A stretch of 64,000 nucleotides of DNA from Planktosalinus lacus (lineage in GTDB: Bacteria; Bacteroidota; Bacteroidia; Flavobacteriales; Flavobacteriaceae). Location of the stretch: NCBI RefSeq assembly GCF_014640155.1, contig NZ_BMGK01000002.1, positions 258,589 through 322,588 on the forward strand, written 5' to 3'. Below, one piece after another: positions 1 to 64,000 of this stretch (its first letter is position 1; each line of letters opens with the position of its first letter). The position numbers and the translations under genes were made by a program. Under the pieces are notes generated by a model that was not told the origin of the DNA, did not search any database, and worked only from the letters and a program-made list of their open reading frames with translations.

Positions 1-2
1 CC

Positions 3-596
3 TATTTATTCAGGAATTATGAACAAATGCCTGCTATTGAACAAAAGGCCCTGACGCTAGCCAGTGGTAAAGTACTGGATGCAGGTTGTGGTGCCGGCAG
101 CCACGCATTGTATTTGCAGGAACAAGGACTGGACGTGACAGCGATTGACGTTTCGCCGGGTGCGATTGAAGTGTGTACCGGCAGAGGGGTCCAGAAGGCA
201 AAAGTGGCAGACTTGTTGGATGTAACAGAAAGATATGATACCATTCTACTATTGATGAACGGCACTGGGATCTTTCAAAACCTGGAAAAAGTGCCACACT
301 TTTTAAAACATCTTAAAAACCTTCTTACCCCCGGTGGGCAAATTTTGATTGACTCCAGTGACCTCATTTATATGTTTGATATCGATGAAGATGGCGGGGT
401 TTGGGTGTCGACAGACAAAGAATACTATGGTGAACTTACTTTTAAAATGAGTTATAAAGGTGATTCCTCCAAAGAATTTGAGTGGTTGTACCTGGATTTT
501 AACTTACTAAAAGAATTGGCTGCTGAATCAGGCCTTCAAGCTGAACTTGTTCAGGAGGGTGATCACTATGACTATTTAGCGCGCCTTACTTTTTAA
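3..596 (+). CDS. class I SAM-dependent methyltransferase, 5' partial
   Basis: The reading frame is open to the left window edge. An ATG lies at 27, but in-frame codons before it (reading YLFRNYEQ) look like normal coding sequence, so the true start is outside the window. The SAM-binding motif I (LDAGCGAGSH) follows shortly after that ATG, with an acidic motif-II position (VTAIDVS) and a post-motif LLMNGTG/LLTPGGQILI typical of the class I Rossmann methyltransferase fold. The substrate cannot be told from sequence. The stop at 594-596 overlaps the 3' end of the convergent amidohydrolase gene by 11 bp. Confidence 0.85.
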   Translation, partial: YLFRNYEQMPAIEQKALTLASGKVLDAGCGAGSHALYLQEQGLDVTAIDVSPGAIEVCTGRGVQKAKVADLLDVTERYDTILLLMNGTGIFQNLEKVPHFLKHLKNLLTPGGQILIDSSDLIYMFDIDEDGGVWVSTDKEYYGELTFKMSYKGDSSKEFEWLYLDFNLLKELAAESGLQAELVQEGDHYDYLARLTF

Positions 597-2214
597 ACAC
601 CATTTTTCCATCCATAAAGGTAGCTTCTACATTTATGTTGGGAATTTCGGTTTCCTCAACGGTCATAATGTCTTTGTCCAAGACGATAAAATCAGCAAAT
701 TTTCCAAGTTCGATACTTCCTTTTTCGTGATCTTCAAAGTTAGAATAGGCTGCCCAAATGGTCATTCCCTTTAATGTTTCTTCACGTGAAAGTGCTTCTT
801 CGTTTTGAAAACCTCCTTCTGGAAATTGCTCTAAATCTTTTCGCGCTACAGCGGCATAAAAGGTATAAAACGGACTCACCTGCTCCACCGGGAAGTCGGT
901 TCCCAGTGCTACAATTCCGGCTTTATCTAATAAGGTTTTGTATGCATAAGCACCTTTCATTCTTTCAGACCCCAGTCGGTCTTCTGCCCAGTACATATCA
1001 CTGGTGGCGTGTGTGGGTTGCACTGAAGGGATGATTCCGTTTGAGAAGTAGTCAAAATCAGCTACATCTACTATTTGAGCATGTTCAATTTTCCATCTTC
1101 GGTTGCTGGCGGTTCCAATAGCGTCTTTATAAGCTTCCAGCACTACAAGATTGGTTGAATCACCAATGGCGTGTGTATTCATTTGGTAGAGTGACTCACC
1201 GATGCGTTTGGCAAGGTTTTTAATTTCATCAACAGAAGTCACAAACACGCCGTAATGTCCGGCATGGTCGTGATAAGGTTCTTTTAGTGCAGCCCCTCTT
1301 GAACCCAACGCACCGTCACCATACACTTTTACAGAGCGCACATTGAGTTTTTTAGTTTTGATGACTCCGCGAGGGAGGTAATAATCCAAGTTTTCAGGTG
1401 TGTTTGAAACCATGGCATAAATGCGCATGTCGAGTTCGCCGGTAGTTTGTAAACTATCGATGAGTTCAATAATCTCTCTGTCGAGGCCTGCATCGTTGAC
1501 TGTGGTCAAACCGTATGAAAAGCAAATTTCCTGTGCTGTTTTCAGGGCTTCTGCTGAAACATCTTTAGTTACTTTGGGCTTGATGGCATCCACAAGGTCC
1601 ATAGCAGTATCTATTAAAATTCCGGTGAGTTTGCCCTCTTTTACTTCGGCATAACCACCTTCCATTTTAGTTTCAGTTGTTATTCCGGCAAGGTCAAGTG
1701 CTTTTTGGTTTACAAGATAAGCATGGCCGTCAATCCGGGTAAGGGCAACGGGGGTATCGGGAAAGAGTTCGTCGAGTTTTGTCTTATTTGGAAATTCTTT
1801 TACGTCCCACAGGTTTTGGTTCCAACCGCGTCCTTCAATAAATTCAAGCTGCTTTCCTTCATTAAAATCCACTACACGGCTGATCATTTCATCATGACTT
1901 TGGGCACCTACCAGATTGACAACCCGCTGGTTTAATCCCAACCCATAAAAATGGGCATGTGCATCAATGAAGCCCGGTAAAATGGTTTTTCCGGCAAAGT
2001 CATAGGTTTCTGTAACTTTATATTTTTCGCTTAAAGCGGAAGAAGTTCCAACTTCAACAATTTTTCCATCTTTAACGACAAATGCTTCTGCTTTGTCAAA
2101 ATTCGCATTCACGGTATACACATTCGCATTCATCACTAAAAGGTCTGCAGGAAGCGTTTTCTTGCAGGATATAAAAATGAACGCGGGTAGCAACAACACT
2201 ATAATTTTCTTCAT
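586..2214 (-). CDS. amidohydrolase family lipoprotein (YtcJ-like)
   Basis: A metal-dependent hydrolase of the amidohydrolase superfamily, YtcJ/imidazolonepropionase-like branch. The metal-site HxH is in GFIDAHAHFYG, further metal or catalytic histidines are in THAIGDST and IEHAQIV, and the late barrel aspartate is in LGTDFPVE. The ATG at 2214 gives MKKIIVLLLPAFIFISCKK, a lipoprotein signal with the lipobox cysteine; the longer upstream reading adds hydrophilic residues before this signal and was rejected. The product is therefore expected to be a membrane-anchored enzyme outside the cytoplasm. About 540 residues, full length for the family. Substrate unknown; relatives act on N-acyl or amide-like compounds. 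Confidence 0.85.
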   Translation of the reverse strand: MKKIIVLLLPAFIFISCKKTLPADLLVMNANVYTVNANFDKAEAFVVKDGKIVEVGTSSALSEKYKVTETYDFAGKTILPGFIDAHAHFYGLGLNQRVVNLVGAQSHDEMISRVVDFNEGKQLEFIEGRGWNQNLWDVKEFPNKTKLDELFPDTPVALTRIDGHAYLVNQKALDLAGITTETKMEGGYAEVKEGKLTGILIDTAMDLVDAIKPKVTKDVSAEALKTAQEICFSYGLTTVNDAGLDREIIELIDSLQTTGELDMRIYAMVSNTPENLDYYLPRGVIKTKKLNVRSVKVYGDGALGSRGAALKEPYHDHAGHYGVFVTSVDEIKNLAKRIGESLYQMNTHAIGDSTNLVVLEAYKDAIGTASNRRWKIEHAQIVDVADFDYFSNGIIPSVQPTHATSDMYWAEDRLGSERMKGAYAYKTLLDKAGIVALGTDFPVEQVSPFYTFYAAVARKDLEQFPEGGFQNEEALSREETLKGMTIWAAYSNFEDHEKGSIELGKFADFIVLDKDIMTVEETEIPNINVEATFMDGKMVFKK

Positions 2215-2231
2215 AATCAAATAAATAATAA

Positions 2232-2260
2232 GGTCTGTAAAAGTAGGGTTTTTACAGACC
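2232..2260 (-). terminator. hairpin between barrel gene and amidohydrolase gene
   Basis: An 11-bp perfect inverted repeat (GGTCTGTAAAA / TTTTACAGACC, loop 2243-2249) lies between the stop of the barrel gene (2288) and the start of the amidohydrolase gene (2214). On the minus strand it is followed by an AT-rich run rather than a clean T tract, so it may be a weak terminator, an attenuator or a protein-binding palindrome. Confidence 0.45.
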
Positions 2261-2287
2261 AAATAAAAAATAAATTACAACAAGGAC

Positions 2288-3976
2288 TTACCAGTCAAAC
2301 TTATAAGTGGCACCGGCCAATGCCTGAATGCCCTGAACCGGTGTATGCAGCCATTTTTCATAGGTATCACCAAGAAGGTTGCTTCCTTTTACAAAAATGC
2401 TCAATTGATCATTGATGTTGTAGCCCAAATGGATGTTTGCATCCATATATGCATCCAGGGTTTTGAATTCTGTTTCACGCTCCCCTACAAAAAAGAGACT
2501 GAAGTTTCCATATAATTTTTCAGTGAAAGCTGCATTTGCAAAAAGGGTAGCTTTTAGCTCCGGTAAGTTATAGGCTTCGGGTAAAAGGTCTAAAGAGTAA
2601 TTAAAATAGCTGGCATTGACACCGATGGTAACGTTTGAACTTATATCTGTGAGCAATTCGCCAAATGTTTCCAATGTTGTCACATCATCATAAACCAACC
2701 CAAAAGAGTTTCCAAATTCATAGCCTTCCATTGGGGTGAATGCTAATGGATTTGCCAGAAAAAATGGCTTGTTGATTTCATTTTTATAGGAAGCTTTTAA
2801 GTTATAACTCACTGTTGAAGTAAACTTTCCTTTTATTCCGGCGAAGGCGTCATATTGTTTGTCTGTTGGTGCAATCAATAAAGTGGGGGAAACATAAGGG
2901 TTTTCCTGAGTAAAATTGAAATAAGTATTTTGTATCAGGTCTCCATCCACACCGGCATATACCGTCATAAATTCATCGACCACTTTTACTGAAGCATTAA
3001 CTTTTGGATAAATATAAAAATCATTTTCACTGTTTTCCATATCCATCGCATACATCAATTTAGCTCCCAGTTTGATTGAAAAAGTATCATTTTGAAACCT
3101 GATATAAGGTTGCAATCCGGCAAATAGATAGCTATATTTTAGATCTGATAAAGTGTTTTCATAATTTCGGTCAAATGTTCCGTTGAGGTAATTGATTTCG
3201 ATTTCAGTACCCACATCCTGTCCTCCCAGGTCAAATTCAAATTTGGGTGTAGCTTCAAACTGAATTTCTGAAGAACTGTATGAATCCCCAAAATAACTCA
3301 AAGTAGCATTTCCTCCTGAAAACGGACTGTCTTCCATTGCGAGTCCGGCAGAAACCGAAGCACCATAATAAGAATGATTGACTCCTGCACTTGCTGCCTG
3401 AGGAGCTAAAAGTGAAAAATCTGTTGATAGCCCATACCAGTTATACAGCTGATGCAAAACTCCAAAACCCAACTCATAGTTCATAAACCTGGAGTCTGCA
3501 GTATAGTTTAAATCAAATGTAGTGTTATAAAATTTATCATCAAGCAATACGTCTTTGATTCCGCCTTGCGAGGAGTTGTGTTTTAAAAACAAGCTCAGGT
3601 TTTGTCCGCGATTTACTTCAAAGTTAGTATACAGCTCACCAAGTACCGAGGTATAATTTCCAAACCCAAGGGTAGCATAACTTCCAAATATTTTTTCAGG
3701 GCGTTTGCGTTCAATAGTGGTGGCTTTTCCTTTTGCGGGAGTAAATGTTGATGCAACGGGAACAGAGAATATACTGTAGTTTATGTCCTTTTTTTCAACA
3801 TCAAGCGAGTCAAGACCGGCCGGATTTTCTTTGATTTTAAACGCATCTGAAACTGATGGTGTATAAGGCTTGACTACATTTATCACCTCAGTGCCAATGG
3901 TATCTTGTGAAAAGGCTGTAAAGCCAGCAAACAAGAGGAAAAACGAAAGGTAAGTTCTGAATGAGTTCAAATTCAT
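2288..3976 (-). CDS. outer-membrane beta-barrel protein, TonB-receptor-like without plug
   Basis: After the ATG at 3976 the protein has a signal peptide (FRTYLSFFLLFAGFTAFSQ) and then alternating hydrophobic/hydrophilic strands rich in aromatic residues, typical of a large outer-membrane barrel. The C-terminus (LLGDTYEKW...GATYKFDW) resembles the last strands of TonB-dependent receptors, but no plug domain or carboxypeptidase-like domain is present, so it is about 560 residues instead of 700-1000. The stop of the upstream TPR gene is 31 bp away on the same strand, suggesting a two-gene operon: a large periplasmic TPR protein and its barrel partner. Ligand unknown; a plugless barrel is unlikely to work as a gated TonB transporter. 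Confidence 0.75.
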   Translation of the reverse strand: MNLNSFRTYLSFFLLFAGFTAFSQDTIGTEVINVVKPYTPSVSDAFKIKENPAGLDSLDVEKKDINYSIFSVPVASTFTPAKGKATTIERKRPEKIFGSYATLGFGNYTSVLGELYTNFEVNRGQNLSLFLKHNSSQGGIKDVLLDDKFYNTTFDLNYTADSRFMNYELGFGVLHQLYNWYGLSTDFSLLAPQAASAGVNHSYYGASVSAGLAMEDSPFSGGNATLSYFGDSYSSSEIQFEATPKFEFDLGGQDVGTEIEINYLNGTFDRNYENTLSDLKYSYLFAGLQPYIRFQNDTFSIKLGAKLMYAMDMENSENDFYIYPKVNASVKVVDEFMTVYAGVDGDLIQNTYFNFTQENPYVSPTLLIAPTDKQYDAFAGIKGKFTSTVSYNLKASYKNEINKPFFLANPLAFTPMEGYEFGNSFGLVYDDVTTLETFGELLTDISSNVTIGVNASYFNYSLDLLPEAYNLPELKATLFANAAFTEKLYGNFSLFFVGERETEFKTLDAYMDANIHLGYNINDQLSIFVKGSNLLGDTYEKWLHTPVQGIQALAGATYKFDW

Positions 3977-4007
3977 AGTGCTAAGATATCTTAAAGAGGG
4001 TTTTTTA

Positions 4008-7000
4008 TTAATTGTCATTGGTTTCAACAGAGGCATTTGTTTTTGCTTCTTCAGCTTTAATTTTATTGAGTTCGAGGGTTGCTTCTTCTATTATTTCAGG
4101 GAAATCGGCAAAGTTTTTTAGCACACTTTCCAGAATATAGGTAGCCTGAAAGGCATCCTCTAAAGCATAAAAGTTTTTTGCCATTAACACAAGTCCTTTT
4201 CCACCCCAGGTTTTGTAAACTGAAAAGTCTTTGGCCAGTTTTTGAACTGTAGCATTGGATTCTTGAAACGCACCTGATTTATTTTCAAAATACGCCTGAT
4301 AGTATAATGCTTCTGCGGCTAAAGATCCGGTGGCTGTTTTCTGGACCTCTGCATAGGCGTTTTTGGCTTTATTTTCATCGCCGGTTTGCATTGCTGAACG
4401 GGCAATAATACTGTGAGCATCATTTTTTGCCCTTGCTTCTGCACTGGAGTCATTGAGCACTTTTTCTGCAAAAATTACTGCTTCAGCATAATTTTTTGCT
4501 TCATAATAGGCTTTCATCAGGTTTGACTGAGCATATATGATATTTTGAGGTTTGGTTCCCTCAACTTCGAGTCTTTTTAACAAAGGTGTTGCACTTGAAA
4601 AATCATTTTTTTCAAGGTAAAGTTGAGTGACGCGCACCAGGGCTTGTTCTGTAAACTCACTTCGTTCTTTTGAAACCACAAAGTTGTATTTTTCAATGGC
4701 CTTTTCATTTTGATCTGTTGAAAAATAACGTTCTGCTAAATAAAAGTTGGCCGGTAAAATGTGTATTCCGTTAGGGAAATCCCGAAGGTAGTTTTCAAGC
4801 AATGTTTGGGCTTGGGGTTCGTTTTGGAGGTATTTTGCTTCAGCGGCTGCAAAGGTGGCCTGATCTATTTCGGCATCGGCTACTTCAACAAAATCGAGGG
4901 TTTGTACCCATTGTGCATATTCATTTACACGCCCCAGGTCGATATAAATCAACTTGGCAGATGAAACAGCCTGCATTGCCTCAGGTGAGGATGGGTACTT
5001 TGAAGCTACACGTTTAAATACAGTTAGTGATTCTTCATATTTTTCAGAATTATTCAATATTAACCCTTTTTTCAACAAGGCTTTTGGCACATAACTACTC
5101 ATTGGAAGACTTGATACGAGTTGGTCATAGGCTTTGATGGCCTGTGAATTATTGTTGAGTGCCAGGTGGGTATTCCCTAATTCATAGAGTGCTTCATCGC
5201 GGTAGATGGAGTTGGGATACCTATCTTCAAATCCGGATAATTCCTCAAGTTTTGTTTGGGCCCTGTCCACAAAGCCATAACTAATGGCTTTTTGAAAAGC
5301 AGCATAATCAGCATTGGCACCACCTGCTGCTATGACTTTGTTGTAGGTTTCCATTGCCGGCCAGTACTGACTGCTTACAAAATAACTGTCTGCAAGTCGT
5401 AAATTGGCATCTTTCTGACGGTTGTTATCAATTCCCGGTTGTCCTAAAAACTGTTGAAAAGCAGTGATTGCCTGTTCATAGTTTTTGGTTTTAAAATAAG
5501 TATACCCTAAATTATAACTGCTGTTTTTATATTCGGGTGTGGTTGTATTTTGAGGAAGTTGTTGAAATTGTTTATACCCAATCAATGCTTGTTCAAAATT
5601 GTTGAGCTGGAAATCACTTTCGGCTTTCCAAAAAGTTGCGCGTGCTGTAAAAGAAGCATCTCTGGGTTCTTTTAATGATTTTTCAAAATGTGCTTTGGCA
5701 TCCTGATGGTTGCCCTCCTCAAAGAGTTCTAACCCACGGAAAAATGCTACTTTTTGCAAGGCAAGCTTATTGCTAAAACTCTTGTTGTTTTCAAGTAAAT
5801 CCAAAGCGGCCTTATAGTTTTTGGAAGAAATGTAAGAGTCTATTAATAAATCCTGTATTTCTTCTTTGTTATTGGTTTGCGGATATTTTTCCAAAAAGGC
5901 AGTCAGTACTTGTGGTGCTGAAGTATAAGCATTTCCTATTTCATAACTCAATTTGGCATAATTGTAAAAGGCATCTTCCTGAATCTGTGCACTAAAATCC
6001 ATTTCTGATGCATTTTTAAAAGCATTGAGGGCCTGTTGTTTTTTGTTTTGTTTAAGGTAGGAATCTCCCAAATGGTAGTAGGCATTTTGTGCCACAGCAT
6101 TGCGACCGTTAATAATTTTATTGAATTCTGAAATGGCCTTTTCATAATCGTTTTGCTTATAGAAAGCATAGCCTAACTGATAATAATCAGTATTATTCCA
6201 CCTGCCTCTCATGCCTTTGTACTCACTTAAGTAAGGAATGGCTGCTTCATACTGGCCAAGGTTGAAGTAACTCTCGCCAATTATTTTTGAAAGTTGTGAT
6301 TGTTCCCGGGCGTTTGATTTTCCAAACTGTTCTTTTCCAAGTCGAATGGCTTCTTCAAAATTGCCGAGCTTGAAATTCATATCGGCCTGATAGTAAGACA
6401 GGTTTTCAGAAAGGCGATCGTTTTCATCGATGCCTTCAAAATACTGGTTCGCTTCCTGATATTCATCTCCTTCATAAGCCATATAACCAAGATAGTATTT
6501 AGCCTGAGAGCCAAATTCTTTGGATGTTGAAATCCGGTTGAAATATTTTCTTGCTTCAGCGGTTCTTTTGGTTTGAAAATAAGTATACCCCATCTGGAAA
6601 TAAAATTCTTCCCGCTGGCTGTAACCCAAATTTCTTTCATCCACTTTTTCAAACCATTTCATGGCCTGCGGGTAGCGTCCCATTTCAAAATAATAAGTTC
6701 CCACTTCTTGAAAAGCATTGTTTCTTTTAGTACTGGCTGGGTATTGCGTCACAAAGTTTTCCATCATTTGTTCGGCTCCTTGCTGATTCATCCTTATTGC
6801 AGCATTGGCGGCATAATAGGCACAATCAGCTTTCAAGCTCTCATTTGATGAGTTTTTTTCAAGCTCCAAAAACAACATTTGAGCAGCATTGTATTGCTTA
6901 TTGTTATACTTAGTTACGGCTTCCTGATAGGTAGCAAAATCATTCGTATAAACAGCAGATTGTTGTGAAAAAATGAGTGTGGAAAACAGCATAAAACAGC

Positions 7001-7028
7001 TCAAAAAAGCAATGCGGATTCTATTCAT
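4008..7028 (-). CDS. large exported tetratricopeptide-repeat protein
   Basis: About 1006 residues. The ATG at 7028 gives MNRIRIAFLSCFMLFSTLIFSQ, a signal peptide ending in a typical Bacteroidota FSQ cleavage site. The rest is a continuous series of TPR-like helices with recurring patterns such as YYLGYMAYEGDEY, YYQLGYAFYKQNDYEKAI, YYHLGDSYLKQNKKQQAL and YNLGYTYFKTKNYEQAI, spread over residues 40-990. No catalytic motif is visible. It precedes a plugless outer-membrane barrel gene on the same strand, so a role as periplasmic scaffold for that barrel is plausible but inferred. The 164-bp space to the divergent gene at 7193 must hold promoters for both. Confidence 0.85.
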   Translation of the reverse strand: MNRIRIAFLSCFMLFSTLIFSQQSAVYTNDFATYQEAVTKYNNKQYNAAQMLFLELEKNSSNESLKADCAYYAANAAIRMNQQGAEQMMENFVTQYPASTKRNNAFQEVGTYYFEMGRYPQAMKWFEKVDERNLGYSQREEFYFQMGYTYFQTKRTAEARKYFNRISTSKEFGSQAKYYLGYMAYEGDEYQEANQYFEGIDENDRLSENLSYYQADMNFKLGNFEEAIRLGKEQFGKSNAREQSQLSKIIGESYFNLGQYEAAIPYLSEYKGMRGRWNNTDYYQLGYAFYKQNDYEKAISEFNKIINGRNAVAQNAYYHLGDSYLKQNKKQQALNAFKNASEMDFSAQIQEDAFYNYAKLSYEIGNAYTSAPQVLTAFLEKYPQTNNKEEIQDLLIDSYISSKNYKAALDLLENNKSFSNKLALQKVAFFRGLELFEEGNHQDAKAHFEKSLKEPRDASFTARATFWKAESDFQLNNFEQALIGYKQFQQLPQNTTTPEYKNSSYNLGYTYFKTKNYEQAITAFQQFLGQPGIDNNRQKDANLRLADSYFVSSQYWPAMETYNKVIAAGGANADYAAFQKAISYGFVDRAQTKLEELSGFEDRYPNSIYRDEALYELGNTHLALNNNSQAIKAYDQLVSSLPMSSYVPKALLKKGLILNNSEKYEESLTVFKRVASKYPSSPEAMQAVSSAKLIYIDLGRVNEYAQWVQTLDFVEVADAEIDQATFAAAEAKYLQNEPQAQTLLENYLRDFPNGIHILPANFYLAERYFSTDQNEKAIEKYNFVVSKERSEFTEQALVRVTQLYLEKNDFSSATPLLKRLEVEGTKPQNIIYAQSNLMKAYYEAKNYAEAVIFAEKVLNDSSAEARAKNDAHSIIARSAMQTGDENKAKNAYAEVQKTATGSLAAEALYYQAYFENKSGAFQESNATVQKLAKDFSVYKTWGGKGLVLMAKNFYALEDAFQATYILESVLKNFADFPEIIEEATLELNKIKAEEAKTNASVETNDN

Positions 7029-7192
7029 GGTTGTTGATTTATTGTTGATCAAATATATTGGATTCTTCAGTTATTTTACTTGAATAAAACGTGAGAATTT
7101 TGTTAATGTTGCGTTTGATTTTGTAAATTGGTGGTTTGGGTTGTAGATTCGTTACAATAGCCTTAACCTATTCATTTAAAAATTAAATTCTT

Positions 7193-7669
7193 ATGAAATC
7201 AACTATATCCATTGTCTTTGTCCTCTTATTTTTTACAATGGGGTTTAGCCAGTCAACCGGTAGTTTTAAGAACCTCACAGAGGCTGAAAATGGTTTTATT
7301 GGAATCAACACAACAAGTCCTGACGCTATGCTCACCGTAAAAGGGACCATACATACTCAGGAAGTGAATGTAGATTTGGACGGAGCCGTAGCACCTGATT
7401 ATGTTTTTGAAACCTATTTTAAGGGTCATTCCACACTAAATCCCGCTTACCAATTTCTTTCACTTGAAGAAATTGAACACTTTGTCAAGGTAAATCACCA
7501 TTTGCCCAAAGTGCCCTCTGCAGATGAAATTGCTTCTGAAGGCCTTTCGCTCAAGCAACTCAATTTATTATTACTTGAAAAGATTGAGGAACTCACCCTC
7601 CACACTATAGAACAACAAAAGCAACTGGAAGCGCTCACTAAGCGACTTGAAGCACTTGAAAATGAATAA
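7193..7669 (+). CDS. secreted protein with S74-like (tail-fibre type) C-terminal region
   Basis: 158 residues. A signal peptide (MKSTISIVFVLLFFTMGFSQ) is followed by a short stretch IGINTTSPDAMLTVKG, a pattern common in Bacteroidota cell-surface proteins related to phage tail-spike stems, and by YQFLSLEEIEHFVKVNHHLP, the conserved block seen near the S74/endosialidase-chaperone-like region. The last 50 residues are a coiled coil (LEKIEELTLHTIEQQKQLEA). No full S74 catalytic dyad can be recognised. Its stop codon overlaps the start of the downstream subtilase by 8 bp, so the two are translated from one transcript. Confidence 0.75.
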   Translation: MKSTISIVFVLLFFTMGFSQSTGSFKNLTEAENGFIGINTTSPDAMLTVKGTIHTQEVNVDLDGAVAPDYVFETYFKGHSTLNPAYQFLSLEEIEHFVKVNHHLPKVPSADEIASEGLSLKQLNLLLLEKIEELTLHTIEQQKQLEALTKRLEALENE

Positions 7670-9599
7670 ACTGGTCTGTTTTTTATTATTCCTTTTTAGT
7701 TTAAACGGAGTTTTTGCTCAGGAAACACACTATGAAAAAGAGGTTTTTCATTATTTAGTAACCCTAACCCAACCTGAATCACTGAGTATTCAAAAATTGG
7801 AAAACGGGGTATTGGAAATTAAAAACCCCCAGAATAATCGTGAAACCAGACTTTTTAAAGAAAACTATGTATTGGTTTTTCAACCCTTATTCCCCAATAC
7901 TCAAAAAGAACACCTGAAAAAAATTTACCGTATCAGTACAACTAGTAATACTTTGCTAGGTAAATTACAAAATGAAAATCCGGGATTGTATACAAAAATT
8001 GAACCCTTTGACCCTCCACCTCCTAATGCCTATTTTCCCAATGATTACGGGACCACTAGCCCTGTGGAAAATCACGGTGGGCCCTATCCTTTAACGGGGC
8101 TTGATTTAATCAATGCACCGGGCGCCTGGGGAATCACAACCGGCGACAAAAAAGTTGTAATAGGCATATCAGACGGAAGGGTTGATTCTACAAACACAGA
8201 CCTTGTTGGACGTGTGAGTAACTATTTGAAATATTTTAATAATTCCAAAGGAACTGTTTGCTACCATGGAACCGGAATTGCAGGGGTTATAGGTGCTAAA
8301 ATGGACAACAGTTTTGGTATTCCCGGCATATGTTCAGACTGCGACTTGATTACCAATGGTTATGCCCGTTTTGACTATATTCAGGAGCTGATTGAAGCCG
8401 GTGCAAAAGTTGTCAATGCCAGCTGGTCTTTGTGTGGATTTGGATCCTATCATCAAAATGTGCAGGAGCGCATCAACGAATATTATGAAGAGGGCATTCT
8501 TATTGTAGCTGCTGCAGGAAATGGTTCAAAATGCAACCCAAGTTTAAAAGATTATGCTTCCAATTACACTTATCCCGCTTCCTACAAAAATGTAATTTCA
8601 GTCACTTCAGTTTATGCAGCATGTGGACATTATGAAGATTGTGTTATTCAAGACGAGCAGTATGGAGAAATTCATTACAAACTCAAAGACAGGCATGTGA
8701 GAAGACAACGAAAAACCGAAACTGGATTTATACCCATAAATTCAAAATTTGCCACACAGCACAATCTTTCAGTTGACCTGGCGGCTCCTGCAGAAACATT
8801 CTCTATTGGCAGGGCGATGTGTGGAGAGGAAGAAGAGTTTACCGGCCTTTCCTCAGTTTCTGCGGCAGTTGTAACCGGAGTGATTGGTTTGATTTGGTCT
8901 GCCAATTACTGCCTGGCGAGTATTGAAGTAGAGAGTATTTTAAAACTTACATCAGAAGACATAGAAAACCTTCCGGGAAATGAGCCTTTCAAAATGAAGC
9001 TGGGAGCCGGAAGAGTGGATGCTTACAGAGCCGTAAAAATGGCTGATGCAATGCAACAGGAAAAAGGCATCGTCACTGTTTCAAACAGGGATTTTTATCG
9101 GTTTAACTTTGAGTTGTTTTCTTCTCCTTATCAAATTCAGATTCAAAATCAAACGTTCAGGGATTCTTCTACTGTCGATTTCAAAGCCCGAAAACGTATA
9201 ATGCTTAAACCGGGCACCAGGCTAGTTCCCGACAAAAATGGTTTTGTAAAGCTTTCTATTGACCCCGGTTTACCAACGGAAGAGTGTTTTCCGGCTCCGG
9301 TGAAATCGAGGCCTAAAGTCGAAAAAGATAGTATTTCCAATTATCCTAAGTTTACTAAACCATTTGAAATTAAAAGAGCCCCAGAAATAGAAGGCATATT
9401 CATAGAACTCATGGAAGGAGGAGTCGACACTGAGTATCTGGTGGTTATCAAGACTGATAAAGAGGTGTTTAGAAAGAGTTTTTCTAAAGAGGAAAACGCA
9501 TCAATTCCTTTAGAGACTATTAAAAACGAAATGATAACGATTACAATCACTTCTGATTTATACAGAATTCAAAAGAAACTCAAAGTGAATATTCAATAA
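7662..9599 (+). CDS. subtilisin-like serine protease (S8), exported
   Basis: The ATG at 7662 overlaps the preceding stop and gives the signal peptide MNKLVCFLLFLFSLNGVFAQ; an upstream ATG at 7647 adds only MKHLK and is less likely. Catalytic Asp is in IGISDGRVD, catalytic His in CYHGTGIAGV, the oxyanion Asn in VNASWS / AAAGNGS, and catalytic Ser in FTGLSSVSAAVVTG, a divergent form of the usual GTSMA(T/S)PHVAG. About 645 residues; the protease domain covers roughly 135-455, the remainder is beta-rich with no obvious T9SS sorting tail. Several Cys pairs (CSDC, CGHYEDC) suggest extracytoplasmic disulfides. Coupled to the S74-like protein upstream; the target is unknown. Confidence 0.88.
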   Translation: MNKLVCFLLFLFSLNGVFAQETHYEKEVFHYLVTLTQPESLSIQKLENGVLEIKNPQNNRETRLFKENYVLVFQPLFPNTQKEHLKKIYRISTTSNTLLGKLQNENPGLYTKIEPFDPPPPNAYFPNDYGTTSPVENHGGPYPLTGLDLINAPGAWGITTGDKKVVIGISDGRVDSTNTDLVGRVSNYLKYFNNSKGTVCYHGTGIAGVIGAKMDNSFGIPGICSDCDLITNGYARFDYIQELIEAGAKVVNASWSLCGFGSYHQNVQERINEYYEEGILIVAAAGNGSKCNPSLKDYASNYTYPASYKNVISVTSVYAACGHYEDCVIQDEQYGEIHYKLKDRHVRRQRKTETGFIPINSKFATQHNLSVDLAAPAETFSIGRAMCGEEEEFTGLSSVSAAVVTGVIGLIWSANYCLASIEVESILKLTSEDIENLPGNEPFKMKLGAGRVDAYRAVKMADAMQQEKGIVTVSNRDFYRFNFELFSSPYQIQIQNQTFRDSSTVDFKARKRIMLKPGTRLVPDKNGFVKLSIDPGLPTEECFPAPVKSRPKVEKDSISNYPKFTKPFEIKRAPEIEGIFIELMEGGVDTEYLVVIKTDKEVFRKSFSKEENASIPLETIKNEMITITITSDLYRIQKKLKVNIQ

Positions 9600-9688
9600 A
9601 AGCATTTTATGGATTGTATTATTTTGTTTTATTTTTCGTTAGCATAAAAAAAATAACTTGTAATTTCGCTGCAAAGCAATCAATCACT

Positions 9689-10372
9689 ATGTCAAAACCT
9701 GTTTTATTTTTAAAAAACGCTTCCATTTTTCAAAGGGAAAGTCTCATACTTTCTGAGGTCAATGTGTCTATCAACAAAGGAGAATTTGTCTACCTGATTG
9801 GAAAAACCGGAACCGGGAAAAGTAGCTTTATGAAAACCTTGTATGGAGATCTTCCTTTACAGGAGGGTGATGGAGAGATAGTAGATTTTGATTTGCGAAC
9901 ACTCAAAGAAAAAGACATTCCGTTCTTAAGACGTAAACTGGGTGTTGTTTTTCAGGATTTCAAACTTTTAAATGACAGAACTGTCAATGACAACCTGCTC
10001 TTTGTCCTCAAGGCCACCGGCTGGAAAGACAAAAAAAGTATGGAAACAAAAATTGACGAAGTGCTGGGAAAAGTGGGTATGAAAACCAAGGGATTTAAAT
10101 ATCCCTATCAACTATCGGGGGGTGAGCAACAGCGAGTGGCCATTGCAAGAGCTTTGCTTAACGACCCCGAACTCATCCTGGCTGACGAGCCCACCGGTAA
10201 CCTCGACCCTCAAACTTCTGTTGAAGTGATGGAAGTCTTGCAGGATATCAACAAAAACGGCAACACCATACTGATGGCTACACACGATTATGCTTTGTTG
10301 CTTAAGTATCCGTCTAAAACACTCAAATGTGACGAAAACCAGATTTTTGAAGTGGTACAGAAAACGGTTTAA
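9689..10372 (+). CDS. ftsE: FtsE-type ABC transporter ATP-binding protein
   Basis: About 227 residues, the usual FtsE/LolD size. Walker A is GKTGTGKSS, the Q-loop is in VFQDFKLL, the signature is [15 protein letters not shown], Walker B is [10 protein letters not shown] and the switch His is in ATHDYALL. FtsE works with the membrane protein FtsX to activate cell-wall hydrolases at division. No ftsX is next to it, which is common in Bacteroidota, so the partner must be elsewhere. The ATG at 9689 was chosen over an upstream ATG because a promoter-like TAATTTCG box at 9661-9668 lies between them. LolD-like function is the alternative. Confidence 0.85.
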
Positions 10373-10375
10373 GCC

Positions 10376-11107
10376 ATGTATACTACTTTAAAAAATAGTG
10401 TGAAAAAATTGCTCCCCAAGAAACTTCTTTTTCGGTTTGAGCCATTTTTAAGAAAGCTATTGCGATTTCACTACAAAGGTGACCATTACCAATGTACTAT
10501 TTGTGAAACCAAATTAAACACTTTTATACAGCTTGAAAACGGCGACTTATTATGTCCGGCGTGTGGTAGCAGAAGCAGAACCAGGCGCCTTTTGCAACTA
10601 CTCAAGGAGAACAATTTGATTGAGGGAAAGATACTTGACTTCTCCCCTCCCCGCGGCTTTTATGAGCTTTTGAAAAAAAAGGTGAAAAGCAATTATTATC
10701 CCACCGATTTTGAAAACCAATTTTTGGCTCAATACAAATATGACATCACAAGGATTCCCCATCAAGATGATTTTTTTGATTTGATTTTATGCTATCATAT
10801 TTTAGAGCACATCCCTGAAGATACAAAAGCGATGGCTGAGTTGTATCGCGTTTTGAAACCCAATGGTATTTGTTATATACAGACACCTTTTAAAGAGGGT
10901 GATATATATGAGGATGCCACAATCACTTCAGCTGAAGCGAGACTGAAGGCTTTTGGACAGGAAGATCACGTTAGAATCTATTCAGTTGAGGGATTGAAGC
11001 ACCGCTTAGAACAAGCAGGTTTTAAAGTGAAAATAAATACATTTGAAGCAACACAAAACCCTTTTAACGGATTTAAAAGCGAAACCGTTTTAACCGCCTG
11101 TAAGTAA
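10376..11107 (+). CDS. class I methyltransferase with N-terminal zinc ribbon
   Basis: 243 residues, starting 3 bp after ftsE. Residues about 35-65 contain CTIC...CPACGS, two CxxC pairs typical of a zinc ribbon, followed by an arginine-rich RSRTRRL. The C-terminal two thirds is a SAM methyltransferase: the post-motif region DLILCYHILEHIPED is the Methyltransf_11 signature, and the motif-I region (ILDFSPPRGF) is divergent in lacking GxGxG. This architecture is frequent in Bacteroidota glycan loci, and the next two genes are family 2 glycosyltransferases, so modification of a glycan or lipid-linked sugar is likely but not proven. Confidence 0.8.
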   Translation: MYTTLKNSVKKLLPKKLLFRFEPFLRKLLRFHYKGDHYQCTICETKLNTFIQLENGDLLCPACGSRSRTRRLLQLLKENNLIEGKILDFSPPRGFYELLKKKVKSNYYPTDFENQFLAQYKYDITRIPHQDDFFDLILCYHILEHIPEDTKAMAELYRVLKPNGICYIQTPFKEGDIYEDATITSAEARLKAFGQEDHVRIYSVEGLKHRLEQAGFKVKINTFEATQNPFNGFKSETVLTACK

Positions 11108-11140
11108 AGTATTTAAACTAATTTAGCTAAAAGCGACGCG

Positions 11141-12031
11141 ATGATATCCATATTGATTCCAACATACAATTATGACATCACTACTCTTGTCACCAGGCTT
11201 GTGGAGCAGTTGGAACAGTCTAAAGTTGCTTTTGAAATTTTAGTGTTGGATGATGCATCTACAAACCAGGAAATCAAAATCAAAAACAAAGAGATTTCGT
11301 CATTTGAAAACTGCTTTTTAATTGAAAACGCTGAAAACCAAGGCCGCACCGCAACCAGACAGGCGCTTGCTGAAAAAGCCAACAATCAATGGCTCCTGTT
11401 TATGGACGCTGATGTGCTTCCAAAAAACAACGATTTTATTAAGAAATTTGATGTTGAAAATCAAATAAGCGATGTAGTTTTTGGTGGTATTTCTTATGAA
11501 GAACAAAAACCAGAAAAAGAGAAAGTCTTACGATGGAAATATGGTAAAGCACGTGAAGCAAAACCGGTTGCCGAAAGAAAAAAAATGCCACATCTTTCCA
11601 TCATCTCTCAGTGTTTTTTAATTCAAAAGAAGGTGTTTTTACAAGCCAATGATTTTCATGACAATGTCTATGGAGTCGATGTATTGTTTGCTCAAAACCT
11701 AGAAAAAATGAAAACCACGGTACAGCATATTGACAACCCCATCGTTCATCTGGGTCTTGAAAGCAGTGCTCAATTCATTGAAAAAAGTAAAAAGGGATTG
11801 CAATCGCTCTATCGGTTTGAAAAAGAAACTAAAATAACCAACGATTACAGACCTATTCAAAAAGCCTATCGTTCATTGGAAAGAAATAAATTGGATTCTT
11901 TTTTTATGAAATCGATGCAGCTATTTGAAAAGTCTATTTTTAAAAACCTGCAAAGCAGTAATCCTTCGTTGTTTTTATTTGATTTGTATCGGTTGTATTT
12001 TTTCACAAAATTGCATCATACTAAAGCATAA
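11141..12031 (+). CDS. family 2 glycosyltransferase
   Basis: 296 residues. The N-terminus (ISILIPTYNYD) and LVLDDAS are the nucleotide-sugar-binding start of the GT-A fold, and LLFMDADVLP carries the DxD metal-binding motif. The later aromatic-rich region (YGVDVLFAQNLEK) matches the family's acceptor side. No transmembrane segment is seen, so it acts at the cytoplasmic membrane face on lipid-linked glycan. Second gene in a run of plus-strand glycan genes (10376-12991). Donor and linkage cannot be predicted. Confidence 0.85.
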   Translation: MISILIPTYNYDITTLVTRLVEQLEQSKVAFEILVLDDASTNQEIKIKNKEISSFENCFLIENAENQGRTATRQALAEKANNQWLLFMDADVLPKNNDFIKKFDVENQISDVVFGGISYEEQKPEKEKVLRWKYGKAREAKPVAERKKMPHLSIISQCFLIQKKVFLQANDFHDNVYGVDVLFAQNLEKMKTTVQHIDNPIVHLGLESSAQFIEKSKKGLQSLYRFEKETKITNDYRPIQKAYRSLERNKLDSFFMKSMQLFEKSIFKNLQSSNPSLFLFDLYRLYFFTKLHHTKA

Positions 12032-12052
12032 ATTAAACCTCTGTAAAAATAT

Positions 12053-12991
12053 TTGAAATTTTCAGTCGTCATACCACTTTATAACAAAGAAAACTTTATC
12101 GCTCAAACATTGAACTCTGTTTTGGCCCAAAGTTTTACAGACTTTGAAGTGCTTGTCATCAACGATTGCTCAACCGATGGAAGTGAACAAGTCGTAAACA
12201 CATTTGAAGATTCCAGAATAAGACTCCTCCGGCACACCAACAACAGTGGCTTGTCTGCTTCAAGAAATACCGGCATCAAAAATGCCCGGGCCAATTATGT
12301 TGCGTTTTTAGATGCTGACGACCTTTGGAAACCTGACTTTTTGAAATCTATCAATTTTCTAATTGAAAATTATCCGGAAGCTTCTCTTTTTGCGACCAAG
12401 TATGAACTGAAATTAGATCAAAACAACACTACAGAGTTTCATTTCGATTTTGAAAACTTTACTACCCATGGCATCGTTTCAAATTTTTTTAAAACAAATC
12501 TTAATCAATCAATTTTCTATCCTTCCTGTTTGTGTGTGAGAAAAGACGTTTTTGAAACAGTGGGACATTACAATGAAACTGTAAACTACAGTGAAGATAT
12601 CGATTTTAATATCAGGGCATTTGCCCGTTTTAAACTGGCTTATTTTAATAAAGCCTTGGTCACTTATTTAATGGTTTCTGAAAATCAAATCACTCAAAAA
12701 GGACTGCTGGGAAAAAAAATTCCTGATTATGATTTTTATGAAGAAAAATTTAAAGATCGAAAAGACATCAAAAAATACCTGGATTTCCAGAGGTACATTA
12801 AAGCCAAGCTATTTAAACTCGCCGGAGACACCAATCAATACAAAAGCTTGATTTCAAAAATTGACCCATCCAATTTAAATATTAAGCAAAAAATATTGTT
12901 GCATTTACCGGTATTTGTTTTAAAATGGATTGGCAAGAGCAAGCAGCTATTGCTAAAAAAAGGAATCAACCTAAACAGTTATTCAGATTGA
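12053..12991 (+). CDS. family 2 glycosyltransferase, TTG start
   Basis: 312 residues. KFSVVIPLYNKE, VLVINDCSTDGS and AFLDADDLW (DxD) define a GT-A family 2 enzyme. The family normally starts one residue before this beta strand, and there the only possible start is TTG at 12053, so an unusual start codon is likely. The catalytic-base region is NYSEDIDFNIRA (ED motif). It follows the other GT2 gene by 21 bp. Its stop overlaps the convergent ketoisomerase gene by 13 bp, so this is the end of the plus-strand glycan run. Confidence 0.85.
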   Translation: MKFSVVIPLYNKENFIAQTLNSVLAQSFTDFEVLVINDCSTDGSEQVVNTFEDSRIRLLRHTNNSGLSASRNTGIKNARANYVAFLDADDLWKPDFLKSINFLIENYPEASLFATKYELKLDQNNTTEFHFDFENFTTHGIVSNFFKTNLNQSIFYPSCLCVRKDVFETVGHYNETVNYSEDIDFNIRAFARFKLAYFNKALVTYLMVSENQITQKGLLGKKIPDYDFYEEKFKDRKDIKKYLDFQRYIKAKLFKLAGDTNQYKSLISKIDPSNLNIKQKILLHLPVFVLKWIGKSKQLLLKKGINLNSYSD

Positions 12992-13374
12992 TGGGTTAGA
13001 AAATCATTGAAATCCCTGATGTAATCCTCCTCATCATATTCACCCGAGGCGATCACCAGGCATACCGCTCCCGATGAAAAATTTTCCAGTTCACGCCACA
13101 CATTGGTTTTAATTAAAAGTCCTTTGTCGGGTTTGTTCAATGTTATGGTATGTTCTTTTTTTCCATCTTTTAAAACCACATCAAAACTACCGGATATTGG
13201 AATTAAAAACTCCAACTGCTCCTTGTGGGCATGACCGCCTCGCTGGGCACTGCTGGGCACATCATAAAGGTAGTAGACGCGTTTTATTGGGTAAGGAAGA
13301 ACATTTTTTTCGATGACAGAAATATTCCCTCTCACATCTTCAATTTTTGGCAATTGTATTAGTTCAAAGTTCAT
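12979..13374 (-). CDS. FdtA/QdtA-type dTDP-4-oxo-6-deoxyhexose 3,4-ketoisomerase
   Basis: 131 residues of the WxcM-like/FdtA cupin family. The family motif is recognisable in KIEDVRGNISVIE near the N-terminus, YYLYDVP, and the active-site GGHAHKEQLEFLIPISG with its two histidines. These enzymes move the keto group of dTDP-4-oxo-6-deoxyglucose from C4 to C3, making the substrate for a 3-aminotransferase. A DegT aminotransferase sits 6 kb away in the same region (19142-20290) and is the likely partner. Whether the product is the fucose or quinovose form (FdtA versus QdtA) cannot be decided here. Its ATG overlaps the stop of the upstream glycosyltransferase (ATGA), so translation is coupled. Confidence 0.88.
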   Translation of the reverse strand: MNFELIQLPKIEDVRGNISVIEKNVLPYPIKRVYYLYDVPSSAQRGGHAHKEQLEFLIPISGSFDVVLKDGKKEHTITLNKPDKGLLIKTNVWRELENFSSGAVCLVIASGEYDEEDYIRDFNDFLTHQSE

Positions 13375-14474
13375 TTGTTAACAGGTATTTTTAGAAAATC
13401 AAGCCACTGAGCTCCAATGGTTTCAAAATCAAATCTTTTTATACTTTCTAAAGTCTTTGATTTACAATGTTTATAAAAGGCTTCATCAGTTAGCATCGTT
13501 TCGATTGCTTGAGTCATTTCATCGAGATTTTGGTTTTCAACCAGGATTCCATTTTCGTTTTGAATAATAATTTCAGCCGGACCCGATTCACAATCATAGG
13601 CAACCACAGGGGTTTCGCAGGCAAGACTTTCAATCAAAACATTTGGGAAGCCCTCATTTTTGCTTGTTAAAGCCGTTATATGAGCCCCTCTAAAATAAGG
13701 AAAAGGATTGGCCTGATAGTCCAAAAAAACAACATTTTCTTCCATATTTTTTCTTTGAACCAAATCTTGCAAGTGACTTTTTAGTTCACCATCACCCATC
13801 AACACCAATTTGAATCCACGTTCTTTTGCTGAAGAACGGTCAAACGCGTGAATTAAATGATCAAACTGCTTGATTTCGTGCATTCTTCCGATTCCAAAAA
13901 TATAGGGAAAGTCAAAAGGAACAAAAGCTTTTGATTGTGCTTCAATTTGTTCAACATTTACAGGATTATAGATTGCCTGAACATTCTTATAACCATAATC
14001 AGCAACAATTTTATCACGCAGTTGTTGAGAAACGGTAACGATGCCATAGGCTTTTTGATAAATACGTTTGGCTAAAAATAATTGTTTAGGAAAATAAAAG
14101 CGGGTATCAAAACTCCGTATCGTCATTACAAAAGGCGATTGATACAGAAAATTAGCAATGTAAAATTCCTGAAAAAAATTGTTTTTTACCCTGAAATCAA
14201 TGATAAAGTCAAACTGATTTTCGGTTAAATATTTTTTCAACGCTTTGAATCGAAACCATTTATTTGAAATGCCGTTTTTAGTATCCTTTAAGGTTCCCAT
14301 ATTGAAGAGTGTTCCGGCATAATCATAAGTAACCACATCTTGTACTATGATGTGATGTACCTCAATATTTTTGGATTCAAAATAAAAAGACAATTGTGCC
14401 TGAACCCGTTCAGCACCGCCTCCACTGAGTTTGTCACCCACTAAAGCAATTTTAAAACGGGGTTGTTTTATCAT
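13371..14474 (-). CDS. GT4-type glycosyltransferase
   Basis: 367 residues with the GT-B fold of family 4. The N-terminal Rossmann half starts KIALVGDKLSGGGAERV, the inter-domain region is FIFGIGRMHEIKQFDHLI, and the C-terminal donor-binding motif is ALTSKNEGFPNVLIESLACETPVVAYD with the E-x7-E glutamates. Upstream of it is a short divergent spacer (14475-14512) shared with the gene at 14513, which must contain both promoters. Downstream, ATGA overlap couples it to the FdtA-type ketoisomerase, suggesting that this enzyme may use or accept the sugar that pathway makes. Confidence 0.85.
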   Translation of the reverse strand: MIKQPRFKIALVGDKLSGGGAERVQAQLSFYFESKNIEVHHIIVQDVVTYDYAGTLFNMGTLKDTKNGISNKWFRFKALKKYLTENQFDFIIDFRVKNNFFQEFYIANFLYQSPFVMTIRSFDTRFYFPKQLFLAKRIYQKAYGIVTVSQQLRDKIVADYGYKNVQAIYNPVNVEQIEAQSKAFVPFDFPYIFGIGRMHEIKQFDHLIHAFDRSSAKERGFKLVLMGDGELKSHLQDLVQRKNMEENVVFLDYQANPFPYFRGAHITALTSKNEGFPNVLIESLACETPVVAYDCESGPAEIIIQNENGILVENQNLDEMTQAIETMLTDEAFYKHCKSKTLESIKRFDFETIGAQWLDFLKIPVNK

Positions 14475-14512
14475 AGAAGAATAATTAACTTCACGGCAAA
14501 TATAACCAATCT

Positions 14513-15658
14513 ATGAAGATTTTATTGCTTGGTGAATACAGTCACTTGCACAACACCTTCAAAAAGGGTTTGGAAGCATTGGGACATCAAGTAATTCTTG
14601 TGGGAGATGGTGATGGGTTTAAAAACTTTCCGGTTGATCTTTCTATCAGACCCAAGAGCAGCGATTCTTATTTTATAAAGCCCTTCCGCAAGCTTATTTT
14701 TAAAATGTTCAAATTTGATATTGCTCTCCTTGAAAGAGGTCTTCGGTTTTACTTTTATAAAAATCAGTTGCGTGGCTTTGACATTGTTCAGTTAATCAAC
14801 GAAAAACCTATCAAAACCACTCCTGCTTTTGAACGGTATTTACTTAAAAAAGTGTTTAAAAACAATACTAAATCATTCTTGCTTTCCTGCGGAATTGATT
14901 ATTTAAGTGTTCAGTTTATGCTCAACAAGGGTTTTAAATATTCCCTTATGAACCCCTATTTTGAAAACCCTCAGGTAAAAAACGAATTCCAGTATATTTT
15001 TGAATACACCACAGAAGCCCATAAAAAAACACATCAATTGGTTTATGAGCACTGCAAGGGGGTTATTGCAACAGATTTTGATTATGTGCTTCCTTTAAAA
15101 GGGCACCCTCTTTTTTTGGGATTGATCCCCAACCCGGTTGATTGTGAAAGCATTCAACAACTACAGCTTAAACCTGAAAATAATATCAAGGTGTTTTTGG
15201 GTATTAACCGCGGCACTTATGTAAAAAAAGGGATTCCTTTTTTTGAAAAAGCACTTGAGATTTTAAAAACCAAGTATCCCGACACCCTGGAAATTACTAT
15301 TGTGGAAAACATTCCCTACAATAAATACATCACCCTTTTTGACCAAGCCCACATCCTGCTGGACCAGGTGTATGCTTACGACCAAGGCTACAATGCCCTG
15401 GAGGCTATGGCCAAAGGGAAAGTGGTTTTTACCGGAGCAGAAAAAGAATTTTTGGAACACTACAAGTTAAAGGAGGACGAAGTCTGTATCAACGCCTTGC
15501 CCAATGTGGATGCTATCGTGAAAAAACTAAGTTGGCTGATAGAAAACCCCGGGGAGATAGAAAAAATTGGCCATAATGCCCGTGCATTTATTGAACGGGA
15601 GCATCATTATATTAAAGTAGCTGAACGCTATTTAGAAAGCTGGAAAAAAGTTGATTAA
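14513..15658 (+). CDS. GT-B-fold glycosyltransferase
   Basis: 381 residues. KILLLGEYSHLHNTFKKGL is a GT-B N-terminal Rossmann start, and the C-terminal half has VFLGINRG and DQGYNALEAMAKGKVV, a glycosyltransferase family 1/4-like donor-site pattern. No signal peptide or membrane segment. It stands divergent to the preceding operon and alone; the convergent T9SS gene ends 1 bp after its stop. Specific activity is not predictable; it belongs to the surface-glycan region by location. Confidence 0.75.
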   Translation: MKILLLGEYSHLHNTFKKGLEALGHQVILVGDGDGFKNFPVDLSIRPKSSDSYFIKPFRKLIFKMFKFDIALLERGLRFYFYKNQLRGFDIVQLINEKPIKTTPAFERYLLKKVFKNNTKSFLLSCGIDYLSVQFMLNKGFKYSLMNPYFENPQVKNEFQYIFEYTTEAHKKTHQLVYEHCKGVIATDFDYVLPLKGHPLFLGLIPNPVDCESIQQLQLKPENNIKVFLGINRGTYVKKGIPFFEKALEILKTKYPDTLEITIVENIPYNKYITLFDQAHILLDQVYAYDQGYNALEAMAKGKVVFTGAEKEFLEHYKLKEDEVCINALPNVDAIVKKLSWLIENPGEIEKIGHNARAFIEREHHYIKVAERYLESWKKVD

Positions 15659-15659
15659 A

Positions 15660-16421
15660 TTAATTTTTGATAAATTTTTGAACTTGTTTTGCGCCAGATT
15701 CTGAAGTAATTTCTATAAAATACAATCCCGTCTTTATTTCTGACACATCAATTTCACCGTCTATCATAGAAGTATTTATTTTTTGGCCAGAAAGGTTATA
15801 TATGGCAATAGCTTTTATTTTCTGAATGGTTCCTTTTAAATATAAAACCTCTGAAGCCGGATTTGGATAAATAGAAAAAGTATTTAAAATGTTTGAGGCC
15901 ACAGAAAGGGGTGGCACCTCTCCATATATTGCATAATCACCATTTGGTTTTTGAATATGAAGTGTTTCATAATCTAAAGTACCAGGTGGCACTATGGAAT
16001 AGGTAAAAGTAGATTGAAAATCCTCATAAAAATCATGATGAAAATTTTCAAAGTCGGCTAGTTCTCCATTGCCGGTAATTGGTGTACAACCAAGTGAAGT
16101 GCTTCCATAAAAGCAGGGCCCTTCTCCTGTGAGGCCTCCAAAACCAGCAACTGTAAAAGTAGCCAAATCAAAATTATCCAGATTTGCTCCAAACATAGAA
16201 CAAACCCCAAGATCCATAAAATAATTACCATCAAAGAACTCAATATGAAGTCCAAGAATACAATTAATTGGAGGGTCATTTGGTAAGCCCGGTATATCGA
16301 TAAGTACCCCATCAAGAAAAAGCTCATGGATATGCCAGTCACGATTCAAAACATTTACATCTTGACCTTTTGATTCTAAAGCTAAAAAAGCGATTAAAAT
16401 AACAAGAATACTTTTTTTCAT
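15660..16421 (-). CDS. secreted protein with T9SS sorting domain
   Basis: About 253 residues. The ATG at 16421 gives the signal peptide MKKSILVILIAFLALESKGQ; the frame continues to a TTG two codons upstream, which was rejected. The C-terminal 75 residues are a typical type A T9SS sorting domain: FSIYPNPASEVLYLKG, a middle strand IYNLSGQKI and a final GLYFIEITSESG...KFIKN. The middle part (residues 22-170) is beta-rich and of unknown function, with several Cys. It is expected at the cell surface or outside. It interrupts the glycan genes but shows no link to them beyond position. Confidence 0.8.
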   Translation of the reverse strand: MKKSILVILIAFLALESKGQDVNVLNRDWHIHELFLDGVLIDIPGLPNDPPINCILGLHIEFFDGNYFMDLGVCSMFGANLDNFDLATFTVAGFGGLTGEGPCFYGSTSLGCTPITGNGELADFENFHHDFYEDFQSTFTYSIVPPGTLDYETLHIQKPNGDYAIYGEVPPLSVASNILNTFSIYPNPASEVLYLKGTIQKIKAIAIYNLSGQKINTSMIDGEIDVSEIKTGLYFIEITSESGAKQVQKFIKN

Positions 16422-16522
16422 TTCCAATTGTTTATTAAGTAAAAGTAATACTTATATTTAATAAAATAAAGTATCATTATTTACAGGCACCTGTTGTTAA
16501 CCAAAAGTATATTGAAAAAGAA

Positions 16523-16530
16523 TATCTTTG
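16523..16530 (+). promoter_or_regulatory. -7 box TATCTTTG ahead of the sulfotransferase gene
   Basis: The box matches the Bacteroidota -7 consensus TAnnTTTG exactly and lies 20 bp before the ATG at 16551. No clear TTG is seen at the usual -33 distance. Confidence 0.5.
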
Positions 16531-16550
16531 ATTTTTAAAGTAAAAATAGG

Positions 16551-17471
16551 ATGCACCCATATAAATTACCCAATCTCTACATCCCCGGTGCCGGAAAATC
16601 AGGCACTTCTACCTTACATGAATTACTCAACACCCATCCGGAAATTTGTATGTCTAACATCAAAGAACCACACTACTGGACCCGCAGTAATTATGACGAG
16701 GTGAAAGATATTCTTTTAAGCAGGTATGAAACTCTTTTTGAGGATAAAAACTGTAAATACTTTGGGGAATCCAGCACGTGTTATATCGCTTTTCCGGAGT
16801 TCAAAGTACGCATGGAACCATTTTATACAAAGTCCCCAAAATTTATTTTTCTCTTGAGAAACCCAATTGACAGAATTTATTCCCATTATTGGTGGTTAAA
16901 AGGAATGGGCAGTGAAGAATTAAGTTTTAAAGAGGCTGTTTTAAGTGACTATGATGTGGCTCCCGCCGAAAAAAACCGTTTACCCGAAGGAAATTTCAAA
17001 ACCTATTTTCAATTTGGACTGTATGGAAAATGGATTCAAAAATTTCAGGAAACCTATGGAAAGGAAAACATTCACATTATAACCACCGAGTCTTTAAAAT
17101 CTAATAAACTGGAAACACTCAATAGTTGTTTTAACTTTTTAAACCTGGAAAACCTAGATTCTTTACCTGACACCCTAAAGAATAAAACCACACTTTTAAA
17201 ATTTCCAAAAGTTTATAAAACAACAAAAAAAATCTTGTTTGGAGATACCTTATTAAAAAAAACCATCAAATCACTTATTCCTTTAAAATATCGAAGTCCG
17301 CTAAAAAACAAAATACATCAATCTGTTTTTAGCCTCACTTCAACAAACCAGGAATACCCGCAGCTATCAAGTGAAGACAGGCTTTGGCTAAAGAGCTTAT
17401 ATGAAGAAGATGTTGTTTTATTAAAAAATATTACCGGAAAAACATTTGAAGATTGGGAAGACTTCAATTAG
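16551..17471 (+). CDS. PAPS-dependent sulfotransferase
   Basis: 306 residues. The 5'-phosphosulfate-binding loop is IPGAGKSGTSTLHELL near residues 10-26, followed by EPHYW, and the 3'-phosphate-binding motif is FLLRNPIDRIYSHYW with the conserved Arg and Ser. This is the sulfotransferase fold that transfers sulfate from PAPS to a carbohydrate hydroxyl or amine. In a glycan locus between a glycosyltransferase and a flippase, its likely substrate is the surface polysaccharide or a glycolipid. No membrane segment. Its last 4 bp overlap the convergent flippase gene. Confidence 0.85.
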   Translation: MHPYKLPNLYIPGAGKSGTSTLHELLNTHPEICMSNIKEPHYWTRSNYDEVKDILLSRYETLFEDKNCKYFGESSTCYIAFPEFKVRMEPFYTKSPKFIFLLRNPIDRIYSHYWWLKGMGSEELSFKEAVLSDYDVAPAEKNRLPEGNFKTYFQFGLYGKWIQKFQETYGKENIHIITTESLKSNKLETLNSCFNFLNLENLDSLPDTLKNKTTLLKFPKVYKTTKKILFGDTLLKKTIKSLIPLKYRSPLKNKIHQSVFSLTSTNQEYPQLSSEDRLWLKSLYEEDVVLLKNITGKTFEDWEDFN

Positions 17472-18955
17472 TCACGTTTCTTGTTGATAAAGTTTTTTAT
17501 AATCTCCATTAAGTCCATTTTTTGATTCAAAAGAAACAATGAAAAACCTCCCGAGATTAATACTATAACTACAAAACCTATCACTTTATAAACTGAATTG
17601 TCAACAAAAGTTAAGGAAAAAGCCAGCAAACAGAACACAAGACATACTAAAAAGATTCCATAAAACGACTTCGGAAAATAAAAATTATAGGCCACTTTTG
17701 TGATGATACCCACAAGTATTAAATGCACGATGTAATACACTAAAAAGCTAATTCCTAATCCTACCAATCCACCGTAATAGTACCCTGCTATATTGAATCC
17801 TAAAAGTAGTGAATTGAACACCACCGCATTTTTAATAAATATTTTTGAATCACCTTTGGCGATAAATATATACCCCATTGAAAACGAAACGGCTTTAAAT
17901 ATAGTTCCTAAAATGGCCCACAATAAAAAACCTACCACCGGTAAAAATTCTTTAGAATAAAGGAGTAACACCACAATTTCTGCAAAAATGATAAAGAGTA
18001 TAATAATGGGCGTAATCAATAAAACCGCAATATAAGCCTGGTGTAAAACCGTCTCTCTTATTTTAACGATATCATTAGCTATAGCCGCCAGACGCGGGTA
18101 ATAATCGGTGGACATAGCATTGAATATCATTCCCACATATGAATTTATGATTACAATCCCTGCGTTGTAAAATCCCACTTCATACACGCCGCCCACGTTA
18201 CTCACAAAAAGTTGGGTTAAAAACAATCCCAGTGCAACCAGCAAACTGCTCACACTCATCACAACTCCCAGTTGAATCATATCTTTTCCCTTTGAAAAAG
18301 CTTGGGAGGTCGTCACTTTTTTTGGCTGTAGTGCTACTTGGTTTGCATAATAGCGGCTAAACAAAAAAGTCATTAAGAACGAAATGAAAATAGCCGGTGC
18401 AATGGCATCAATTCTGAAAATATAGTACAACGGAATTACAATCACCAAACCCACTGCACTCCCCATCAGATTTGCTTTTGCAAGCGATTTTAATTTTCTC
18501 AATGCCTGTAGCACTACTAAATTTCCATAAGCTAATTGCTTGATTAAAATAGCTGCTGCTATCCAGGCAAAAGCCAGTGTAAACTCATCTGTATCAAATG
18601 CCCAAACACTTAACCATGGGGAAAGTATCAGCGTTAAAATAGCTCCTAAAAATCCTGTAAACCACACCAAACGGCGTAACACTCCCAGCACTTCTGCAAT
18701 TCGTTCTTCATTGTGAATTCCGAAAGCAGCAGAAACATCTTTAACAGCACTGCGATCCAGTCCTGCACCGGTGAGTTGACTGATTACATTTAACGAAGTA
18801 TTTAACAAGCCCGAAATCCCCATTCCATAAGGTCCCAGTAACACTGCTATGACCTTGGAACGAATGGCAGCAATCAAAATCTGAAACACCTGCACCCCAC
18901 CAAAAAGCGATGTGGCTTTAAAAACCTGACGGTATGCACTGCGGTCTTTATTCAT
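17468..18955 (-). CDS. Wzx-like polysaccharide flippase
   Basis: 495 residues with about 12-14 hydrophobic membrane segments across the whole length, in the MATE/MOP superfamily pattern (N-terminal FKATSLFGGVQVFQILIAAIRSK, then LGPYGMGISGLL). The family moves undecaprenyl-linked glycan repeat units across the inner membrane for Wzy-type assembly. It is the last gene of a minus-strand group with the aminotransferase and FemAB-like genes, although 186 bp separate it from the aminotransferase. No wzy polymerase is in this window. It is close to the O-antigen translocase WzxE type, but the exact substrate is not predictable. Confidence 0.85.
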   Translation of the reverse strand: MNKDRSAYRQVFKATSLFGGVQVFQILIAAIRSKVIAVLLGPYGMGISGLLNTSLNVISQLTGAGLDRSAVKDVSAAFGIHNEERIAEVLGVLRRLVWFTGFLGAILTLILSPWLSVWAFDTDEFTLAFAWIAAAILIKQLAYGNLVVLQALRKLKSLAKANLMGSAVGLVIVIPLYYIFRIDAIAPAIFISFLMTFLFSRYYANQVALQPKKVTTSQAFSKGKDMIQLGVVMSVSSLLVALGLFLTQLFVSNVGGVYEVGFYNAGIVIINSYVGMIFNAMSTDYYPRLAAIANDIVKIRETVLHQAYIAVLLITPIIILFIIFAEIVVLLLYSKEFLPVVGFLLWAILGTIFKAVSFSMGYIFIAKGDSKIFIKNAVVFNSLLLGFNIAGYYYGGLVGLGISFLVYYIVHLILVGIITKVAYNFYFPKSFYGIFLVCLVFCLLAFSLTFVDNSVYKVIGFVVIVLISGGFSLFLLNQKMDLMEIIKNFINKKRD

Positions 18956-18960
18956 AATTG

Positions 18961-19105
18961 CCCGCGAAGGCGGGTATCTCGTTAATTATTGTTTCTATTT
19001 TTAAAAAAATGCAACCCCTTAAATACTTACCACTCACATCTAACCTCTATTAACTATTAACTACTTTATTTTCTCGCAAAGGGATGCAGAGTCGCAAAGT
19101 CATAA
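18961..19105. repeat. short intergenic repeat-like elements
   Basis: The 186-bp space between the flippase and aminotransferase genes contains a 5-bp GC-rich hairpin (CCCGC at 18961-18965, GCGGG at 18970-18974, loop GAAG) right before the flippase start, and around 19073-19100 a duplicated CGCAAAG unit (TCGCAAAGGGATGCAGAGTC). Such elements are common as dispersed repeats in flavobacterial genomes; here each is seen only once, so the repeat status is inferred. Confidence 0.3.
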
Positions 19106-19141
19106 TTAATTGTCTATAATCTCAACTCACAAACTCAAAGA

Positions 19142-20290
19142 CTAATAACTATCAACTACTTCAATAACTCGTTGTACCTCTTCATTTGTCATCACCGGGC
19201 TAATGGGAATGCTCAACACCGTGTTGTGTATTCTATCTGTGACCGGGAAACTCAATTGGTTCCATTCACTAAAGGCTTTTTGTCTGTGCGGTGGAATGGG
19301 ATAGTGAATCAATGAACCCACACCGCTTTTAGTGAGGTATTGTTGAAACTCATCCCTGCTGTCTGTTCGCACCACAAACAAATGAAATACATGCGCATCA
19401 ACATCGGGTACTGTAGGTAAGATGATTTTTTTGTTAGAAAGTTGCGTGAGATACATCTTGGCAATTTCACGACGGCGGTTGTTATCTGAATCCAGTTGCT
19501 TTAATTTGACAAGAAGTAATGCCGCCTGAAGTTCATCCAAACGCGAATTAAATCCTTCCAAATTGTTGACATATTTGGTTTTTGCACCATAATTCCGAAG
19601 CATTTTCACGACTTCGGCTAACTCTTCATCATTGGTGGTCACGGCACCACCGTCACCCAGTGCTCCCAGGTTTTTTGTTGGGTAAAAGCTAAAACCCGCG
19701 GCATCCCCTAAATTTCCTGCTTTTAAAAAATGGGAAGACTTATCATATCCGGTATTTGTTTTTTGGAATTTGGAATTTGGAATTTTTGCCCCGTGTGCCT
19801 GCGCTGCATCTTCAATCACCAATAAATTATGCGCTATTGCGAACGCGTTTACTTTGTCCATATTGGTAATTTGCCCATACAGATGTACCGGCATGATGGC
19901 TTTGGTTTTTGGGGACATTGCTTGTTCCAGTTTAGAGCAATCAAAACCAAAAGTTTCGGCCTCTGCGTCAACCAGAACAGGGGTTAGTCCGGCTTGTTTG
20001 ATGGCAAGAATGGTGGCAATGTAAGTGTTGGCTGCTACGATGACCTCATCACCTTCAGTTAGTTTTCCCAGCATTTTATAGCCTTCCAGAATAAGTCGCA
20101 AAGCATCGAGTCCGTTGCCCACACCAATGCAATGTTTGACACCGCAATAGTTTGCAAAAGCGTTTTCAAATTCGGTGACTGAATTCCCTAAAATGTAATA
20201 ACCGGAATCCAGAAAGGATTGAAATACCCCCTGAAATTCGGTTTCAAAGCGGGTGTTTATTTTATGAAGGTCCAAAAATGTGATTTTCAT
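19142..20290 (-). CDS. DegT/DnrJ/EryC1-family sugar aminotransferase with an inserted repeat
   Basis: 382 residues. PLP enzyme of the sugar aminotransferase family: [23 protein letters not shown] (PLP-phosphate side), and [18 protein letters not shown] with the catalytic lysine. The closest functional match is the FdtB/QdtB type that aminates a 3-keto sugar, consistent with the ketoisomerase at 12979. Between HGAK and AGNLGDA there are about 16-18 residues more than relatives have; they are encoded by a run containing three copies of TTGGAAT (about 19760-19790), an apparent repeat insertion in frame. The start overlaps the FemAB-like stop by 4 bp (ATGA). Confidence 0.85.
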
Positions 20291-21231
20291 AATTTTAATA
20301 TATATCGGTCTTGGTTGTAGGGTTTAGCACCAAACTCCTCTTTATATTTACTCAAGCCCTTGTTAAAGGTTTTACCATCACCAGTATTTGTCGTGCCCAT
20401 ATCAAAATACGCAAAGTCTTGTTTTTTAAAATGATCCAGAAGACTGATGTATAAATAATCTAAAGCGCGGTATTCTTTTCCGGTAGTATTTGCTACACCA
20501 TATTGGGATTTTACAATTTTACCCGAAATAAAAAGTGTCATTCCGGCAATCATTTTATTCTCTAACAACACATTGTACTGAACAATGTTTTCCGGAAATT
20601 GTTGCATTAAAAGCTGAATTTCACTAGCAGTATGCACCGGATCATTTCCATATTGTTCTTTTAGAACAGGGATCAATAAATCATTCCAAAATGGATTTGT
20701 ATCTGTTGTTTTTACAATTTTTAATCCATCCCACAATCCTTTCTTTTTAAATTTCAACTTTGATTTGTGAATTTGTAAAGGCTTTTTGAGATCAATAAAA
20801 TAATTTAACTCGCGTCTTTGCAAATGGGCATCATTACAAAAAATCGCATATTCAAAAGCACTACTATAGTCCATTTGGTATGGGATAGGCATCACTTTAA
20901 TGAGTATTTCATTATACCCCAATTCCTTTAAATAGCGTTTAACAACTTCAAAAGAACTATTCACATCTTCAACACCAAGGTTTTCTTTAAAAATAAGTCC
21001 GCCATAAGATAGTCCTAAATGGCTGCAATAGCTATTTTCTAAAACATGACCCGGTAAAATTGCTTGAATCTTTTCTTTCTTAAATACCATCAACGAATGA
21101 TCTTCAAACCGATCTGAGTGATATTCCATAAAGTCACGATAAAATAAAAAGGTGGCATTTTTGGAAGTACGCACAAAGTCGTCCCACTGTTGTTTGAATT
21201 TGGGTTGGTATCTGGTTATTTTATAGTCCAT
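20287..21231 (-). CDS. FemAB/GNAT-like acyltransferase
   Basis: 314 residues with the FemAB-type GNAT fold: [27 protein letters not shown] near the N-terminus, KNIIAG-type core ([19 protein letters not shown]), [28 protein letters not shown] and FDMGTTN near the C-terminus. Relatives transfer amino acids or acyl groups, for example in peptidoglycan bridges or exopolysaccharides. Coupled by ATGA overlap to the sugar aminotransferase, so it may acylate the amino group that enzyme makes, replacing the hexapeptide acetyltransferase usual in FdtA-FdtB-FdtC sets. That role is inferred from position only. Confidence 0.75.
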
Positions 21232-21268
21232 AATTTGTGAGAAAAAACAAGGTTTTCTTCATGTGTCG

Positions 21269-21288
21269 AGGCGCAAGATTTTGCGCCT
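21269..21288 (-). repeat. isolated REP-type palindrome (AGGCGCAA/TTGCGCCT)
   Basis: An 8-bp perfect inverted repeat with loop GATT, 21269-21276 with 21281-21288. The same core and loop occur in the palindromes around the transposase-like gene at 51.5-52.2 kb. It sits between the FemAB-like start and the GlmU-like stop, 30 kb away from the other copies, as expected for a mobilised REP element. Confidence 0.75.
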
Positions 21289-21305
21289 TAACTGTTTTAA
21301 AAAAA

Positions 21306-22481
21306 TTAACTTCGTCTGTACTTAGCCGTGATTTCAAAAACATGTTCCAAGATCTTTTCTTCGACCTGATTAAACTCCAGGTCTCGTCTTTTCATCACTT
21401 CACGGGCTACTTCAAAGGCTTTATCGGTTTTAAAAGTTGTCATTCCGGCAGCGCCGCCCCAGCTAAAACTCGGTATAAAATTACGCGGAAAACCGCTTCC
21501 AAAAATGTTGGCGCTCACACCCACTACTGTCCCGGTATTAAACATGGTGTTGATACCACATTTGCTGTGATCGCCCATCATCAGTCCGCAAAACTGGAGC
21601 CCGGTGCGGGCAAAATTCTCGCTTTCATAATTCCATAAGCGCACTTCGGCATAATTATTTTTCAAATTGGAATTGTTAGTGTCTGCACCCAGGTTGCACC
21701 ACTCGCCTATCACTGAGTTTCCTAAAAACCCATCATGGGCTTTATTGGAATATCCAAAAAACACTGAGTTGTTTACTTCTCCGCCAACCTTGCAATGAGG
21801 GCCCACCGTGGTGGGACCATAAATTTTTGCACCCATTTTCAAGGTGGAATGATCACACAAGGCAAACGGACCACGAATGGCACAGGCTTCCATGACTTCA
21901 GCGTCTTTACCAATGTAAATAGGACCTGCACTAGCGTTGAGCGATGCCAGCTCTACTTTGGCGCCTTCTTCGAGGAAAATGTTTTCTTTATGGATGCAAA
22001 AAACACTGTCTGGTATGGGTTGAGATTTTCGTCCTTGTGTAAGCAATTCAAAGTCGCGTTGAATAGCTTCACCGTTTAACCGGAAAATATCCCAGGTGTT
22101 GGAAATTTTCAGCACATCATTGTGGGTGTATTGAATGACTTCAAAATCATCAAAATTCACTTTCTGATTGTCTATGAAAAAGTATGCAATGGGACGGTCA
22201 TCATCAAACAATGCCTGGTTTTCCTGAAGGTTTTTTACAATACCGGCCAGGTTTTCTGTGGGCAGATAAACCGGATTGATTTTTATGTTTTTATCGAGCG
22301 TGGTTATTGGAAATTTCTCAGAAAGATAGTCTTGTGTTTCCGTTGTGGTGGAAGCGTTGAGGTGTTTTTCCCATTTTTCGCGTAAGCTTAAAATTCCCAC
22401 TCTGATTTCTGCTACCGGACGCGTATAGGTAAAGGGCAATAAATTGTTGCGCTCCGGTCCGTCAAATAATATAAAATTCAT
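21306..22481 (-). CDS. GlmU-family protein (nucleotidyltransferase-like plus left-handed beta-helix)
   Basis: 391 residues. The N-terminus (NFILFDGPERNNLLPFTYTRPVAEIRVGI) is the flavobacterial version of a sugar-nucleotidyltransferase-like domain, without the canonical GlmU GxGTRM loop. From about residue 180 on there are hexapeptide repeats of a left-handed beta-helix (IYGPTTVGPHCKVGGEV, NSVFFGYSNKAHDG, NSVIGEWCNLGADT). In Bacteroidota this family is annotated as GlmU-like, but the missing pyrophosphorylase loop makes UDP-GlcNAc synthesis doubtful. The next gene upstream on the strand is rpmE2, a pairing common in this group, separated by a strong terminator. Confidence 0.75.
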   Translation of the reverse strand: MNFILFDGPERNNLLPFTYTRPVAEIRVGILSLREKWEKHLNASTTTETQDYLSEKFPITTLDKNIKINPVYLPTENLAGIVKNLQENQALFDDDRPIAYFFIDNQKVNFDDFEVIQYTHNDVLKISNTWDIFRLNGEAIQRDFELLTQGRKSQPIPDSVFCIHKENIFLEEGAKVELASLNASAGPIYIGKDAEVMEACAIRGPFALCDHSTLKMGAKIYGPTTVGPHCKVGGEVNNSVFFGYSNKAHDGFLGNSVIGEWCNLGADTNNSNLKNNYAEVRLWNYESENFARTGLQFCGLMMGDHSKCGINTMFNTGTVVGVSANIFGSGFPRNFIPSFSWGGAAGMTTFKTDKAFEVAREVMKRRDLEFNQVEEKILEHVFEITAKYRRS

Positions 22482-22540
22482 GGTTGCTGTGATTCAATGT
22501 TCAGTAAAAGTATTGAAAATTATGGTAAAATAGGAAACAA

Positions 22541-22568
22541 AAAAGCCTTCGATGACTCGAAGGCTTTT
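22541..22568 (-). terminator. bidirectional-looking intrinsic terminator after rpmE2
   Basis: A 12-bp perfect stem (AAAAGCCTTCGA / TCGAAGGCTTTT) with loop TGAC, A-rich on the left and T/A-rich on the right, 22 bp past the rpmE2 stop. It separates rpmE2 from the GlmU-family gene. Confidence 0.85.
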
Positions 22569-22590
22569 AAAAAAATATAATGCGAAATAA

Positions 22591-22842
22591 TTATTTCTTG
22601 AATTTTGAGTATTTGTTCTTGAACTTATCGATACGCCCTGCGGTATCTACCAATTTAGATTTACCGGTATAGTATGGGTGAGAAGTTCTGGAGATTTCCA
22701 GTTTTACCAATGGATATTCTGCTCCATCTACTTCAATTGTCTCCTTTGTAACTGCGGTAGATTTAGAAAGAAACACATCGTCATTTGACATGTCTTTGAA
22801 TGCTACTAATCTATAGTTTTCCGGGTGAATTCCTTGTTTCAT
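22591..22842 (-). CDS. rpmE2: 50S ribosomal protein L31 type B
   Basis: 83 residues, the normal length of type B L31. MKQGIHPENYRLVAFKDMS, then YPLVKLEISRTSHPYYTGKSK and the basic tail RIDKFKNKYSKFKK are characteristic. The CxxC zinc motif of type A L31 is absent, as expected for the zinc-free type B paralogue. It has its own promoter (TAAATTTG on the minus strand, 22888-22881) and terminator, so it is a single-gene unit. Confidence 0.97.
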   Translation of the reverse strand: MKQGIHPENYRLVAFKDMSNDDVFLSKSTAVTKETIEVDGAEYPLVKLEISRTSHPYYTGKSKLVDTAGRIDKFKNKYSKFKK

Positions 22843-22880
22843 ATTGTTATGCTTTAAAAATCGTCGCTATTTTGAGGATG

Positions 22881-22910
22881 CAAATTTAAGCATTATTTTC
22901 AATTGAGCAA
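22881..22910 (-). promoter_or_regulatory. rpmE2 promoter
   Basis: On the minus strand TAAATTTG (22888-22881) is an exact TAnnTTTG -7 box, and a TTG about 19 bp upstream supplies the -33 element. The leader to the ATG is about 35 nt. Confidence 0.75.
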
Positions 22911-23022
22911 TACTATTATTAAAAAAATTAGGCTGTGTTTTGTTTAGCTCCACTAAACTTCAAATCAAAAATGCAATTCCCGACAATAAAAATTAGGGCA
23001 ATCGTATAAAATGATTTGAACC

Positions 23023-24393
23023 TTACTCCTTTATAATTTTAAAAATAGATTTTAACTCTCCAGCTTTGATTTCTGCAAAATAAACCCCATTTGAAAAACT
23101 AGAAACATCTATTGCTTGTTGGTTTGTGTCACTTTTTAAAACAATTTGCCCTTGAATGTTATAAAAAGTAACTTGGGTGATGGGGATGCTACTTTCAATT
23201 TTCAACACCTCACGCACAGGGTTTGGACTTATTTTAAATGGGTTTGTTTCTATATCATCAATACTCAAAATTTCATTGTTTCTGTACCAAAGCAATTTTC
23301 TGGTTTCCGGACCTGTACTACCCAATCCTGAATCTGTTATTAAAATATCCAGGTCACCGTCTGAATCAAAATCTGCAGTTTCTATTGACCATATTGCTAA
23401 GCGGTCATCATCTATGATTTGTTGAGGCCCAAAATTACCTAAACCATCCAGGTTTTCAAACCAGACCAATTTATCGCCAGTTACCGCGTGGTGGGTAGCG
23501 GCGATAATGTCATTATAACCATCGTTGTTCAAATCTGCTACATGCACCTTATAAAATTGTGCCAAATCAACAGACTCGTGAATGACTTCAATATTGAAAT
23601 CATTAGGGTTCCCTTGGTTTTTATACAAATACAACCACCTGTCAATACCCGTAATGATATCTAAGAAGCCATCACCATCAATATCTAGCAACTGATGAGC
23701 TTGTCTTACCTGTAAATCATTCTGGTGACGTGTCCAACTAAGGCCATTGCCATCTGTATTTTCAAACCAATCAAACCCAAGGGCTCCTGAAGGCTCAAGG
23801 AAATCAATATCACCGTCTTGATCTAAATCAGCTATTGAGGGCACACGTGCTTGACTAATGTTTGGGTCTATGGTATGTAGCTCCCACAAGGTACCGAGGT
23901 TATTTAAATTTTCTGCCCAATACAGCCCATTGCCGTTGGTAATGCCCAAGAGCAAGTCTTTACTGCCATCTTGCCCCATATCTATTAGTTGAATACTTGA
24001 AGCTCTATTTAAATCTGAAAATATAATCTGTGCAGGGCCAAAATTTCCTGCACCGTCATTTTTATGCCATGCAAATTCATCATGTTGTCCATATGCTACA
24101 AGTATATCTATAAAGCCATCATTGTCAATATCATCTGAAGAAAACTGATATACTATGTTTGAATCCTCTCTGACAATAAAAGGCTCACTAAAATTACCTA
24201 AACCATTAACATTTTTACACCAAGCAAGGATTTCATCATCTACAAATGCTACATCTAGATGACCATCATAATCAAAATCAGCAGCAATTGCATATCTAAA
24301 ATAACTTCCTTCATATATTACTCTAGGTGTTTCAAACTGTTGCGACCAACAATAAAAGGGCAACAAAAAAAATATTAATATTAATTTTTTCAT
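23023..24393 (-). CDS. secreted VCBS/FG-GAP-repeat protein with T9SS sorting domain
   Basis: About 456 residues from the ATG at 24393 (signal peptide MKKLILIFFLLPFYCWSQ); an upstream in-frame start adds eight unlikely residues. The body consists of VCBS/FG-GAP repeats with calcium-binding-like DxDxDG loops: AADFDYDGHLDVAF, SSDDIDNDGFIDILV, IADLDQDGDIDFL, LLDIDGDGFLDII, ETADFDSDGDLDIL, forming a beta-propeller of about seven blades. The C-terminus (NPFKISPNPVREVL...NGVYFAEIKAG...FKIIKE) is a type A T9SS sorting domain. Likely surface adhesin-like or binding protein; no catalytic residues are seen. Confidence 0.85.
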   Translation of the reverse strand: MKKLILIFFLLPFYCWSQQFETPRVIYEGSYFRYAIAADFDYDGHLDVAFVDDEILAWCKNVNGLGNFSEPFIVREDSNIVYQFSSDDIDNDGFIDILVAYGQHDEFAWHKNDGAGNFGPAQIIFSDLNRASSIQLIDMGQDGSKDLLLGITNGNGLYWAENLNNLGTLWELHTIDPNISQARVPSIADLDQDGDIDFLEPSGALGFDWFENTDGNGLSWTRHQNDLQVRQAHQLLDIDGDGFLDIITGIDRWLYLYKNQGNPNDFNIEVIHESVDLAQFYKVHVADLNNDGYNDIIAATHHAVTGDKLVWFENLDGLGNFGPQQIIDDDRLAIWSIETADFDSDGDLDILITDSGLGSTGPETRKLLWYRNNEILSIDDIETNPFKISPNPVREVLKIESSIPITQVTFYNIQGQIVLKSDTNQQAIDVSSFSNGVYFAEIKAGELKSIFKIIKE

Positions 24394-24453
24394 TATTATA
24401 AAATTTGATAAAATCACCTCACTTAAAATTGTAAAAGAGTTGATTTTTATTTT

Positions 24454-26025
24454 TTATTGATTGTCTTTAATTATAACCGTTTGTTGTGTTGCCCCATCTT
24501 CATAAACTTTTTCTATTTTGTACAAACCGGGATCTATGGTATTGATCAGATTTGGGTTATTAATACTGGCAGAATCCTGTGGGTAAAGGGTTACATTGGT
24601 ATTAAAAACATTATCGTTAAATTTAGTCAAGCTACCTCCAATCGCTGCTTTGTTCCAATTATCATAACATCTCTTTGGATCTAAAAGTGGATCATTAGAT
24701 GGTATATTAGGAAAAATTATTTTAATAGCTGAATGGTTAGGATGTGTGATGTTATCAAAATTAGGTTCTTCTTTATTGAAACTTAATAAAAGTTGACTAG
24801 TACTTGAAAAAGTTGAGTTTCCCTCTTCATAAGGGGTTGGGGAAGAACAATCTTCTTCAGCAAAACAATCACAATTTACAAATCGATACTCAAAACCAGG
24901 TTGAAACAAGGGTTTATCAGCTGCTGGGTTTGATGGCCCTGCTACATAATATTCTCCTTTATAAGGCTCATATAAGGAAGCAATAGAGTTTTCAGATAAG
25001 GCAAAATGACCATCTTCATCAATTTGAATGGTTTCCCACGTTTTAATAAGTTGTCCGGGAGTAAATAGTATGTCGTTTACACACTCCCATGGCGCATAAG
25101 ACATGATATTTTTATTGTCATAATCAAGAAATATTTGATAAGGTTCATCTAAGCAATCAATTCCTTTTGGATGCGATTCCCACGCACAGTCATTTTGATT
25201 ATAATGCAACCAAGGTGTATAAGTATCCTCAGCCACTTCAGGGTCAATATTAAAATCTAGAATCAGTTCCCAGTAATGTTCTTTTCTGAAATCAGGTGCT
25301 GCCTGGGTATCAACTACTCTATCACCGGCTATATCAGCATTGTAGGGTTGTCCATTATTTGAGTTTCTATTAACTACTTCACAAGAAGTATTGTAGGGAT
25401 TACCTTCTACATAAGGATAAATATATCCATCGTGAGGATGCCATAAACCTAGGTTGTGTCCCATTTCGTGTGCATTTAAACCAATTCTTGAAAAGTCTTG
25501 ACCAAAATATTGATGCATACCAATTGCATTTTTGTGACGTAATGCTATACCAGCAAAATCATATGGTTTAAAAATGTAAATATTAATGGCATTTGTTTTA
25601 TAATATTGATTGTTATTGGATTGAGCAAAATTTAGTAGTTCAGAAAAATTTTTATAACCCGGTTCATTATGACCTGATATTTCATAATACAGAGAATTAT
25701 TAAAAGTTTCAAATCCTGTGTACTTAAAGTAAATATTATGTTTATTAAAACTTATGTTTAACATTTGAATAGACCTCAGTGCTCGTTCTTCAGTAATAGA
25801 AATATCATTTGGAGAACCAGGGGCTGTTCCGTCATCTTCGTTAATACCCCAATAGTATACATTAAAAACTATAGGATCATATGACATTAGTAATTGTGAG
25901 TCAGTAGAATTTGAATATCCTTCTGGGATATCAGAATCTGTTAAAGGAGAGGTTGCACAACCAACATCTTCATATTGAGCAACCAGAAGATTAGTTGAAC
26001 ATAAAATTAAAATACTGATAATCAA
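24454..26025 (-). CDS. secreted metzincin-type metalloprotease, 5' end disrupted by a G tract
   Basis: 523 residues when read from TTG at 26025. The zinc motif HEMGHNLGLWH (HExxHxxGxxH) and the later Met-turn candidate IMSYAPWEC define a metzincin, probably of the M43/pappalysin-like kind. In this frame no ATG precedes the hydrophobic signal core (ILIISILILCSTNLLVAQ). An ATG at 26077-26075 lies in another frame, separated by 11 G (C on the coding strand) at 26053-26063. With 10 or 13 bases there, it would read MKTNYPPPSLSQKLIKI and then enter the signal core, giving a 540-residue preprotein. The gene is thus in an off state, uses TTG, or carries a sequencing error. The C-terminus (DPGLYKIEKVYEDG...VIIK) weakly resembles a T9SS tail. 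Confidence 0.8.
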   Translation of the reverse strand: MIISILILCSTNLLVAQYEDVGCATSPLTDSDIPEGYSNSTDSQLLMSYDPIVFNVYYWGINEDDGTAPGSPNDISITEERALRSIQMLNISFNKHNIYFKYTGFETFNNSLYYEISGHNEPGYKNFSELLNFAQSNNNQYYKTNAINIYIFKPYDFAGIALRHKNAIGMHQYFGQDFSRIGLNAHEMGHNLGLWHPHDGYIYPYVEGNPYNTSCEVVNRNSNNGQPYNADIAGDRVVDTQAAPDFRKEHYWELILDFNIDPEVAEDTYTPWLHYNQNDCAWESHPKGIDCLDEPYQIFLDYDNKNIMSYAPWECVNDILFTPGQLIKTWETIQIDEDGHFALSENSIASLYEPYKGEYYVAGPSNPAADKPLFQPGFEYRFVNCDCFAEEDCSSPTPYEEGNSTFSSTSQLLLSFNKEEPNFDNITHPNHSAIKIIFPNIPSNDPLLDPKRCYDNWNKAAIGGSLTKFNDNVFNTNVTLYPQDSASINNPNLINTIDPGLYKIEKVYEDGATQQTVIIKDNQ

Positions 26026-26052
26026 TATTTTAATTAATTTTTGAGATAATGA

Positions 26053-26063
26053 GGGGGGGGGGG
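26053..26063 (-). repeat. G11 homopolymer in the metalloprotease signal-peptide region
   Basis: Eleven consecutive G on the plus strand between an ATG (26077) and the in-frame metalloprotease reading. A change of -1 or +2 joins the ATG to the gene; 11 leaves it out of frame. Long G tracts in an AT-rich flavobacterial genome are rare, and in other bacteria such tracts act as slipped-strand phase switches. Confidence 0.85.
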
Positions 26064-26209
26064 TAATTTGTTTTCATAATAAAAATGTTTATAGTTTGAA
26101 AACTAAGTTACTAATAAGTATTAAGAATATAACAAAAAAATGAGTAAATAATATAATAATAATTAGAATAAGATGTTCGCCTTCGCGCGAATTATGTGTA
26201 ACGATTTTC

Positions 26210-26217
26210 TATATTTG
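26210..26217 (+). promoter_or_regulatory. -7 box TATATTTG ahead of the DUF4199 gene
   Basis: Exact TAnnTTTG match 33 bp before the ATG at 26251. Just upstream (around 26176-26190) lies a GC-rich TTCGCGCGAA self-complementary stretch of unknown meaning in an otherwise AT-rich spacer. Confidence 0.55.
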
Positions 26218-26250
26218 TGTACTAACTTTCCAAACCAAAACTAAAGAATC

Positions 26251-26790
26251 ATGGAGAACAACAATCAAATCATCAAAAAAAATGCTAGTGCGCAGGGTAT
26301 TACACTAGGTATCATTTTAGCACTTAGTACCACTTTAATGTATGCACTGAACCCCGATATGTTTACAAAATGGTGGGTAGGCATATTAAGTTTCTTAATT
26401 GTCATTGTTTTTGGAATTATATCTGTTTCAAAATCAAAAGGAAAACTCAATGGCTTTATAAGTTTTAAAGAAGCGTTTACTTCCTACTTTATTACTGTTG
26501 CTCTTGGTTATTTCATTAGCACTTTGATGGGTATCTTAATTTTTAGTATTATTGATCCTGAAATGGCTCAGTATATTCAGGAAAAAGCGATAGAAACTAC
26601 CAGAGGTTTTATGGAAGGTTTTGGAGCTCCTGAAGAGGAAATTGATAAAGCTTTAGCTAAAATGAGCGAACAGGATAACTTTTCAATTGTATCACAACTT
26701 AAATCATACATTTTTGGGTTGGCGTTTTTAAGTGTTTTAGGCCTATTAGTTGCGCTTATTTTTAAGAGAAAAGACCCTAGTTTAGAATAA
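26251..26790 (+). CDS. DUF4199-like four-helix membrane protein
   Basis: 179 residues. Four hydrophobic segments: GITLGIILALSTTLMYAL, WWVGILSFLIVIVFGIISV, FITVALGYFISTLMGILIF, and FGLAFLSVLGLLVALIF. The loop between TM3 and TM4 is acidic (GFGAPEEEIDKALAKMSE). This matches the DUF4199 family of Bacteroidota inner-membrane proteins, whose function is unknown. It is 5 bp from the next gene, a DPM1-like glycosyltransferase, and this neighbour pairing is typical in flavobacteria. Confidence 0.8.
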   Translation: MENNNQIIKKNASAQGITLGIILALSTTLMYALNPDMFTKWWVGILSFLIVIVFGIISVSKSKGKLNGFISFKEAFTSYFITVALGYFISTLMGILIFSIIDPEMAQYIQEKAIETTRGFMEGFGAPEEEIDKALAKMSEQDNFSIVSQLKSYIFGLAFLSVLGLLVALIFKRKDPSLE

Positions 26791-26795
26791 AATAA

Positions 26796-27746
26796 ATGAA
26801 TCTTTCCATTGTCATTCCGTTATTAAATGAACAAGAATCATTGAATGAATTACACCATTGGATTGCAGCTGTGATGCAATCCAATGGTTTTTCATATGAA
26901 ATCATTTTTATTGATGATGGAAGTACTGATGGAAGTTGGGACATTATTTTAGCGCTCTCCAAAAAGTATCCCGAAGTGAAAGGCATCCGCTTTTTGAGAA
27001 ATTTCGGGAAATCACAAGCCCTGCATGCCGGTTTTGAAAAAGCTTCCGGAGAGGTTGTAATCACAATGGATGCTGATCTACAGGACAATCCTGAAGAGAT
27101 TCCAGAGCTGTACAATTTGATTATGGAAGGCAACCACGATTTGGTTTCCGGCTGGAAGAAAAAAAGGTATGACAGTAAACTCACTAAAAACTTACCATCC
27201 AAACTTTTTAATTTTGCTGCCCGAAAAACTTCCGGGGTTCAATTAAACGATTTCAATTGCGGACTGAAAGCTTATAAACAAGAAGTTATCAAAAACATTG
27301 AAGTCACCGGCGAAATGCATCGGTATATTCCGGTCCTGGCAAAAAATGCCGGCTATTCCAAAATTACCGAAAAAGTAGTACAACATCAAGCCCGAAAATA
27401 TGGCACGACTAAATTTGGCGTCAACCGTTTTATGAATGGCTTTTTAGATTTAATCACCATCTGGTTTTTAAGTAGGTTTGGAAAACAACCTATGCATCTT
27501 TTTGGAGCCTGGGGCGCCTTGATTTTATTTATTGGTTTTATTCTCACGCTTTATCTTGGTATTGACAAAATGTTTCTCAATCCCGGTGGAAGACTTATCA
27601 CTGACCGACCTCAGTTTTACATAGCACTTACCGCCATGGTGATTGGGTCGCAGTTATTTCTGGCCGGTTTTTTAGGTGAAATAATTTTACGGAACAACAA
27701 GCACAAAGACAATTATAAAATCAGTGATCAAGTCAATCTTGATTAA
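26796..27746 (+). CDS. polyprenyl-phosphate glycosyltransferase (DPM1/GtrB-like)
   Basis: 316 residues. GT2 domain with LSIVIPLLNEQESL, IFIDDGSTDGSW and TMDADLQDNPEEI (DxD). QARKYGTTKFGVNRF is the conserved region before the membrane part. Two C-terminal transmembrane helices follow (WGALILFIGFILTLYLG, FYIALTAMVIGSQLFLAGFLGEI). Such enzymes transfer a sugar from a nucleotide donor to polyprenyl phosphate at the inner membrane for later use in cell-envelope glycans. Transcribed with the DUF4199 gene (5-bp gap). Confidence 0.88.
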   Translation: MNLSIVIPLLNEQESLNELHHWIAAVMQSNGFSYEIIFIDDGSTDGSWDIILALSKKYPEVKGIRFLRNFGKSQALHAGFEKASGEVVITMDADLQDNPEEIPELYNLIMEGNHDLVSGWKKKRYDSKLTKNLPSKLFNFAARKTSGVQLNDFNCGLKAYKQEVIKNIEVTGEMHRYIPVLAKNAGYSKITEKVVQHQARKYGTTKFGVNRFMNGFLDLITIWFLSRFGKQPMHLFGAWGALILFIGFILTLYLGIDKMFLNPGGRLITDRPQFYIALTAMVIGSQLFLAGFLGEIILRNNKHKDNYKISDQVNLD

Positions 27747-27781
27747 CGATTTTCTAACAAATCAATCTCCCCAACTTTAGT

Positions 27782-27789
27782 TACCTTTG
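27782..27789 (+). promoter_or_regulatory. -7 box TACCTTTG ahead of the phosphoglucomutase gene
   Basis: Exact TAnnTTTG box 22 bp before the ATG at 27812, with a short leader. No clean TTG is visible at -33. Confidence 0.55.
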
Positions 27790-27811
27790 TTGTTTAAATC
27801 ATTTCATATCC

Positions 27812-29539
27812 ATGATCTATATAAAACCCGAAATACTTGAGAAAGTCAATCAATGGCTTACTCCTGCTTTTGATAACAATACCCAGCAACAAATCAAAGA
27901 ACTTATTGCCCACAACCCTCAGGAACTGGAAGAAAGTTTTTATCAAAACATTACTTTTGGTACCGGCGGTATGCGTGGCATTGTAGGGGTTGGTAACAAC
28001 CGTATCAACAAGTATACGTTGGGAAAAAACACCCAGGGCATTTCAAATTATATCAAAAAACAATTTCCCGGTGAAACACATAAAGTCGCCATCGCTTATG
28101 ACTGCCGCCACAACAGTGCTGAACTCGCCAAAGTAGTGGCCGATGTTTTTTCTGCCAACGACATTCAGGTTTATTTATTTTCAGAATTGCGCCCCACTCC
28201 TGAGCTTTCTTTTGCTGTAACTCACCTGGAGTGTCATTGTGGTATTGTTTTAACCGCTTCTCACAATCCACCCGAATACAACGGCTATAAAGTTTACTGG
28301 AACGACGGCGGGCAATTGGTTCCCCCGCAAGATCAAGAAGTGACTGATGAAATCAATGCGCTCAAATTTGAAGACATTCTGTTTGAAGCCAAAGAATCTT
28401 TAATTCACTATATTGACACTGATATAGATGAAGCTTTTATAAATGCATCGTTAAAAAACGGAAGTTTTGGCACTTCAACAAAAGCCAAACAAGGCCTAAA
28501 GATTGTGTTTACCTCCCTGCACGGTACTTCCATTAAACTCAATCCGGTGGTACTGGAACGTGCCGGCTATACAGATGTTCACATTGTTAAAGAACAAGCC
28601 GAGCCCAATGGCGATTTCCCCACAGTAAAATCACCCAATCCTGAAGAACCCGAAGCCTTAAAAATGGCCCTTGCGCTGGCAGACAAAATCAATGCCGACA
28701 TCGTCATTGGCACCGATCCTGATGGTGACCGACTGGGAGTTGCTGTGAGAAATCCCGATGGCAAAATGACTTTGTTAAACGGCAACCAAACCATGGCCAT
28801 GATGAGTGATTTTCTACTGAATTTTCATTCCAAAAACAACACACTGCAAGGGAATGCCTTTATAGCATCAACCATCGTTTCAACTCCTATGATGCTTAAA
28901 ATAGCTGAAAAATATAATACCGAATGCAAAGTGGGTCTTACCGGTTTTAAATGGATCGCCAAAATGATTAAAGACCACCCGGCTCAACAATTTATTGGTG
29001 GTGGCGAAGAAAGTTTTGGATACATGGTGAGTGATTTTGTGAGGGATAAAGACTCGGTGACTGCTACTTTACTGGCTTGTGAAATGGCTGCTCAACAAAA
29101 AGAAAAGGGGAAAACACTGTATGACTACCTCATCAGTTTGTATCAGGAACACGGGTTTTACAAAGAACATCTTGTGTCTATGGTAAAAAAAGGGATTGAA
29201 GGAGCTGAAGAAATCAAACAAATGATGGTGGAATTAAGAGCAAATCCGCTGAAAGAAATTGCCGGTTCAAAAGTGACTGTTCTGGAAGATTATCAAACGG
29301 GGATTGCTAAAAACCTCTTGACAGGCACCGAAGAAAAAATTGACATTCCGACGTCCAACGTACTTATATACTATACCGAAGATGGAACAAAGGTTGCTGC
29401 CCGACCCAGTGGAACCGAGCCTAAAATCAAATTTTATATCAGTGTGAATTTACCTTTACAAAATAAAGGTGATTACAAAAGAGTGTCTGAAAAACTGGAT
29501 GAAAAAATTGTATCAATTTTAAAGTCAATAAACATATAA
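27812..29539 (+). CDS. phospho-sugar mutase (phosphoglucomutase/phosphomannomutase)
   Basis: 575 residues, full length for the alpha-D-phosphohexomutase family. The catalytic phosphoserine is in TASHNPPEYNGYK (about residue 146), the magnesium-binding loop is GTDPDGDRLG, the sugar-specificity loop is GGGEESFGY and the phosphate-binding loop is RPSGTEPKIK. It interconverts hexose 1- and 6-phosphates, supplying nucleotide-sugar synthesis and glycogen or central carbon pathways. EESFGY fits glucose/mannose mutases rather than GlmM. The next gene, an ABC exporter, follows after 46 bp. Confidence 0.93.
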   Translation: MIYIKPEILEKVNQWLTPAFDNNTQQQIKELIAHNPQELEESFYQNITFGTGGMRGIVGVGNNRINKYTLGKNTQGISNYIKKQFPGETHKVAIAYDCRHNSAELAKVVADVFSANDIQVYLFSELRPTPELSFAVTHLECHCGIVLTASHNPPEYNGYKVYWNDGGQLVPPQDQEVTDEINALKFEDILFEAKESLIHYIDTDIDEAFINASLKNGSFGTSTKAKQGLKIVFTSLHGTSIKLNPVVLERAGYTDVHIVKEQAEPNGDFPTVKSPNPEEPEALKMALALADKINADIVIGTDPDGDRLGVAVRNPDGKMTLLNGNQTMAMMSDFLLNFHSKNNTLQGNAFIASTIVSTPMMLKIAEKYNTECKVGLTGFKWIAKMIKDHPAQQFIGGGEESFGYMVSDFVRDKDSVTATLLACEMAAQQKEKGKTLYDYLISLYQEHGFYKEHLVSMVKKGIEGAEEIKQMMVELRANPLKEIAGSKVTVLEDYQTGIAKNLLTGTEEKIDIPTSNVLIYYTEDGTKVAARPSGTEPKIKFYISVNLPLQNKGDYKRVSEKLDEKIVSILKSINI

Positions 29540-29585
29540 ACTAAAGACTTAACTTTGAGTTGACTTTAAAAATCAAAAACTATTG

Positions 29586-31409
29586 ATGAAATACTTCAAA
29601 AAAATCCTTCGCTTTGCGATACCTTATAAAACGTATGCCATACTAAATATTGTCTCTAATATTTTTTATGCGTTGTTCAGCACCCTCGCTATGTTGTCGC
29701 TCTTTCCTATGATGAAAGTACTTTTTGACAATACCAAGCAACTTCAAACTAAACCTGTCTGGACCGGTTTAAACAATGCTAAAGAATATCTGGAAAACTC
29801 CTTGAATTATTTTGTCACCCAACAAAAAAGTCAGGGTGTTGATGATGTATTGATTTTTATGGTCATCCTGGTTATTAGTATGTTTTTACTCAAAAACCTG
29901 TTCAATTACCTGGCGATGTATTTCATTACTTTTTTACGCAACGGTGTCTTGAAAGACGTGCGCAATGCGATGTACAAAAAAACCATTGAATTACCGCTTT
30001 CACATTATTCTGAAAAACGTAAAGGAGACACCATTGCCAGAATCACCAGTGATGTTTTGGAAATTCAACATTCGTTTTTATCTATACTCGAATTAATTGT
30101 AAGAGAACCGCTCACGATAATTTTTACTATTGTTGCGATGTTCCTGATCAGTGTTGAACTCACCATTTTTGTATTTATATTTTTACCGATTTCAGGCTTT
30201 ATCATTTCGTTGATTGGTAAATCTCTGAAGCGTAAATCTGACAGAGTTCAAAAAGAACAAGGCTATTTCTTATCTATTTTGGAAGAAAGTCTTGGAGGGT
30301 TGAAAATTATAAAAGGGTTTAATGCGGAAAATATTTTTACGGATAAATTCAAAAACTCAACCCAAAGATTTTACAACTTTTCAAACAAACTACTCAACCG
30401 GCAAAACCTGGCCTCACCGGCAAGTGAGTTTTTAGGAATCTCAGTAATAGCAGTATTACTCTGGTATGGAGGAAAGCTTGTGTTAATTGACGAAACACTA
30501 GATCCTGAAATGTTTCTCGTCTATATGGGGCTTGCCTATCAAATATTGACACCGGCAAAAGCAATTTCCAAAGCCTCTTACAGTGTCAAAAAAGGCAATG
30601 CTGCCGCTGAACGAATTTTAGAAATTCTTGAAACAGAAAATGTAATAAAAGACAAGCACGATGCTGTTGAGAAGGATGAATTTCAAAACATATTAAGCCT
30701 CACTGATATCTCATTTAAATATGAAAATGAACTTGTACTGAAAAACTTCACACTCGATGTAAAGAAAGGACAAACGGTGGCATTGGTGGGCCAAAGCGGA
30801 AGTGGAAAAAGTACGATTGCAAATCTCCTTACCCGTTTCTATGATGTAAATAACGGAGCAATCACAATTGACGGGATGGACATCAGAAACATTAAATTAA
30901 ATTCACTCAGAAATTTAATGGGGCTAGTCACTCAAGATTCTATTTTATTCAACGACACTGTGAGAGGCAACTTAAAGATTGGAAAAGAAAATGCAACTGA
31001 TAAAGAAATCATTGACGCACTTAAAATTGCCAACGCCTGGGAATTTATTGAAAATCTACCGCAACAACTTGACACTAATATTGGTGATAGCGGTAACAAA
31101 CTCAGCGGCGGACAAAAGCAACGTCTCAGCATTGCCCGTGCTGTTTTGAAAAACCCACCCATAATGATCCTAGACGAGGCTACTTCAGCACTTGATACTG
31201 AAAGTGAACGCCTGGTTCAAAATGCTCTTGAAAAAATGATGCAAAACAGGACCTCCATTGTCATAGCACATAGGCTCTCAACGATTCAAAATGCAAATAA
31301 AATAGTTGTGTTATCAAAAGGGGAAATTGTAGAACAGGGAACCCATCAAGAGTTACTTGCCAATAAAGGAGTGTATTTCAGCCTTATTGAAATGCAGTCG
31401 TTTGATTAA
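29586..31409 (+). CDS. MsbA-like ABC exporter (fused membrane and ATPase domains)
   Basis: 607 residues. The N-terminal half has about six membrane helices of the ABC transporter type I exporter class, beginning LRFAIPYKTYAILNIV. The C-terminal ATPase has Walker A GQSGSGKST, signature LSGGQKQRLSIARA, Walker B IMILDEATSALD and the H-loop AHRLST. As a half-transporter it acts as a homodimer. The MsbA branch flips lipid A or other lipids, and related ones export drugs or peptides, so substrate is tentative. The ATG at 29586 was chosen; the TTG one codon before it is less likely. A strong bidirectional terminator lies 23 bp after the stop. Confidence 0.88.
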   Translation: MKYFKKILRFAIPYKTYAILNIVSNIFYALFSTLAMLSLFPMMKVLFDNTKQLQTKPVWTGLNNAKEYLENSLNYFVTQQKSQGVDDVLIFMVILVISMFLLKNLFNYLAMYFITFLRNGVLKDVRNAMYKKTIELPLSHYSEKRKGDTIARITSDVLEIQHSFLSILELIVREPLTIIFTIVAMFLISVELTIFVFIFLPISGFIISLIGKSLKRKSDRVQKEQGYFLSILEESLGGLKIIKGFNAENIFTDKFKNSTQRFYNFSNKLLNRQNLASPASEFLGISVIAVLLWYGGKLVLIDETLDPEMFLVYMGLAYQILTPAKAISKASYSVKKGNAAAERILEILETENVIKDKHDAVEKDEFQNILSLTDISFKYENELVLKNFTLDVKKGQTVALVGQSGSGKSTIANLLTRFYDVNNGAITIDGMDIRNIKLNSLRNLMGLVTQDSILFNDTVRGNLKIGKENATDKEIIDALKIANAWEFIENLPQQLDTNIGDSGNKLSGGQKQRLSIARAVLKNPPIMILDEATSALDTESERLVQNALEKMMQNRTSIVIAHRLSTIQNANKIVVLSKGEIVEQGTHQELLANKGVYFSLIEMQSFD

Positions 31410-31431
31410 GCAGAGATTGCATACTAAATAA

Positions 31432-31514
31432 AAAAAAAGCGAACTTTTTAGTTCGCTTTTTTATTTAATCTGTCGCTTTATTTGGGGCACAAAGCAACGA
31501 TGTTTTGCATAAGT
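31432..31514 (-). ncRNA. candidate small RNA A of a tandem pair
   Basis: Predicted from layout: TTTG at 31548-31545, -7 box TACTTTTA at 31528-31521, expected start near 31514, and a 12-bp terminator stem (31462-31433) followed by nine T on the minus strand, giving an RNA of about 83 nt. It contains TGCCCCAA at 31489-31482. The same elements occur at matching offsets in unit B, 252 bp upstream on the same strand. A short ATG reading of ten codons (from 31510) is possible but is not shared in frame by B. Expression is not shown by sequence alone. Confidence 0.6.
31433..31462. terminator. shared bidirectional terminator (ABC exporter, RNA A)
   Basis: Stem AAAAAAGCGAAC / GTTCGCTTTTTT with loop TTTTTA (31445-31450). 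A T run follows on both strands: it can end the plus-strand ABC exporter transcript (stop 31409) and the minus-strand RNA A. Confidence 0.9.
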
Positions 31515-31520
31515 AGAGTG

Positions 31521-31590
31521 TAAAAGTAAAACATAAAAAGTTATCAAACAAATATTTTTTGTATTTTATCTGTGTTTTTTGTATTTCATC
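31521..31590 (-). promoter_or_regulatory. promoter and twin direct repeats of RNA unit A
   Basis: On the minus strand: direct repeats GATGAAATAC (31590-31581) and GATAAAATAC (31570-31561), period 20 bp; TTTG at 31548-31545; -7 box TACTTTTA at 31528-31521. The repeats on one helix face fit the binding site of a dimeric activator such as a LytTR protein; that identification is inference. Confidence 0.55.
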
Positions 31591-31673
31591 GATTTTTATA
31601 ACTATTTAATAAGTGTCATTCCTACATTTTCAACAGCCCTTCAAGTTAAATTAAACTCATTCATTTAAAAGAC

Positions 31674-31768
31674 CTAAAAATAAAAGGCAGGTCCTTTAGA
31701 ACCTGCCTTTCCCAAACTTGTTAACTATTACAATTGGGGCATATAATAGTAAACATAACCGCATAAGA
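31674..31768 (-). ncRNA. candidate small RNA B of a tandem pair
   Basis: Promoter-like TTTG at 31800-31797 and TATCTTTA at 31781-31774, expected start near 31768, and a terminator stem (AAAGGCAGGT / ACCTGCCTTT, 31710-31683) followed by TTTTATTTTT on the minus strand, giving about 95 nt. TGCCCCAA at 31741-31734 stands at exactly the same offset from the upstream direct repeat as in unit A. Outside the conserved blocks the two RNAs differ and their terminator stems are unrelated, which suggests old duplication with selection on promoter and C-rich motif. Confidence 0.6.
31683..31710 (-). terminator. terminator of RNA unit B
   Basis: Ten-bp perfect stem AAAGGCAGGT / ACCTGCCTTT; on the minus strand the stem is followed by TTTTATTTTT, on the plus strand by CCC, so it works in the minus direction. 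Confidence 0.8.
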
Positions 31769-31773
31769 TGGTG

Positions 31774-31842
31774 TAAAGATAATAAGATTTTTCTTACAAA
31801 AAAATAAATTTAGCTTTTTGTCTATCTTTTTTGCATTTCGTC
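31774..31842 (-). promoter_or_regulatory. promoter and twin direct repeats of RNA unit B
   Basis: Direct repeats GACGAAATGC (31842-31833) and GACAAAAAGC (31822-31813), again with 20-bp period; TTTG at 31800-31797; -7 box TATCTTTA at 31781-31774. All positions align with unit A without gaps to within 1 bp. Confidence 0.55.
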
Positions 31843-31898
31843 TATTAAATTGCTCATTTTGTGCACCATTAGTTTTTACAGTTTTAATCCTTTTCCTG

Positions 31899-31906
31899 TA
31901 TCTTTA
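31899..31906 (+). promoter_or_regulatory. -7-like box TATCTTTA ahead of the ECF sigma gene
   Basis: TAnnTTTA box 23 bp before the TTG start at 31930, in the spacer divergent to RNA unit B. Confidence 0.4.
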
Positions 31907-31929
31907 GTCTAATTTTAAAAATCATTTCT

Positions 31930-32472
31930 TTGGTTGAAGAAACACAGTTTATAAACGAGCTCCAGTCTGAACAAACAAAAGACGCTGCTTTTAAAGAGCT
32001 TATCCGCCTTTATAAAAAGAGATTGTATTGGCACATTAGAAAAATGGTTTTAAATCATGATGATACTGATGATGTGTTGCAAAACTCCTTTATTAAAATA
32101 TATAAAAACATTCATCTATTTAAAGGGGAAAGTAAATTATATTCCTGGATGTACCGCATTGCAACCAATGAGGCCATTACATTTCTCAATAAAAAAGCAA
32201 AACACACAGGCACTACTTCAGAGGAGCTAAAACAAAATACCCTTAAAAACCTTGAAGCAGATGTTTATTTTGAAGGGACAGAAATTCAGTTGAAACTACA
32301 ACAAGCCATTGCAACACTCCCTGAAAAACAACAGCTGGTGTTCAATATGAAATATTTTGATGAGCTGACCTATGAAGAGCTCTCCGAAATTTTAGACACC
32401 TCAGTAGGTGCCTTAAAAAGTTCCTATCACATTGCAGTAAAAAAAATAACTGCAATTTTAACCGAGGATTAA
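31930..32472 (+). CDS. ECF-type RNA polymerase sigma factor, TTG start
   Basis: 180 residues. Region 2 is recognised in DDVLQNSFIKIYKNIHLFKGESKLYSWMYRIA (typical DxLQxxFxxxxxxxxxF...WLxxIAxN) and region 4 in LPEKQQLVFNMKYFDELTYEELSEIL with the helix-turn-helix that reads the -35. No ATG exists near the expected N-terminus; TTG at 31930 gives the standard length. It heads a three-gene operon with a membrane-anchored protein and a periplasmic LTxxQ-like protein, a layout common for flavobacterial ECF systems in which the next two act as anti-sigma and sensor. Target regulon unknown. Confidence 0.9.
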   Translation: MVEETQFINELQSEQTKDAAFKELIRLYKKRLYWHIRKMVLNHDDTDDVLQNSFIKIYKNIHLFKGESKLYSWMYRIATNEAITFLNKKAKHTGTTSEELKQNTLKNLEADVYFEGTEIQLKLQQAIATLPEKQQLVFNMKYFDELTYEELSEILDTSVGALKSSYHIAVKKITAILTED

Positions 32473-32505
32473 ACCATGTATGAAATTTAAAGTCTTATAA
32501 ACAAG

Positions 32506-33012
32506 ATGAGTAAAAACACCCTAAATATAAAAAAGCACGGATTTAAAACACCTGAGGGTTATTTTGACGCATTGGAAACTAAAATTATTGACACAGTTAA
32601 GTTGAGTTCTAAAATGCCTCAGGAAGTTCCTTTTAAAGTTCCGAAAAATTATTTTGATACCCTTTCGGAAAAGATTGAAATGAATACCATTTCCAAAACA
32701 AAGAAAACCAAAGTCATTTCTTTGTTTGCCTATAGGCCTTTAAGATATGTGGCCAGTATCGCTGCTGTTCTTGCAGTATTATTTTCGATTTTTATCTTTC
32801 AGAACAATCTCACTTTCAAGTCTGAAGCATCCTTGAGTGATGTTTCAGAATACATCGAAAATGAACTAATCTATTTTTCAGATCTAGAATTACAGGAGCT
32901 CATTTCAGAACAACCAATCAATGACGAAGTGTCAAATACCACAATTTCAAATGAAGAATTATTAGATTATCTTTCATACACACTCAGGGATGATCACATT
33001 TTTAATGAATAA
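32506..33012 (+). CDS. single-pass membrane protein, candidate anti-sigma factor
   Basis: 168 residues. The N-terminal 80 residues contain two similar pieces, FKTPEGYFDALETKI and FKVPKNYFDTLSEKI, which is a pattern seen in Bacteroidota proteins cotranscribed with ECF sigma factors. One transmembrane helix follows (YVASIAAVLAVLFSIFIF, about residues 86-103), then an acidic periplasmic tail. No zinc-binding anti-sigma motif is visible. Position after the sigma gene (33-bp gap) suggests an anti-sigma role, but that is inferred. Confidence 0.7.
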   Translation: MSKNTLNIKKHGFKTPEGYFDALETKIIDTVKLSSKMPQEVPFKVPKNYFDTLSEKIEMNTISKTKKTKVISLFAYRPLRYVASIAAVLAVLFSIFIFQNNLTFKSEASLSDVSEYIENELIYFSDLELQELISEQPINDEVSNTTISNEELLDYLSYTLRDDHIFNE

Positions 33013-33024
33013 AAACCTATCCCC

Positions 33025-33462
33025 ATGAAAAAAACAACTATCCTCTTTATCCTTGCACTCAGTGTAGTAAGCATTGGTTTTGGGCAAAAGAAGAGTCACG
33101 ACGAAATTAAAGCACTTAAAACTGCTTTCATCACACAACAACTTGAATTAACATCTTCAGAAGCAGAAAAGTTCTGGCCGGTGTATAATTCTTATGACTC
33201 AGAAATTCACAAGTTAAGAAAAGAGTATCGCGACCATGTTAAAACAGCCTTCGAAGGTGACATGGATACTGTTTCACAGCAAGATGCAGCTGAAATTCTT
33301 CAACATATTAAACAACATCGGGAAAAAGAAAACAGGCTGGAAACCCAATTAGAATCAGATTTGGTCAAACAACTTGGAGCCAAAAGAGTTTTAAAACTTA
33401 AAAAAGCGGAATATGATTTTAAGATGCAGCTTTTAAAAAAGTATCGCGGAAGAAAAAAATAA
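33025..33462 (+). CDS. periplasmic Spy/CpxP-like helical protein (sensor of ECF system)
   Basis: 145 residues. Signal peptide MKKTTILFILALSVVSIGFGQ, then a charged, almost all-helical body with LELTSSEAEKFWPVYNSY (the LTxxQ-like start of this family) and a basic C-terminus (LLKKYRGRKK). Such proteins are frequent third genes in flavobacterial ECF operons and resemble Spy/CpxP chaperones that sense envelope stress. It starts 12 bp after the membrane protein and ends 5 bp from a convergent gene. Confidence 0.75.
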   Translation: MKKTTILFILALSVVSIGFGQKKSHDEIKALKTAFITQQLELTSSEAEKFWPVYNSYDSEIHKLRKEYRDHVKTAFEGDMDTVSQQDAAEILQHIKQHREKENRLETQLESDLVKQLGAKRVLKLKKAEYDFKMQLLKKYRGRKK

Positions 33463-33467
33463 GTTGA

Positions 33468-34517
33468 TTATCTGAAAGTAAGTTTGGAGATTTTATTATT
33501 TCCCGAAGCAAAAGCAATACTATCGTTTACAAACTCTATCGCAAAAAATGCTTCTGAACTGAGCTCATTCCAGGTCAAACCACGATCTGCTGAGTAAGCA
33601 ATACCGGGTGAACCAACTGCTACAATTCCGTCACCTCCTCTACCGGGTATAAATTTCACAGATGACCGATACCCCGGCCCGGAACCATCGCTTATTAAAT
33701 TCCAGGTTTTACCGCCATCTTCTGTCAAAGCTTTATTGGATGTGTTATTCTCTTTATTTTCCCAATCACCCCCAAAAATAATTCCGGTGTTTTCATCATA
33801 AAAATCAATGCTGTAAATCCCTGTCATCTTCCCTCCCTGTATGATGGGAGTTTCATATACATCCCAACTTTTTCCTTTATTGGGCGTATGAAATACACGT
33901 GCTTTTTTCCCGCCACTGGCTATCCAGGCATGGGTTCCATAAACTGCTATATTTGAATTACTTGCTGCAAAAGCGGCTTCTCCTTCCGAAATTTTTGGCA
34001 GTAAATCACACGACAATTTTGTCCAGTTATTCCCACTATCACTGGTCAATAATACACTTAAACAATCTGATGTGGGATCGCCCATTGCGATTCCGGTGGT
34101 GTCATCCCAAAATTGAATGGCATCATAAAACACCTTTTCCCCCTCTTCCAGATAGACCTGTTCCAGTGAAGTTGCTTCCAATCCGTCAAATCCAATTTTA
34201 TAAAGTACACCCGGATTAGCGATACTTAACACAAAAACAGCACTACTGGTTTTTGCAATAGCGCGAAAATGCAGTAAACTATCTTGATATCTTATTACCG
34301 CCAGTTTTGGTGTTTTATTATCAATCAAACCCACTTTACCAAAATTTCCGGCAAACCATACCCTGTTTTCATCAACAGGATCCAGAGCTCTTATACTTAC
34401 TGAGTCAGTATATATTCGCTCAATCACAACCTCTTCAAAAGCAGGTTTAGTTGATTTTGTCTCACTTGTGCAAAAAGTTAGTAGCAATGCTATAAAAAAT
34501 AGACCAATCGTTCTCAT
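33468..34517 (-). CDS. Ycf48/BNR-repeat-like lipoprotein
   Basis: 349 residues. MRTIGLFFIALLLTFCTSETK is a lipoprotein signal (lipobox LTFC). The body is a beta-propeller of BNR/Ycf48 type with repeated S-x-D-x-G-x-x-W patterns: LLTSDSGNNWTKLS, FHTPNKGKSWDVYE, ALTEDGGKTWNLIS, AYSADRGLTWNEL. Homologues in Bacteroidota are often named oxidoreductase without proof. No catalytic residues are seen; an envelope-bound binding or assembly protein is most likely. Confidence 0.8.
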   Translation of the reverse strand: MRTIGLFFIALLLTFCTSETKSTKPAFEEVVIERIYTDSVSIRALDPVDENRVWFAGNFGKVGLIDNKTPKLAVIRYQDSLLHFRAIAKTSSAVFVLSIANPGVLYKIGFDGLEATSLEQVYLEEGEKVFYDAIQFWDDTTGIAMGDPTSDCLSVLLTSDSGNNWTKLSCDLLPKISEGEAAFAASNSNIAVYGTHAWIASGGKKARVFHTPNKGKSWDVYETPIIQGGKMTGIYSIDFYDENTGIIFGGDWENKENNTSNKALTEDGGKTWNLISDGSGPGYRSSVKFIPGRGGDGIVAVGSPGIAYSADRGLTWNELSSEAFFAIEFVNDSIAFASGNNKISKLTFR

Positions 34518-34623
34518 TCTCTAAATTTTGGCTAAATATAAAAACAATTTAATGAGATTGTAATACCTTTGCCGATTACTTATAAGAAGTGAGTTGATCT
34601 ACTTTTTTTAGAGTAACAATTAA

Positions 34624-34647
34624 ATTGTTTCGCTTATGCGAAACAAT
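34624..34647. other. perfect 10-bp palindrome in the RsmB-gene upstream region
   Basis: ATTGTTTCGC / GCGAAACAAT around loop TTAT (34634-34637). It lies in the 186-bp divergent spacer, 57 bp before the methyltransferase start. Not followed by a T run, so an operator is likelier than a terminator. Confidence 0.5.
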
Positions 34648-34703
34648 ATTATGTATTGATTGTTGTATAATAAAAATGACAATCATTAAAACAAAAAACC
34701 CAA

Positions 34704-35915
34704 ATGCGATTACACCGAAATTTAGTCTTTGCCTCCATAGATGCACTCAACGAGATCTTTAACGAAAACAAGTATGCAGACAAGGCAATACAGGGGACGT
34801 TAAAGAGAGATAAACGCTGGGGCGCTCGTGATCGCAGTTTTATTGCTGAAATGGTCTATGACATTGTTCGCTGGAAACGGTTGTATGCAGAAATAGCAGA
34901 AGTTAAAGAACCCTTTGACCGTCAAAAGCTATTTCGTTTGTTTACTGTTTGGGCCACTCTTAAAGGCATAGCACTCCCCGATTGGAAACAACTTGAGGAT
35001 ACTCCCACCCGAAGAATAAAAGGACGCTTTGACGAACTATCAAAAATCAGAAAATACAGAGAATCCATCCCTGATTGGTTAGACGAACTGGGACAAAAAG
35101 AACTCGGCAAAAAATGGGATGCTGAAATTGCCGCACTCAATGTGGAAGCAGATGTTGTTTTAAGAACCAATACACTTAAAACTACTCCCGAAAAGTTAAA
35201 AGCAATTTTGTTTGATCTCGATTTAGAAACTGAACCGGTTCAAGGTGTTCCAAATGCCCTAAAACTAAAAGAACGTGCGAATGTTTTTCAAACACCGGCA
35301 TTTAAAGATGGTTGGTTTGAAGTGCAGGATGCCTCCTCACAATTGGTAGCAGATTTCCTCGATGTCAAACCCGGAATGAGAGTTGTTGATGCCTGCGCAG
35401 GAGCCGGTGGAAAAGCGCTTCACCTGGCATCACTAATGGAAAATAAAGGGCAATTAATTGCTTTAGATATATACGCTAATAAACTTAACGAGCTCAAAAG
35501 AAGAGCCAAACGCGCCGGTGCTTTCAACATCGAAACAAGACATATTGATAGTACCAAAGTGATTAAAAAACTTCACGAAAAAGCGGATAGGGTTTTAATC
35601 GATGCCCCCTGTTCAGGATTGGGTGTTTTGAGAAGAAACCCCGATGCTAAATGGAAATTGCAACCCGATTTTATTGAAAATATAAAACAGACACAAGCTG
35701 AAATTCTTGATCAGTATTCAAAAATGGTCAAGCCCGGTGGTCAATTGGTATACGCAACCTGCTCAATATTACCTTCAGAAAATGATAAACAAATTAAGAA
35801 ATTCTTAAACTCCGAAAACGGGAAAAGTTTTAATTTAGCCAAAGAAAAAACCATTTTACCTTCAAAATCAGGTTATGATGGCTTTTATATGGCTTTACTT
35901 ACAAAAACAGAATAA
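34704..35915 (+). CDS. RsmB-family rRNA (cytosine-5-)-methyltransferase
   Basis: 403 residues. The SAM motif VVDACAGAGGKALHLA and the two catalytic-cysteine motifs of m5C methyltransferases, DAPCSGLGVLRRNPD and ATCSILPSEN, are all present. The N-terminal 120 residues form the helical NusB-like region (RDKRWGARDRSFIAEMVYDIV). The NSUN/RsmB group methylates C967-type positions of 16S rRNA; closer assignment among RsmB/RsmF is not safe. Single-gene unit. Confidence 0.9.
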   Translation: MRLHRNLVFASIDALNEIFNENKYADKAIQGTLKRDKRWGARDRSFIAEMVYDIVRWKRLYAEIAEVKEPFDRQKLFRLFTVWATLKGIALPDWKQLEDTPTRRIKGRFDELSKIRKYRESIPDWLDELGQKELGKKWDAEIAALNVEADVVLRTNTLKTTPEKLKAILFDLDLETEPVQGVPNALKLKERANVFQTPAFKDGWFEVQDASSQLVADFLDVKPGMRVVDACAGAGGKALHLASLMENKGQLIALDIYANKLNELKRRAKRAGAFNIETRHIDSTKVIKKLHEKADRVLIDAPCSGLGVLRRNPDAKWKLQPDFIENIKQTQAEILDQYSKMVKPGGQLVYATCSILPSENDKQIKKFLNSENGKSFNLAKEKTILPSKSGYDGFYMALLTKTE

Positions 35916-36003
35916 CTAAAAGTCCCAAAACAGGAAATTTATAAATTGATATCATTTCCCATAAAATAAAATAACTGGATTTAAAAAACTAAAATTAATC
36001 TTG

Positions 36004-37050
36004 ATGAAAAAAATCTTAACTATTGCGCTTTGTTTACTGACCTACGTTACTTATTCCCAACAACCCTATTACGATGATGTTAACTTAACCCTCACAGGGC
36101 AGGCATTGTATAATGAGTTACAACAAAAAATTTCAGCATACAATACTTCATTTACCTATGGGGATGCGCGTGATGTGTTGGTATTCACAGATGAAGACCC
36201 TGATAATTCAAACAACGTACTTTTAATTTACGGTTATAATGATAATGACGGAAACTGTACTACAGACCGATCCAGAGACAAAGATGACTTTGGTGGGGTG
36301 TCCTGTGAGTACAACCGCGAACACGTGTTTGCGCGGTCACAACCGGTTCCTGATATGGGAGATGTAAATAACGGGACAACCGGAATTGGTGCAGATCCAC
36401 ATAACCTCAGAGCATCAGACCAGCAAATGAATAACAACAGAGGCAGTAAAAAATTTCAAGATGGCAGTGGGTTCGCAGGTGATGTGGGAAGTGGTAACTG
36501 GTACCCGGGTGATGAGTGGAAAGGTGATGTCGCCAGAATGATCATGTATATGTACACACGGTATGGCGAACAATGCCTGCCTTCCTTTGCAGGAGTTGGA
36601 AGCACTCAGGGAAGCACTCAAATGCTCCAAACATTTTTAGAATGGAATGCCGAAGACCCCGTGAATATTTATGAAGATCAACGAAACGACTATCTTCAAG
36701 CAGCTTATAGCAATCGCAACCCTTTTATTGACAATCCTGTATTAGCTACTATTATTTGGGGCGGACCCCAGGCAGAAGACCGTTGGGGGTTGTTAAGCAC
36801 TCAAACAGTAACTGCTTTTGAATTTGTGATGTATCCCAACCCAAATGCAGATAAGAAACTTACCATTCAATCCAATGCTACTATCGAGTCTGTTGTCATT
36901 TATAATATCAACGGACAAATTGAATTGAATATTCAAAACCCTGAATCCTCTAAACAAACCATAGATTTGAATAACCTAAGAGAAGGTTTTTATCTGGTTA
37001 ATATAAACTCTAACAAAGAGACTTCTACGAAAAAGCTTATTATAAAATAA
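36004..37050 (+). CDS. secreted endonuclease I family nuclease with T9SS sorting domain
   Basis: 348 residues from the ATG at 36004 (the TTG before it is less likely). Signal peptide MKKILTIALCLLTYVTYSQ. The endonuclease I motif is CEYNREHVFARS, with the downstream DPHNLRASDQQMNNNRGSKKF. Residues 270-348 form a T9SS sorting domain (FVMYPNPNADKKL, VVIYNINGQ, GFYLVNINSNKE...KLIIK). Likely an extracellular DNase/RNase used for nutrient scavenging or biofilm DNA. A strong terminator follows. Confidence 0.92.
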   Translation: MKKILTIALCLLTYVTYSQQPYYDDVNLTLTGQALYNELQQKISAYNTSFTYGDARDVLVFTDEDPDNSNNVLLIYGYNDNDGNCTTDRSRDKDDFGGVSCEYNREHVFARSQPVPDMGDVNNGTTGIGADPHNLRASDQQMNNNRGSKKFQDGSGFAGDVGSGNWYPGDEWKGDVARMIMYMYTRYGEQCLPSFAGVGSTQGSTQMLQTFLEWNAEDPVNIYEDQRNDYLQAAYSNRNPFIDNPVLATIIWGGPQAEDRWGLLSTQTVTAFEFVMYPNPNADKKLTIQSNATIESVVIYNINGQIELNIQNPESSKQTIDLNNLREGFYLVNINSNKETSTKKLIIK

Positions 37051-37072
37051 GTTTAAACGCTACAATTAATTT

Positions 37073-37104
37073 AAGCCCGAAACAAAAATTTCGGGCTTTT
37101 TTTT
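37073..37104 (+). terminator. terminator after the secreted nuclease gene
   Basis: Ten-bp stem AAGCCCGAAA / TTTCGGGCTT with loop CAAAAA and an eight-T run. Confidence 0.92.
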
Positions 37105-37118
37105 ACAATAAAAATCCG

Positions 37119-37126
37119 TAATTTTG
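37119..37126 (+). promoter_or_regulatory. purL promoter -7 box TAATTTTG
   Basis: Exact TAnnTTTG box followed by CAC, 34 bp before the ATG at 37160. Because a transcript begins after this box, an in-frame start at 37124 inside the box is excluded. Confidence 0.75.
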
Positions 37127-37159
37127 CACTTTGTTTTTATCAAACAAACACCGCAATTT

Positions 37160-40100
37160 ATGATCCTCTTTTTCTCCAGACAAAACACGGTTTACGCAGT
37201 AGCGACCCATCACAAACTTGACGACCAAAACATACAAAAACTCAACTGGCTTTTTGGCAATGCCACCCTTAAAAACGAATCCGTACTGACACTTCCCGCG
37301 ACGGATTTTTTTGTAGGCCCCCGCGCCGCCATGGTCACGCCCTGGAGTACCAACGCCGTGGAGATTACCCAAAATATGGGTGTAGAAGGCATCATCCGTA
37401 TAGAAGAGTTTCAAATCACCAATGAAAAAGAAGCCGATTTTGACCCGATGCTACTGCAAAAATACACGGAGCTGAATCAGCATTTATTTACCATTGATAT
37501 TCAGCCTGAAGCTATCAAAGAAATTACAGACATTGCCGCTTACAACAAAGAAGAGGGACTTGCATTGAATGACGAAGAAGTCATCTATCTTGAAGAACTA
37601 TCCAAACGTCTGGAACGACCCCTTACAGATTCTGAAGTGTTTGGTTTCTCACAAGTCAATTCAGAGCACTGCCGCCATAAAATCTTTAATGGCACCTTTG
37701 TGATTGACGGAGTGGAAAAACCATCGTCACTGTTTAAACTCATTAAAAAGACCTCTGCTGAAAATCCCAATACGATTGTTTCAGCTTATAAAGACAATGT
37801 GGCTTTCATAAAAGGCCCCACGGTAGAGCAATTCGCTCCCAAAAGTGCCGACAAACCGGACTTTTACCAAAAGAAAAACTATGACAGTGTGATTTCGCTA
37901 AAAGCGGAAACCCACAACTTCCCCACCACGGTGGAACCCTTTAACGGTGCCGCAACCGGAAGCGGCGGCGAAATACGCGACCGTCTCGCCGGCGGCAAAG
38001 GCTCCTTGCCCCTGGCAGGAACAGCGGTTTATATGACCTCTTATCCCCGTTTGGAAAGCAACCGCTCCTATGAGCAAAACCTCGCAGCCCGAAAGTGGTT
38101 GTACCAAACCCCGCTCGACATTCTTATCAAAGCCTCAAACGGTGCCTCTGACTTCGGAAACAAATTCGGACAACCCTTAATTGCGGGTTCGGTATTGACT
38201 TTTGAACATCAGGAAACCGATCGGATGTTAGGCTATGACAAAGTGATAATGCTTGCCGGAGGTATCGGTTACGGAAAAAAAGATCAAAGCATCAAAGACA
38301 AACCCAATGTGGGAGACGATATCGTTATTCTGGGTGGTGATAACTACCGCATTGGTATGGGAGGTGCTGCGGTTTCTTCTGCAGATACCGGGGCTTTAAG
38401 CAGCGCGATAACCCTAAACGCTGTACAACGCTCCAACCCCGAAATGCAAAAACGTGCCGCCAATGCCATTCGTGGTTTGGTAGAAAGTGATATCAACCCC
38501 ATTGTTTCCATTCACGACCACGGCGCCGGGGGACACCTCAACTGCCTGAGCGAACTCGTGGAAGAAACCGGTGGCGAAATCGCTTTGGAAAAACTGCCCG
38601 TGGGTGACCCTACCCTTTCGGCGAAAGAAATTATCGGCAACGAATCCCAGGAACGTATGGGACTCGTTATTGGCCAAAAAGATACTGAAACCCTGAGACG
38701 CATTGCCGAACGCGAACGTTCCCCGATGTATGAGGTAGGTACCGTCACCGGCGACCACCGCTTTGTCTTTAAAGCCCAAGACAGCAAAAACCCAATGGAC
38801 CTGGCACTGGCCGATATGTTTGGCAGTTCGCCAAAAACCATCATGACAGACACAACCATTGACAGAAACTATCCTGCACTCAAGTATAGTTCAGACAAAC
38901 TCAACCAATATATCACACAGGTACTGCAACTGGAAGCCGTGGCCTGTAAAGACTGGTTGACCAACAAAGTAGACCGTTGTGTAACCGGGCGTGTCGCCAA
39001 GCAACAATGTGTGGGACCCCTGCAAATTCCGTTAAACAACTGCGGAGTGATGGCTTTGGATTACATCGGCAAGGAAGGAGTGGCCACTAGTATTGGGCAC
39101 TCCCCCATTTCGGGCTTGATTGACCCGGTGGCGGGCTCACAAAACTCCATTGCCGAAGCTTTGACCAACATCGTTTGGGCACCCTTAAAAGACGGCTTGC
39201 AATCGGTTTCGCTTTCAGCCAACTGGATGTGGCCCTGTAACAACCCCGGTGAAGACGCACGCTTGTACGCAGCCGTAGAAGCCGTTTCACAATTTTCCAT
39301 CGCTCTGGGCATCAATGTGCCCACGGGTAAGGATTCACTTTCCATGAAACAAAAATACCCTGATGGCGATGTGATCTCTCCCGGAACAGTGATTATTTCT
39401 GCTACCGGAAACTGTGATGCTATTACGCAAGTGGTAGAGCCTGTTTTACAAAAAAACAAAGGAAGCATCTATTACCTCAACCTGAGCAAAGACACCTTAA
39501 AACTGGGCGGTTCTTCTTTTGCTCAAATATTGAACGAAATTGGTGATGAAGCACCTTCGGTGAAGGATGCGGCTTATTTTAAAACCGCTTTCAATACCCT
39601 GCAGTCGTTAATTCGCAACGGTCAAATAGCAGCCGGACATGACATTTCTTCCGGTGGGATGTTGACCGCATTATTGGAAATGTGTTTTGCAGACAACACC
39701 CTGGGGGCTTCGGTTGACCTTTCCGCTTTAAGCGAAAAAGACCTCATCAAAATTCTCTTTGCAGAAAACACCGGTGTGCTGATTCAAGCTAACGACGATA
39801 CTGCTGTTGAAGCCGCTTTCACGAAGGCAAACATAGAAGCCATCAAAATAGGAACCGTCACCGAAAGCGATGCCCTTACCATCAAACACGGAACAACAAC
39901 CGAACGATTTAGCATTTCTGAAATGCGGGATGTGTGGTACAAAACCTCACACCTCCTCGACCGTAAACAAAGCGGCACACAAAAAGCCGATGAGCGTTTT
40001 GAGAATTATAAAAAGCAGCCGCTGGAGTTTAAGTTTCCGAAACATTTTGACGGGAAATTACCTGTATCCAATGGAGAAAAACGCATCAAAGCAGCTATTC

Positions 40101-40828
40101 TTCGTGAAAAAGGCAGCAACAGCGAACGCGAAATGGCCAATGCTATGTACCTCGCCGGTTTTGATGTGAAAGACGTACATATGACCGATTTGATTGCAGG
40201 GCGTGAGACATTGGAAGACATTCAGTTTATAGCTGCCGTGGGCGGATTCTCAAACAGTGACGTGCTGGGCAGTGCCAAAGGCTGGGCCGGTGCATTTTTA
40301 TACAATGAAAAAGCCAACAAAGCCCTGAAAGACTTTTTTGCCAGAAAAGACACCTTATCATTAGGTGTTTGCAACGGTTGCCAGTTGTTTATTGAATTGG
40401 GGCTTATCAATCCTGAGCACGAACACAAACCCAAAATGCTGCACAACGACAGCCATAAGTTTGAGTGTACATTTACCTCTGTAGAAATAGCAGAAAATGA
40501 TTCGGTGATGCTTTCTACTCTGGCCGGCAGCAAACTCGGTATCTGGTCGGCACACGGTGAAGGGAAGTTCAGTTTCCCCTACGGAAAAGAACAATACAAT
40601 ATTGTGGGTACTTACGGTTATGAAGGCTATCCTGCCAACCCCAACGGCTCAGATTTCAACACGGCCATCATGACCGATGAAACCGGAAGACATCTGGTGA
40701 TGATGCCTCACTTAGAGCGCTCCACCTTCCCCTGGAACTGGGCATATTATCCCAAAGACAGGAACGACAAGGTCTCACCCTGGCTGGAGGCGTTTGTGAA
40801 TGCAAGGGAGTGGCTGGAGAAAAAGTAA
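37160..40828 (+). CDS. purL: phosphoribosylformylglycinamidine synthase, large single-chain form
   Basis: About 1222 residues, the large PurL type. Purine step 4: FGAR plus glutamine and ATP gives FGAM. The N-terminal and AIRS-type domains include EVFGFSQVNSEHCRHKIFNG, KAETHNFPTTVEPFNGAATGSGGEIRD (phosphate-binding) and GHDISSGGML. The C-terminal glutaminase has LGVCNGCQLF (catalytic Cys) and SAHGEGKF with the His/Glu. The start was set at 37160 because of the promoter position. It is a single gene; regulation by purines is not visible. Confidence 0.97.
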   Translation: MILFFSRQNTVYAVATHHKLDDQNIQKLNWLFGNATLKNESVLTLPATDFFVGPRAAMVTPWSTNAVEITQNMGVEGIIRIEEFQITNEKEADFDPMLLQKYTELNQHLFTIDIQPEAIKEITDIAAYNKEEGLALNDEEVIYLEELSKRLERPLTDSEVFGFSQVNSEHCRHKIFNGTFVIDGVEKPSSLFKLIKKTSAENPNTIVSAYKDNVAFIKGPTVEQFAPKSADKPDFYQKKNYDSVISLKAETHNFPTTVEPFNGAATGSGGEIRDRLAGGKGSLPLAGTAVYMTSYPRLESNRSYEQNLAARKWLYQTPLDILIKASNGASDFGNKFGQPLIAGSVLTFEHQETDRMLGYDKVIMLAGGIGYGKKDQSIKDKPNVGDDIVILGGDNYRIGMGGAAVSSADTGALSSAITLNAVQRSNPEMQKRAANAIRGLVESDINPIVSIHDHGAGGHLNCLSELVEETGGEIALEKLPVGDPTLSAKEIIGNESQERMGLVIGQKDTETLRRIAERERSPMYEVGTVTGDHRFVFKAQDSKNPMDLALADMFGSSPKTIMTDTTIDRNYPALKYSSDKLNQYITQVLQLEAVACKDWLTNKVDRCVTGRVAKQQCVGPLQIPLNNCGVMALDYIGKEGVATSIGHSPISGLIDPVAGSQNSIAEALTNIVWAPLKDGLQSVSLSANWMWPCNNPGEDARLYAAVEAVSQFSIALGINVPTGKDSLSMKQKYPDGDVISPGTVIISATGNCDAITQVVEPVLQKNKGSIYYLNLSKDTLKLGGSSFAQILNEIGDEAPSVKDAAYFKTAFNTLQSLIRNGQIAAGHDISSGGMLTALLEMCFADNTLGASVDLSALSEKDLIKILFAENTGVLIQANDDTAVEAAFTKANIEAIKIGTVTESDALTIKHGTTTERFSISEMRDVWYKTSHLLDRKQSGTQKADERFENYKKQPLEFKFPKHFDGKLPVSNGEKRIKAAILREKGSNSEREMANAMYLAGFDVKDVHMTDLIAGRETLEDIQFIAAVGGFSNSDVLGSAKGWAGAFLYNEKANKALKDFFARKDTLSLGVCNGCQLFIELGLINPEHEHKPKMLHNDSHKFECTFTSVEIAENDSVMLSTLAGSKLGIWSAHGEGKFSFPYGKEQYNIVGTYGYEGYPANPNGSDFNTAIMTDETGRHLVMMPHLERSTFPWNWAYYPKDRNDKVSPWLEAFVNAREWLEKK

Positions 40829-40840
40829 ACTTAACATTTA

Positions 40841-40885
40841 AAACTTAAAAGCTGTTTGATTGATTTTCAAACAGCTTTTAAGTTT
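40841..40885 (+). terminator. terminator after purL
   Basis: A 19-bp perfect stem (AAACTTAAAAGCTGTTTGA / TCAAACAGCTTTTAAGTTT, loop TTGATTT) followed by T. Confidence 0.92.
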
Positions 40886-40951
40886 TTTACCATCCATCAA
40901 TTGAAAATGGCTAATGGTCAATTCACATCATTATAAACCCTACCCTGATAG

Positions 40952-40959
40952 TAGATTTG
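40952..40959 (+). promoter_or_regulatory. -7 box TAGATTTG ahead of the T9SS protein gene
   Basis: Exact TAnnTTTG match 29 bp before the ATG at 40989. Confidence 0.6.
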
Positions 40960-40988
40960 CCTCATAATCATTTAAAAACAAATTAATT

Positions 40989-42131
40989 ATGAAAACATTA
41001 TCTACTCTACTTATACTATTTATTTTTGGTATATGTATGACTATGGGAAGCGCAAAACTAATAGCACAACCTGCAAATGACCTTATTGAAAACGCAATAG
41101 ACCTTGGGTATGGCCCCATACCTTATGATGAGGAGGCAGTTGATTTTTCAAATGCCACAAACGCAAATGATCATACACCGGGAGGAACAGGATGTGCATT
41201 GTCACAGCCCGGCGTATGGTATAAATTCACAGCTACCAAAGTGGGGGTAGTGGGTGCTGGTATAATTTTACCTGATAGTCCCGTAATTGTATTCTTTGAA
41301 GGTCCTGCAGAGGGTGTGACTTCAGGTATGGAACTTTTTTATGTAGATCAGCCAAATAACACATGTGCTGTTGGTTCCTTATCAAGCATTGAAACAACAC
41401 CAGGGACAACTTATTATGTATATATGAAAAACAATGTAGCATCTGATATTTTAATTAATACTACCAATGCATTTCAAGTCCCTGAAAATGATTTGATAGA
41501 AAATGCCATTAACCTAAATGGAATGGAAGACTACTTTGAAGAAGACATTCATTTTTTAATGGCTACTAATACCAATGATGGTGGTGCCAATGGTTGTGAT
41601 ATTGGAGAGGCCGGAATTTGGTACAAATTCACAGCTCAGATTGACGGGCAAGTTGTTGCCGGCATTAGTAGTGCTGCGACTGAAGGTGGTATAATTTTTT
41701 ATACTGCTGAGGACGAAAATGCCACATCAGGTTCTGACTTAACATGGTTTAATGCACCAAACAATCCCTGTGCAGGGGGAAATATTACTTCTATTGAGGC
41801 AATAGCCGGAAACACCTATTATGTGTTTACAGGTATGGATGACCCTTATGGGGACTTTTCAATCAACCTTTCTCAAATATTGAATAATTCTGACTTTACT
41901 ATTGTAGATTTCAACTATTACCCAAATCCGGTTGTTGAACAATTGAATTTTAGTTCAAAAACTACAATTGACCACATTAAAGTATACAACCTTTTAGGGC
42001 AAGTGGTTTTAAATGAAATCATAAACAACACCTCAGGCTCCCTAGATATGAGACATTTGACAAATGGAATGTATTTGGCTGAAGTAACCTCAGGTGATAT
42101 TAAAACCACAGCAAAAATCCTGAAAAAATAA
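40989..42131 (+). CDS. secreted two-repeat protein with T9SS sorting domain
   Basis: 380 residues. Signal peptide ends near SAKLIAQ. Two similar beta-sandwich repeats of about 135 residues follow: NDLIENAIDLGYG...GVWYKFTA...NTTYYVY-like and NDLIENAINLNGM...GIWYKFTAQ...GNTYYVF. The shared NDLIENAI and WYKFTA pieces are typical of pre-peptidase C-terminal (PPC)-like modules. The last 75 residues are a T9SS sorting domain (FNYYPNPVVEQLNF, KVYNLLGQVV, GMYLAEVTSGD...KILKK). No catalytic domain is present. Confidence 0.85.
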   Translation: MKTLSTLLILFIFGICMTMGSAKLIAQPANDLIENAIDLGYGPIPYDEEAVDFSNATNANDHTPGGTGCALSQPGVWYKFTATKVGVVGAGIILPDSPVIVFFEGPAEGVTSGMELFYVDQPNNTCAVGSLSSIETTPGTTYYVYMKNNVASDILINTTNAFQVPENDLIENAINLNGMEDYFEEDIHFLMATNTNDGGANGCDIGEAGIWYKFTAQIDGQVVAGISSAATEGGIIFYTAEDENATSGSDLTWFNAPNNPCAGGNITSIEAIAGNTYYVFTGMDDPYGDFSINLSQILNNSDFTIVDFNYYPNPVVEQLNFSSKTTIDHIKVYNLLGQVVLNEIINNTSGSLDMRHLTNGMYLAEVTSGDIKTTAKILKK

Positions 42132-42163
42132 AATAGTTGTCAAGTTTTATTTAGTTTGTTGAA

Positions 42164-42202
42164 AAAAATGCTGTTTTGTATTTAACGCAAAGCAGCATTT
42201 TT
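42164..42202 (+). terminator. terminator between T9SS gene and kinase locus
   Basis: A 15-bp stem with one G-U pair (AAAAATGCTGTTTTG / CAAAGCAGCATTTTT), loop 42179-42187. Confidence 0.8.
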
Positions 42203-42262
42203 AAATTCAAATAAAAAAATAACTACATTTATTTTTCCTTTTACAACCTCACTAATCAATTT

Positions 42263-43465
42263 ATGGGTTTGAAAATCAATAAAAATAACAGGTTTGACAC
42301 TGATCAATTTGAAGAAATCCTGATCTACTTCATCACTTCCATTCACAATAAAAATACTGAAGAAGCTATTTTATGGGACCTGGCAAAAAACTGTATTTCC
42401 AAACTGGACTTTAAGGATTGTGTCATATATCTGGTCGACTCGCACAATAAGACTTTGATACAAAAAGCGGCCTATGGTCCAAAAAACCCAAAGGATTATG
42501 AATTGTACAAACCCGTCACCATTGCTGTGGGTAAAGGGATTACCGGCACAGTAGCGCTCACAGGAACACCGGAAATTATCGCAGATACTTCTGCAGACCC
42601 CAGATACATTCTGGATGATGAAATGCGGTTTTCTGAAATATGTGTCCCCATCATGGCAAACGGTGAAGTGCTGGGTGTAATAGACTGTGAGCATCCTGAA
42701 AAAAACTATTATACAAACCAGCATCTAAGGATACTCAAAACCATAGCTTCCATATGTGGAATCAAACTCAATCAAATAAGAACTGAAAAAAGAATAAAAA
42801 CAGAACAGGAAAAATTGTTGAAAATACAAACTGAAATGGTTGCCTTAAAGCTAAAGGCATTTCAGTCACAAATGAACCCGCATTTTGTATTTAACACCCT
42901 CAATGCCATTCAGTATTTTATCACTTCAGATGAAAAGGTGAAAGCACTGAACTATTTATCGGTTTTCAGTAAACTGATCCGCTATTACCTCAAAAATTTT
43001 GAAAAAGAAACCATTTCTCTAAGTGATGAAATCGCTATGCTTACCTGGTATTTAAGGTTGCAAAAACTGCGGTATGACAAACGTTTTGAATACACGCTCA
43101 ACACAGTCTCCAATTCCACAAATTCAGATGCCCGCATACCCTGTTTTATTCTTCAAACCTTGTTGGAAAATATTATTGAATTTTCAGTTTTTAGCAATAA
43201 AGACCATGCTGATATCAATATTGATTTTAAAATTAGTGAAGAAAACGTTCAGGTTGATGTTGATTTTAACTTTAAAAACACCCATACCGGAAAAACAAAT
43301 TACCTTCCCGAATACAGAAAAGAGATTTCAAAATGGCAGGACCAGATAAGAATGCTTAATTTAACCAAGGATTACAACATCAAAAAAAAAGTGGCACTAA
43401 AAACAAAAGTAAAGAAGGAATTTGCCGGCGGGCAAGTGGTATTGTGTCTCCCTAACCTGATATAA
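42263..43465 (+). CDS. GAF-domain LytS-type kinase with degenerate ATPase domain
   Basis: 400 residues, cytoplasmic. Residues about 20-170 form a GAF domain (VIYLVDSHNKTLIQKAAYG, GKGITGTVALTG, IPMANGEVLGVIDCEH-like). Residues 200-290 match the His_kinase (LytS) domain: QMNPHFVFNTLNAIQYF with the phospho-acceptor His, and LSDEIAMLTWYLRLQKLRYD. The ATPase N-box is retained only as LQTLLENIIEF, while the glycine-rich DxGxG motifs present in the downstream kinase are missing. It may be a sensor subunit for the next kinase rather than an active enzyme. Two bp before the next gene. Confidence 0.85.
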   Translation: MGLKINKNNRFDTDQFEEILIYFITSIHNKNTEEAILWDLAKNCISKLDFKDCVIYLVDSHNKTLIQKAAYGPKNPKDYELYKPVTIAVGKGITGTVALTGTPEIIADTSADPRYILDDEMRFSEICVPIMANGEVLGVIDCEHPEKNYYTNQHLRILKTIASICGIKLNQIRTEKRIKTEQEKLLKIQTEMVALKLKAFQSQMNPHFVFNTLNAIQYFITSDEKVKALNYLSVFSKLIRYYLKNFEKETISLSDEIAMLTWYLRLQKLRYDKRFEYTLNTVSNSTNSDARIPCFILQTLLENIIEFSVFSNKDHADINIDFKISEENVQVDVDFNFKNTHTGKTNYLPEYRKEISKWQDQIRMLNLTKDYNIKKKVALKTKVKKEFAGGQVVLCLPNLI

Positions 43466-43467
43466 TC

Positions 43468-45294
43468 GTGAAATTAAACCTGACATATTTTATCTGCTTC
43501 CTTTTCCTCTTTAGTGGAAATATTTCGTGGACACAGCATACCGAAGAATTTCAGGTCCCTTTTAAATTATTAAAAGTAAAGCAGGACACCCTTGCTGTGG
43601 AGAACATTATCGATAATGCCAAAGTTTTATTTTCCGGCACTAAAAAAGATGTAAAAAGCACTCCCGGTGACATCTTTTGGGTGCAACTGGATTTTTCGGA
43701 ACATCTGGATCTTTTAAGCCTAAAAGAACATTGGTATATCTATATTGAATATCTCAACAGGGCACAAATATATTATCAGGATCAAAACACAATCCGTTCC
43801 ACCGTTTTGGGAAGTTTTGAAACCGGCAAGGCTTTTACCGGTGAATTTCCTTTTACACAAGAACACCTCATAGATTCCAAATACCTGTATTTAAAAGCTG
43901 AAAAACTGAATGTCAAATACAACTTCAGCAAGCACCCTTTTAAATGTTACAGTGATACCGTTCAGCATTATAAGCAAAACTATATTTCAAGATTTCATTT
44001 TAACAGCAAAGCATTAACGTATTTTTTCCTTGGGGTTTCGCTCATAATTACAATCATTGCTTTGACCATATATTTCATCAACAGAAAAAAAGACTATCTG
44101 TTGTATGTGCTCTATGTAACCTGTATGGCTGTATATTTTGGAAGGTTTGTTTTTGAATCGTATACAGACACATTTGGAAGTTTCTCTTTTACTACCTTTT
44201 TCCTGAATAATTTTTTTGAAATACTTTCAAATATATTTTACATCCTCTTTGTAAAGTATTATCTCAACACTGCTGCACGCTATCCAAAACTCAATACAGG
44301 CATCCGTTTTGCAGTACTGTTTTTGACGGTTTTATTACTCTTTGACAGTGCCGTGCTGTTGATGCAAAATTTCAGTTTACACGCGTTTTTACTGGACATA
44401 AGAGCAGTTATCATAACAACTTTTGTCGTTTTGAGCATTGTTTATCTCTTGTTTCATTTAAAGAACAAGCTCACTTATTTCATTGTTTTTGGCTCCTTTT
44501 TTTATTCAGCAGGGTCTGTAATGGTTTTTTTAACAGGATATGCCTATTATGTAAAAACAGGAGCCCTTATTGAGATTATTATTTTTGGTCTGGGTCTGGG
44601 ATATAAGATAAAATTGGAATATCAGGAAAAAATCGCCGCTCAGCAAGAAGCCATTGAGAATTATATCAAGGCATTAAGAGCACAGATGAATCCGCATTTT
44701 ATCTTTAATTCCCTCAGTTCCATTCAGCATTTGATTTTAAAGAGTGATACCTCTGCAGCGTTGAAATATCTATCAAAATTTAGCCAACTGATGCGATCAA
44801 CTCTGGAAAACTCCATTGAAAAGAATGTCACCTTAGCTGAAGAAATCAAGTTGCTGGAAACCTATCTCGACTTGGAATCCCTTCGATTTGACGGTAGTTT
44901 TTCATATGAAATCAATGCTGAAAAACACCTCGACACCCAACTGCTGGAAGTGCCCTTACTCATCATCCAACCCTTTGTGGAAAACGCCATTCTTCACGGT
45001 TTGCTTCCTAAAAAGGATGGTGAAAAAAAAGTAACCATCACATTTTCAGAAGATATACACTATATCACGGCAACCATAGAAGACACCGGCATAGGCAGAA
45101 AAGCAAGCAACTCACTTTATGAAAACACCACAAAACCAAAAAAGATTTCAAGGGGCATTGAACTCACTGAAAAACGCATTGAAGTTTTAAAATCTCAAGA
45201 ATACGAGGTAGAGGCCTATAAAATTGAAGACCTTACAGATGCCTCAGGAAATGCTGCCGGAACTAGGGTTATTGTAAAAATACCAAAAAATTAA
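43468..45294 (+). CDS. 7TM-type (7TMR-DISM) LytS-family sensor histidine kinase, GTG start
   Basis: 608 residues from GTG at 43468. An N-terminal signal/helix and periplasmic beta domain (residues 30-175) precede seven hydrophobic helices (from YFFLGVSLIITIIALTIYFI to LIEIIIFGLGLGYKI), a coiled link, then QMNPHFIFNSLSSIQHLIL with the phospho-acceptor His, ENAILHG N-box and IEDTGIGRKAS G-box, all intact. It is expected to phosphorylate the LytTR regulator that starts 4 bp downstream. The stimulus is unknown. Confidence 0.9.
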   Translation: MKLNLTYFICFLFLFSGNISWTQHTEEFQVPFKLLKVKQDTLAVENIIDNAKVLFSGTKKDVKSTPGDIFWVQLDFSEHLDLLSLKEHWYIYIEYLNRAQIYYQDQNTIRSTVLGSFETGKAFTGEFPFTQEHLIDSKYLYLKAEKLNVKYNFSKHPFKCYSDTVQHYKQNYISRFHFNSKALTYFFLGVSLIITIIALTIYFINRKKDYLLYVLYVTCMAVYFGRFVFESYTDTFGSFSFTTFFLNNFFEILSNIFYILFVKYYLNTAARYPKLNTGIRFAVLFLTVLLLFDSAVLLMQNFSLHAFLLDIRAVIITTFVVLSIVYLLFHLKNKLTYFIVFGSFFYSAGSVMVFLTGYAYYVKTGALIEIIIFGLGLGYKIKLEYQEKIAAQQEAIENYIKALRAQMNPHFIFNSLSSIQHLILKSDTSAALKYLSKFSQLMRSTLENSIEKNVTLAEEIKLLETYLDLESLRFDGSFSYEINAEKHLDTQLLEVPLLIIQPFVENAILHGLLPKKDGEKKVTITFSEDIHYITATIEDTGIGRKASNSLYENTTKPKKISRGIELTEKRIEVLKSQEYEVEAYKIEDLTDASGNAAGTRVIVKIPKN

Positions 45295-45298
45295 TCTT

Positions 45299-46048
45299 AT
45301 GGATTTAAAAGCAATCATCGTCGAAGACGAAACGCATAGCCGGGAAACACTCAAAAACCTGCTCGAAAAATTTTGTGAAGGCGTGGAGGTTATTGGTTTG
45401 GCCGCTTCCGTTAAGGAAGCATTGGAGATCATTCCCAAAGCCAAACCTGATGTGGTCTTTATGGACATAGAGCTCCAGTCAGGCACCGGATTTGACATCC
45501 TTACCCAACTGCCCGAAATTAATTTTGAAGTGATCTTCACCACCGCTTTTGACCAATATGCCATCAAGGCCGTTAAATTCAGTTCGCTGGATTACTTATT
45601 AAAACCCATTGACCTGGAAGAACTTCAAAACGCTGTTGAAAAAGCTAAAAAGATCAAAAACCGAATGGAATACAATCGGCAGTTGAAAACACTTTTGCAA
45701 AACATCAACCAACCCAAACTCTCCAAAATATGTCTGGCTACAGCAGACGGATTTGAGTTTATAAACACCAACGAAATACTGTATTGTGAAGCGGGGGGCT
45801 CATACACGACGTTTGTTTTGGGTAACGGAAAAAAACTTCTGGTAAGCAAGCATTTGAAGGAATATGAAAATATGTTAACAGACCAACATTTTATGCGGGT
45901 GCACAACAGTTACCTCATCAACCTCAAAGAAGTCAAAAAATATGTCAAATCAGATGGTGGGTATATTGTAATGAATAATGACGACATTGTGAGTATTTCC
46001 AGGAACAAAAAAGAAAAATTTCTGGATGCTATGCAAATGTTGATTTAA
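45299..46048 (+). CDS. LytTR-family response regulator
   Basis: 249 residues. Receiver domain with phospho-acceptor Asp in VVFMDIELQSGTGFD, acidic pair EDE near the N-terminus (IIVEDETHS) and switch Lys in YLLKPIDLEEL. The C-terminal LytTR DNA-binding domain is clear in FINTNEILYCEAGGSYT, RVHNSYLINLKEV and the end SISRNKKEKFL. LytTR proteins usually bind two direct repeats about two helix turns apart; the twin repeats before the RNA units at 31.5-31.8 kb have that geometry, but no link is proven. Last gene of the kinase operon. Confidence 0.95.
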   Translation: MDLKAIIVEDETHSRETLKNLLEKFCEGVEVIGLAASVKEALEIIPKAKPDVVFMDIELQSGTGFDILTQLPEINFEVIFTTAFDQYAIKAVKFSSLDYLLKPIDLEELQNAVEKAKKIKNRMEYNRQLKTLLQNINQPKLSKICLATADGFEFINTNEILYCEAGGSYTTFVLGNGKKLLVSKHLKEYENMLTDQHFMRVHNSYLINLKEVKKYVKSDGGYIVMNNDDIVSISRNKKEKFLDAMQMLI

Positions 46049-46127
46049 GATTAATCCCATTTAATATTATAACTCTTAAACTCCACAATTTTTCTTATTT
46101 TGCATTGCATTAAAATAAGAACATACT

Positions 46128-47906
46128 ATGAGCACTGTAACCCGCCTTTTTGATTTCCCCTATTACCAGTTGTCAAAAAACAACCTTCCTGATTGTCTTG
46201 TAACTAAATATGGAGAGGATTGGATAAAAACTTCCACTGAGGAGTTTATCGATAAAGCCAATGCCGTTTCGCGTGGATTGCTGCGCATGGATGTCAACAA
46301 AAACGATAAAATCGCCCTTATTTCAACAAACAACCGTACCGAGTGGAGTATCATGGACATTGGTATATTGCAAACCGGGGCTCAAAACATCCCTATTTAT
46401 CCCACCATAGGCGAAGAAGATTATGAATATATTTTGAATCATTCCGAATCTATCTATTGCTTTGTTTCAGATCAGGAGGTCTATGAAAAAGTCTTGGCCA
46501 TCAAAAAAAACGTGCCCAAATTAAAAGAAGTATTTTCTTTTGACACCATCAGCGGGTGTAAAAACTGGAGTGAAGTGGTGGATTTAGGCAATGATGAATC
46601 CAATCAGGACGAAGTAGAAGCCAGAAAAGAAGCTGTTGATGAAATGGAACTGGCTACCATTATTTACACCTCCGGAACCACTGGAAAACCCAAAGGGGTG
46701 ATGCTTTCCCATAGAAACATCGTTTCCAATGTTATTGACAGTGCTCCCCGCATTCCAGTCCAGGAAGGACAGTCCCGAGCGATGAGCTTTCTTCCCGTCT
46801 GCCACATCTTTGAACGGATGATCCTTTACATTTATCAGTACCATTCTGTTTCGATTTATTTTGCTGAATCCATTGAAAAAATAAGTGATAATTTAAAAGA
46901 AGTCCATCCACACGTGATGTCAGTCGTGCCACGTTTGCTCGAAAAAGTATATGATAAAATTTATGCAAAAGGAACTGAATTAACCGGCCTTAAAAAGAAC
47001 CTCTTCTTTTGGGCGGTTAACCTGGGGCTTAACTATGAACCTTATGGGGCCAATGGTTGGTGGTATGAAACCAAACTTAAACTCGCCCGAAAGCTTATTT
47101 TTAGCAAATGGAAAGAAGCATTGGGTGGCGAACTGGAAGTAATGGTTTCAGGTAGCGCCGCCCTACAACCACGCCTGGCAAGGGTTTTTGCTGCTGCAGG
47201 AATTCCTGTGATGGAAGGATATGGATTGACAGAAACCTCTCCTGTTATTACGGTGAACGATCAGCGCAACCAAATGTTCAGGATTGGAACCGTGGGAAAA
47301 CCCATTCCCCATGTGGAGGTTAAATTCGCCGAGGATGGCGAAATCCTCTGCAAAGGACCCAATGTAATGATGGGCTACTATAAAGACCCGGAAAAAACCG
47401 CCGAAGTGATGACCGGTGATTATTTCCATACCGGTGATATTGGAGAAATGGATGCAGACGGTTTCCTGAAAATAACCGACCGTAAAAAAGAAATGTTCAA
47501 AACCAGCGGTGGTAAGTATATCGCGCCACAATTACTGGAAAACGCTATGAAACAATCGCTCTTTATTGAGCAAATCATGGTTATTGGCGATGGTGAAAAA
47601 ATGCCCGCTGCATTTATTCAGCCTAGTTTTGATTTTGTAAAAGAATGGGCCAAACGCAAAAAAATCGATATCGGTACCTCCCTGAAAGAACTTTGTAATA
47701 ATGAAAAAGTCATTGCCCGCATTCAGGAAGAAGTAGAAACCTATAACGAACGCTTCGGCCAATGGGAGAAAATAAAACGCTTTGAACTCACCCCGGAAGT
47801 CTGGAGTGTTGAAGCAGGTCACCTCACTCCTACTATGAAATTAAAACGAAGGATTGTGAAAGAACGGTATATGGATTTGTATGAAAAGATTTACAATAAA
47901 AAGTAA
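46128..47906 (+). CDS. long-chain acyl-CoA synthetase
   Basis: 592 residues of the AMP-binding (ANL) family. P-loop YTSGTTGKPKGVMLSH, A5 motif GYGLTETSPV, A7 TGDIG and the A8 hinge DRKKEMFKTSGGKYI are present. The AMP-forming enzyme activates fatty acids for beta-oxidation or lipid use. The gene lies 2 kb before the fad gene set and is likely to feed it. The long-chain (FadD/Faa) subtype is the best call; a membrane-segment is not seen. Confidence 0.9.
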   Translation: MSTVTRLFDFPYYQLSKNNLPDCLVTKYGEDWIKTSTEEFIDKANAVSRGLLRMDVNKNDKIALISTNNRTEWSIMDIGILQTGAQNIPIYPTIGEEDYEYILNHSESIYCFVSDQEVYEKVLAIKKNVPKLKEVFSFDTISGCKNWSEVVDLGNDESNQDEVEARKEAVDEMELATIIYTSGTTGKPKGVMLSHRNIVSNVIDSAPRIPVQEGQSRAMSFLPVCHIFERMILYIYQYHSVSIYFAESIEKISDNLKEVHPHVMSVVPRLLEKVYDKIYAKGTELTGLKKNLFFWAVNLGLNYEPYGANGWWYETKLKLARKLIFSKWKEALGGELEVMVSGSAALQPRLARVFAAAGIPVMEGYGLTETSPVITVNDQRNQMFRIGTVGKPIPHVEVKFAEDGEILCKGPNVMMGYYKDPEKTAEVMTGDYFHTGDIGEMDADGFLKITDRKKEMFKTSGGKYIAPQLLENAMKQSLFIEQIMVIGDGEKMPAAFIQPSFDFVKEWAKRKKIDIGTSLKELCNNEKVIARIQEEVETYNERFGQWEKIKRFELTPEVWSVEAGHLTPTMKLKRRIVKERYMDLYEKIYNKK

Positions 47907-48046
47907 GTTATTTTTTTCCTTTTTAATTCATTAAAACACCCTGTAAATAACGACCTCATTTAAGGTATAATGGTTTTTTTAGTAAAATAAATGTTTTTTC
48001 ACAACTTTTTAATACATTTATTGTCAACTAACAAAAACCTTCACCA

Positions 48047-48454
48047 ATGAAAACAAATAACTTTTTAGCGTCAGGTTTTGCAGGCGGGATTGTTTACTTC
48101 CTTCTCGGTTGGCTATTTTATGGAATTCTATTAATTGATTTCTTTCCAAGCCAAGAAAATGCCGAAGAGATGCAAACCATGTTGATGATTTTTCTGGGCT
48201 GCTTGTCTTATGCCTTATTTATCGCTTACATCTATACGAAGTGGGCACAAATTTCAACCTTGGGAACCGGCGCAAAAGCTGGTGCCCTCATAGGACTCTT
48301 TATGGGGTTAACCTGGAACTTTTTTGCTATGGCTATGCCCTGCTATCCTGATTACAACTGGAGCCATTTTGGTGCAGATGTAATTGTTATGATTATTTCA
48401 AGTGCTATAACCGGTGCAGTAATTGCAGTGGTTAACGGTAAATTAGGTGATTAA
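48047..48454 (+). CDS. small four-helix membrane protein of unknown function
   Basis: 135 residues with four hydrophobic segments: FAGGIVYFLLGWLFYGILLI, MLMIFLGCLSYALFIAYIY, GALIGLFMGLTWNFFAMAM and VIVMIISSAITGAVIAVV. Short conserved features such as YTKWAQISTL in the loop are present, but the family cannot be named safely; it resembles DUF1761-like proteins. Own terminator downstream, so a single-gene unit. Confidence 0.7.
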   Translation: MKTNNFLASGFAGGIVYFLLGWLFYGILLIDFFPSQENAEEMQTMLMIFLGCLSYALFIAYIYTKWAQISTLGTGAKAGALIGLFMGLTWNFFAMAMPCYPDYNWSHFGADVIVMIISSAITGAVIAVVNGKLGD

Positions 48455-48479
48455 ATAAACCCTAATTTCCAATTCCCAG

Positions 48480-48508
48480 ACTCCTCCCCCGTGAGGAGTT
48501 TTTTTTTA
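48480..48508 (+). terminator. terminator after the small membrane protein gene
   Basis: ACTCCTC / GAGGAGT stem with loop CCCCGT and a run of nine T. Confidence 0.85.
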
Positions 48509-48570
48509 CAAAAAATTAATACCCTTTTATTATGCGTGCATAGTATATTTTTGTATCTTTACATTTCATG

Positions 48571-48580
48571 AGATGTATCT
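48571..48580. promoter_or_regulatory. candidate MarR operator AGATGTATCT
   Basis: Inverted repeat AGAT-GT-ATCT, placed just past a TATCTTTA box at about 48555-48562, and 57 bp before the MarR start. Autoregulation by such a site is usual for MarR proteins; only one clear copy is seen. Confidence 0.35.
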
Positions 48581-48637
48581 TTTGAGATTATTGCTTCATC
48601 AGATAAAAATAAAACCCTCTCTTTAAAGGGAATACAT

Positions 48638-49099
48638 ATGAAAGATATTACCATAGATTATGCATTACGCACCACCTGGCAAGCTGTTACACGCATGTAT
48701 AATGAAGAAGCCTCAAAGTTTGAAAGCACGATGGCCACCGGATTTGCCCTTTTGAGTATCGATCCTGAAGAAGGCACCCCTTCAACATCCTTGGGACCGC
48801 GTATGGGCATGGAAGCCACTAGCCTCTCACGCACCTTAAAATCCATGGAAGAACGCGGGCTGATTATCAGAAAACCCAACCCTGAAGACGGGCGGGGCGT
48901 ATTAATCTACTTGACAGAATTTGGTAAAGAAAAAAGAGAATATTCCAAAGACAGGGTGTTGAAGTTTAATGAGGCAATCAAAAGTCAGATTTCAGAAGAA
49001 AAACTGAAACACTTCTTTGAAGTCACTGAAGCCATCAACGAAATGATCTCCAATAAAAAAATATATACAAACGATTTAGTATTTAAAAAATATGAGTAA
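48638..49099 (+). CDS. MarR-family transcriptional regulator of the fad operon
   Basis: 153 residues, the normal MarR length. The winged helix-turn-helix is in LGPRMGMEATSLSRTLKSMEERGLI followed by the wing RKPNPEDGRGVLIYLTEFG. Long helices on both sides form the dimer interface. The downstream fadN gene starts inside its last codons (8-bp overlap), so it is very likely the repressor of the beta-oxidation genes, possibly releasing DNA on binding an acyl-CoA; the ligand is inferred. Confidence 0.9.
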   Translation: MKDITIDYALRTTWQAVTRMYNEEASKFESTMATGFALLSIDPEEGTPSTSLGPRMGMEATSLSRTLKSMEERGLIIRKPNPEDGRGVLIYLTEFGKEKREYSKDRVLKFNEAIKSQISEEKLKHFFEVTEAINEMISNKKIYTNDLVFKKYE

Positions 49100-51500
49100 A
49101 CGTAGAATTAACAAAGTAGCCGTCATCGGCTCCGGAATTATGGGAAGCGGTATTGCACTGCACTTTGCCAATATTGGCGTGGAAGTGCTCTTGCTTGACA
49201 TTGTTCCGCGGGAACTGAATGACACCGAACAGAAAAAAGGACTGACCCTTGAAGACAAAGCCGTGCGCAACCGCATCGTGAACGAGTCGCTGCAAAGCGC
49301 TGTCAAATCAAAACCGTCACCGGTGTACCACAAGAGTTTTGTAAACCGCATCACCACCGGTAACCTGGAAGACGATATTGCCAAAGTCAAAAATGTAGAT
49401 TGGATCATAGAAGTGGTCATAGAGCGCCTGGACATCAAAAAGCAAGTATTTGACAATCTTGAAAAACACCGCACACCGGGCACACTCATCACTTCAAACA
49501 CTTCAGGTATTCCCATCAAGTTTATGAATGAAGGCCGAAGCGAAGACTTCAGAAAGCACTTCTGCGGAACCCACTTTTTCAATCCGCCGCGCTATCTGAA
49601 ACTTTTTGAAATCATTCCGGGGCCGGACACTTCTCAGGAAGTACTGGACTTCTTAAATGAATACGGTGAAAAGTTCCTGGGAAAAACCTCGGTACTTGCC
49701 AAAGATACCCCCGCCTTTATCGGAAACCGTGTCGGGATTTTCGGAATCCAGAGCCTTTTTCACCAGGTAAAAGAAATGGGACTCACCGTTACTGAAGTAG
49801 ATAAACTTACAGGACCGGTCATCGGCCGCCCTAAATCGGCAACCTTCAGAACCGTTGATGTGGTTGGACTGGATACGCTGGTGCACGTAGCCAACGGTAT
49901 CTATGAAAATTGCCCAAACGACGAAGCCCACGACCTCTTTAAATTACCTGATTTCATAGAAAAAATGGTTGAAAACAAATGGCTGGGAAGCAAAACCGGT
50001 CAGGGATTCTACAAAAAAATTAAAAATGATGACGGCAGCAGCGAAATCAAAGAATTAAACCTCAACACGCTGGAATACCAGTCAACCAAAAAAGCAAACT
50101 TCGCTACCCTCGAAAAAACCAAAACCATCGACAAGCCCATTGATCGTTTTCCGGTATTGGTGGACGGTGATGACAAGGCAGGCGAATTCTACCGCAAGAA
50201 CTTTGCAGGTATGTTTGCCTATGTATCCAACCGCATCCCTGAAATTTCAGACGAGCTCTACAAAATAGATGACGCGATGAAAGCCGGTTTCGGCTGGGAA
50301 AACGGTCCGTTTGAAATCTGGGACTCCATAGGCGTTGAAAAAGGACTTGAGCTCATTAAAGCCGAAGGCCTTCAGGCAGCAGACTGGGTAAACGAAATGC
50401 TGGCTTCAGGTAATAAAACATTTTACACTGTAAAAGATGGAGCTACCTATTATTATGATATCCCATCAAAAAAACAAACCAAAGTCCCCGGTCAGGACGC
50501 CTTTATTATCCTGAACAACATCCGCGAAAGCAAAAAAGTATGGAGCAACAAAGAAGCGTCCATACAAGATTTGGGTGATGGCATCATCAACCTGGAGTTC
50601 AACTCTAAGATGAACACCATTGGTGAAGGCGTGCTCGCCGGAATCAATAAAGCCATAGACCTGGCTGAAAAAGAATACAACGGACTCGTGATTGGCAATC
50701 AGGCATCCAATTTCTCTGTGGGTGCCAACATCGGGATGATTTTTATGATGGCTGCAGAGCAGGAATATGACGAACTCAATATGGCCATTAAATACTTCCA
50801 GGATACCATAATGCGGGTGCGCTACTCCTCCATTCCGGTCATCGTCGCTCCCCACGGGATGTCCCTGGGTGGTGCCTGTGAGATGAGTATGCACGCTGAT
50901 AAAGTGGTAGCTGCCGCCGAAACGTATATCGGCCTGGTGGAATTTGGCGTGGGGGTGATCCCCGGAGGTGCCGGTTCCAAAGAAATGACCGTGCGCGCCG
51001 CAGACACCTTCAAAAAAGACGATGTGGAACTAAACGTATTGCGTGAATACTTCCTGACCATTGGTATGGCGAAGGTAGCTACATCAGCTTACGAAGCCTA
51101 TGACCTCGGCATCCTTCAAAAAGGAAAAGACGTCGTAGTTGTCAACAAAGACCGCCAGCTCGCTGAAGCGAAAAAACACGCCCTGTTACTTGCAGAAGCC
51201 GGTTATACCAAGCCTATCGAAAGAACCGACATCAAAGTACTGGGCAAACAAGCCCTGGGAATGTTCCTCGTGGGAACAGACCAGATGGTCGCCGGGAATT
51301 ACATCAGCGAGCATGACAGAAAAATCGCCGACAAACTCGCTTATGTCATGGCAGGTGGAGACCTTTCAGAAGCAACACTGGTGAGCGAACGCTACCTCCT
51401 CGACCTGGAACGCGAAGCCTTCCTGTCACTCTGTACCGAAAGAAAAACACTGGAACGCATACAGCATATGCTGAAGACGGGGAAACCCTTACGCAACTAG
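49092..51500 (+). CDS. fadN: 3-hydroxyacyl-CoA dehydrogenase / enoyl-CoA hydratase fusion (FadN type)
   Basis: 802 residues. Dehydrogenase domain first: NAD loop AVIGSGIMGSGIALHFA, catalytic His region CGTHFFNPPRYLKLFEI. Two C-terminal dehydrogenase helices follow, then the hydratase/isomerase domain from about residue 490: NFSVGANIGM (oxyanion), GMSLGGACEM (Glu) and GLVEFGVGVIPGGAG (Glu). This order is the reverse of E. coli FadB and the same as Bacillus FadN. It does steps 2 and 3 of beta-oxidation. Its partners are the thiolase at 52214 and the acyl-CoA dehydrogenase at 53842. Confidence 0.93.
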   Translation: MSKRRINKVAVIGSGIMGSGIALHFANIGVEVLLLDIVPRELNDTEQKKGLTLEDKAVRNRIVNESLQSAVKSKPSPVYHKSFVNRITTGNLEDDIAKVKNVDWIIEVVIERLDIKKQVFDNLEKHRTPGTLITSNTSGIPIKFMNEGRSEDFRKHFCGTHFFNPPRYLKLFEIIPGPDTSQEVLDFLNEYGEKFLGKTSVLAKDTPAFIGNRVGIFGIQSLFHQVKEMGLTVTEVDKLTGPVIGRPKSATFRTVDVVGLDTLVHVANGIYENCPNDEAHDLFKLPDFIEKMVENKWLGSKTGQGFYKKIKNDDGSSEIKELNLNTLEYQSTKKANFATLEKTKTIDKPIDRFPVLVDGDDKAGEFYRKNFAGMFAYVSNRIPEISDELYKIDDAMKAGFGWENGPFEIWDSIGVEKGLELIKAEGLQAADWVNEMLASGNKTFYTVKDGATYYYDIPSKKQTKVPGQDAFIILNNIRESKKVWSNKEASIQDLGDGIINLEFNSKMNTIGEGVLAGINKAIDLAEKEYNGLVIGNQASNFSVGANIGMIFMMAAEQEYDELNMAIKYFQDTIMRVRYSSIPVIVAPHGMSLGGACEMSMHADKVVAAAETYIGLVEFGVGVIPGGAGSKEMTVRAADTFKKDDVELNVLREYFLTIGMAKVATSAYEAYDLGILQKGKDVVVVNKDRQLAEAKKHALLLAEAGYTKPIERTDIKVLGKQALGMFLVGTDQMVAGNYISEHDRKIADKLAYVMAGGDLSEATLVSERYLLDLEREAFLSLCTERKTLERIQHMLKTGKPLRN

Positions 51501-51503
51501 TAA

Positions 51504-51523
51504 AGTCGCAAGGTGTTGCGACT
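51504..51523. repeat. REP-type palindrome 1 (AGTCGCAA/TTGCGACT)
   Basis: Eight-bp inverted repeat, loop GGTG, starting 4 bp after the fadN stop, with GTAAA before and TCAA after, as in the other copies. Confidence 0.75.
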
Positions 51524-51532
51524 CAAAAGTAA

Positions 51533-51552
51533 AGGCGTAAGATTTTACGCCT
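51533..51552. repeat. REP-type palindrome 2 (AGGCGTAA/TTACGCCT)
   Basis: Eight-bp inverted repeat, loop GATT, 12 bp before the transposase start; flanks GTAAA and TCAA. Confidence 0.8.
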
Positions 51553-51563
51553 CAAGAGTAAAG

Positions 51564-52118
51564 ATGAACAAAAAACACAAAGGAAAATACCGCCCAGACA
51601 CCACCAGAGCCAAATGGTGGGACTACGGAAACAACGGAGCTTACTTTGTTACAATAAATGCATATAAACGCAAACACTACTTTGGAGTAATCAAAAAAGG
51701 AGAAATGATACTGTCAGAAATCGGAAATATCGCAAAAAACTGCTGGTTAGAAATACCGGAGCACTTTCCTTACGTTGACCTTGGAGCGTTCGTTGTGATG
51801 CCTGACCATGTACATGGTGTCATCATAATCAACAAGCCAAGACACGAAAAAGATGACTATCTCATATCCCGCCCCTCAGTAAAGGCGCAAGATTTTGCGC
51901 CTCACTTTGCGCCCCCGAACAACACCTTCGGCCCCCAATCTAAAAATCTTGCATCCATAGTCAGAGGCTTAAAGGTAGGAGTCACTAAAAACGCTCGGAA
52001 AATAGACCCAAACTTTGCATGGCAAAGCCGATATCACGACCATATCATAAAAAACGAAATCGAACATAACCATATAGAATCATACATCATCAACAACCCA
52101 AAAAACTGGGAAGCGTAA
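51564..52118 (+). CDS. REP-associated tyrosine transposase (RAYT, Y1/HUH type)
   Basis: 184 residues from the ATG at 51564; a longer reading starts in the palindromes and was rejected. The HUH motif is MPDHVHGVIII, the N-terminal strand is YFVTINAYKRKHYFG, and the catalytic Tyr is in WQSRYHDHIIKNEIEHN. This is the IS200-like family that acts on REP palindromes. It has REP copies on both sides, and one (51883-51902) lies inside the gene, encoding VKAQDFAPH in frame. It interrupts the fadN-fadA-fadE order. The stop (52116-52118) overlaps the GTAAA head of the next REP. Confidence 0.9.
   Translation: MNKKHKGKYRPDTTRAKWWDYGNNGAYFVTINAYKRKHYFGVIKKGEMILSEIGNIAKNCWLEIPEHFPYVDLGAFVVMPDHVHGVIIINKPRHEKDDYLISRPSVKAQDFAPHFAPPNNTFGPQSKNLASIVRGLKVGVTKNARKIDPNFAWQSRYHDHIIKNEIEHNHIESYIINNPKNWEA
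51883..51902. repeat. REP-type palindrome 3, inside the transposase coding sequence
   Basis: AGGCGCAA / TTGCGCCT with loop GATT, including the head GTAAA and tail TCA. It is read in frame as VKAQDFAPH. A half site (TTTGCGCC) follows directly at 51906-51913. Confidence 0.85.
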
Positions 52119-52138
52119 AGGCGCAACATATTGCGCCT
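52119..52138. repeat. REP-type palindrome 4 (AGGCGCAA/TTGCGCCT)
   Basis: Loop CATA; head GTAAA overlaps the transposase stop codon, tail TCAA follows. Confidence 0.85.
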
Positions 52139-52161
52139 CAAACAAAACAACAACAGTAAAA

Positions 52162-52181
52162 AGGCGCAATATTTTGCGCCT
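52162..52181. repeat. REP-type palindrome 5 (AGGCGCAA/TTGCGCCT)
   Basis: Loop TATT; preceded by GTAAAA, followed by TCAACC, 33 bp before the thiolase gene. Confidence 0.85.
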
Positions 52182-52213
52182 CAACCAAAGAAAGAAGAAA
52201 AAAAGAACACAAT

Positions 52214-53407
52214 ATGAAAAAAACAGCTTATATAGTATCCGCTTACCGAACCGCCGTGGGCAAAGCACCTCGCGGACTCTTTCGCTTTAAGCGACCTGAC
52301 GAACTCGCAGCAGAAACCATCCGGTTTATGATGGACAAACTGCCGCAACTGGATAAAACACGCATCGACGACGTTATCGTGGGCAACGCCATGCCTGAAG
52401 CCGAACAAGGCCTCAATATGGGACGACTTATCTCCCTGATGGGATTGGATACCGTAGACGTTCCCGGGATGACCGTCAACCGTTACTGTGCCTCCGGACT
52501 GGAAACCATTGCTACCGCGACGGCAAAAATCCAAAACGGTATGGCCGATTGCATCATCGCCGGTGGCGCAGAGAGCATGAGTTACATTCCAATGGGCGGA
52601 TATAAACCCGTTCCTGACTATAAAGTCGCTAAAGAAGGCAATGAGGATTACTATTGGGGTATGGGACTCACAGCCGAGGCGGTTGCTGAAAAGTACAAGG
52701 TCTCCCGTGAGGATCAGGACGAATTTGCTTTTAACTCACACCAAAAAGCACTAAAAGCACAGGCCGAAAACCGCTTTAAAGACCAGATTGTTCCCATCGA
52801 GATCGAACACACCTTTGTCAATGCCAAAGGTAAAAAGGAAACAAAAAACTACACCGTAGAACAGGACGAAGGCCCAAGAGCCGATACTAACAAGGAAGCT
52901 TTAGCAAGGCTGCGACCCGTGTTCGCCGAAGGCGGAAGCGTCACTGCCGGAAACTCCTCACAAATGAGTGACGGCGCCGCTTTTGCAATCGTTATGAGTG
53001 AAGAAATGGTCAAGGAACTCAACCTGGAGCCCATCGCCCGCCTAGTGAGCTATGCCGCCGTGGGTGTGGAACCCCGCATCATGGGCATCGGTCCTGTGAA
53101 GGCCATTCCAAAAGCTCTTGCTCTAGCCGGACTCAAACAAGATGACCTTTCGTTAATCGAACTCAACGAAGCCTTTGCTTCGCAATCGCTGGCGGTCATT
53201 CGTGAACTGGGTTTAAACCAGGACATCGTAAACGTCAATGGCGGCGCCATCGCCCTGGGCCACCCACTGGGATGCACGGGAGGAAAATTAAGCGTTCAAC
53301 TCTTTGACGAAATGCGCAAACGCGATCTAAACAGGAAATATGGCATGGTGACGATGTGTGTGGGAACCGGGCAGGGAGCGGCCGGGGTTTATGAATTCCT
53401 GAAATAG
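52214..53407 (+). CDS. fadA: acetyl-CoA C-acyltransferase (3-ketoacyl-CoA thiolase)
   Basis: 397 residues, full length. The nucleophilic Cys is in RYCASGLETIATA (about residue 95), the His in GGAIALGHPLGCTGGK, and the second Cys in MCVGTGQGAAG. It cleaves 3-ketoacyl-CoA in the last step of the beta-oxidation cycle. Expected to be transcribed with fadN and fadE, but 714 bp containing the REP/transposase cluster lies between fadN and this gene, so a secondary promoter may be needed. Confidence 0.95.
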   Translation: MKKTAYIVSAYRTAVGKAPRGLFRFKRPDELAAETIRFMMDKLPQLDKTRIDDVIVGNAMPEAEQGLNMGRLISLMGLDTVDVPGMTVNRYCASGLETIATATAKIQNGMADCIIAGGAESMSYIPMGGYKPVPDYKVAKEGNEDYYWGMGLTAEAVAEKYKVSREDQDEFAFNSHQKALKAQAENRFKDQIVPIEIEHTFVNAKGKKETKNYTVEQDEGPRADTNKEALARLRPVFAEGGSVTAGNSSQMSDGAAFAIVMSEEMVKELNLEPIARLVSYAAVGVEPRIMGIGPVKAIPKALALAGLKQDDLSLIELNEAFASQSLAVIRELGLNQDIVNVNGGAIALGHPLGCTGGKLSVQLFDEMRKRDLNRKYGMVTMCVGTGQGAAGVYEFLK

Positions 53408-53421
53408 AAAAGAGAGAAGAG

Positions 53422-53781
53422 ATGAAACGCTTACGCCATAATTATAAGAATTTAAAAATTTGGCAATTGGGGTTGGAAATAGCAAATGATGTTTCAGACT
53501 TATTAGTTGAATTTCCAAAACACGAAAAGTATGATTTGAGTTCTCAGATGAGTTCCAGCTCCGTTTCAATACCCAGCAATGTAGCTGAGGGCTTTTCAAG
53601 GACGAATAAGTCATTTAGTCACTTTCTCGATATAGCATTAGGTTCATCATTTGAACTTGGCACGCAACTTTTAGTAGCAAAACACAGAAAATATATTAAT
53701 CAAACACAACTTGAAATCTTAGAAAACAAAATTGAAGAGTTTCAGAAGATGACTATGGGCTTTCAAAATAAATTGAATTGA
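53422..53781 (+). CDS. four-helix bundle protein (S23/rRNA-intervening-sequence family)
   Basis: 119 residues. YKNLKIWQLGLEIANDVSDLL, SSQMSSSSVSIPSNVAEGF and HFLDIALGSSFELGTQL are the hallmarks of the family, called S23 or 23S rRNA intervening-sequence protein, related to Avd of diversity-generating systems. It forms a pentamer in solved relatives and binds nucleic acid; its role is unknown. It sits between fadA and fadE, and no reverse transcriptase or rRNA gene is near, so this copy is free-standing. Often found inserted singly in Bacteroidota genomes. Confidence 0.9.
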   Translation: MKRLRHNYKNLKIWQLGLEIANDVSDLLVEFPKHEKYDLSSQMSSSSVSIPSNVAEGFSRTNKSFSHFLDIALGSSFELGTQLLVAKHRKYINQTQLEILENKIEEFQKMTMGFQNKLN

Positions 53782-53841
53782 AGTCTTTATTCTCTATTCT
53801 ATTTTCTCTTTTCTTAATAGACAAATAATAACAAAAGTACC

Positions 53842-55650
53842 ATGGAAAATAATTCAACAAATAAAGAACTCCTCCGAGGTGGCCAGTTTATCGTCAAAGA
53901 AACCGCCTGCGAAGATGTATTTACTCCTGAAGATTTCAGTGAGGAACAAAAAATGATGCGCGACTCTGTAAAAGAGTTTGTGGACAGGGAAATATGGCCG
54001 CACAAAGAGCGGTTTGAAAACAAAGATTATGACTTCACCGAGGAAGTAATGCGCAAAGCCGGCGAACTTGGTCTGTTGAGCATTGCGGTTCCTGAAGCTT
54101 ATGGCGGAATGGGCATGGGATTTGTAACCACTATGTTGGTTTGTGACTACATTTCGGGAGCAACCGGGTCGTTCAGTACCGCCTTTGGAGCGCATACGGG
54201 AATAGGCACCTTGCCGATTACCCTTTACGGAACCGAAGAGCAAAAACAAAAATACGTTCCAAAATTAGCTTCAGGCGAATGGTTTGGAGCATACTGTCTC
54301 ACTGAACCCGGAGCAGGAAGTGACGCCAACAGCGGTAAAACCAAAGCCGTGCTTTCGGAAGACGGTAAACATTACAGCATCACCGGTCAAAAGATGTGGA
54401 TATCCAATGCAGGATTTGCCAAAATATTTATCGTTTTTGCACGCATTGAAGACGACAAAAACATCACCGCTTTTATCGTGGAACGTGACAAAGCCGAAGG
54501 AATGACTTTTGGTGAGGAAGAACATAAACTCGGTATTCACGGGTCTTCTACCCGTCAGGTGTTTTTTAGTGATGTGAAAGTGCCCGCTGAAAACCTTTTG
54601 GGTGAACGCAACGGTGGCTTTAAAATCGCTATGAATGCTTTAAACGTAGGCCGAATTAAACTGGCCGCAGCTTGCCTGGACGCACAAAGACGTGTGACGA
54701 GCAATGCCGTAAAATATGCCAACGAACGCAAACAGTTCAACACTCCCATTGCACAATTTGGTGCCATCAAGCAAAAGTTGGCTGAAATGGCTACCGCTGC
54801 TTATGTGGGTGAAAGTGCTTCTTACCGAGCCGGAAAAAATATTGAAGACCGTATTGCGATGCGCGAAGCTGCAGGCAACGGCCACCAGGAAGCTGAATTA
54901 AAAGGTGTGGAAGAGTATGCTATTGAGTGTTCTATTCTGAAAGTAGCCGTTTCTGAAGACATCCAAAACTGTTCTGATGAAGGTATCCAGATTTTTGGTG
55001 GCATGGGCTTCTCAAAAGACACCCCCATGGAAGCTGCCTGGCGCGATGCACGCATTGCCCGCATCTATGAAGGCACCAACGAAATCAATCGGATGCTCGC
55101 CGTAGGAATGCTCGTCAAAAAAGCCATGAAAGGCCACATGGACCTTCTGGGACCTGCAACAGCCGTTGGCGAAGAATTACTGGGCATCCCTTCCTTTGAT
55201 ACACCTGATTATTCTGAATTGTTGGCAGAAGAAAAAGAAATGATTGGCAAACTCAAAAAAGTATTCCTGATGGTAGCCGGCGGTGCCGTGAAAAAGTATG
55301 GCCAGGACATCGAAGAACACCAGCAACTGTTACTCAATGCTGCTGATATTTTGATTGAAATCTACATGGCTGAATCTGCCATATTAAGAGCCGAAAAGAC
55401 AGCTAAACGTTTTGGTGAAGAAACCCAGAATGAACAAGTCGCAATGGCAAAACTGAACCTGTACCACGCCGTGGAGAAAATTACCACCGCTGCCAAAACA
55501 GGGATTATCTCATTTGCTGAAGGCGACGAACTCAAAATGATGATGATGGGATTGAAACGTTTTACCAAATACACCAACTATCCGGACATCATTGCCCTGC
55601 GAAAAACAATCGCCGAAAAAGTGATTGCAGAGAATAACTATCCATTTTAG
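53842..55650 (+). CDS. fadE: acyl-CoA dehydrogenase (FadE type)
   Basis: 602 residues, longer than the 380-residue simple acyl-CoA dehydrogenases, with the extra C-terminal helical domain of the FadE/VLCAD group. FAD/substrate motifs: YCLTEPGAGSDANSGKT, KMWISNAGFAKIF and the end region RIARIYEGTNEINRML, whose Glu is the expected catalytic base. First oxidation step of beta-oxidation. It closes the operon fadN-fadA-fadE and is followed by a terminator. Confidence 0.93.
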   Translation: MENNSTNKELLRGGQFIVKETACEDVFTPEDFSEEQKMMRDSVKEFVDREIWPHKERFENKDYDFTEEVMRKAGELGLLSIAVPEAYGGMGMGFVTTMLVCDYISGATGSFSTAFGAHTGIGTLPITLYGTEEQKQKYVPKLASGEWFGAYCLTEPGAGSDANSGKTKAVLSEDGKHYSITGQKMWISNAGFAKIFIVFARIEDDKNITAFIVERDKAEGMTFGEEEHKLGIHGSSTRQVFFSDVKVPAENLLGERNGGFKIAMNALNVGRIKLAAACLDAQRRVTSNAVKYANERKQFNTPIAQFGAIKQKLAEMATAAYVGESASYRAGKNIEDRIAMREAAGNGHQEAELKGVEEYAIECSILKVAVSEDIQNCSDEGIQIFGGMGFSKDTPMEAAWRDARIARIYEGTNEINRMLAVGMLVKKAMKGHMDLLGPATAVGEELLGIPSFDTPDYSELLAEEKEMIGKLKKVFLMVAGGAVKKYGQDIEEHQQLLLNAADILIEIYMAESAILRAEKTAKRFGEETQNEQVAMAKLNLYHAVEKITTAAKTGIISFAEGDELKMMMMGLKRFTKYTNYPDIIALRKTIAEKVIAENNYPF

Positions 55651-55714
55651 TTTCTAGAACCCTTGAAGGGCTCTAAACCCTTCAAAGGCTCATTAAATTT
55701 ATCTATAACACTGG

Positions 55715-55738
55715 CGCCCCAACTTATTGGGGCGTTTT
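55715..55738 (+). terminator. terminator after the fad operon
   Basis: Stem CGCCCCAA / TTGGGGCG with loop CTTA, followed by TTTTCTTT. Confidence 0.85.
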
Positions 55739-55817
55739 CTTTGAATGTGTTTTGAATAACGCACACTTTTTCATAAGTTCATCAAGTCCACAAAATGTTA
55801 AGATTACCCTTTTATCC

Positions 55818-55848
55818 TTTGTATTTGACATATTATGAAATAACTTTA
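55818..55848 (+). promoter_or_regulatory. candidate promoter TTTG-N19-TAACTTTA
   Basis: TTTG at 55818-55821 and TAACTTTA at 55841-55848, the usual -33/-7 spacing, about 100 bp before the gene at 55947. The remaining part of the 296-bp spacer 55651-55946 contains the fad terminator and nothing else recognisable. Confidence 0.5.
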
Positions 55849-55946
55849 CAGTTCTACATCTGTCTAAGAGTTTCTTAAAACAATATTCCAGTACACCCGC
55901 TCCAACAGAATACAATTAGATTTAGAGAAACCTAAAAAATAAAAAA

Positions 55947-56624
55947 ATGAACTATTCAGTAACAATTAAGAACCTAAAAAAAATAGACGAACTCCCTAAC
56001 TCGTGGTCTGAGACCGACTATAAAACACTCCTGGAAAAATTTAATTATCCCGATGCCGGCCAGCTCAAAACAAACGAACTCCAAGAATTTCTTTTCTTGG
56101 CAATTGCTGATTTTGAGCCTGAAGAAGCAGCGTCAATTATGCTCGAGTATAAGTTTTCAGAAGTATTGGAAGCCGGGCAAATTGACAATCTTTCACATGA
56201 AATACTGCGGGAGAAAATAGCCGAAAACTACTCTGACATTTCCCTACACAAAGGGTTGTTTGAAGTCAATCAATTGCTTTATAAAGCATACAACGGTAAG
56301 TTTCCTCATACACAGGCCAACTCCATTACCTTTGAACTGGTCGCTGAAGATGAAGACCAAACTGAAATCACTAAAGAAATAGTCATTAAAGCACTTAGTG
56401 CAGGGCTAAAGGACAGCAACCTGATCCACCGCCTTTTTGAAACACAATTGCAAGGCAAAGCCCCTTTTCCCGAAGCCCAACATATGCTCTGGGAACTACT
56501 AGATAAGGGAGAACAACAATATGAGGCCATCACTTCAGAAAAGTGGATTCAAAAAGAAGACTTTACAGCACCTGAGTTTAAAACCACGATCCGATTCTTT
56601 GAGGAAGAAGAAGATGAGTTATAA
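55947..56624 (+). CDS. hypothetical acidic protein
   Basis: 225 residues, not recognised. No signal peptide or membrane helix, so probably cytoplasmic. Acidic overall, especially the C-terminal FEEEEDEL. Mainly helical by composition: ELQEFLFLAIADFEPEEAASIML and IVIKALSAGLKDSNLIHRLFE. Codon use is like its neighbours and the promoter-like region upstream supports a real gene. No function is proposed. Confidence 0.6.
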   Translation: MNYSVTIKNLKKIDELPNSWSETDYKTLLEKFNYPDAGQLKTNELQEFLFLAIADFEPEEAASIMLEYKFSEVLEAGQIDNLSHEILREKIAENYSDISLHKGLFEVNQLLYKAYNGKFPHTQANSITFELVAEDEDQTEITKEIVIKALSAGLKDSNLIHRLFETQLQGKAPFPEAQHMLWELLDKGEQQYEAITSEKWIQKEDFTAPEFKTTIRFFEEEEDEL

Positions 56625-56736
56625 AACAGCCCACTTTTTTCTAAGCATTTTAGTGTTCCTTTCGATTGAAATAAAACGAAACGGAAAATTCAAATCTTAC
56701 ATTGCAAAACCAACTTATCTATTCATTTAATATTGA

Positions 56737-57231
56737 TTAAAATGTAAGCTGAAAGCCTAAACCATTCGTTGAGAATACTAGATGGGTATCCGGGCTGAAA
56801 TTTCTGGTTTTAGAAACCCCTATAGATTCATTATACTTAGTGACAGCATTCTTTAGGTTTCTTTTGGTCCCTTTTTGTAGAGGTATAGTCGCAGTAAAAA
56901 GTGCTAAACCGGCCCCTGCAAAAAACCAATTTGCTTCAAGATCTGGGCTAAATTCCAGTCCAACGGAAACTCCAATTAAAGCCCCGGAAGCAAAACTAAT
57001 AAGTGCAGCTCCAGTATGATTAGCTCTAGCTTTTTGCATTAATTTTTTAGTTTCGGGTGTGTTGCTCATTAATTTTTCAGCTTCTTTTAATGACAATTTA
57101 TCGTTCCCTTGTTGAACATAAAACCCTCTCCAAAAGTCTGATTTAAACTCCAATGGAGTGGTGTTTTGCTGACCATAAAGTGTAATAACTGTAAAAAAAA
57201 GTGTTAGGCAAAATAGGAAATGACATTTCAT
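56737..57231 (-). CDS. exported small hypothetical membrane-associated protein
   Basis: 164 residues. Signal peptide MKCHFLFCLTLFFTVITLYGQ, then KLSLKEAEKLM and two hydrophobic segments (GAALISFASGALIGVSVGL and WFFAGAGLALFTATIPLQ), and a C-terminal STNGLGFQLTF. This pattern is frequent in Bacteroidota proteins of unknown role, where a small lipid- or membrane-associated domain follows a signal peptide. It has its own start region and no clear partner. Confidence 0.65.
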   Translation of the reverse strand: MKCHFLFCLTLFFTVITLYGQQNTTPLEFKSDFWRGFYVQQGNDKLSLKEAEKLMSNTPETKKLMQKARANHTGAALISFASGALIGVSVGLEFSPDLEANWFFAGAGLALFTATIPLQKGTKRNLKNAVTKYNESIGVSKTRNFSPDTHLVFSTNGLGFQLTF

Positions 57232-57344
57232 AGCTTCTAATGATCAATTTTTTTGCCCAAAAATAATCTTTCATTAGTAAATAGACTATGTTAAAACATG
57301 AAAAAAAACACTATACCTTTAAACTGAAACCAATATTATCATTT

Positions 57345-59150
57345 TCAATCAACAAAATACATCTTTAGCTTCCCCCTGTTTTTTACATCAATTTCACCGC
57401 GATATTCACACACCCAGCTATCTTTTATCAATTCATAGGTGCCTTCACTGATGTTTATTTTTCCGGGTTCAGACATAGATTCCATTCTGGAAGCAACATT
57501 GACGGTATCACCCCAAATGTCATAGGCAAACTTTTTACTGCCCACAACCCCCGCCACTACCGGACCGGAGTTAATGCCTATCCTGATATCAAAAGTCAGG
57601 TCATTGACGGCTATATTGTTTTTTGTTTCTTCAACAAAAGCAGTAATTTCTTTTGCCGCCAGGATCATTTTATGGGCATGGTTGTCTTCAGTTACATTCA
57701 ATCCACCGGCACACATATAGGCGTCTCCAATGGTCTTGATTTTTTCCAATCCGTGTTTTTCTATAATAGTGTCAAACTTTGAAAAGTAAAAATCAACGGT
57801 TTCCACCAGTGTTTCCGGTGAGAGGTTTTCAGAATAGCTGGTGAATCCTTTAAAATCTGTAAATAAAACCGTCACAAGCCCGTGTTTCTTTGCTTTGACC
57901 TTTCCATATAATTTTAATTCATTAGCAGTCTCTTCAGGAAGAATATTAAGCAGTAATCGGTCTGACTTGTCCCGTTCTTCCTCAATAATTCTTTTGGTTT
58001 TTCTGATAAACAGATACCTTCTGTACCAGAGTATGGCTAGTATTGCAATAAAGATTAATACAATGGCAATGGAGTAAGTAACAATGCGTTGGTTCTTTCT
58101 TTTTTGTTCCAGCAGATCAACTTCTATTTGCTTTTGGGATACTTCAAAGTTCGTTCGTAAATCTGCTATTTGCTGCACGTTTTCCAAATTAATGACACTG
58201 TCTCTGTAAGCAATGTGTTCTTTGTAATGTTTTAAGGATGCTTCCTGATTGCCAGCTTCTTCATAAAGTTCAGAAAGGGTTAAGTTTGCATCACTAATCT
58301 GTTCTTTCAACTTGTATTGAGTAGCTAAATCCAGACTTCTTTGCGCATAATTCAAGGCAGCAGAAAAATCCTTTCGCCTTGAGTAAATATCAGACATATA
58401 GGTCAGGTAAACTGTAATGGGGTAATAGTCTTCCAGTTCCTCCAGTAACACCAAGGCCTCATTGATGTGTTGTTCTGCCAGAGCATCCTTGCCCTGTTCT
58501 GCATACACCATTCCCACATTTCCCAAATTATAGGCCGTGCCTATGGGATAATTTACCTGCTTAAAAAGCAAACCGGATTCTTCAAAATAATCAAGCGCCT
58601 TGTCAAAATGCTCGTTTTTAAATGCTTCGTCACCCGCATTGAGTAATGCAGATGCCAGCGTGAGCGAATCATTGGTTTCTCTTAAAATGTCAATGGATTT
58701 TGAATAATAGCTTTCGGCATTGCTTGCATTTCCTATGGTGGAATACACATCGGCTATAGTTAGATAAGCACCTCCCTCAAAAGATTTATCATTTATGCTT
58801 GAAGCTGCTTCACTTGCTTTTATATAGGACTCCAGCGCCATCGTTAAATTACCACCTCGTTGATACACCTGCCCTCTTATGCTATAGCCTCTGTAGAGAT
58901 AAATATAATCTTCACGCTTCCGGGATAATTCTATTAATTCATTAGCATACTTTAATGATTCTTCTATATCATTGGCGGTATTGAAGGATAAATTGCGCAG
59001 GAGTTCCAGTTCATCAACTCCGGTTGTGTTTCCTTCCTCATAAATAACTTTCAGGCTGTCTGCTACGTTCCGGTCCTGAGCAAAACTAACTTGAGTGCAA
59101 AGCAAGAGGCAAGCTACTAAAACATACCTGCTATTGCTTTTGAAAAACAT
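57345..59150 (-). CDS. TPR-sensor class III adenylate cyclase, membrane-bound
   Basis: 601 residues. Signal peptide MFFKSNSRYVLVACLLLCTQVSFAQ, then TPR-like helices (residues 30-330, e.g. GNVGMVYAEQGKDALAEQHINEALVL), a coiled linker, one transmembrane helix (TYSIAIVLIFIAILAILWY), and a cytoplasmic cyclase domain. Metal Asp residues are in FTDFKGFT and TIGDAYMCAGG; substrate residues Lys (EKIKTIGD) and Asp (YDIWGDTVN) mark adenine; NVASRME holds the transition-state Asn/Arg. It should make cAMP on a signal sensed by the periplasmic TPR domain. A small gene of unknown function precedes it by 7 bp. Confidence 0.92.
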   Translation of the reverse strand: MFFKSNSRYVLVACLLLCTQVSFAQDRNVADSLKVIYEEGNTTGVDELELLRNLSFNTANDIEESLKYANELIELSRKREDYIYLYRGYSIRGQVYQRGGNLTMALESYIKASEAASSINDKSFEGGAYLTIADVYSTIGNASNAESYYSKSIDILRETNDSLTLASALLNAGDEAFKNEHFDKALDYFEESGLLFKQVNYPIGTAYNLGNVGMVYAEQGKDALAEQHINEALVLLEELEDYYPITVYLTYMSDIYSRRKDFSAALNYAQRSLDLATQYKLKEQISDANLTLSELYEEAGNQEASLKHYKEHIAYRDSVINLENVQQIADLRTNFEVSQKQIEVDLLEQKRKNQRIVTYSIAIVLIFIAILAILWYRRYLFIRKTKRIIEEERDKSDRLLLNILPEETANELKLYGKVKAKKHGLVTVLFTDFKGFTSYSENLSPETLVETVDFYFSKFDTIIEKHGLEKIKTIGDAYMCAGGLNVTEDNHAHKMILAAKEITAFVEETKNNIAVNDLTFDIRIGINSGPVVAGVVGSKKFAYDIWGDTVNVASRMESMSEPGKINISEGTYELIKDSWVCEYRGEIDVKNRGKLKMYFVD

Positions 59151-59157
59151 GGTTGAA

Positions 59158-59526
59158 TTATTTGTTAATCATAATTTTTGGATCCTGATTGTAGGTAACA
59201 TTATCCACTGTATAAGTGATACCATAAGTTTCTATGGTTCCGGCGGGGAATGCTCCTATCTCCCCTTTCCAGGTTCCGTCTGATTGTATAGCAGGAAGCT
59301 TTTTGAAGACATTACTCCCTCCGGTTTCATAAATATTGGATATTGCTCCCACATCGCCTGCTTTTTGAAAGACGACAACATTACCGGATTGAACAGATGT
59401 TGTTAGATTATCATCTTCTGTTTGGGTACTACCCACATTTACTCCATCTGAAATGGTGGGTGGATATGGAACAGCTGACGTTGCGCTAATGGTAATGGTT
59501 ACTTTTTTTGGACCTGAATGACACAT
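59158..59526 (-). CDS. small beta-rich hypothetical protein cotranscribed with the cyclase
   Basis: 122 residues, not recognised. No signal peptide. Many Thr, Ser and Val residues (KKVTITISATSAVPYPP, GNVVVFQKAGD, WKGEIGAFPAGTIETYGITYTV) point to a beta-sandwich. It ends 7 bp before the cyclase start on the same strand. Function unknown; a partner or signal of the cyclase is possible by position only. Confidence 0.6.
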   Translation of the reverse strand: MCHSGPKKVTITISATSAVPYPPTISDGVNVGSTQTEDDNLTTSVQSGNVVVFQKAGDVGAISNIYETGGSNVFKKLPAIQSDGTWKGEIGAFPAGTIETYGITYTVDNVTYNQDPKIMINK

Positions 59527-59719
59527 GATAAAATGTTTTTGTTGGTTAATAGACAGTTAAGATAATTAAAGGAATAATATAAATTTCATTTTTTTATATG
59601 AATCACTCCATTTTCTGTCCGAAAGCAACCTATTATTTATCAACCGTTAAGTACAATTGAAATTTTTCGTTAAATTATCAAGTATTATACAAGTACATTA
59701 TTTCCTACAAAACAACTTT

Positions 59720-60190
59720 TTAGGATGATTTAAGCTCAAAATAACGGGCGGCACCCTTATTAAACTCCGGTACATACCTAAAACCCAGAAATTTAAACCA
59801 ACTGATTTGACCGGGATGCTCAGAAGCCGAATATATTACACAGGTACACCCCTTATAATTTGATGTTTCCTGCTTTAACAGCGCCCTCAAATCAAAACTT
59901 ATTTTTAATGCATATTCATCCATAAGCTTTCCGGCAATAAAAAATGTTTCATACTTTTTTATCCCTAAAACATAAAACCCTAAAATCGCAATAGGTTGCC
60001 CATCAAAAGTTTTCCAGATTTTTGAAAATCCGTCTATTTCACACAATTCAAGTTTGTTGACCACAAAATCATGTGCTCCCTCGATGCTATACTTGTCCTG
60101 AAGCTTCCATTCACTTTCGGTAAGATACCATGGGTTATTTAAAATAAATAAAATGTCACCGGTGCTTATTTCACTATGAATCTGACACAT
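59720..60190 (-). CDS. GNAT-like acyltransferase, weak assignment
   Basis: 156 residues. A GNAT-fold pattern is suggested by the beta-strand with substrate-loop (IWKTFDGQPIAILGFYVLG), a helix, and the C-terminal block WFKFLGFRYVPEF, which resembles GNAT motif B. The acetyl-CoA loop (Q/R-x-x-G-x-G/A) is not clear. No signal peptide. It stands alone 193 bp from the cyclase pair and its own promoter is not obvious. A degenerate or distant GNAT is the best guess. Confidence 0.5.
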   Translation of the reverse strand: MCQIHSEISTGDILFILNNPWYLTESEWKLQDKYSIEGAHDFVVNKLELCEIDGFSKIWKTFDGQPIAILGFYVLGIKKYETFFIAGKLMDEYALKISFDLRALLKQETSNYKGCTCVIYSASEHPGQISWFKFLGFRYVPEFNKGAARYFELKSS

Positions 60191-60350
60191 ACCTTTGGGT
60201 TTAAAGCAAACTTATTACGCAACAACAAGATACAATGTTTTTTTGTGTGAAGGATTGCGCCGCATAAAAAAGCAATGACCCTCCAAAATATTAAAACCTG
60301 CAGCACCTCATTCATAGCCCCTTCATATCAGGAAACGACTACAATTTTCA

Positions 60351-60358
60351 TATCTTTA
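60351..60358 (+). promoter_or_regulatory. -7-like box TATCTTTA ahead of the sulfurtransferase gene
   Basis: TAnnTTTA box 17 bp before the ATG at 60376; the spacer on its other side (60191-60350) shows nothing else. Confidence 0.4.
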
Positions 60359-60375
60359 TAAAAGAATTGTAATAT

Positions 60376-61233
60376 ATGACTCCCGTGATGCACCCGCTCA
60401 TTCAAGCCGAAACCCTTTGCAGTATGCAGGACGATAAACATCTTGTGGTAATACACGCCGGTTTTGGCGAAACGGCTTATGCCAATTACCTGAAGAAACA
60501 CCTCAAAGGCACCCGGTTTGTCGAGTTAAATACAGATTTGTCAGACATTAAAGAAAATGCCGCTCAAGGCGGAAGACACCCCTTACCGGCCGTTCAGGCC
60601 TTTGCAAGACGGGTAGCCCGGCTGGGCATTACAGCCCAAAGTCATGTGGTGGTGTATGATGAGAACAAAGGTGCCAATGCAGCTGCACGGTTTTGGTGGA
60701 TGCTCAAAGCCCTGGGGCATCAAAAAGTACAGGTGTTGGATGGCGGGCCTGAAGAAGCTGAACAGGCAGGGTTTCCAACGGATACCAACATCCCTGAGGT
60801 GCAACCCGCAACAGCTTATACAACTGAACAGTGGCTGCTGCCCACAGCAAGCCTGGATGAAGTCACCCGGGCTTCAGAAAAAAATACTGTAACGATTATC
60901 GATGTGCGCGAACCCCAACGCTATCAAGGCATCACCGAACCCATCGACCTTATAGCCGGTCATATTCCCGGGGCGATTAATAAACCTTACCAACACAACC
61001 TCAACACCCACGGAAGGTTTAAAGAGGCCTCTGAGCTCAGAAAAATGTATCAGGAATTTACAGCAGACACAACCCTTGTTCATTGCGGTTCGGGCGTTAC
61101 GGCTTGTCATACCCTACTTGCATTTGCGGTGGCAGGCCTTCCTATCCCCAAACTGTATGTGGGTTCCTGGAGTGAATGGTCCCGCAACAACAAACCCATG
61201 GCAACCGGTACCCACTCAAAAGGCACTTCTTAA
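60376..61233 (+). CDS. tandem-rhodanese sulfurtransferase (SseA/MPST type)
   Basis: 285 residues with two rhodanese domains. The catalytic Cys is in LVHCGSGVTACHT near residue 236; CGSGVTA is the loop of 3-mercaptopyruvate sulfurtransferase rather than the CRKGVTA of thiosulfate sulfurtransferase. The first domain (VVVYDENKGANAAARFWWML) has no Cys and is structural. IIDVREPQRYQGITEPIDLIAGHIPGAIN is the conserved second-domain start. Single gene with no obvious partner. Substrate preference is inferred from the loop only. Confidence 0.9.
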   Translation: MTPVMHPLIQAETLCSMQDDKHLVVIHAGFGETAYANYLKKHLKGTRFVELNTDLSDIKENAAQGGRHPLPAVQAFARRVARLGITAQSHVVVYDENKGANAAARFWWMLKALGHQKVQVLDGGPEEAEQAGFPTDTNIPEVQPATAYTTEQWLLPTASLDEVTRASEKNTVTIIDVREPQRYQGITEPIDLIAGHIPGAINKPYQHNLNTHGRFKEASELRKMYQEFTADTTLVHCGSGVTACHTLLAFAVAGLPIPKLYVGSWSEWSRNNKPMATGTHSKGTS

Positions 61234-61265
61234 TACCTTGCCGTAGTGGCAGCATTATAATTAAA

Positions 61266-62450
61266 TTATTTCTTAATCAGTTTTTTTGTGATTTGCTTGT
61301 TACCGGATGTGATTTTTAAGAAATAAACCCCCGGCTTCAGACGTGAAATATCCAACATTCCGCTTAGAGAAACTTCAGAAGTATCCTGCTGTGTCAAGAC
61401 CACCTGCCCTTTAAGACTGATGATTTCTACCACATAATCATTAGTAACACCTTGTCTGTCAAAGTGAATATAATCCCCCGCAGGGTTGGGGTAAAACGTC
61501 ACAGCCTCTACTCCTAACTCTGGAGTGGATAAGTTTTCATCTGCAAAAATCGTAAAACTGGTAAGTGCAAAAGCACCATAAACTGTTTCGGTGCGGGCAT
61601 ACATTGTTTGTGGATTGGTTATATTTTCATAAGCTTCAGGGGCATCAACACCATTTGTTTTGTTTTGAGCATCTGTTTCTGTTTCGTAAAATGTAACCTC
61701 CAGGCCGCTTTGCGTTCCTGTTATTTCAGGAATCAACAAGGTCAGGTCAAACTGGGCTATCCCATCGCCGTCTGCATCAAAGACAACAAAATCGTCTTCC
61801 AGCACTACGGGTACACCGGGAACAGTATCTACAGCGATAAGCAATGGTTCAATTGAAAAACATCCCGTATCCAGGTTTTCTACCCTTACATAAATTGTTT
61901 GTTCTGGTGTTTCTATATTTTCATACGTGGTAGTAAGGGCAATTGGGTTTTGGTTAGTTTCAGCGTCAGACAAAATTTCAAAATAATAAAAAACAATGTT
62001 TTGAGAAGTATCAGCAATCTCACTCTCCCTGATGGTTAAATCAAATAGTTCATGGCCATCCCCATCAGTGTCTATAAGGACTATGGGATCTGGAGTGTTT
62101 GTTTCCGGAAGGAAAACAACCACAAGTTCTAACCCGGTAACAGCATACTCCCCTGTCACAATGGCTTCTACCCTGCCAAATACAGTTTGAGAATAGGGGT
62201 CTATATTAGTATAATTTAATGGCGATAATGTAAAAGTTCCTGCCTCGGCATCTGCTTGTGTTTCGTGAAAAGTTAATTGAACCTCCGTTTGACCACCAAT
62301 AATTTCAGCTTCAGCCATCGACAAATCAAACGTAGCAAAACCGTCATTGTTAGTATCACAAGTGGTTAAAGGGCTGGGTGGATATGCCGTCACTTGTGCA
62401 TTAAGCCACTGGCTTCCTGTTAATAAAAGGAGGAGCGAAATAGTTTTCAT
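61266..62450 (-). CDS. secreted beta-repeat protein with T9SS sorting domain
   Basis: About 394 residues from the ATG at 62450 (MKTISLLLLLTGSQWLNAQ signal peptide; GTG three codons earlier rejected). Three similar modules of about 90 residues follow, each with a D-x-D-G-F/H/I-x-x-F-D-L loop (NDGFATFDLS, GDGHELFDLT, GDGIAQFDLT) and an E-x-Q-I/T-V/M-Y/F-x-R-V/T-E repeat. The end (VTFYPNPAGDYIHF, IISLKGQVV, GVYFLKITSGNKQ...KLIKK) is a T9SS sorting domain. Similar gliding- or adhesion-type surface proteins are known; no catalytic residues. Confidence 0.85.
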   Translation of the reverse strand: MKTISLLLLLTGSQWLNAQVTAYPPSPLTTCDTNNDGFATFDLSMAEAEIIGGQTEVQLTFHETQADAEAGTFTLSPLNYTNIDPYSQTVFGRVEAIVTGEYAVTGLELVVVFLPETNTPDPIVLIDTDGDGHELFDLTIRESEIADTSQNIVFYYFEILSDAETNQNPIALTTTYENIETPEQTIYVRVENLDTGCFSIEPLLIAVDTVPGVPVVLEDDFVVFDADGDGIAQFDLTLLIPEITGTQSGLEVTFYETETDAQNKTNGVDAPEAYENITNPQTMYARTETVYGAFALTSFTIFADENLSTPELGVEAVTFYPNPAGDYIHFDRQGVTNDYVVEIISLKGQVVLTQQDTSEVSLSGMLDISRLKPGVYFLKITSGNKQITKKLIKK

Positions 62451-62883
62451 AGGATACACGTTGTTTTTATAATCCGGTAAATATATCTAAAAAATAGTAT
62501 AGCCTCCATCCCAACTATGCAAAATATAGCTTTGAAAGCTCCTGATTTCAATTAAAAATAAAAGATCGCGCTATCTATTTGTAAATAATAAAAAAACAAC
62601 TAACCTGAATCTACATGCAAGCCCTTTACAGCGAATTTTATTCAAAAATAAAAAAAAACAGACCACGTTTAGAACAACCAAACAAAATTTGATGTACATT
62701 TTAGCTTACTTTATACTATATGTCTGAATACCAACACTTTAATTAGTATGATTATAATTATAATATTCTTATTTATTTTTAATATATAATTAATTATTTG
62801 TAATTATTTAACAAATATTAGTGTTTATTTTTCAATAACTGATGTATCTTTGCGCCGTATAATTAATAACACATACATCCAAA
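62451..62883. other. AT-rich intergenic stretch with one promoter
   Basis: 433 bp between divergent genes. Apart from TATCTTTG at 62845-62852 nothing recognisable is present; no hairpin, RNA gene or credible reading frame was found. Confidence 0.7.
62845..62852 (+). promoter_or_regulatory. promoter -7 box TATCTTTG of the coiled-coil lipoprotein gene
   Basis: Exact TAnnTTTG box 31 bp before the ATG, followed by GCGCC. Confidence 0.7.
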
Positions 62884-63387
62884 ATGAAAAACATTTTAAT
62901 GATTCTGGTCATCGTTGCAGTTGCAATGACTTCTTGTAACAATGACAAACAAGTTTTATCATCTTCATTTGATGAATTACAAAAAGAAAGTGACAGCCTA
63001 CATCAGATGCACACAGCTCTTAAAAACAACCATGCTAAGCACTCACAAGCTTATACAGCGTTGGCAGAGCGTTTGAAAGGCTCACCACTTCAGGATTCAA
63101 CCTGGTTGGAAACTCTTGCAAGCCAAGAAGTAATGTTGAAAAGTCACGAAGCTGAAATCCAAAAAGTAGAACAACTTCTTGAAGGCCACAAAGAACTTAA
63201 AGCCAATTTCTCTGGACTGACTACTGAAGAAATGCAGGCGCAGATTGATGCAATGAGAACTGACCTTGAAGAAATCAGAAATTCACAAAGCAATTTGAGC
63301 GCTGACCATGAAGCACTGAACAATGAATTGGTGCAAATAGAAGAAGGGTTCAAAAAACAGGAACTGACTGCTGAAGCAAAGCAATAA
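62884..63387 (+). CDS. coiled-coil lipoprotein
   Basis: 167 residues. MKNILMILVIVAVAMTSCNND is a lipoprotein signal with lipobox TSC. The rest is almost fully helical and charged, with heptad patterns (LQKESDSLHQMHTALKNNHA, EAEIQKVEQLLEGHKELKA, MRTDLEEIRNSQSNLSADHEALNNELVQIEEGF). Expected in the periplasm, anchored to a membrane. Function unknown; coiled-coil lipoproteins of this size are common and highly expressed in flavobacteria. Strong own promoter and terminator. Confidence 0.8.
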   Translation: MKNILMILVIVAVAMTSCNNDKQVLSSSFDELQKESDSLHQMHTALKNNHAKHSQAYTALAERLKGSPLQDSTWLETLASQEVMLKSHEAEIQKVEQLLEGHKELKANFSGLTTEEMQAQIDAMRTDLEEIRNSQSNLSADHEALNNELVQIEEGFKKQELTAEAKQ

Positions 63388-63411
63388 ACTTTTGACATCG
63401 TAAAACGCAGG

Positions 63412-63440
63412 ACCCAACTCTAGAAGTTGGGTTTTTTTTT
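63412..63440 (+). terminator. terminator after the coiled-coil lipoprotein gene
   Basis: Stem ACCCAACT / AGTTGGGT with loop CTAGA, followed by nine T. Confidence 0.9.
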
Positions 63441-63564
63441 AATACAGAATCCTATTTTCTTCTAGAAGTTCATATGAGATTAAATATCTAAAACCCCAAA
63501 CACTTACAAAAGGAATTCATCGGGATGGTATTAAAAGAAAGGGTTTAAAAACGCTTCCAAACTA

Positions 63565-63999
63565 TTAAACTTCTACCAGATTATTAAACTTTTTCTTATA
63601 AGCCACCGGACTCAAACCGGTTACTTTTTTAAAAGTAGAACGGAAAGCCTTGGTGTCGTTATAGCCCACATCAAACATCACCTCGTTGACATTCTTGGTG
63701 CTGCTTTCCAGACTTCGTTTGGCCACCTCCATTTTCACCCGTTGAATATATTCTGAAATGGTATTGCTGGTTGCACTTTTAAAACGACGTTCCAATGTCC
63801 TTCTGCTTAATGCAAACATAGATGCCAGCTGCTCTACATTGATTTTATCCTCAAAATTGTTTTCAATAAACTCCTGTGCTTTTTTAACCGGTTCGTCATT
63901 GTGATCTTTCTGTCCTTCAAAGATGATAAAGGGAGACTGGCTATCCTTTTCAATATCAATCATAAAAGTTTTGGCTGTTAAAACAGCTACCTCACGGCC
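63565..63999 (-). CDS. GlxA-type AraC-family regulator, 5' partial
   Basis: The frame is open to the right window edge (codons before the ATG at 63963 read GREVAVLTAKTF, normal coding), so the start is outside the window. The visible 145 residues contain the AraC DNA-binding domain with two helix-turn-helix parts: INVEQLASMFALSRRTLERRFK and VNEVMFDVGYNDTKAFRSTFKKVTGLSPVAYKKKF. The preceding linker (FIIFEGQKDHNDEPV) matches the GlxA-type regulators that carry a DJ-1/PfpI domain at the N-terminus; that domain must lie outside. The target is not predictable. Confidence 0.88.
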   Translation of the reverse strand, partial: GREVAVLTAKTFMIDIEKDSQSPFIIFEGQKDHNDEPVKKAQEFIENNFEDKINVEQLASMFALSRRTLERRFKSATSNTISEYIQRVKMEVAKRSLESSTKNVNEVMFDVGYNDTKAFRSTFKKVTGLSPVAYKKKFNNLVEV

Positions 64000-64000
64000 T

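Follow-up and report, generated by a model that had tools for sequence, protein, structure and literature searches.

Two predicted small RNAs of Planktosalinus lacus belong to a position-conserved RNA family of Flavobacteriaceae with a putative LytTR-type promoter box and a C-rich loop matched in mRNA leaders

What is encoded by two similar units on the minus strand between an ABC transporter gene and a sigma factor gene of Planktosalinus lacus? The window analysed here is the whole stretch of 64,000 nucleotides introduced above. Its ABC transporter gene (29583-31409, plus strand) is the convergent neighbour and its ECF-type sigma factor gene (31930-32472, plus strand; named from the protein reading) the divergent neighbour of the units, and both served as synteny anchors. 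On sequence reading, unit B (31842-31676) and unit A (31590-31430) each comprise a promoter, an RNA and a terminator. The first-pass annotation had placed them at 31842-31674 and 31590-31433, and both are present as it described. The ungapped likeness that it reported over 109 nt was confirmed, with 60 of 109 positions identical. None of 20,000 shuffles reached this value (mean 33, sd 4.6), and a score of 60 was reached by just two of 8,968 AT-rich 109-mers of the window, A itself and B. TTTG at positions 43-46 and TGCCCCAA at 102-109 are in exact register in both units. TAnnTTTA and TTATGC are also common to both, but not quite at the matching offsets claimed for them: TAnnTTTA lies at 63 in A and 62 in B, and TTATGC at 79 in A and 77 in B.

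Both units contain the direct repeats GAYRAAAWRC-N10-GAYRAAAWRC without a mismatch, as annotated. In unit B the box covers 31813-31842 (minus strand; GACGAAATGC at 31842-31833 and GACAAAAAGC at 31822-31813, 20-bp period) and the promoter 31774-31800 (minus strand; TTTG at 31800-31797 and TATCTTTA at 31781-31774). The corresponding elements of unit A are the box at 31561-31590 (minus strand; GATGAAATAC at 31590-31581 and GATAAAATAC at 31570-31561, 20-bp period) and the promoter at 31521-31548 (minus strand; TTTG at 31548-31545 and TACTTTTA at 31528-31521). Both promoters can be accepted as being of the Bacteroidota type proposed for them. The -7 box of flavobacterial sigma-A is TAnnTTTG, and the RNA start points were placed by this rule (-12 to -5; PMC9723704). 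The 5′ ends so inferred from the -7 box give a predicted RNA B of ~94 nt (31676-31769, minus strand) and a predicted RNA A of ~87 nt (31430-31516, minus strand). Terminator hairpins are predicted on the minus strand at 31682-31711 in B and 31433-31462 in A; both are strong and they differ from each other, in agreement with the annotation. It was also correct that no protein frame is common to the units, whose ORFs of 10 and 22 amino acids are unrelated. Two paralogous small-RNA genes are thus supported, and the sequence makes a strong case for transcription of the predicted RNAs A and B. Between the units (31619-31626, minus strand), TGTAGGAA is invariant in the genus, where it lies upstream of A in L002-L005; it resembles TTGTAGGAAA, found at the -33 region of B promoters in other genera.

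The feature overlooked in the annotation is a covarying hairpin carrying GCCCCAA in its apical loop, so that each predicted RNA is a hairpin followed by a terminator. The hairpin occupies 31724-31750 in RNA B (minus strand; GCCCCAA at 31740-31734) and 31472-31498 in RNA A (minus strand; GCCCCAA at 31488-31482). GCCCCAA is predicted to be unpaired, with probabilities of 0.8-0.99 in B and 0.99-1.0 (~1.0) in A. The stem beneath it varies yet stays paired, being ACTATTA/TAATAGT in B and, in A units, GTTGCTTT/AAAGCGAC, GCTGTTAT/ATAGCAGC or GTTGTCAC/GTGATGAC. When 12 units were aligned with plain MAFFT, each of the 8 hairpin pairs had changes on both sides, and the covariation score was 0.767 against 0.363 for shuffled alignments (0/500), with slid registers giving at most 0.32. 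For 53 matches of named records, in an alignment fitted to the model, the score was 0.839 against 0.308. CCCCAA is present in 58 of 60 loci. In many A-type RNAs (L014/L182, L123-L131) the terminator loop is also GCCCCAA, which gives two C-loops per RNA.

The distribution of the units was examined with a covariance model built from the box, promoter and hairpin, at a cut-off of E <= 0.01. Matches were obtained in 66 of 199 genomes of the Flavobacteriaceae. In the genome of P. lacus itself the model found only A and B, and a search by loop pattern gave no convincing further copy; the 'multicopy' family envisaged earlier is therefore not a feature of this genome, and the wide occurrence is in relatives. 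Among the relatives, the A/B pair is kept in 4/4 other genus members. Across the five species, 'CATCTTATGCGGTTAyG' of unit B is invariant except for one base, and the longer 'CATCTTATGCGGTTAyGTTTrCTATTATAwGCCCCAATTrTAATAGT' has four variable bases only. Of the 60 loci fetched, 59 adjoin the same converging ABC transporter gene, and in 56 the same diverging sigma-factor gene lies next to the locus as well; phosphomutase, anti-sigma-like and further neighbour genes are usually retained as well. Since synteny was not a search criterion, it provides independent confirmation of homology down to E ~0.005. Named carriers are Winogradskyella, Mangrovimonas, Altibacter, Gelidibacter, Hyunsoonleella, Algibacter, Xanthomarina, Psychroserpens, Aureisphaera, Tamlana and Christiangramia. 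In Zobellia, Flagellimonas, Maribacter, Aequorivita and Lentiprolixibacter the gene order is kept with a short spacer and the RNA is absent, and F. daejeonense, the one Flavobacterium genome examined, yielded no RNA locus. Extra weak model matches in Algibacter, Christiangramia and F. daejeonense consist of a box or box-like sequence without the C-loop and were rejected. AGCGGGGGCT, considered as a dispersed element, occurs at background level outside B units.

A match to a known RNA family had been named as a finding that would speak against the annotation. Rfam gave 0 matches in the window and in the loci of 6 relatives; the best sub-threshold match was Phe_leader (29 bits, 55 required), and a lax threshold returned chance-level matches only. 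The RNA family of Flavobacteriaceae is undescribed among open papers and in Rfam, the comparison with Rfp18 being by description only.

Across the sRNA promoters the box consensus is TCGATNAAATGCA occurring twice, 20-21 bp apart; its core ATGAAATGC is repeated at 20 bp in 43 of 76 promoters and at 21 bp in 30 of 76. Taking the 9-nt core, the repeats are 11-12 nt apart. LytTR promoters carry two 9-11-nt repeats separated by 11-13 nt, and the putative box of the sRNA promoters has this spacing (PMC4847170). The repeat bound by the LytTR protein YpdB of E. coli is GGCATTTCAT-N11-GGCATTTCAT (PMC4847170). The core ATGAAATGC is the exact reverse complement of GCATTTCAT, part of the YpdB repeat, and GGCATTTCAT agrees with TGCATTTCAT of the other strand in 9 of 10 bases. 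This core identity with a YpdB half-site makes it likely that a LytTR-type regulator acts at the putative box. An activator box of LytTR geometry, as the annotation suggested, is accordingly supported by spacing and core match at the level of regulator class. The connection that it suggested with the 42-46 kb LytTR locus was not supported: the genome has ten LytTR genes and none was singled out. In the fetched flanks of these ten genes no box better than 6 mismatches was seen, and choosing a regulator by similarity to YpdB was non-discriminating (23-29% identity for six LytTR proteins).

In the 2.97-Mb genome, exact GAYRAAAWRC-N10-GAYRAAAWRC matches two sites only, those of A and B; one mismatch adds three more sites, and the reversed control none. 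With 3 mismatches allowed, the box was found in 30 of 30 genomes, at up to ten sites each (reversed control, 0). Box genes were collected by searching for the box in either orientation 30-110 nt before an ATG. As judged by simple ORF and sequence reading, used for both gene starts and secretion calls, most of their products have signal peptides and would be secreted or surface proteins. They include large adhesin-like proteins, CAP-domain lipoproteins, a YhhN-like protein and a 7TMR-DISM/GerE membrane protein. In P. lacus itself, box genes encode a subtilisin-like protease (L286, named from sequence reading), a zinc-ribbon protein and a Fer4_19 protein.

Several of these genes have further characteristics. 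The 7TMR-DISM membrane protein with a C-terminal LuxR-type (GerE) domain has the box in six genera (L284, L293-L297); its genes have the conserved leader TACCCAAATT, and most contain AACCTACT. The zinc-ribbon gene (G000:C1:253770-253802, L313) has the box upstream here and in four other genera (L318, L322, L326, L331), and in 5/5 a C-rich stretch (CCCCA) lies in the first codons. Considered as a candidate binding factor, the box-controlled zinc-ribbon protein showed no Pfam family above cut-off. At SixA-like phosphohistidine phosphatase genes (L274, L305, L306, L309) the box ends 6-30 nt from the start codon, a placement suggestive of repression.

The leaders of box genes were compared with the sRNAs for a C-box, defined as CCCCA or CCCAAA in the same sense as in the sRNAs. 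It occurs in 17 of 50 leaders of the discovery set, which prompted the idea. In a later second set, taken from the genomes used for the first and with gene families partly the same, it occurs in 11 of 21 leaders, against 14 of 347 control leaders drawn from the same loci (Fisher p = 3e-9). Collapsed to gene families, the counts are 14 of 34 and 14 of 347 (p = 2e-9), and ~60% of box-gene families are without the leader motif. The leader C-boxes tend towards hairpins, for example cataaCCCCAAAttatg (own genome), acatcaTGCCCCAAATTtgatgt, ttagtCCCAAactaa and agaagCCCCAAATcttct, with a mean stem of 4.6 against 3.8 in shuffled sequences (0/200). AACCTACT is present in 9 of 71 box-gene leaders, 2 of 347 controls and 29 of 60 sRNA loci. 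The sRNA and mRNA elements are on the same strand, which is expected for a decoy, unlike an antisense seed. At the level of sequence comparison, these analyses establish a predicted RNA family together with its structure, synteny, box and regulon-wide leader motif.

On balance it seems probable that A and B are small-RNA genes of a position-conserved, LytTR-controlled family which mimics the leaders of its regulon and titrates a factor. A LytTR-type response regulator would bind the putative box beside the -33 element and activate the A/B RNAs together with the box genes. The RNAs with their C-rich loop would then compete with box-gene mRNA leaders for a factor acting in trans, which could be an RNA-binding protein or else a partner RNA rich in G, and this competition may tune translation or stability of the regulon. 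Action by such mimicry, that is, as decoys, appears moderately likely from the sequence relationships. The absence of the leader motif from ~60% of box-gene families, and of CsrA and RRM_1 proteins from the genome, counts against it. The hairpin could be common to mRNA and sRNA for other reasons, for example 5′-end stability or common origin, and the G-rich elements present in RNA B would speak rather for pairing between RNAs.

The annotation had proposed that a C-rich seed pairs with ribosome-proximal, G-rich targets. On this account, to which we give a minor share of the probability, the RNAs are antisense sRNAs resembling streptococcal csRNAs or staphylococcal RNAIII, whose C-rich loop seed pairs with G-rich stretches near start codons. 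The predicted fully open loop agrees with it, and C-rich seeds are a common sRNA design. F. psychrophilum Rfp18 is, moreover, predicted to pair with protease mRNAs via a stem-loop, but flavobacteria are without Shine-Dalgarno sequences, the usual G-rich site (PMC9723704). UUGGGGC-N0-25-AUG has 92 matches in the genome of P. lacus against 68 for the reversed pattern; among the ~50 of 92 sites inspected, none was at a convincing gene start, the matches being internal or spurious. In box-gene leaders, G-rich complements show no enrichment (4% against 3% in controls), whereas the same-sense C-boxes do, which weakens the seed-pairing proposal.

Less probable still is an antagonistic pair, in which an anti-C-loop element of B would kiss the C-loops of A or of leaders, as a sponge or riboregulator. 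This element would be UUUGGG in the genus (31711-31716 in RNA B, minus strand; complementary to CCCAAA; conserved in 5/5 species) and a G-rich terminator loop, GCGGGGG, elsewhere. Outside the genus the upstream unit of tandem loci carries this G-rich loop, complementary to CCCC, and it is retained where the CCCC loop of B itself has been lost (L136, L142) as well as in the off-locus RNA L174. However, B often has its own C-loop and may simply self-fold, and most of the family is a single RNA without a G-rich loop, so that antagonism between A and B cannot be the core function. The G-rich elements of tandem-locus RNAs make a partner RNA an alternative to a protein factor, at least where two RNAs exist. 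L174 (G094) is a box-promoter RNA outside the usual locus; it lacks the C-loop and carries just the G-rich terminator loop TTAGCGGGGGCTAA. That the units are remnants of leaders or attenuators, or tiny-peptide genes, rather than trans-acting RNAs is highly improbable. An ATG lies within TTATG near the 5′ ends of both RNAs, the terminator directly follows the hairpin, and similar hairpins occur in true mRNA leaders. Against this, the two ORFs are unrelated and share no frame, several single-copy members have no ATG, the next gene is convergent, so that none follows on the strand of the units, and the hairpin covaries at the RNA level.

The favoured decoy reading can be set beside known systems. 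AgrA/RNAIII of Staphylococcus aureus has a LytTR-type regulator which, through a two-repeat promoter box, governs secreted-protein genes as well as a regulatory RNA. VirR/VR-RNA of Clostridium perfringens is alike in the same respects (PMC4963840). The RNAs of both systems are much longer (VR-RNA, 386 nt), whereas here two ~90-nt RNAs of Bacteroidota have an invariant CCCCAA hairpin loop and no Rfam match. Streptococcal CiaR csRNAs are also small paralogous RNAs with a hairpin and terminator, controlled by a direct-repeat-binding response regulator (PMC3091779), but their box is TTTAAG-N5-TTTAAG with an 11-bp period. They are thought to pair with SD/AUG via an unpaired linker, while the conserved part here is the apical loop, for which the ~50 of 92 UUGGGGC-AUG sites inspected gave no convincing antisense target. 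FopS/GibS with RbpB in Bacteroides are paralogous Bacteroidota sRNAs with a sigma-ABfr promoter that act on surface-protein genes; they differ in having 14 dispersed copies and a 5′ seed that pairs with susC start sites (PMC11697453). An RRM_1 protein (PF00076), the class expected by comparison with RbpB, is absent from the P. lacus genome. Rfp18 is a conserved flavobacterial sRNA affecting secreted metalloproteases (PMC9723704); in F. daejeonense, the sole Flavobacterium genome examined, the present RNA locus was not found and only a weak box-like match occurs elsewhere. CsrB and RsmZ, RNAs under two-component control, are molecular mimics that repeat a loop motif of mRNA leaders (PMC4005645, PMC7652899). 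As in the Csr/Rsm decoys, the loop motif here recurs in the same sense in leaders of the predicted regulon, but it is CCCCAA and not GGA, and CsrA (PF02599) is absent from the P. lacus genome. By analogy, the circuit would repeat the logic of the GacA-RsmZ/CsrB decoys under a LytTR regulator.

Outside Bacteroides, little is known of post-transcriptional control in Bacteroidota, and models based on the Shine-Dalgarno sequence do not transfer. A wider and clearly more tentative possibility is a Csr-like global circuit of the Flavobacteriaceae, in which a LytTR-switched surface-protein regulon has leaders with a CCCCAA hairpin, the decoys show the same hairpin and titrate RNA-binding proteins of a new class, and some clades have a G-loop RNA that counteracts the decoys. 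What is gained is a family-wide predicted small RNA whose loop is invariant and whose promoter box is defined, together with a predicted regulon of secreted proteins under LytTR control and a leader element that matches. Combined, these elements form a circuit open to experiment and a bait for the factor that would bind.

Follow-up and report, generated by a model that had tools for sequence, protein, structure and literature searches.

A putative recognition hairpin carried in frame within a RAYT gene of Planktosalinus lacus looks maintained or renewed as DNA

In-frame REPs within tnpA_REP (RAYT) genes have been described for subclass 2.4, generally between the HuH motif and the catalytic Y (Quentin et al. 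2018, BMC Genomics 19:475, PMC6006769). In its sections on this subclass, that study presents in-gene REPs as predominant in, and unique to, subclass 2.4 and judges them to have little impact on activity; as background, it also mentions effects of REPs on the stability and translation of mRNA elsewhere. The intragenic GTAG/CGTC REPs, including the Rickettsia RPE, are likewise short palindromes that are read in frame as protein, and they are regarded as tolerated because they fall in linkers (Di Nocera et al. 2013, PMC3733652). Those elements reside in unrelated host genes, whereas the REP described here lies in the gene of its own presumed transposase. The E. coli RAYT-REP complex (4ER8; Corneloup et al. 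2021, PMC8266576) shares with the present case the fold and the hairpin-plus-tetranucleotide type of substrate; the relevant parts of Corneloup et al. concern other RAYT groups and contain no mention of in-gene REPs. The gene reported here is a further case of the in-frame REP already published for subclass 2.4. An excess over the flanks, a comparison with synonymous sites and single-copy cases do not appear in the sections of Quentin et al. that treat in-gene REPs, and a search of the open-access literature returned no report, in the text retrieved, of maintenance or autoregulation by in-gene REPs of RAYTs.

The window, that is, the whole 64,000-nucleotide stretch of P. lacus DNA analysed, contains a RAYT gene flanked by a fadB-like gene on one side and a fadA-like gene on the other. 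Within the gene the following features were located:

51564 to 52118, forward strand: RAYT (TnpA_REP) coding sequence of 184 amino acids, from the open reading frame and from profile and fold matches
51807 to 51815, forward strand: HUH motif H82-V83-H84, with H82 and H84 as invariant columns
51846 to 51929, forward strand: predicted disordered loop, residues ~95-122, running from the HUH strand to the next helix and containing the REP (AlphaFold pLDDT)
51883 to 51902, forward strand: in-gene REP palindrome AGGCGCAAGATTTTGCGCCT, built as AGGCGCAA-GATT-TTGCGCCT (exact match)
52083 to 52085, forward strand: catalytic Tyr174, in YIINNP, an invariant column

H82/H84 and Y174 are invariant across an alignment of 24 relatives (alignment A1), which together give the single-domain HUH-Y1 signature, and both motifs are intact, as the earlier note had stated from the sequence. 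The protein matches the NCBIfam model NF047646 (REP_Tyr_transpos) with an E value of 1.9e-14 and 53.7 bits, below the curated cut-off of 80 bits; this model appears tuned to gammaproteobacterial RAYTs, and 58/149 genomes exceed the cut-off. A Pfam search of the protein gave no match at E 0.001. The top Foldseek match of the predicted fold (E 2.7e-6) is 4er8, the structure of the E. coli RAYT in complex with a REP hairpin, and 4er8 is also the sole PDB match at E 0.01 of a profile built from the 24 relatives (E 2.3e-7). The AlphaFold model has a mean pLDDT of 81, with values over 90 for most of the core and below 50 for residues 95-110 and 114-122; the REP-coded residues 106-114 lie in that stretch.

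Compared with subclass 2.4 (Bertels group 4), the window gene shares the HUH-Y1 RAYT organization, the WQ and YIxNNP motifs (here WQ and YIINNP), a variable insertion that follows the HUH strand and precedes the next helix (here residues ~95-122, predicted disordered), REPs in both flanks and in frame (here at 51883-51902), and Bacteroidetes among the hosts. It differs in two respects from the subclass as described by Quentin et al.: its HUH motif reads DHVH rather than the consensus NH[IFV]H, and its REPs carry a GTAA foot and a TCA end rather than the double foot GTAG...CTAC. A relative with 56% identity (L015) has NHVH at the HUH position. The gene is best described as a RAYT resembling TnpA_REP subclass 2.4, situated in a REPtron between fadB and fadA.

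The in-gene REP consists of two 8-bp arms around a GATT loop, preceded by a 5' GTAA foot at 51879-51882 and followed by a 3' TCA. Read from the ATG at 51564, it is translated GTA AAG GCG CAA GAT TTT GCG CCT CAC, or VKAQDFAPH, residues 106-114, which places the peptide between the HUH motif and the catalytic Tyr in a predicted disordered loop and bears out both the reading frame and the position originally proposed for it. The gene is bracketed by two further REPs on each side, and a sixth site lies far from the locus:

51504 to 51523, forward strand: upstream REP 1, AGTCGCAAGGTGTTGCGACT, whose GTAA foot shares its first base with the end of the fadB stop codon
51533 to 51552, forward strand: upstream REP 2, AGGCGTAAGATTTTACGCCT, with a compensated C-G to T-A change relative to the in-gene copy
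52119 to 52138, forward strand: downstream REP 1, AGGCGCAACATATTGCGCCT, whose GTAA foot is the source of the RAYT TAA stop codon
52162 to 52181, forward strand: downstream REP 2, AGGCGCAATATTTTGCGCCT (pattern match)
21269 to 21288, forward strand: distant REP, matching the in-gene palindrome at 20/20 positions

All five REPs at the RAYT locus are oriented like the gene and share the layout of GTAA foot, stem and 3' TCA, in agreement with the likeness to the intergenic copies that had been noticed earlier. At up to 3 mismatches the window holds 6 REP sites against 0.16 expected, a number reached in 0/100 shuffles. The 2.97-Mb genome holds 11 sites at up to 2 mismatches, compared with 0 for a reversed-pattern control, and 5/11 are located at the RAYT locus; 1/11 (L014, AGGCGCAAGGCATTTCTCCT) is not a clean palindrome. 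Apart from this imperfect site, none of the off-locus copies in the genome is clearly intragenic, and some overlap weak open reading frames. A second, distant RAYT of the same genome (L002, G000:C2:113069-113410) has no palindrome between HUH and Tyr.

The genus was compared at the fadB-fadA junction in five genomes: the window's genome and G829 have the REP-RAYT unit there, G263 and G828 have another small open reading frame, and G042 has neither. Within the genus this junction (51500-52214, L267, L269, L270) is a hot spot of insertion. The small open reading frame seen in two of the five genomes is four-helix-bundle-like and is bracketed by GTATTAAGTATTAAGAC / GTCTTAATACTTAATAC repeats, so that it may be mobile too. 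In the window, a 119-aa open reading frame directly after fadA (53422-53781) presumably resembles four-helix-bundle (IVP-like) proteins. The nearest relative of the window gene, L044, comes from a public record with the same arrangement and shares 86% identity over 3.4 kb. L044 and the window have the same in-gene REP, whereas all four flanking copies of L044 are altered or broken, a suggestive contrast that comes from a single sequence comparison at a fourfold divergence of only 0.07.

The in-gene REP is not peculiar to the window gene, since L044 and most other relatives have their own REP in the loop. We surveyed 231 loci from several searches, which yielded 185 distinct intact open reading frames with HUH and Tyr after removal of matches without HUH (17), without Tyr (21), with unknown letters (6) or duplicated (10). 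The search of the phylum, with a match in 174/395 genomes, contributed the best-scoring matches listed. A perfect stem of at least 9 bp occurs between HUH and Tyr in 129/185 genes, compared with 3.65 expected by synonymous resampling, and a stem of at least 8 bp in 147/185, compared with 8.25; only 6/185 have a palindrome in the preceding N-terminal part. By search set, stems of at least 8 bp were found in 17/23, 24/30, 17/23, 29/39, 34/37 and 25/31 genes and in 1/2 of the window's genome, and occupancy does not fall with match rank. In flanking 270-nt windows the palindrome is present at 46/180 loci upstream and 50/180 downstream, and in far windows at 2/177 and 7/180. Considering the 175 loci with both flanks, 68 have the palindrome in the gene alone; 93 loci have it in the gene and not upstream, against 13 with the opposite pattern (P 4.5e-16). 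In a control set of gammaproteobacterial RAYTs (24/30 loci parsed), 1/24 has it in the gene, 6 upstream and 2 downstream, and the in-gene difference between 129/185 and 1/24 is significant (Fisher P 3.3e-10).

The in-gene REP is nevertheless not essential: no 8-bp stem is present in 38/185 intact genes, of which 9 have at least 9 stem pairs interrupted by 1-2 mismatches and others have no such stem, and clean absences occur. The near-identical genes L122 and L136 differ by a clean 60-nt in-frame block that holds the REP and is absent in L136, where the REP must therefore be dispensable. Several relatives show further features of the same region. L047 and L067 have a tandem pair of REPs within the loop; L017, L024, L051 and L052 have a second REP-like in-frame insertion elsewhere, before HUH, coding for VETQFIAS-like peptides; and the loop of L024, L192, L037 and L041 holds simple amino-acid repeats (a long Gln run, VAPNNA, TLGEP), which indicates that it expands by other means too. 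L056, from a record titled Glaciecola amylolytica (a gammaproteobacterium), is a RAYT of mostly Bacteroidota type and reflects either a transfer or a mislabelled record.

Searches of four complete genomes found no, or almost no, such element besides the in-gene REP. The single 3.5-Mb contig of G241 holds no further copy of its in-gene palindrome; G254 has two copies, the other of which lies in the flank and departs from the in-gene one at three stem pairs, always with both arms altered. G201 and G368 each contain one exact double-foot element as counted with a generic double-foot pattern, which misses elements with altered feet; that of G201 sits at the in-gene place, and that of G368 must do so as well because L194 holds it.

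At the level of the encoded peptide there is little constancy. The reading phases of the in-gene elements (n=147), in the order 2.0, 0.0, 2.5, 0.5, 1.0, 1.5, number 85, 36, 20, 4, 1 and 1; phase 1.0, in which the TAG of GTAG would be read as a codon, is hardly used (1/147). Depending on the phase, one and the same place encodes unrelated peptides, and the peptides coded at the REP site differ among relatives (VETQNFASL, GRDAMHCVST, VGVQNFEPL). The earlier note had taken a segment present throughout the family with unrelated DNA as counting against its proposal; the reverse was seen, with peptides that vary and DNA palindromes that persist. We regard it as hardly credible that the nine residues are what functions and the DNA symmetry is incidental: the segment is always translated in frame, as a functional peptide would be, but this reading is contradicted by the unrelated peptides of the different phases and by the 129 palindromes observed where synonymous resampling predicts so few.

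At the DNA level, a GT[AG]G foot adjoins the 5' arm in 90/147 in-gene elements, compared with 72/2232 background windows. A match of at least 90% to the flanks of the same locus was found for 46/147 in-gene elements against 1.3 expected from other loci, and for the other 101/147 no flanking match reached 90% within 700 bp. In 33 disjoint pairs chosen for a fourfold divergence of at least 0.3, the REP core has a median divergence of 0.10 versus 0.56 at fourfold sites (P 4.8e-6) and is identical in 9/33; over 40 pairs, REP identity is 0.857 versus 0.705 for the adjacent loop DNA (P 0.006). The divergence is two-humped: some in-gene REPs are conserved and others have been exchanged completely (L140/L179). 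Two-sided, still-paired stem changes outnumber one-sided changes by 15:2, 47:5 and 96:11 in disjoint sister pairs, counts that presuppose an 8-bp stem in both genes and serve as support only, and some of the two-arm pairs (L140/L179) look like wholesale REP replacement rather than stepwise compensation. In the planctomycete pairs L062/L065 and L070/L073 (records named Scalindua and Brocadiaceae), the inner stem has switched on both arms at the same place, and in L062/L065 the downstream REP has switched too, with the TTCAA type flanking L062 and the CGAAT type flanking L065. On the tree, presence and absence require 32 changes, compared with 35.0 (30-38) in shuffles, showing no phylogenetic signal; this points to rapid gain and loss, which is as compatible with a hot spot of insertion as with selection. 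Phase (37 changes, shuffles 49-61) and stem class (84 changes, shuffles 121-131) are both partly inherited. In-gene stems also appeared more perfect than flank stems (75/96 vs 41/68, P 0.0019), a comparison that we set aside as unsafe because, by a reversed-sequence control, about 11 flank elements are at chance level.

Taken together, the excess over the flanks, the free peptide and the low REP divergence indicate that the in-gene hairpin looks maintained or renewed as DNA and not merely tolerated, and the hairpin is probably a recognition site of the RAYT. Our main reading, to which we give a probability of about 0.52, is that the palindrome is a copy of the cognate REP of the RAYT itself, kept as a putative recognition site. 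The enzyme would bind the hairpin when the gene is single-stranded, and the hairpin would be kept by selection or renewed through RAYT-driven insertion or conversion, so that the transposase gene would carry its own substrate; cis-mobilisation, feedback repression and linkage of the REP to the RAYT are candidate uses of such binding. For the window gene itself a caveat applies, as its own in-gene stem is only 8 bp long. The earlier note had proposed that the element inserted into its own mobiliser and was tolerated. The predicted disorder of the loop and the in-frame block of L122/L136 support this proposal. The insertion is not a one-off event.

Pure tolerance, in which REPs made by the RAYT land anywhere and those that keep the frame in the disordered loop survive with little effect, corresponds to the published view of subclass 2.4 (Quentin et al. 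2018), whose authors judge the impact on activity to be small; we consider it possible, though rather unlikely. It would explain the position in a predicted disordered loop, the clean presence and absence in L122/L136, the fast turnover on the tree and the similar REPs at other loops in a few genes (those 6/185 with one in the N-terminal part). However, the flanks should be easier targets, yet they have fewer REPs than the 129/185 genes do. Simple tolerance does not on its own account for the palindrome being commoner in the gene than in either flank; moreover, in-gene REPs are conserved where more than half of the synonymous sites have changed, and G241 has no other copy found from which its REP could be renewed. 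The present counts point to maintenance at the DNA level where Quentin et al. infer little impact. Much of the pattern could also be explained by a hot spot of insertion at which the REP is steadily renewed.

A second suggestion of the earlier note, regulation at the mRNA level, found no specific support. A hairpin in the transcript that stalls ribosomes, alters decay or binds the RAYT would be in keeping with the effects on mRNA stability and translation that Quentin et al. (PMC6006769) mention for REPs elsewhere, and the transcript strand can indeed fold the hairpin (z -2.62 for RNA, 51850-51935). The DNA fold of the same segment is stronger, however (z -4.22), imperfect in-gene stems show no RNA-type excess of G.T over A.C pairs (9 vs 6), and the hairpin is distant from both ends of the reading frame, all of which makes control through the mRNA improbable. 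The symmetry might also be a product of mutation. Template switching during replication can keep palindromes perfect without selection, and the surplus of two-arm over one-arm changes in sister pairs is what it would produce. Such a process would keep the arms complementary but would not slow their change, as seen in the REP relative to fourfold sites, and the feet are also kept; we therefore disfavour it as very improbable.

More tentatively, and going beyond the site itself, the in-gene REP may be a conserved part of the gene at the DNA level, a self-carried putative recognition site through which the RAYT acts on its own locus, with gene and substrate moving and co-evolving as a unit. If this is true, the flanking REPs would be the more dispensable copies, which bears on what RAYTs do with REPs and on why single-copy RAYT genes persist. 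Each RAYT gene with its substrate embedded and kept at the DNA level would name its own cognate hairpin, and the family would offer hundreds of enzyme-substrate pairs for tests of recognition and co-evolution.
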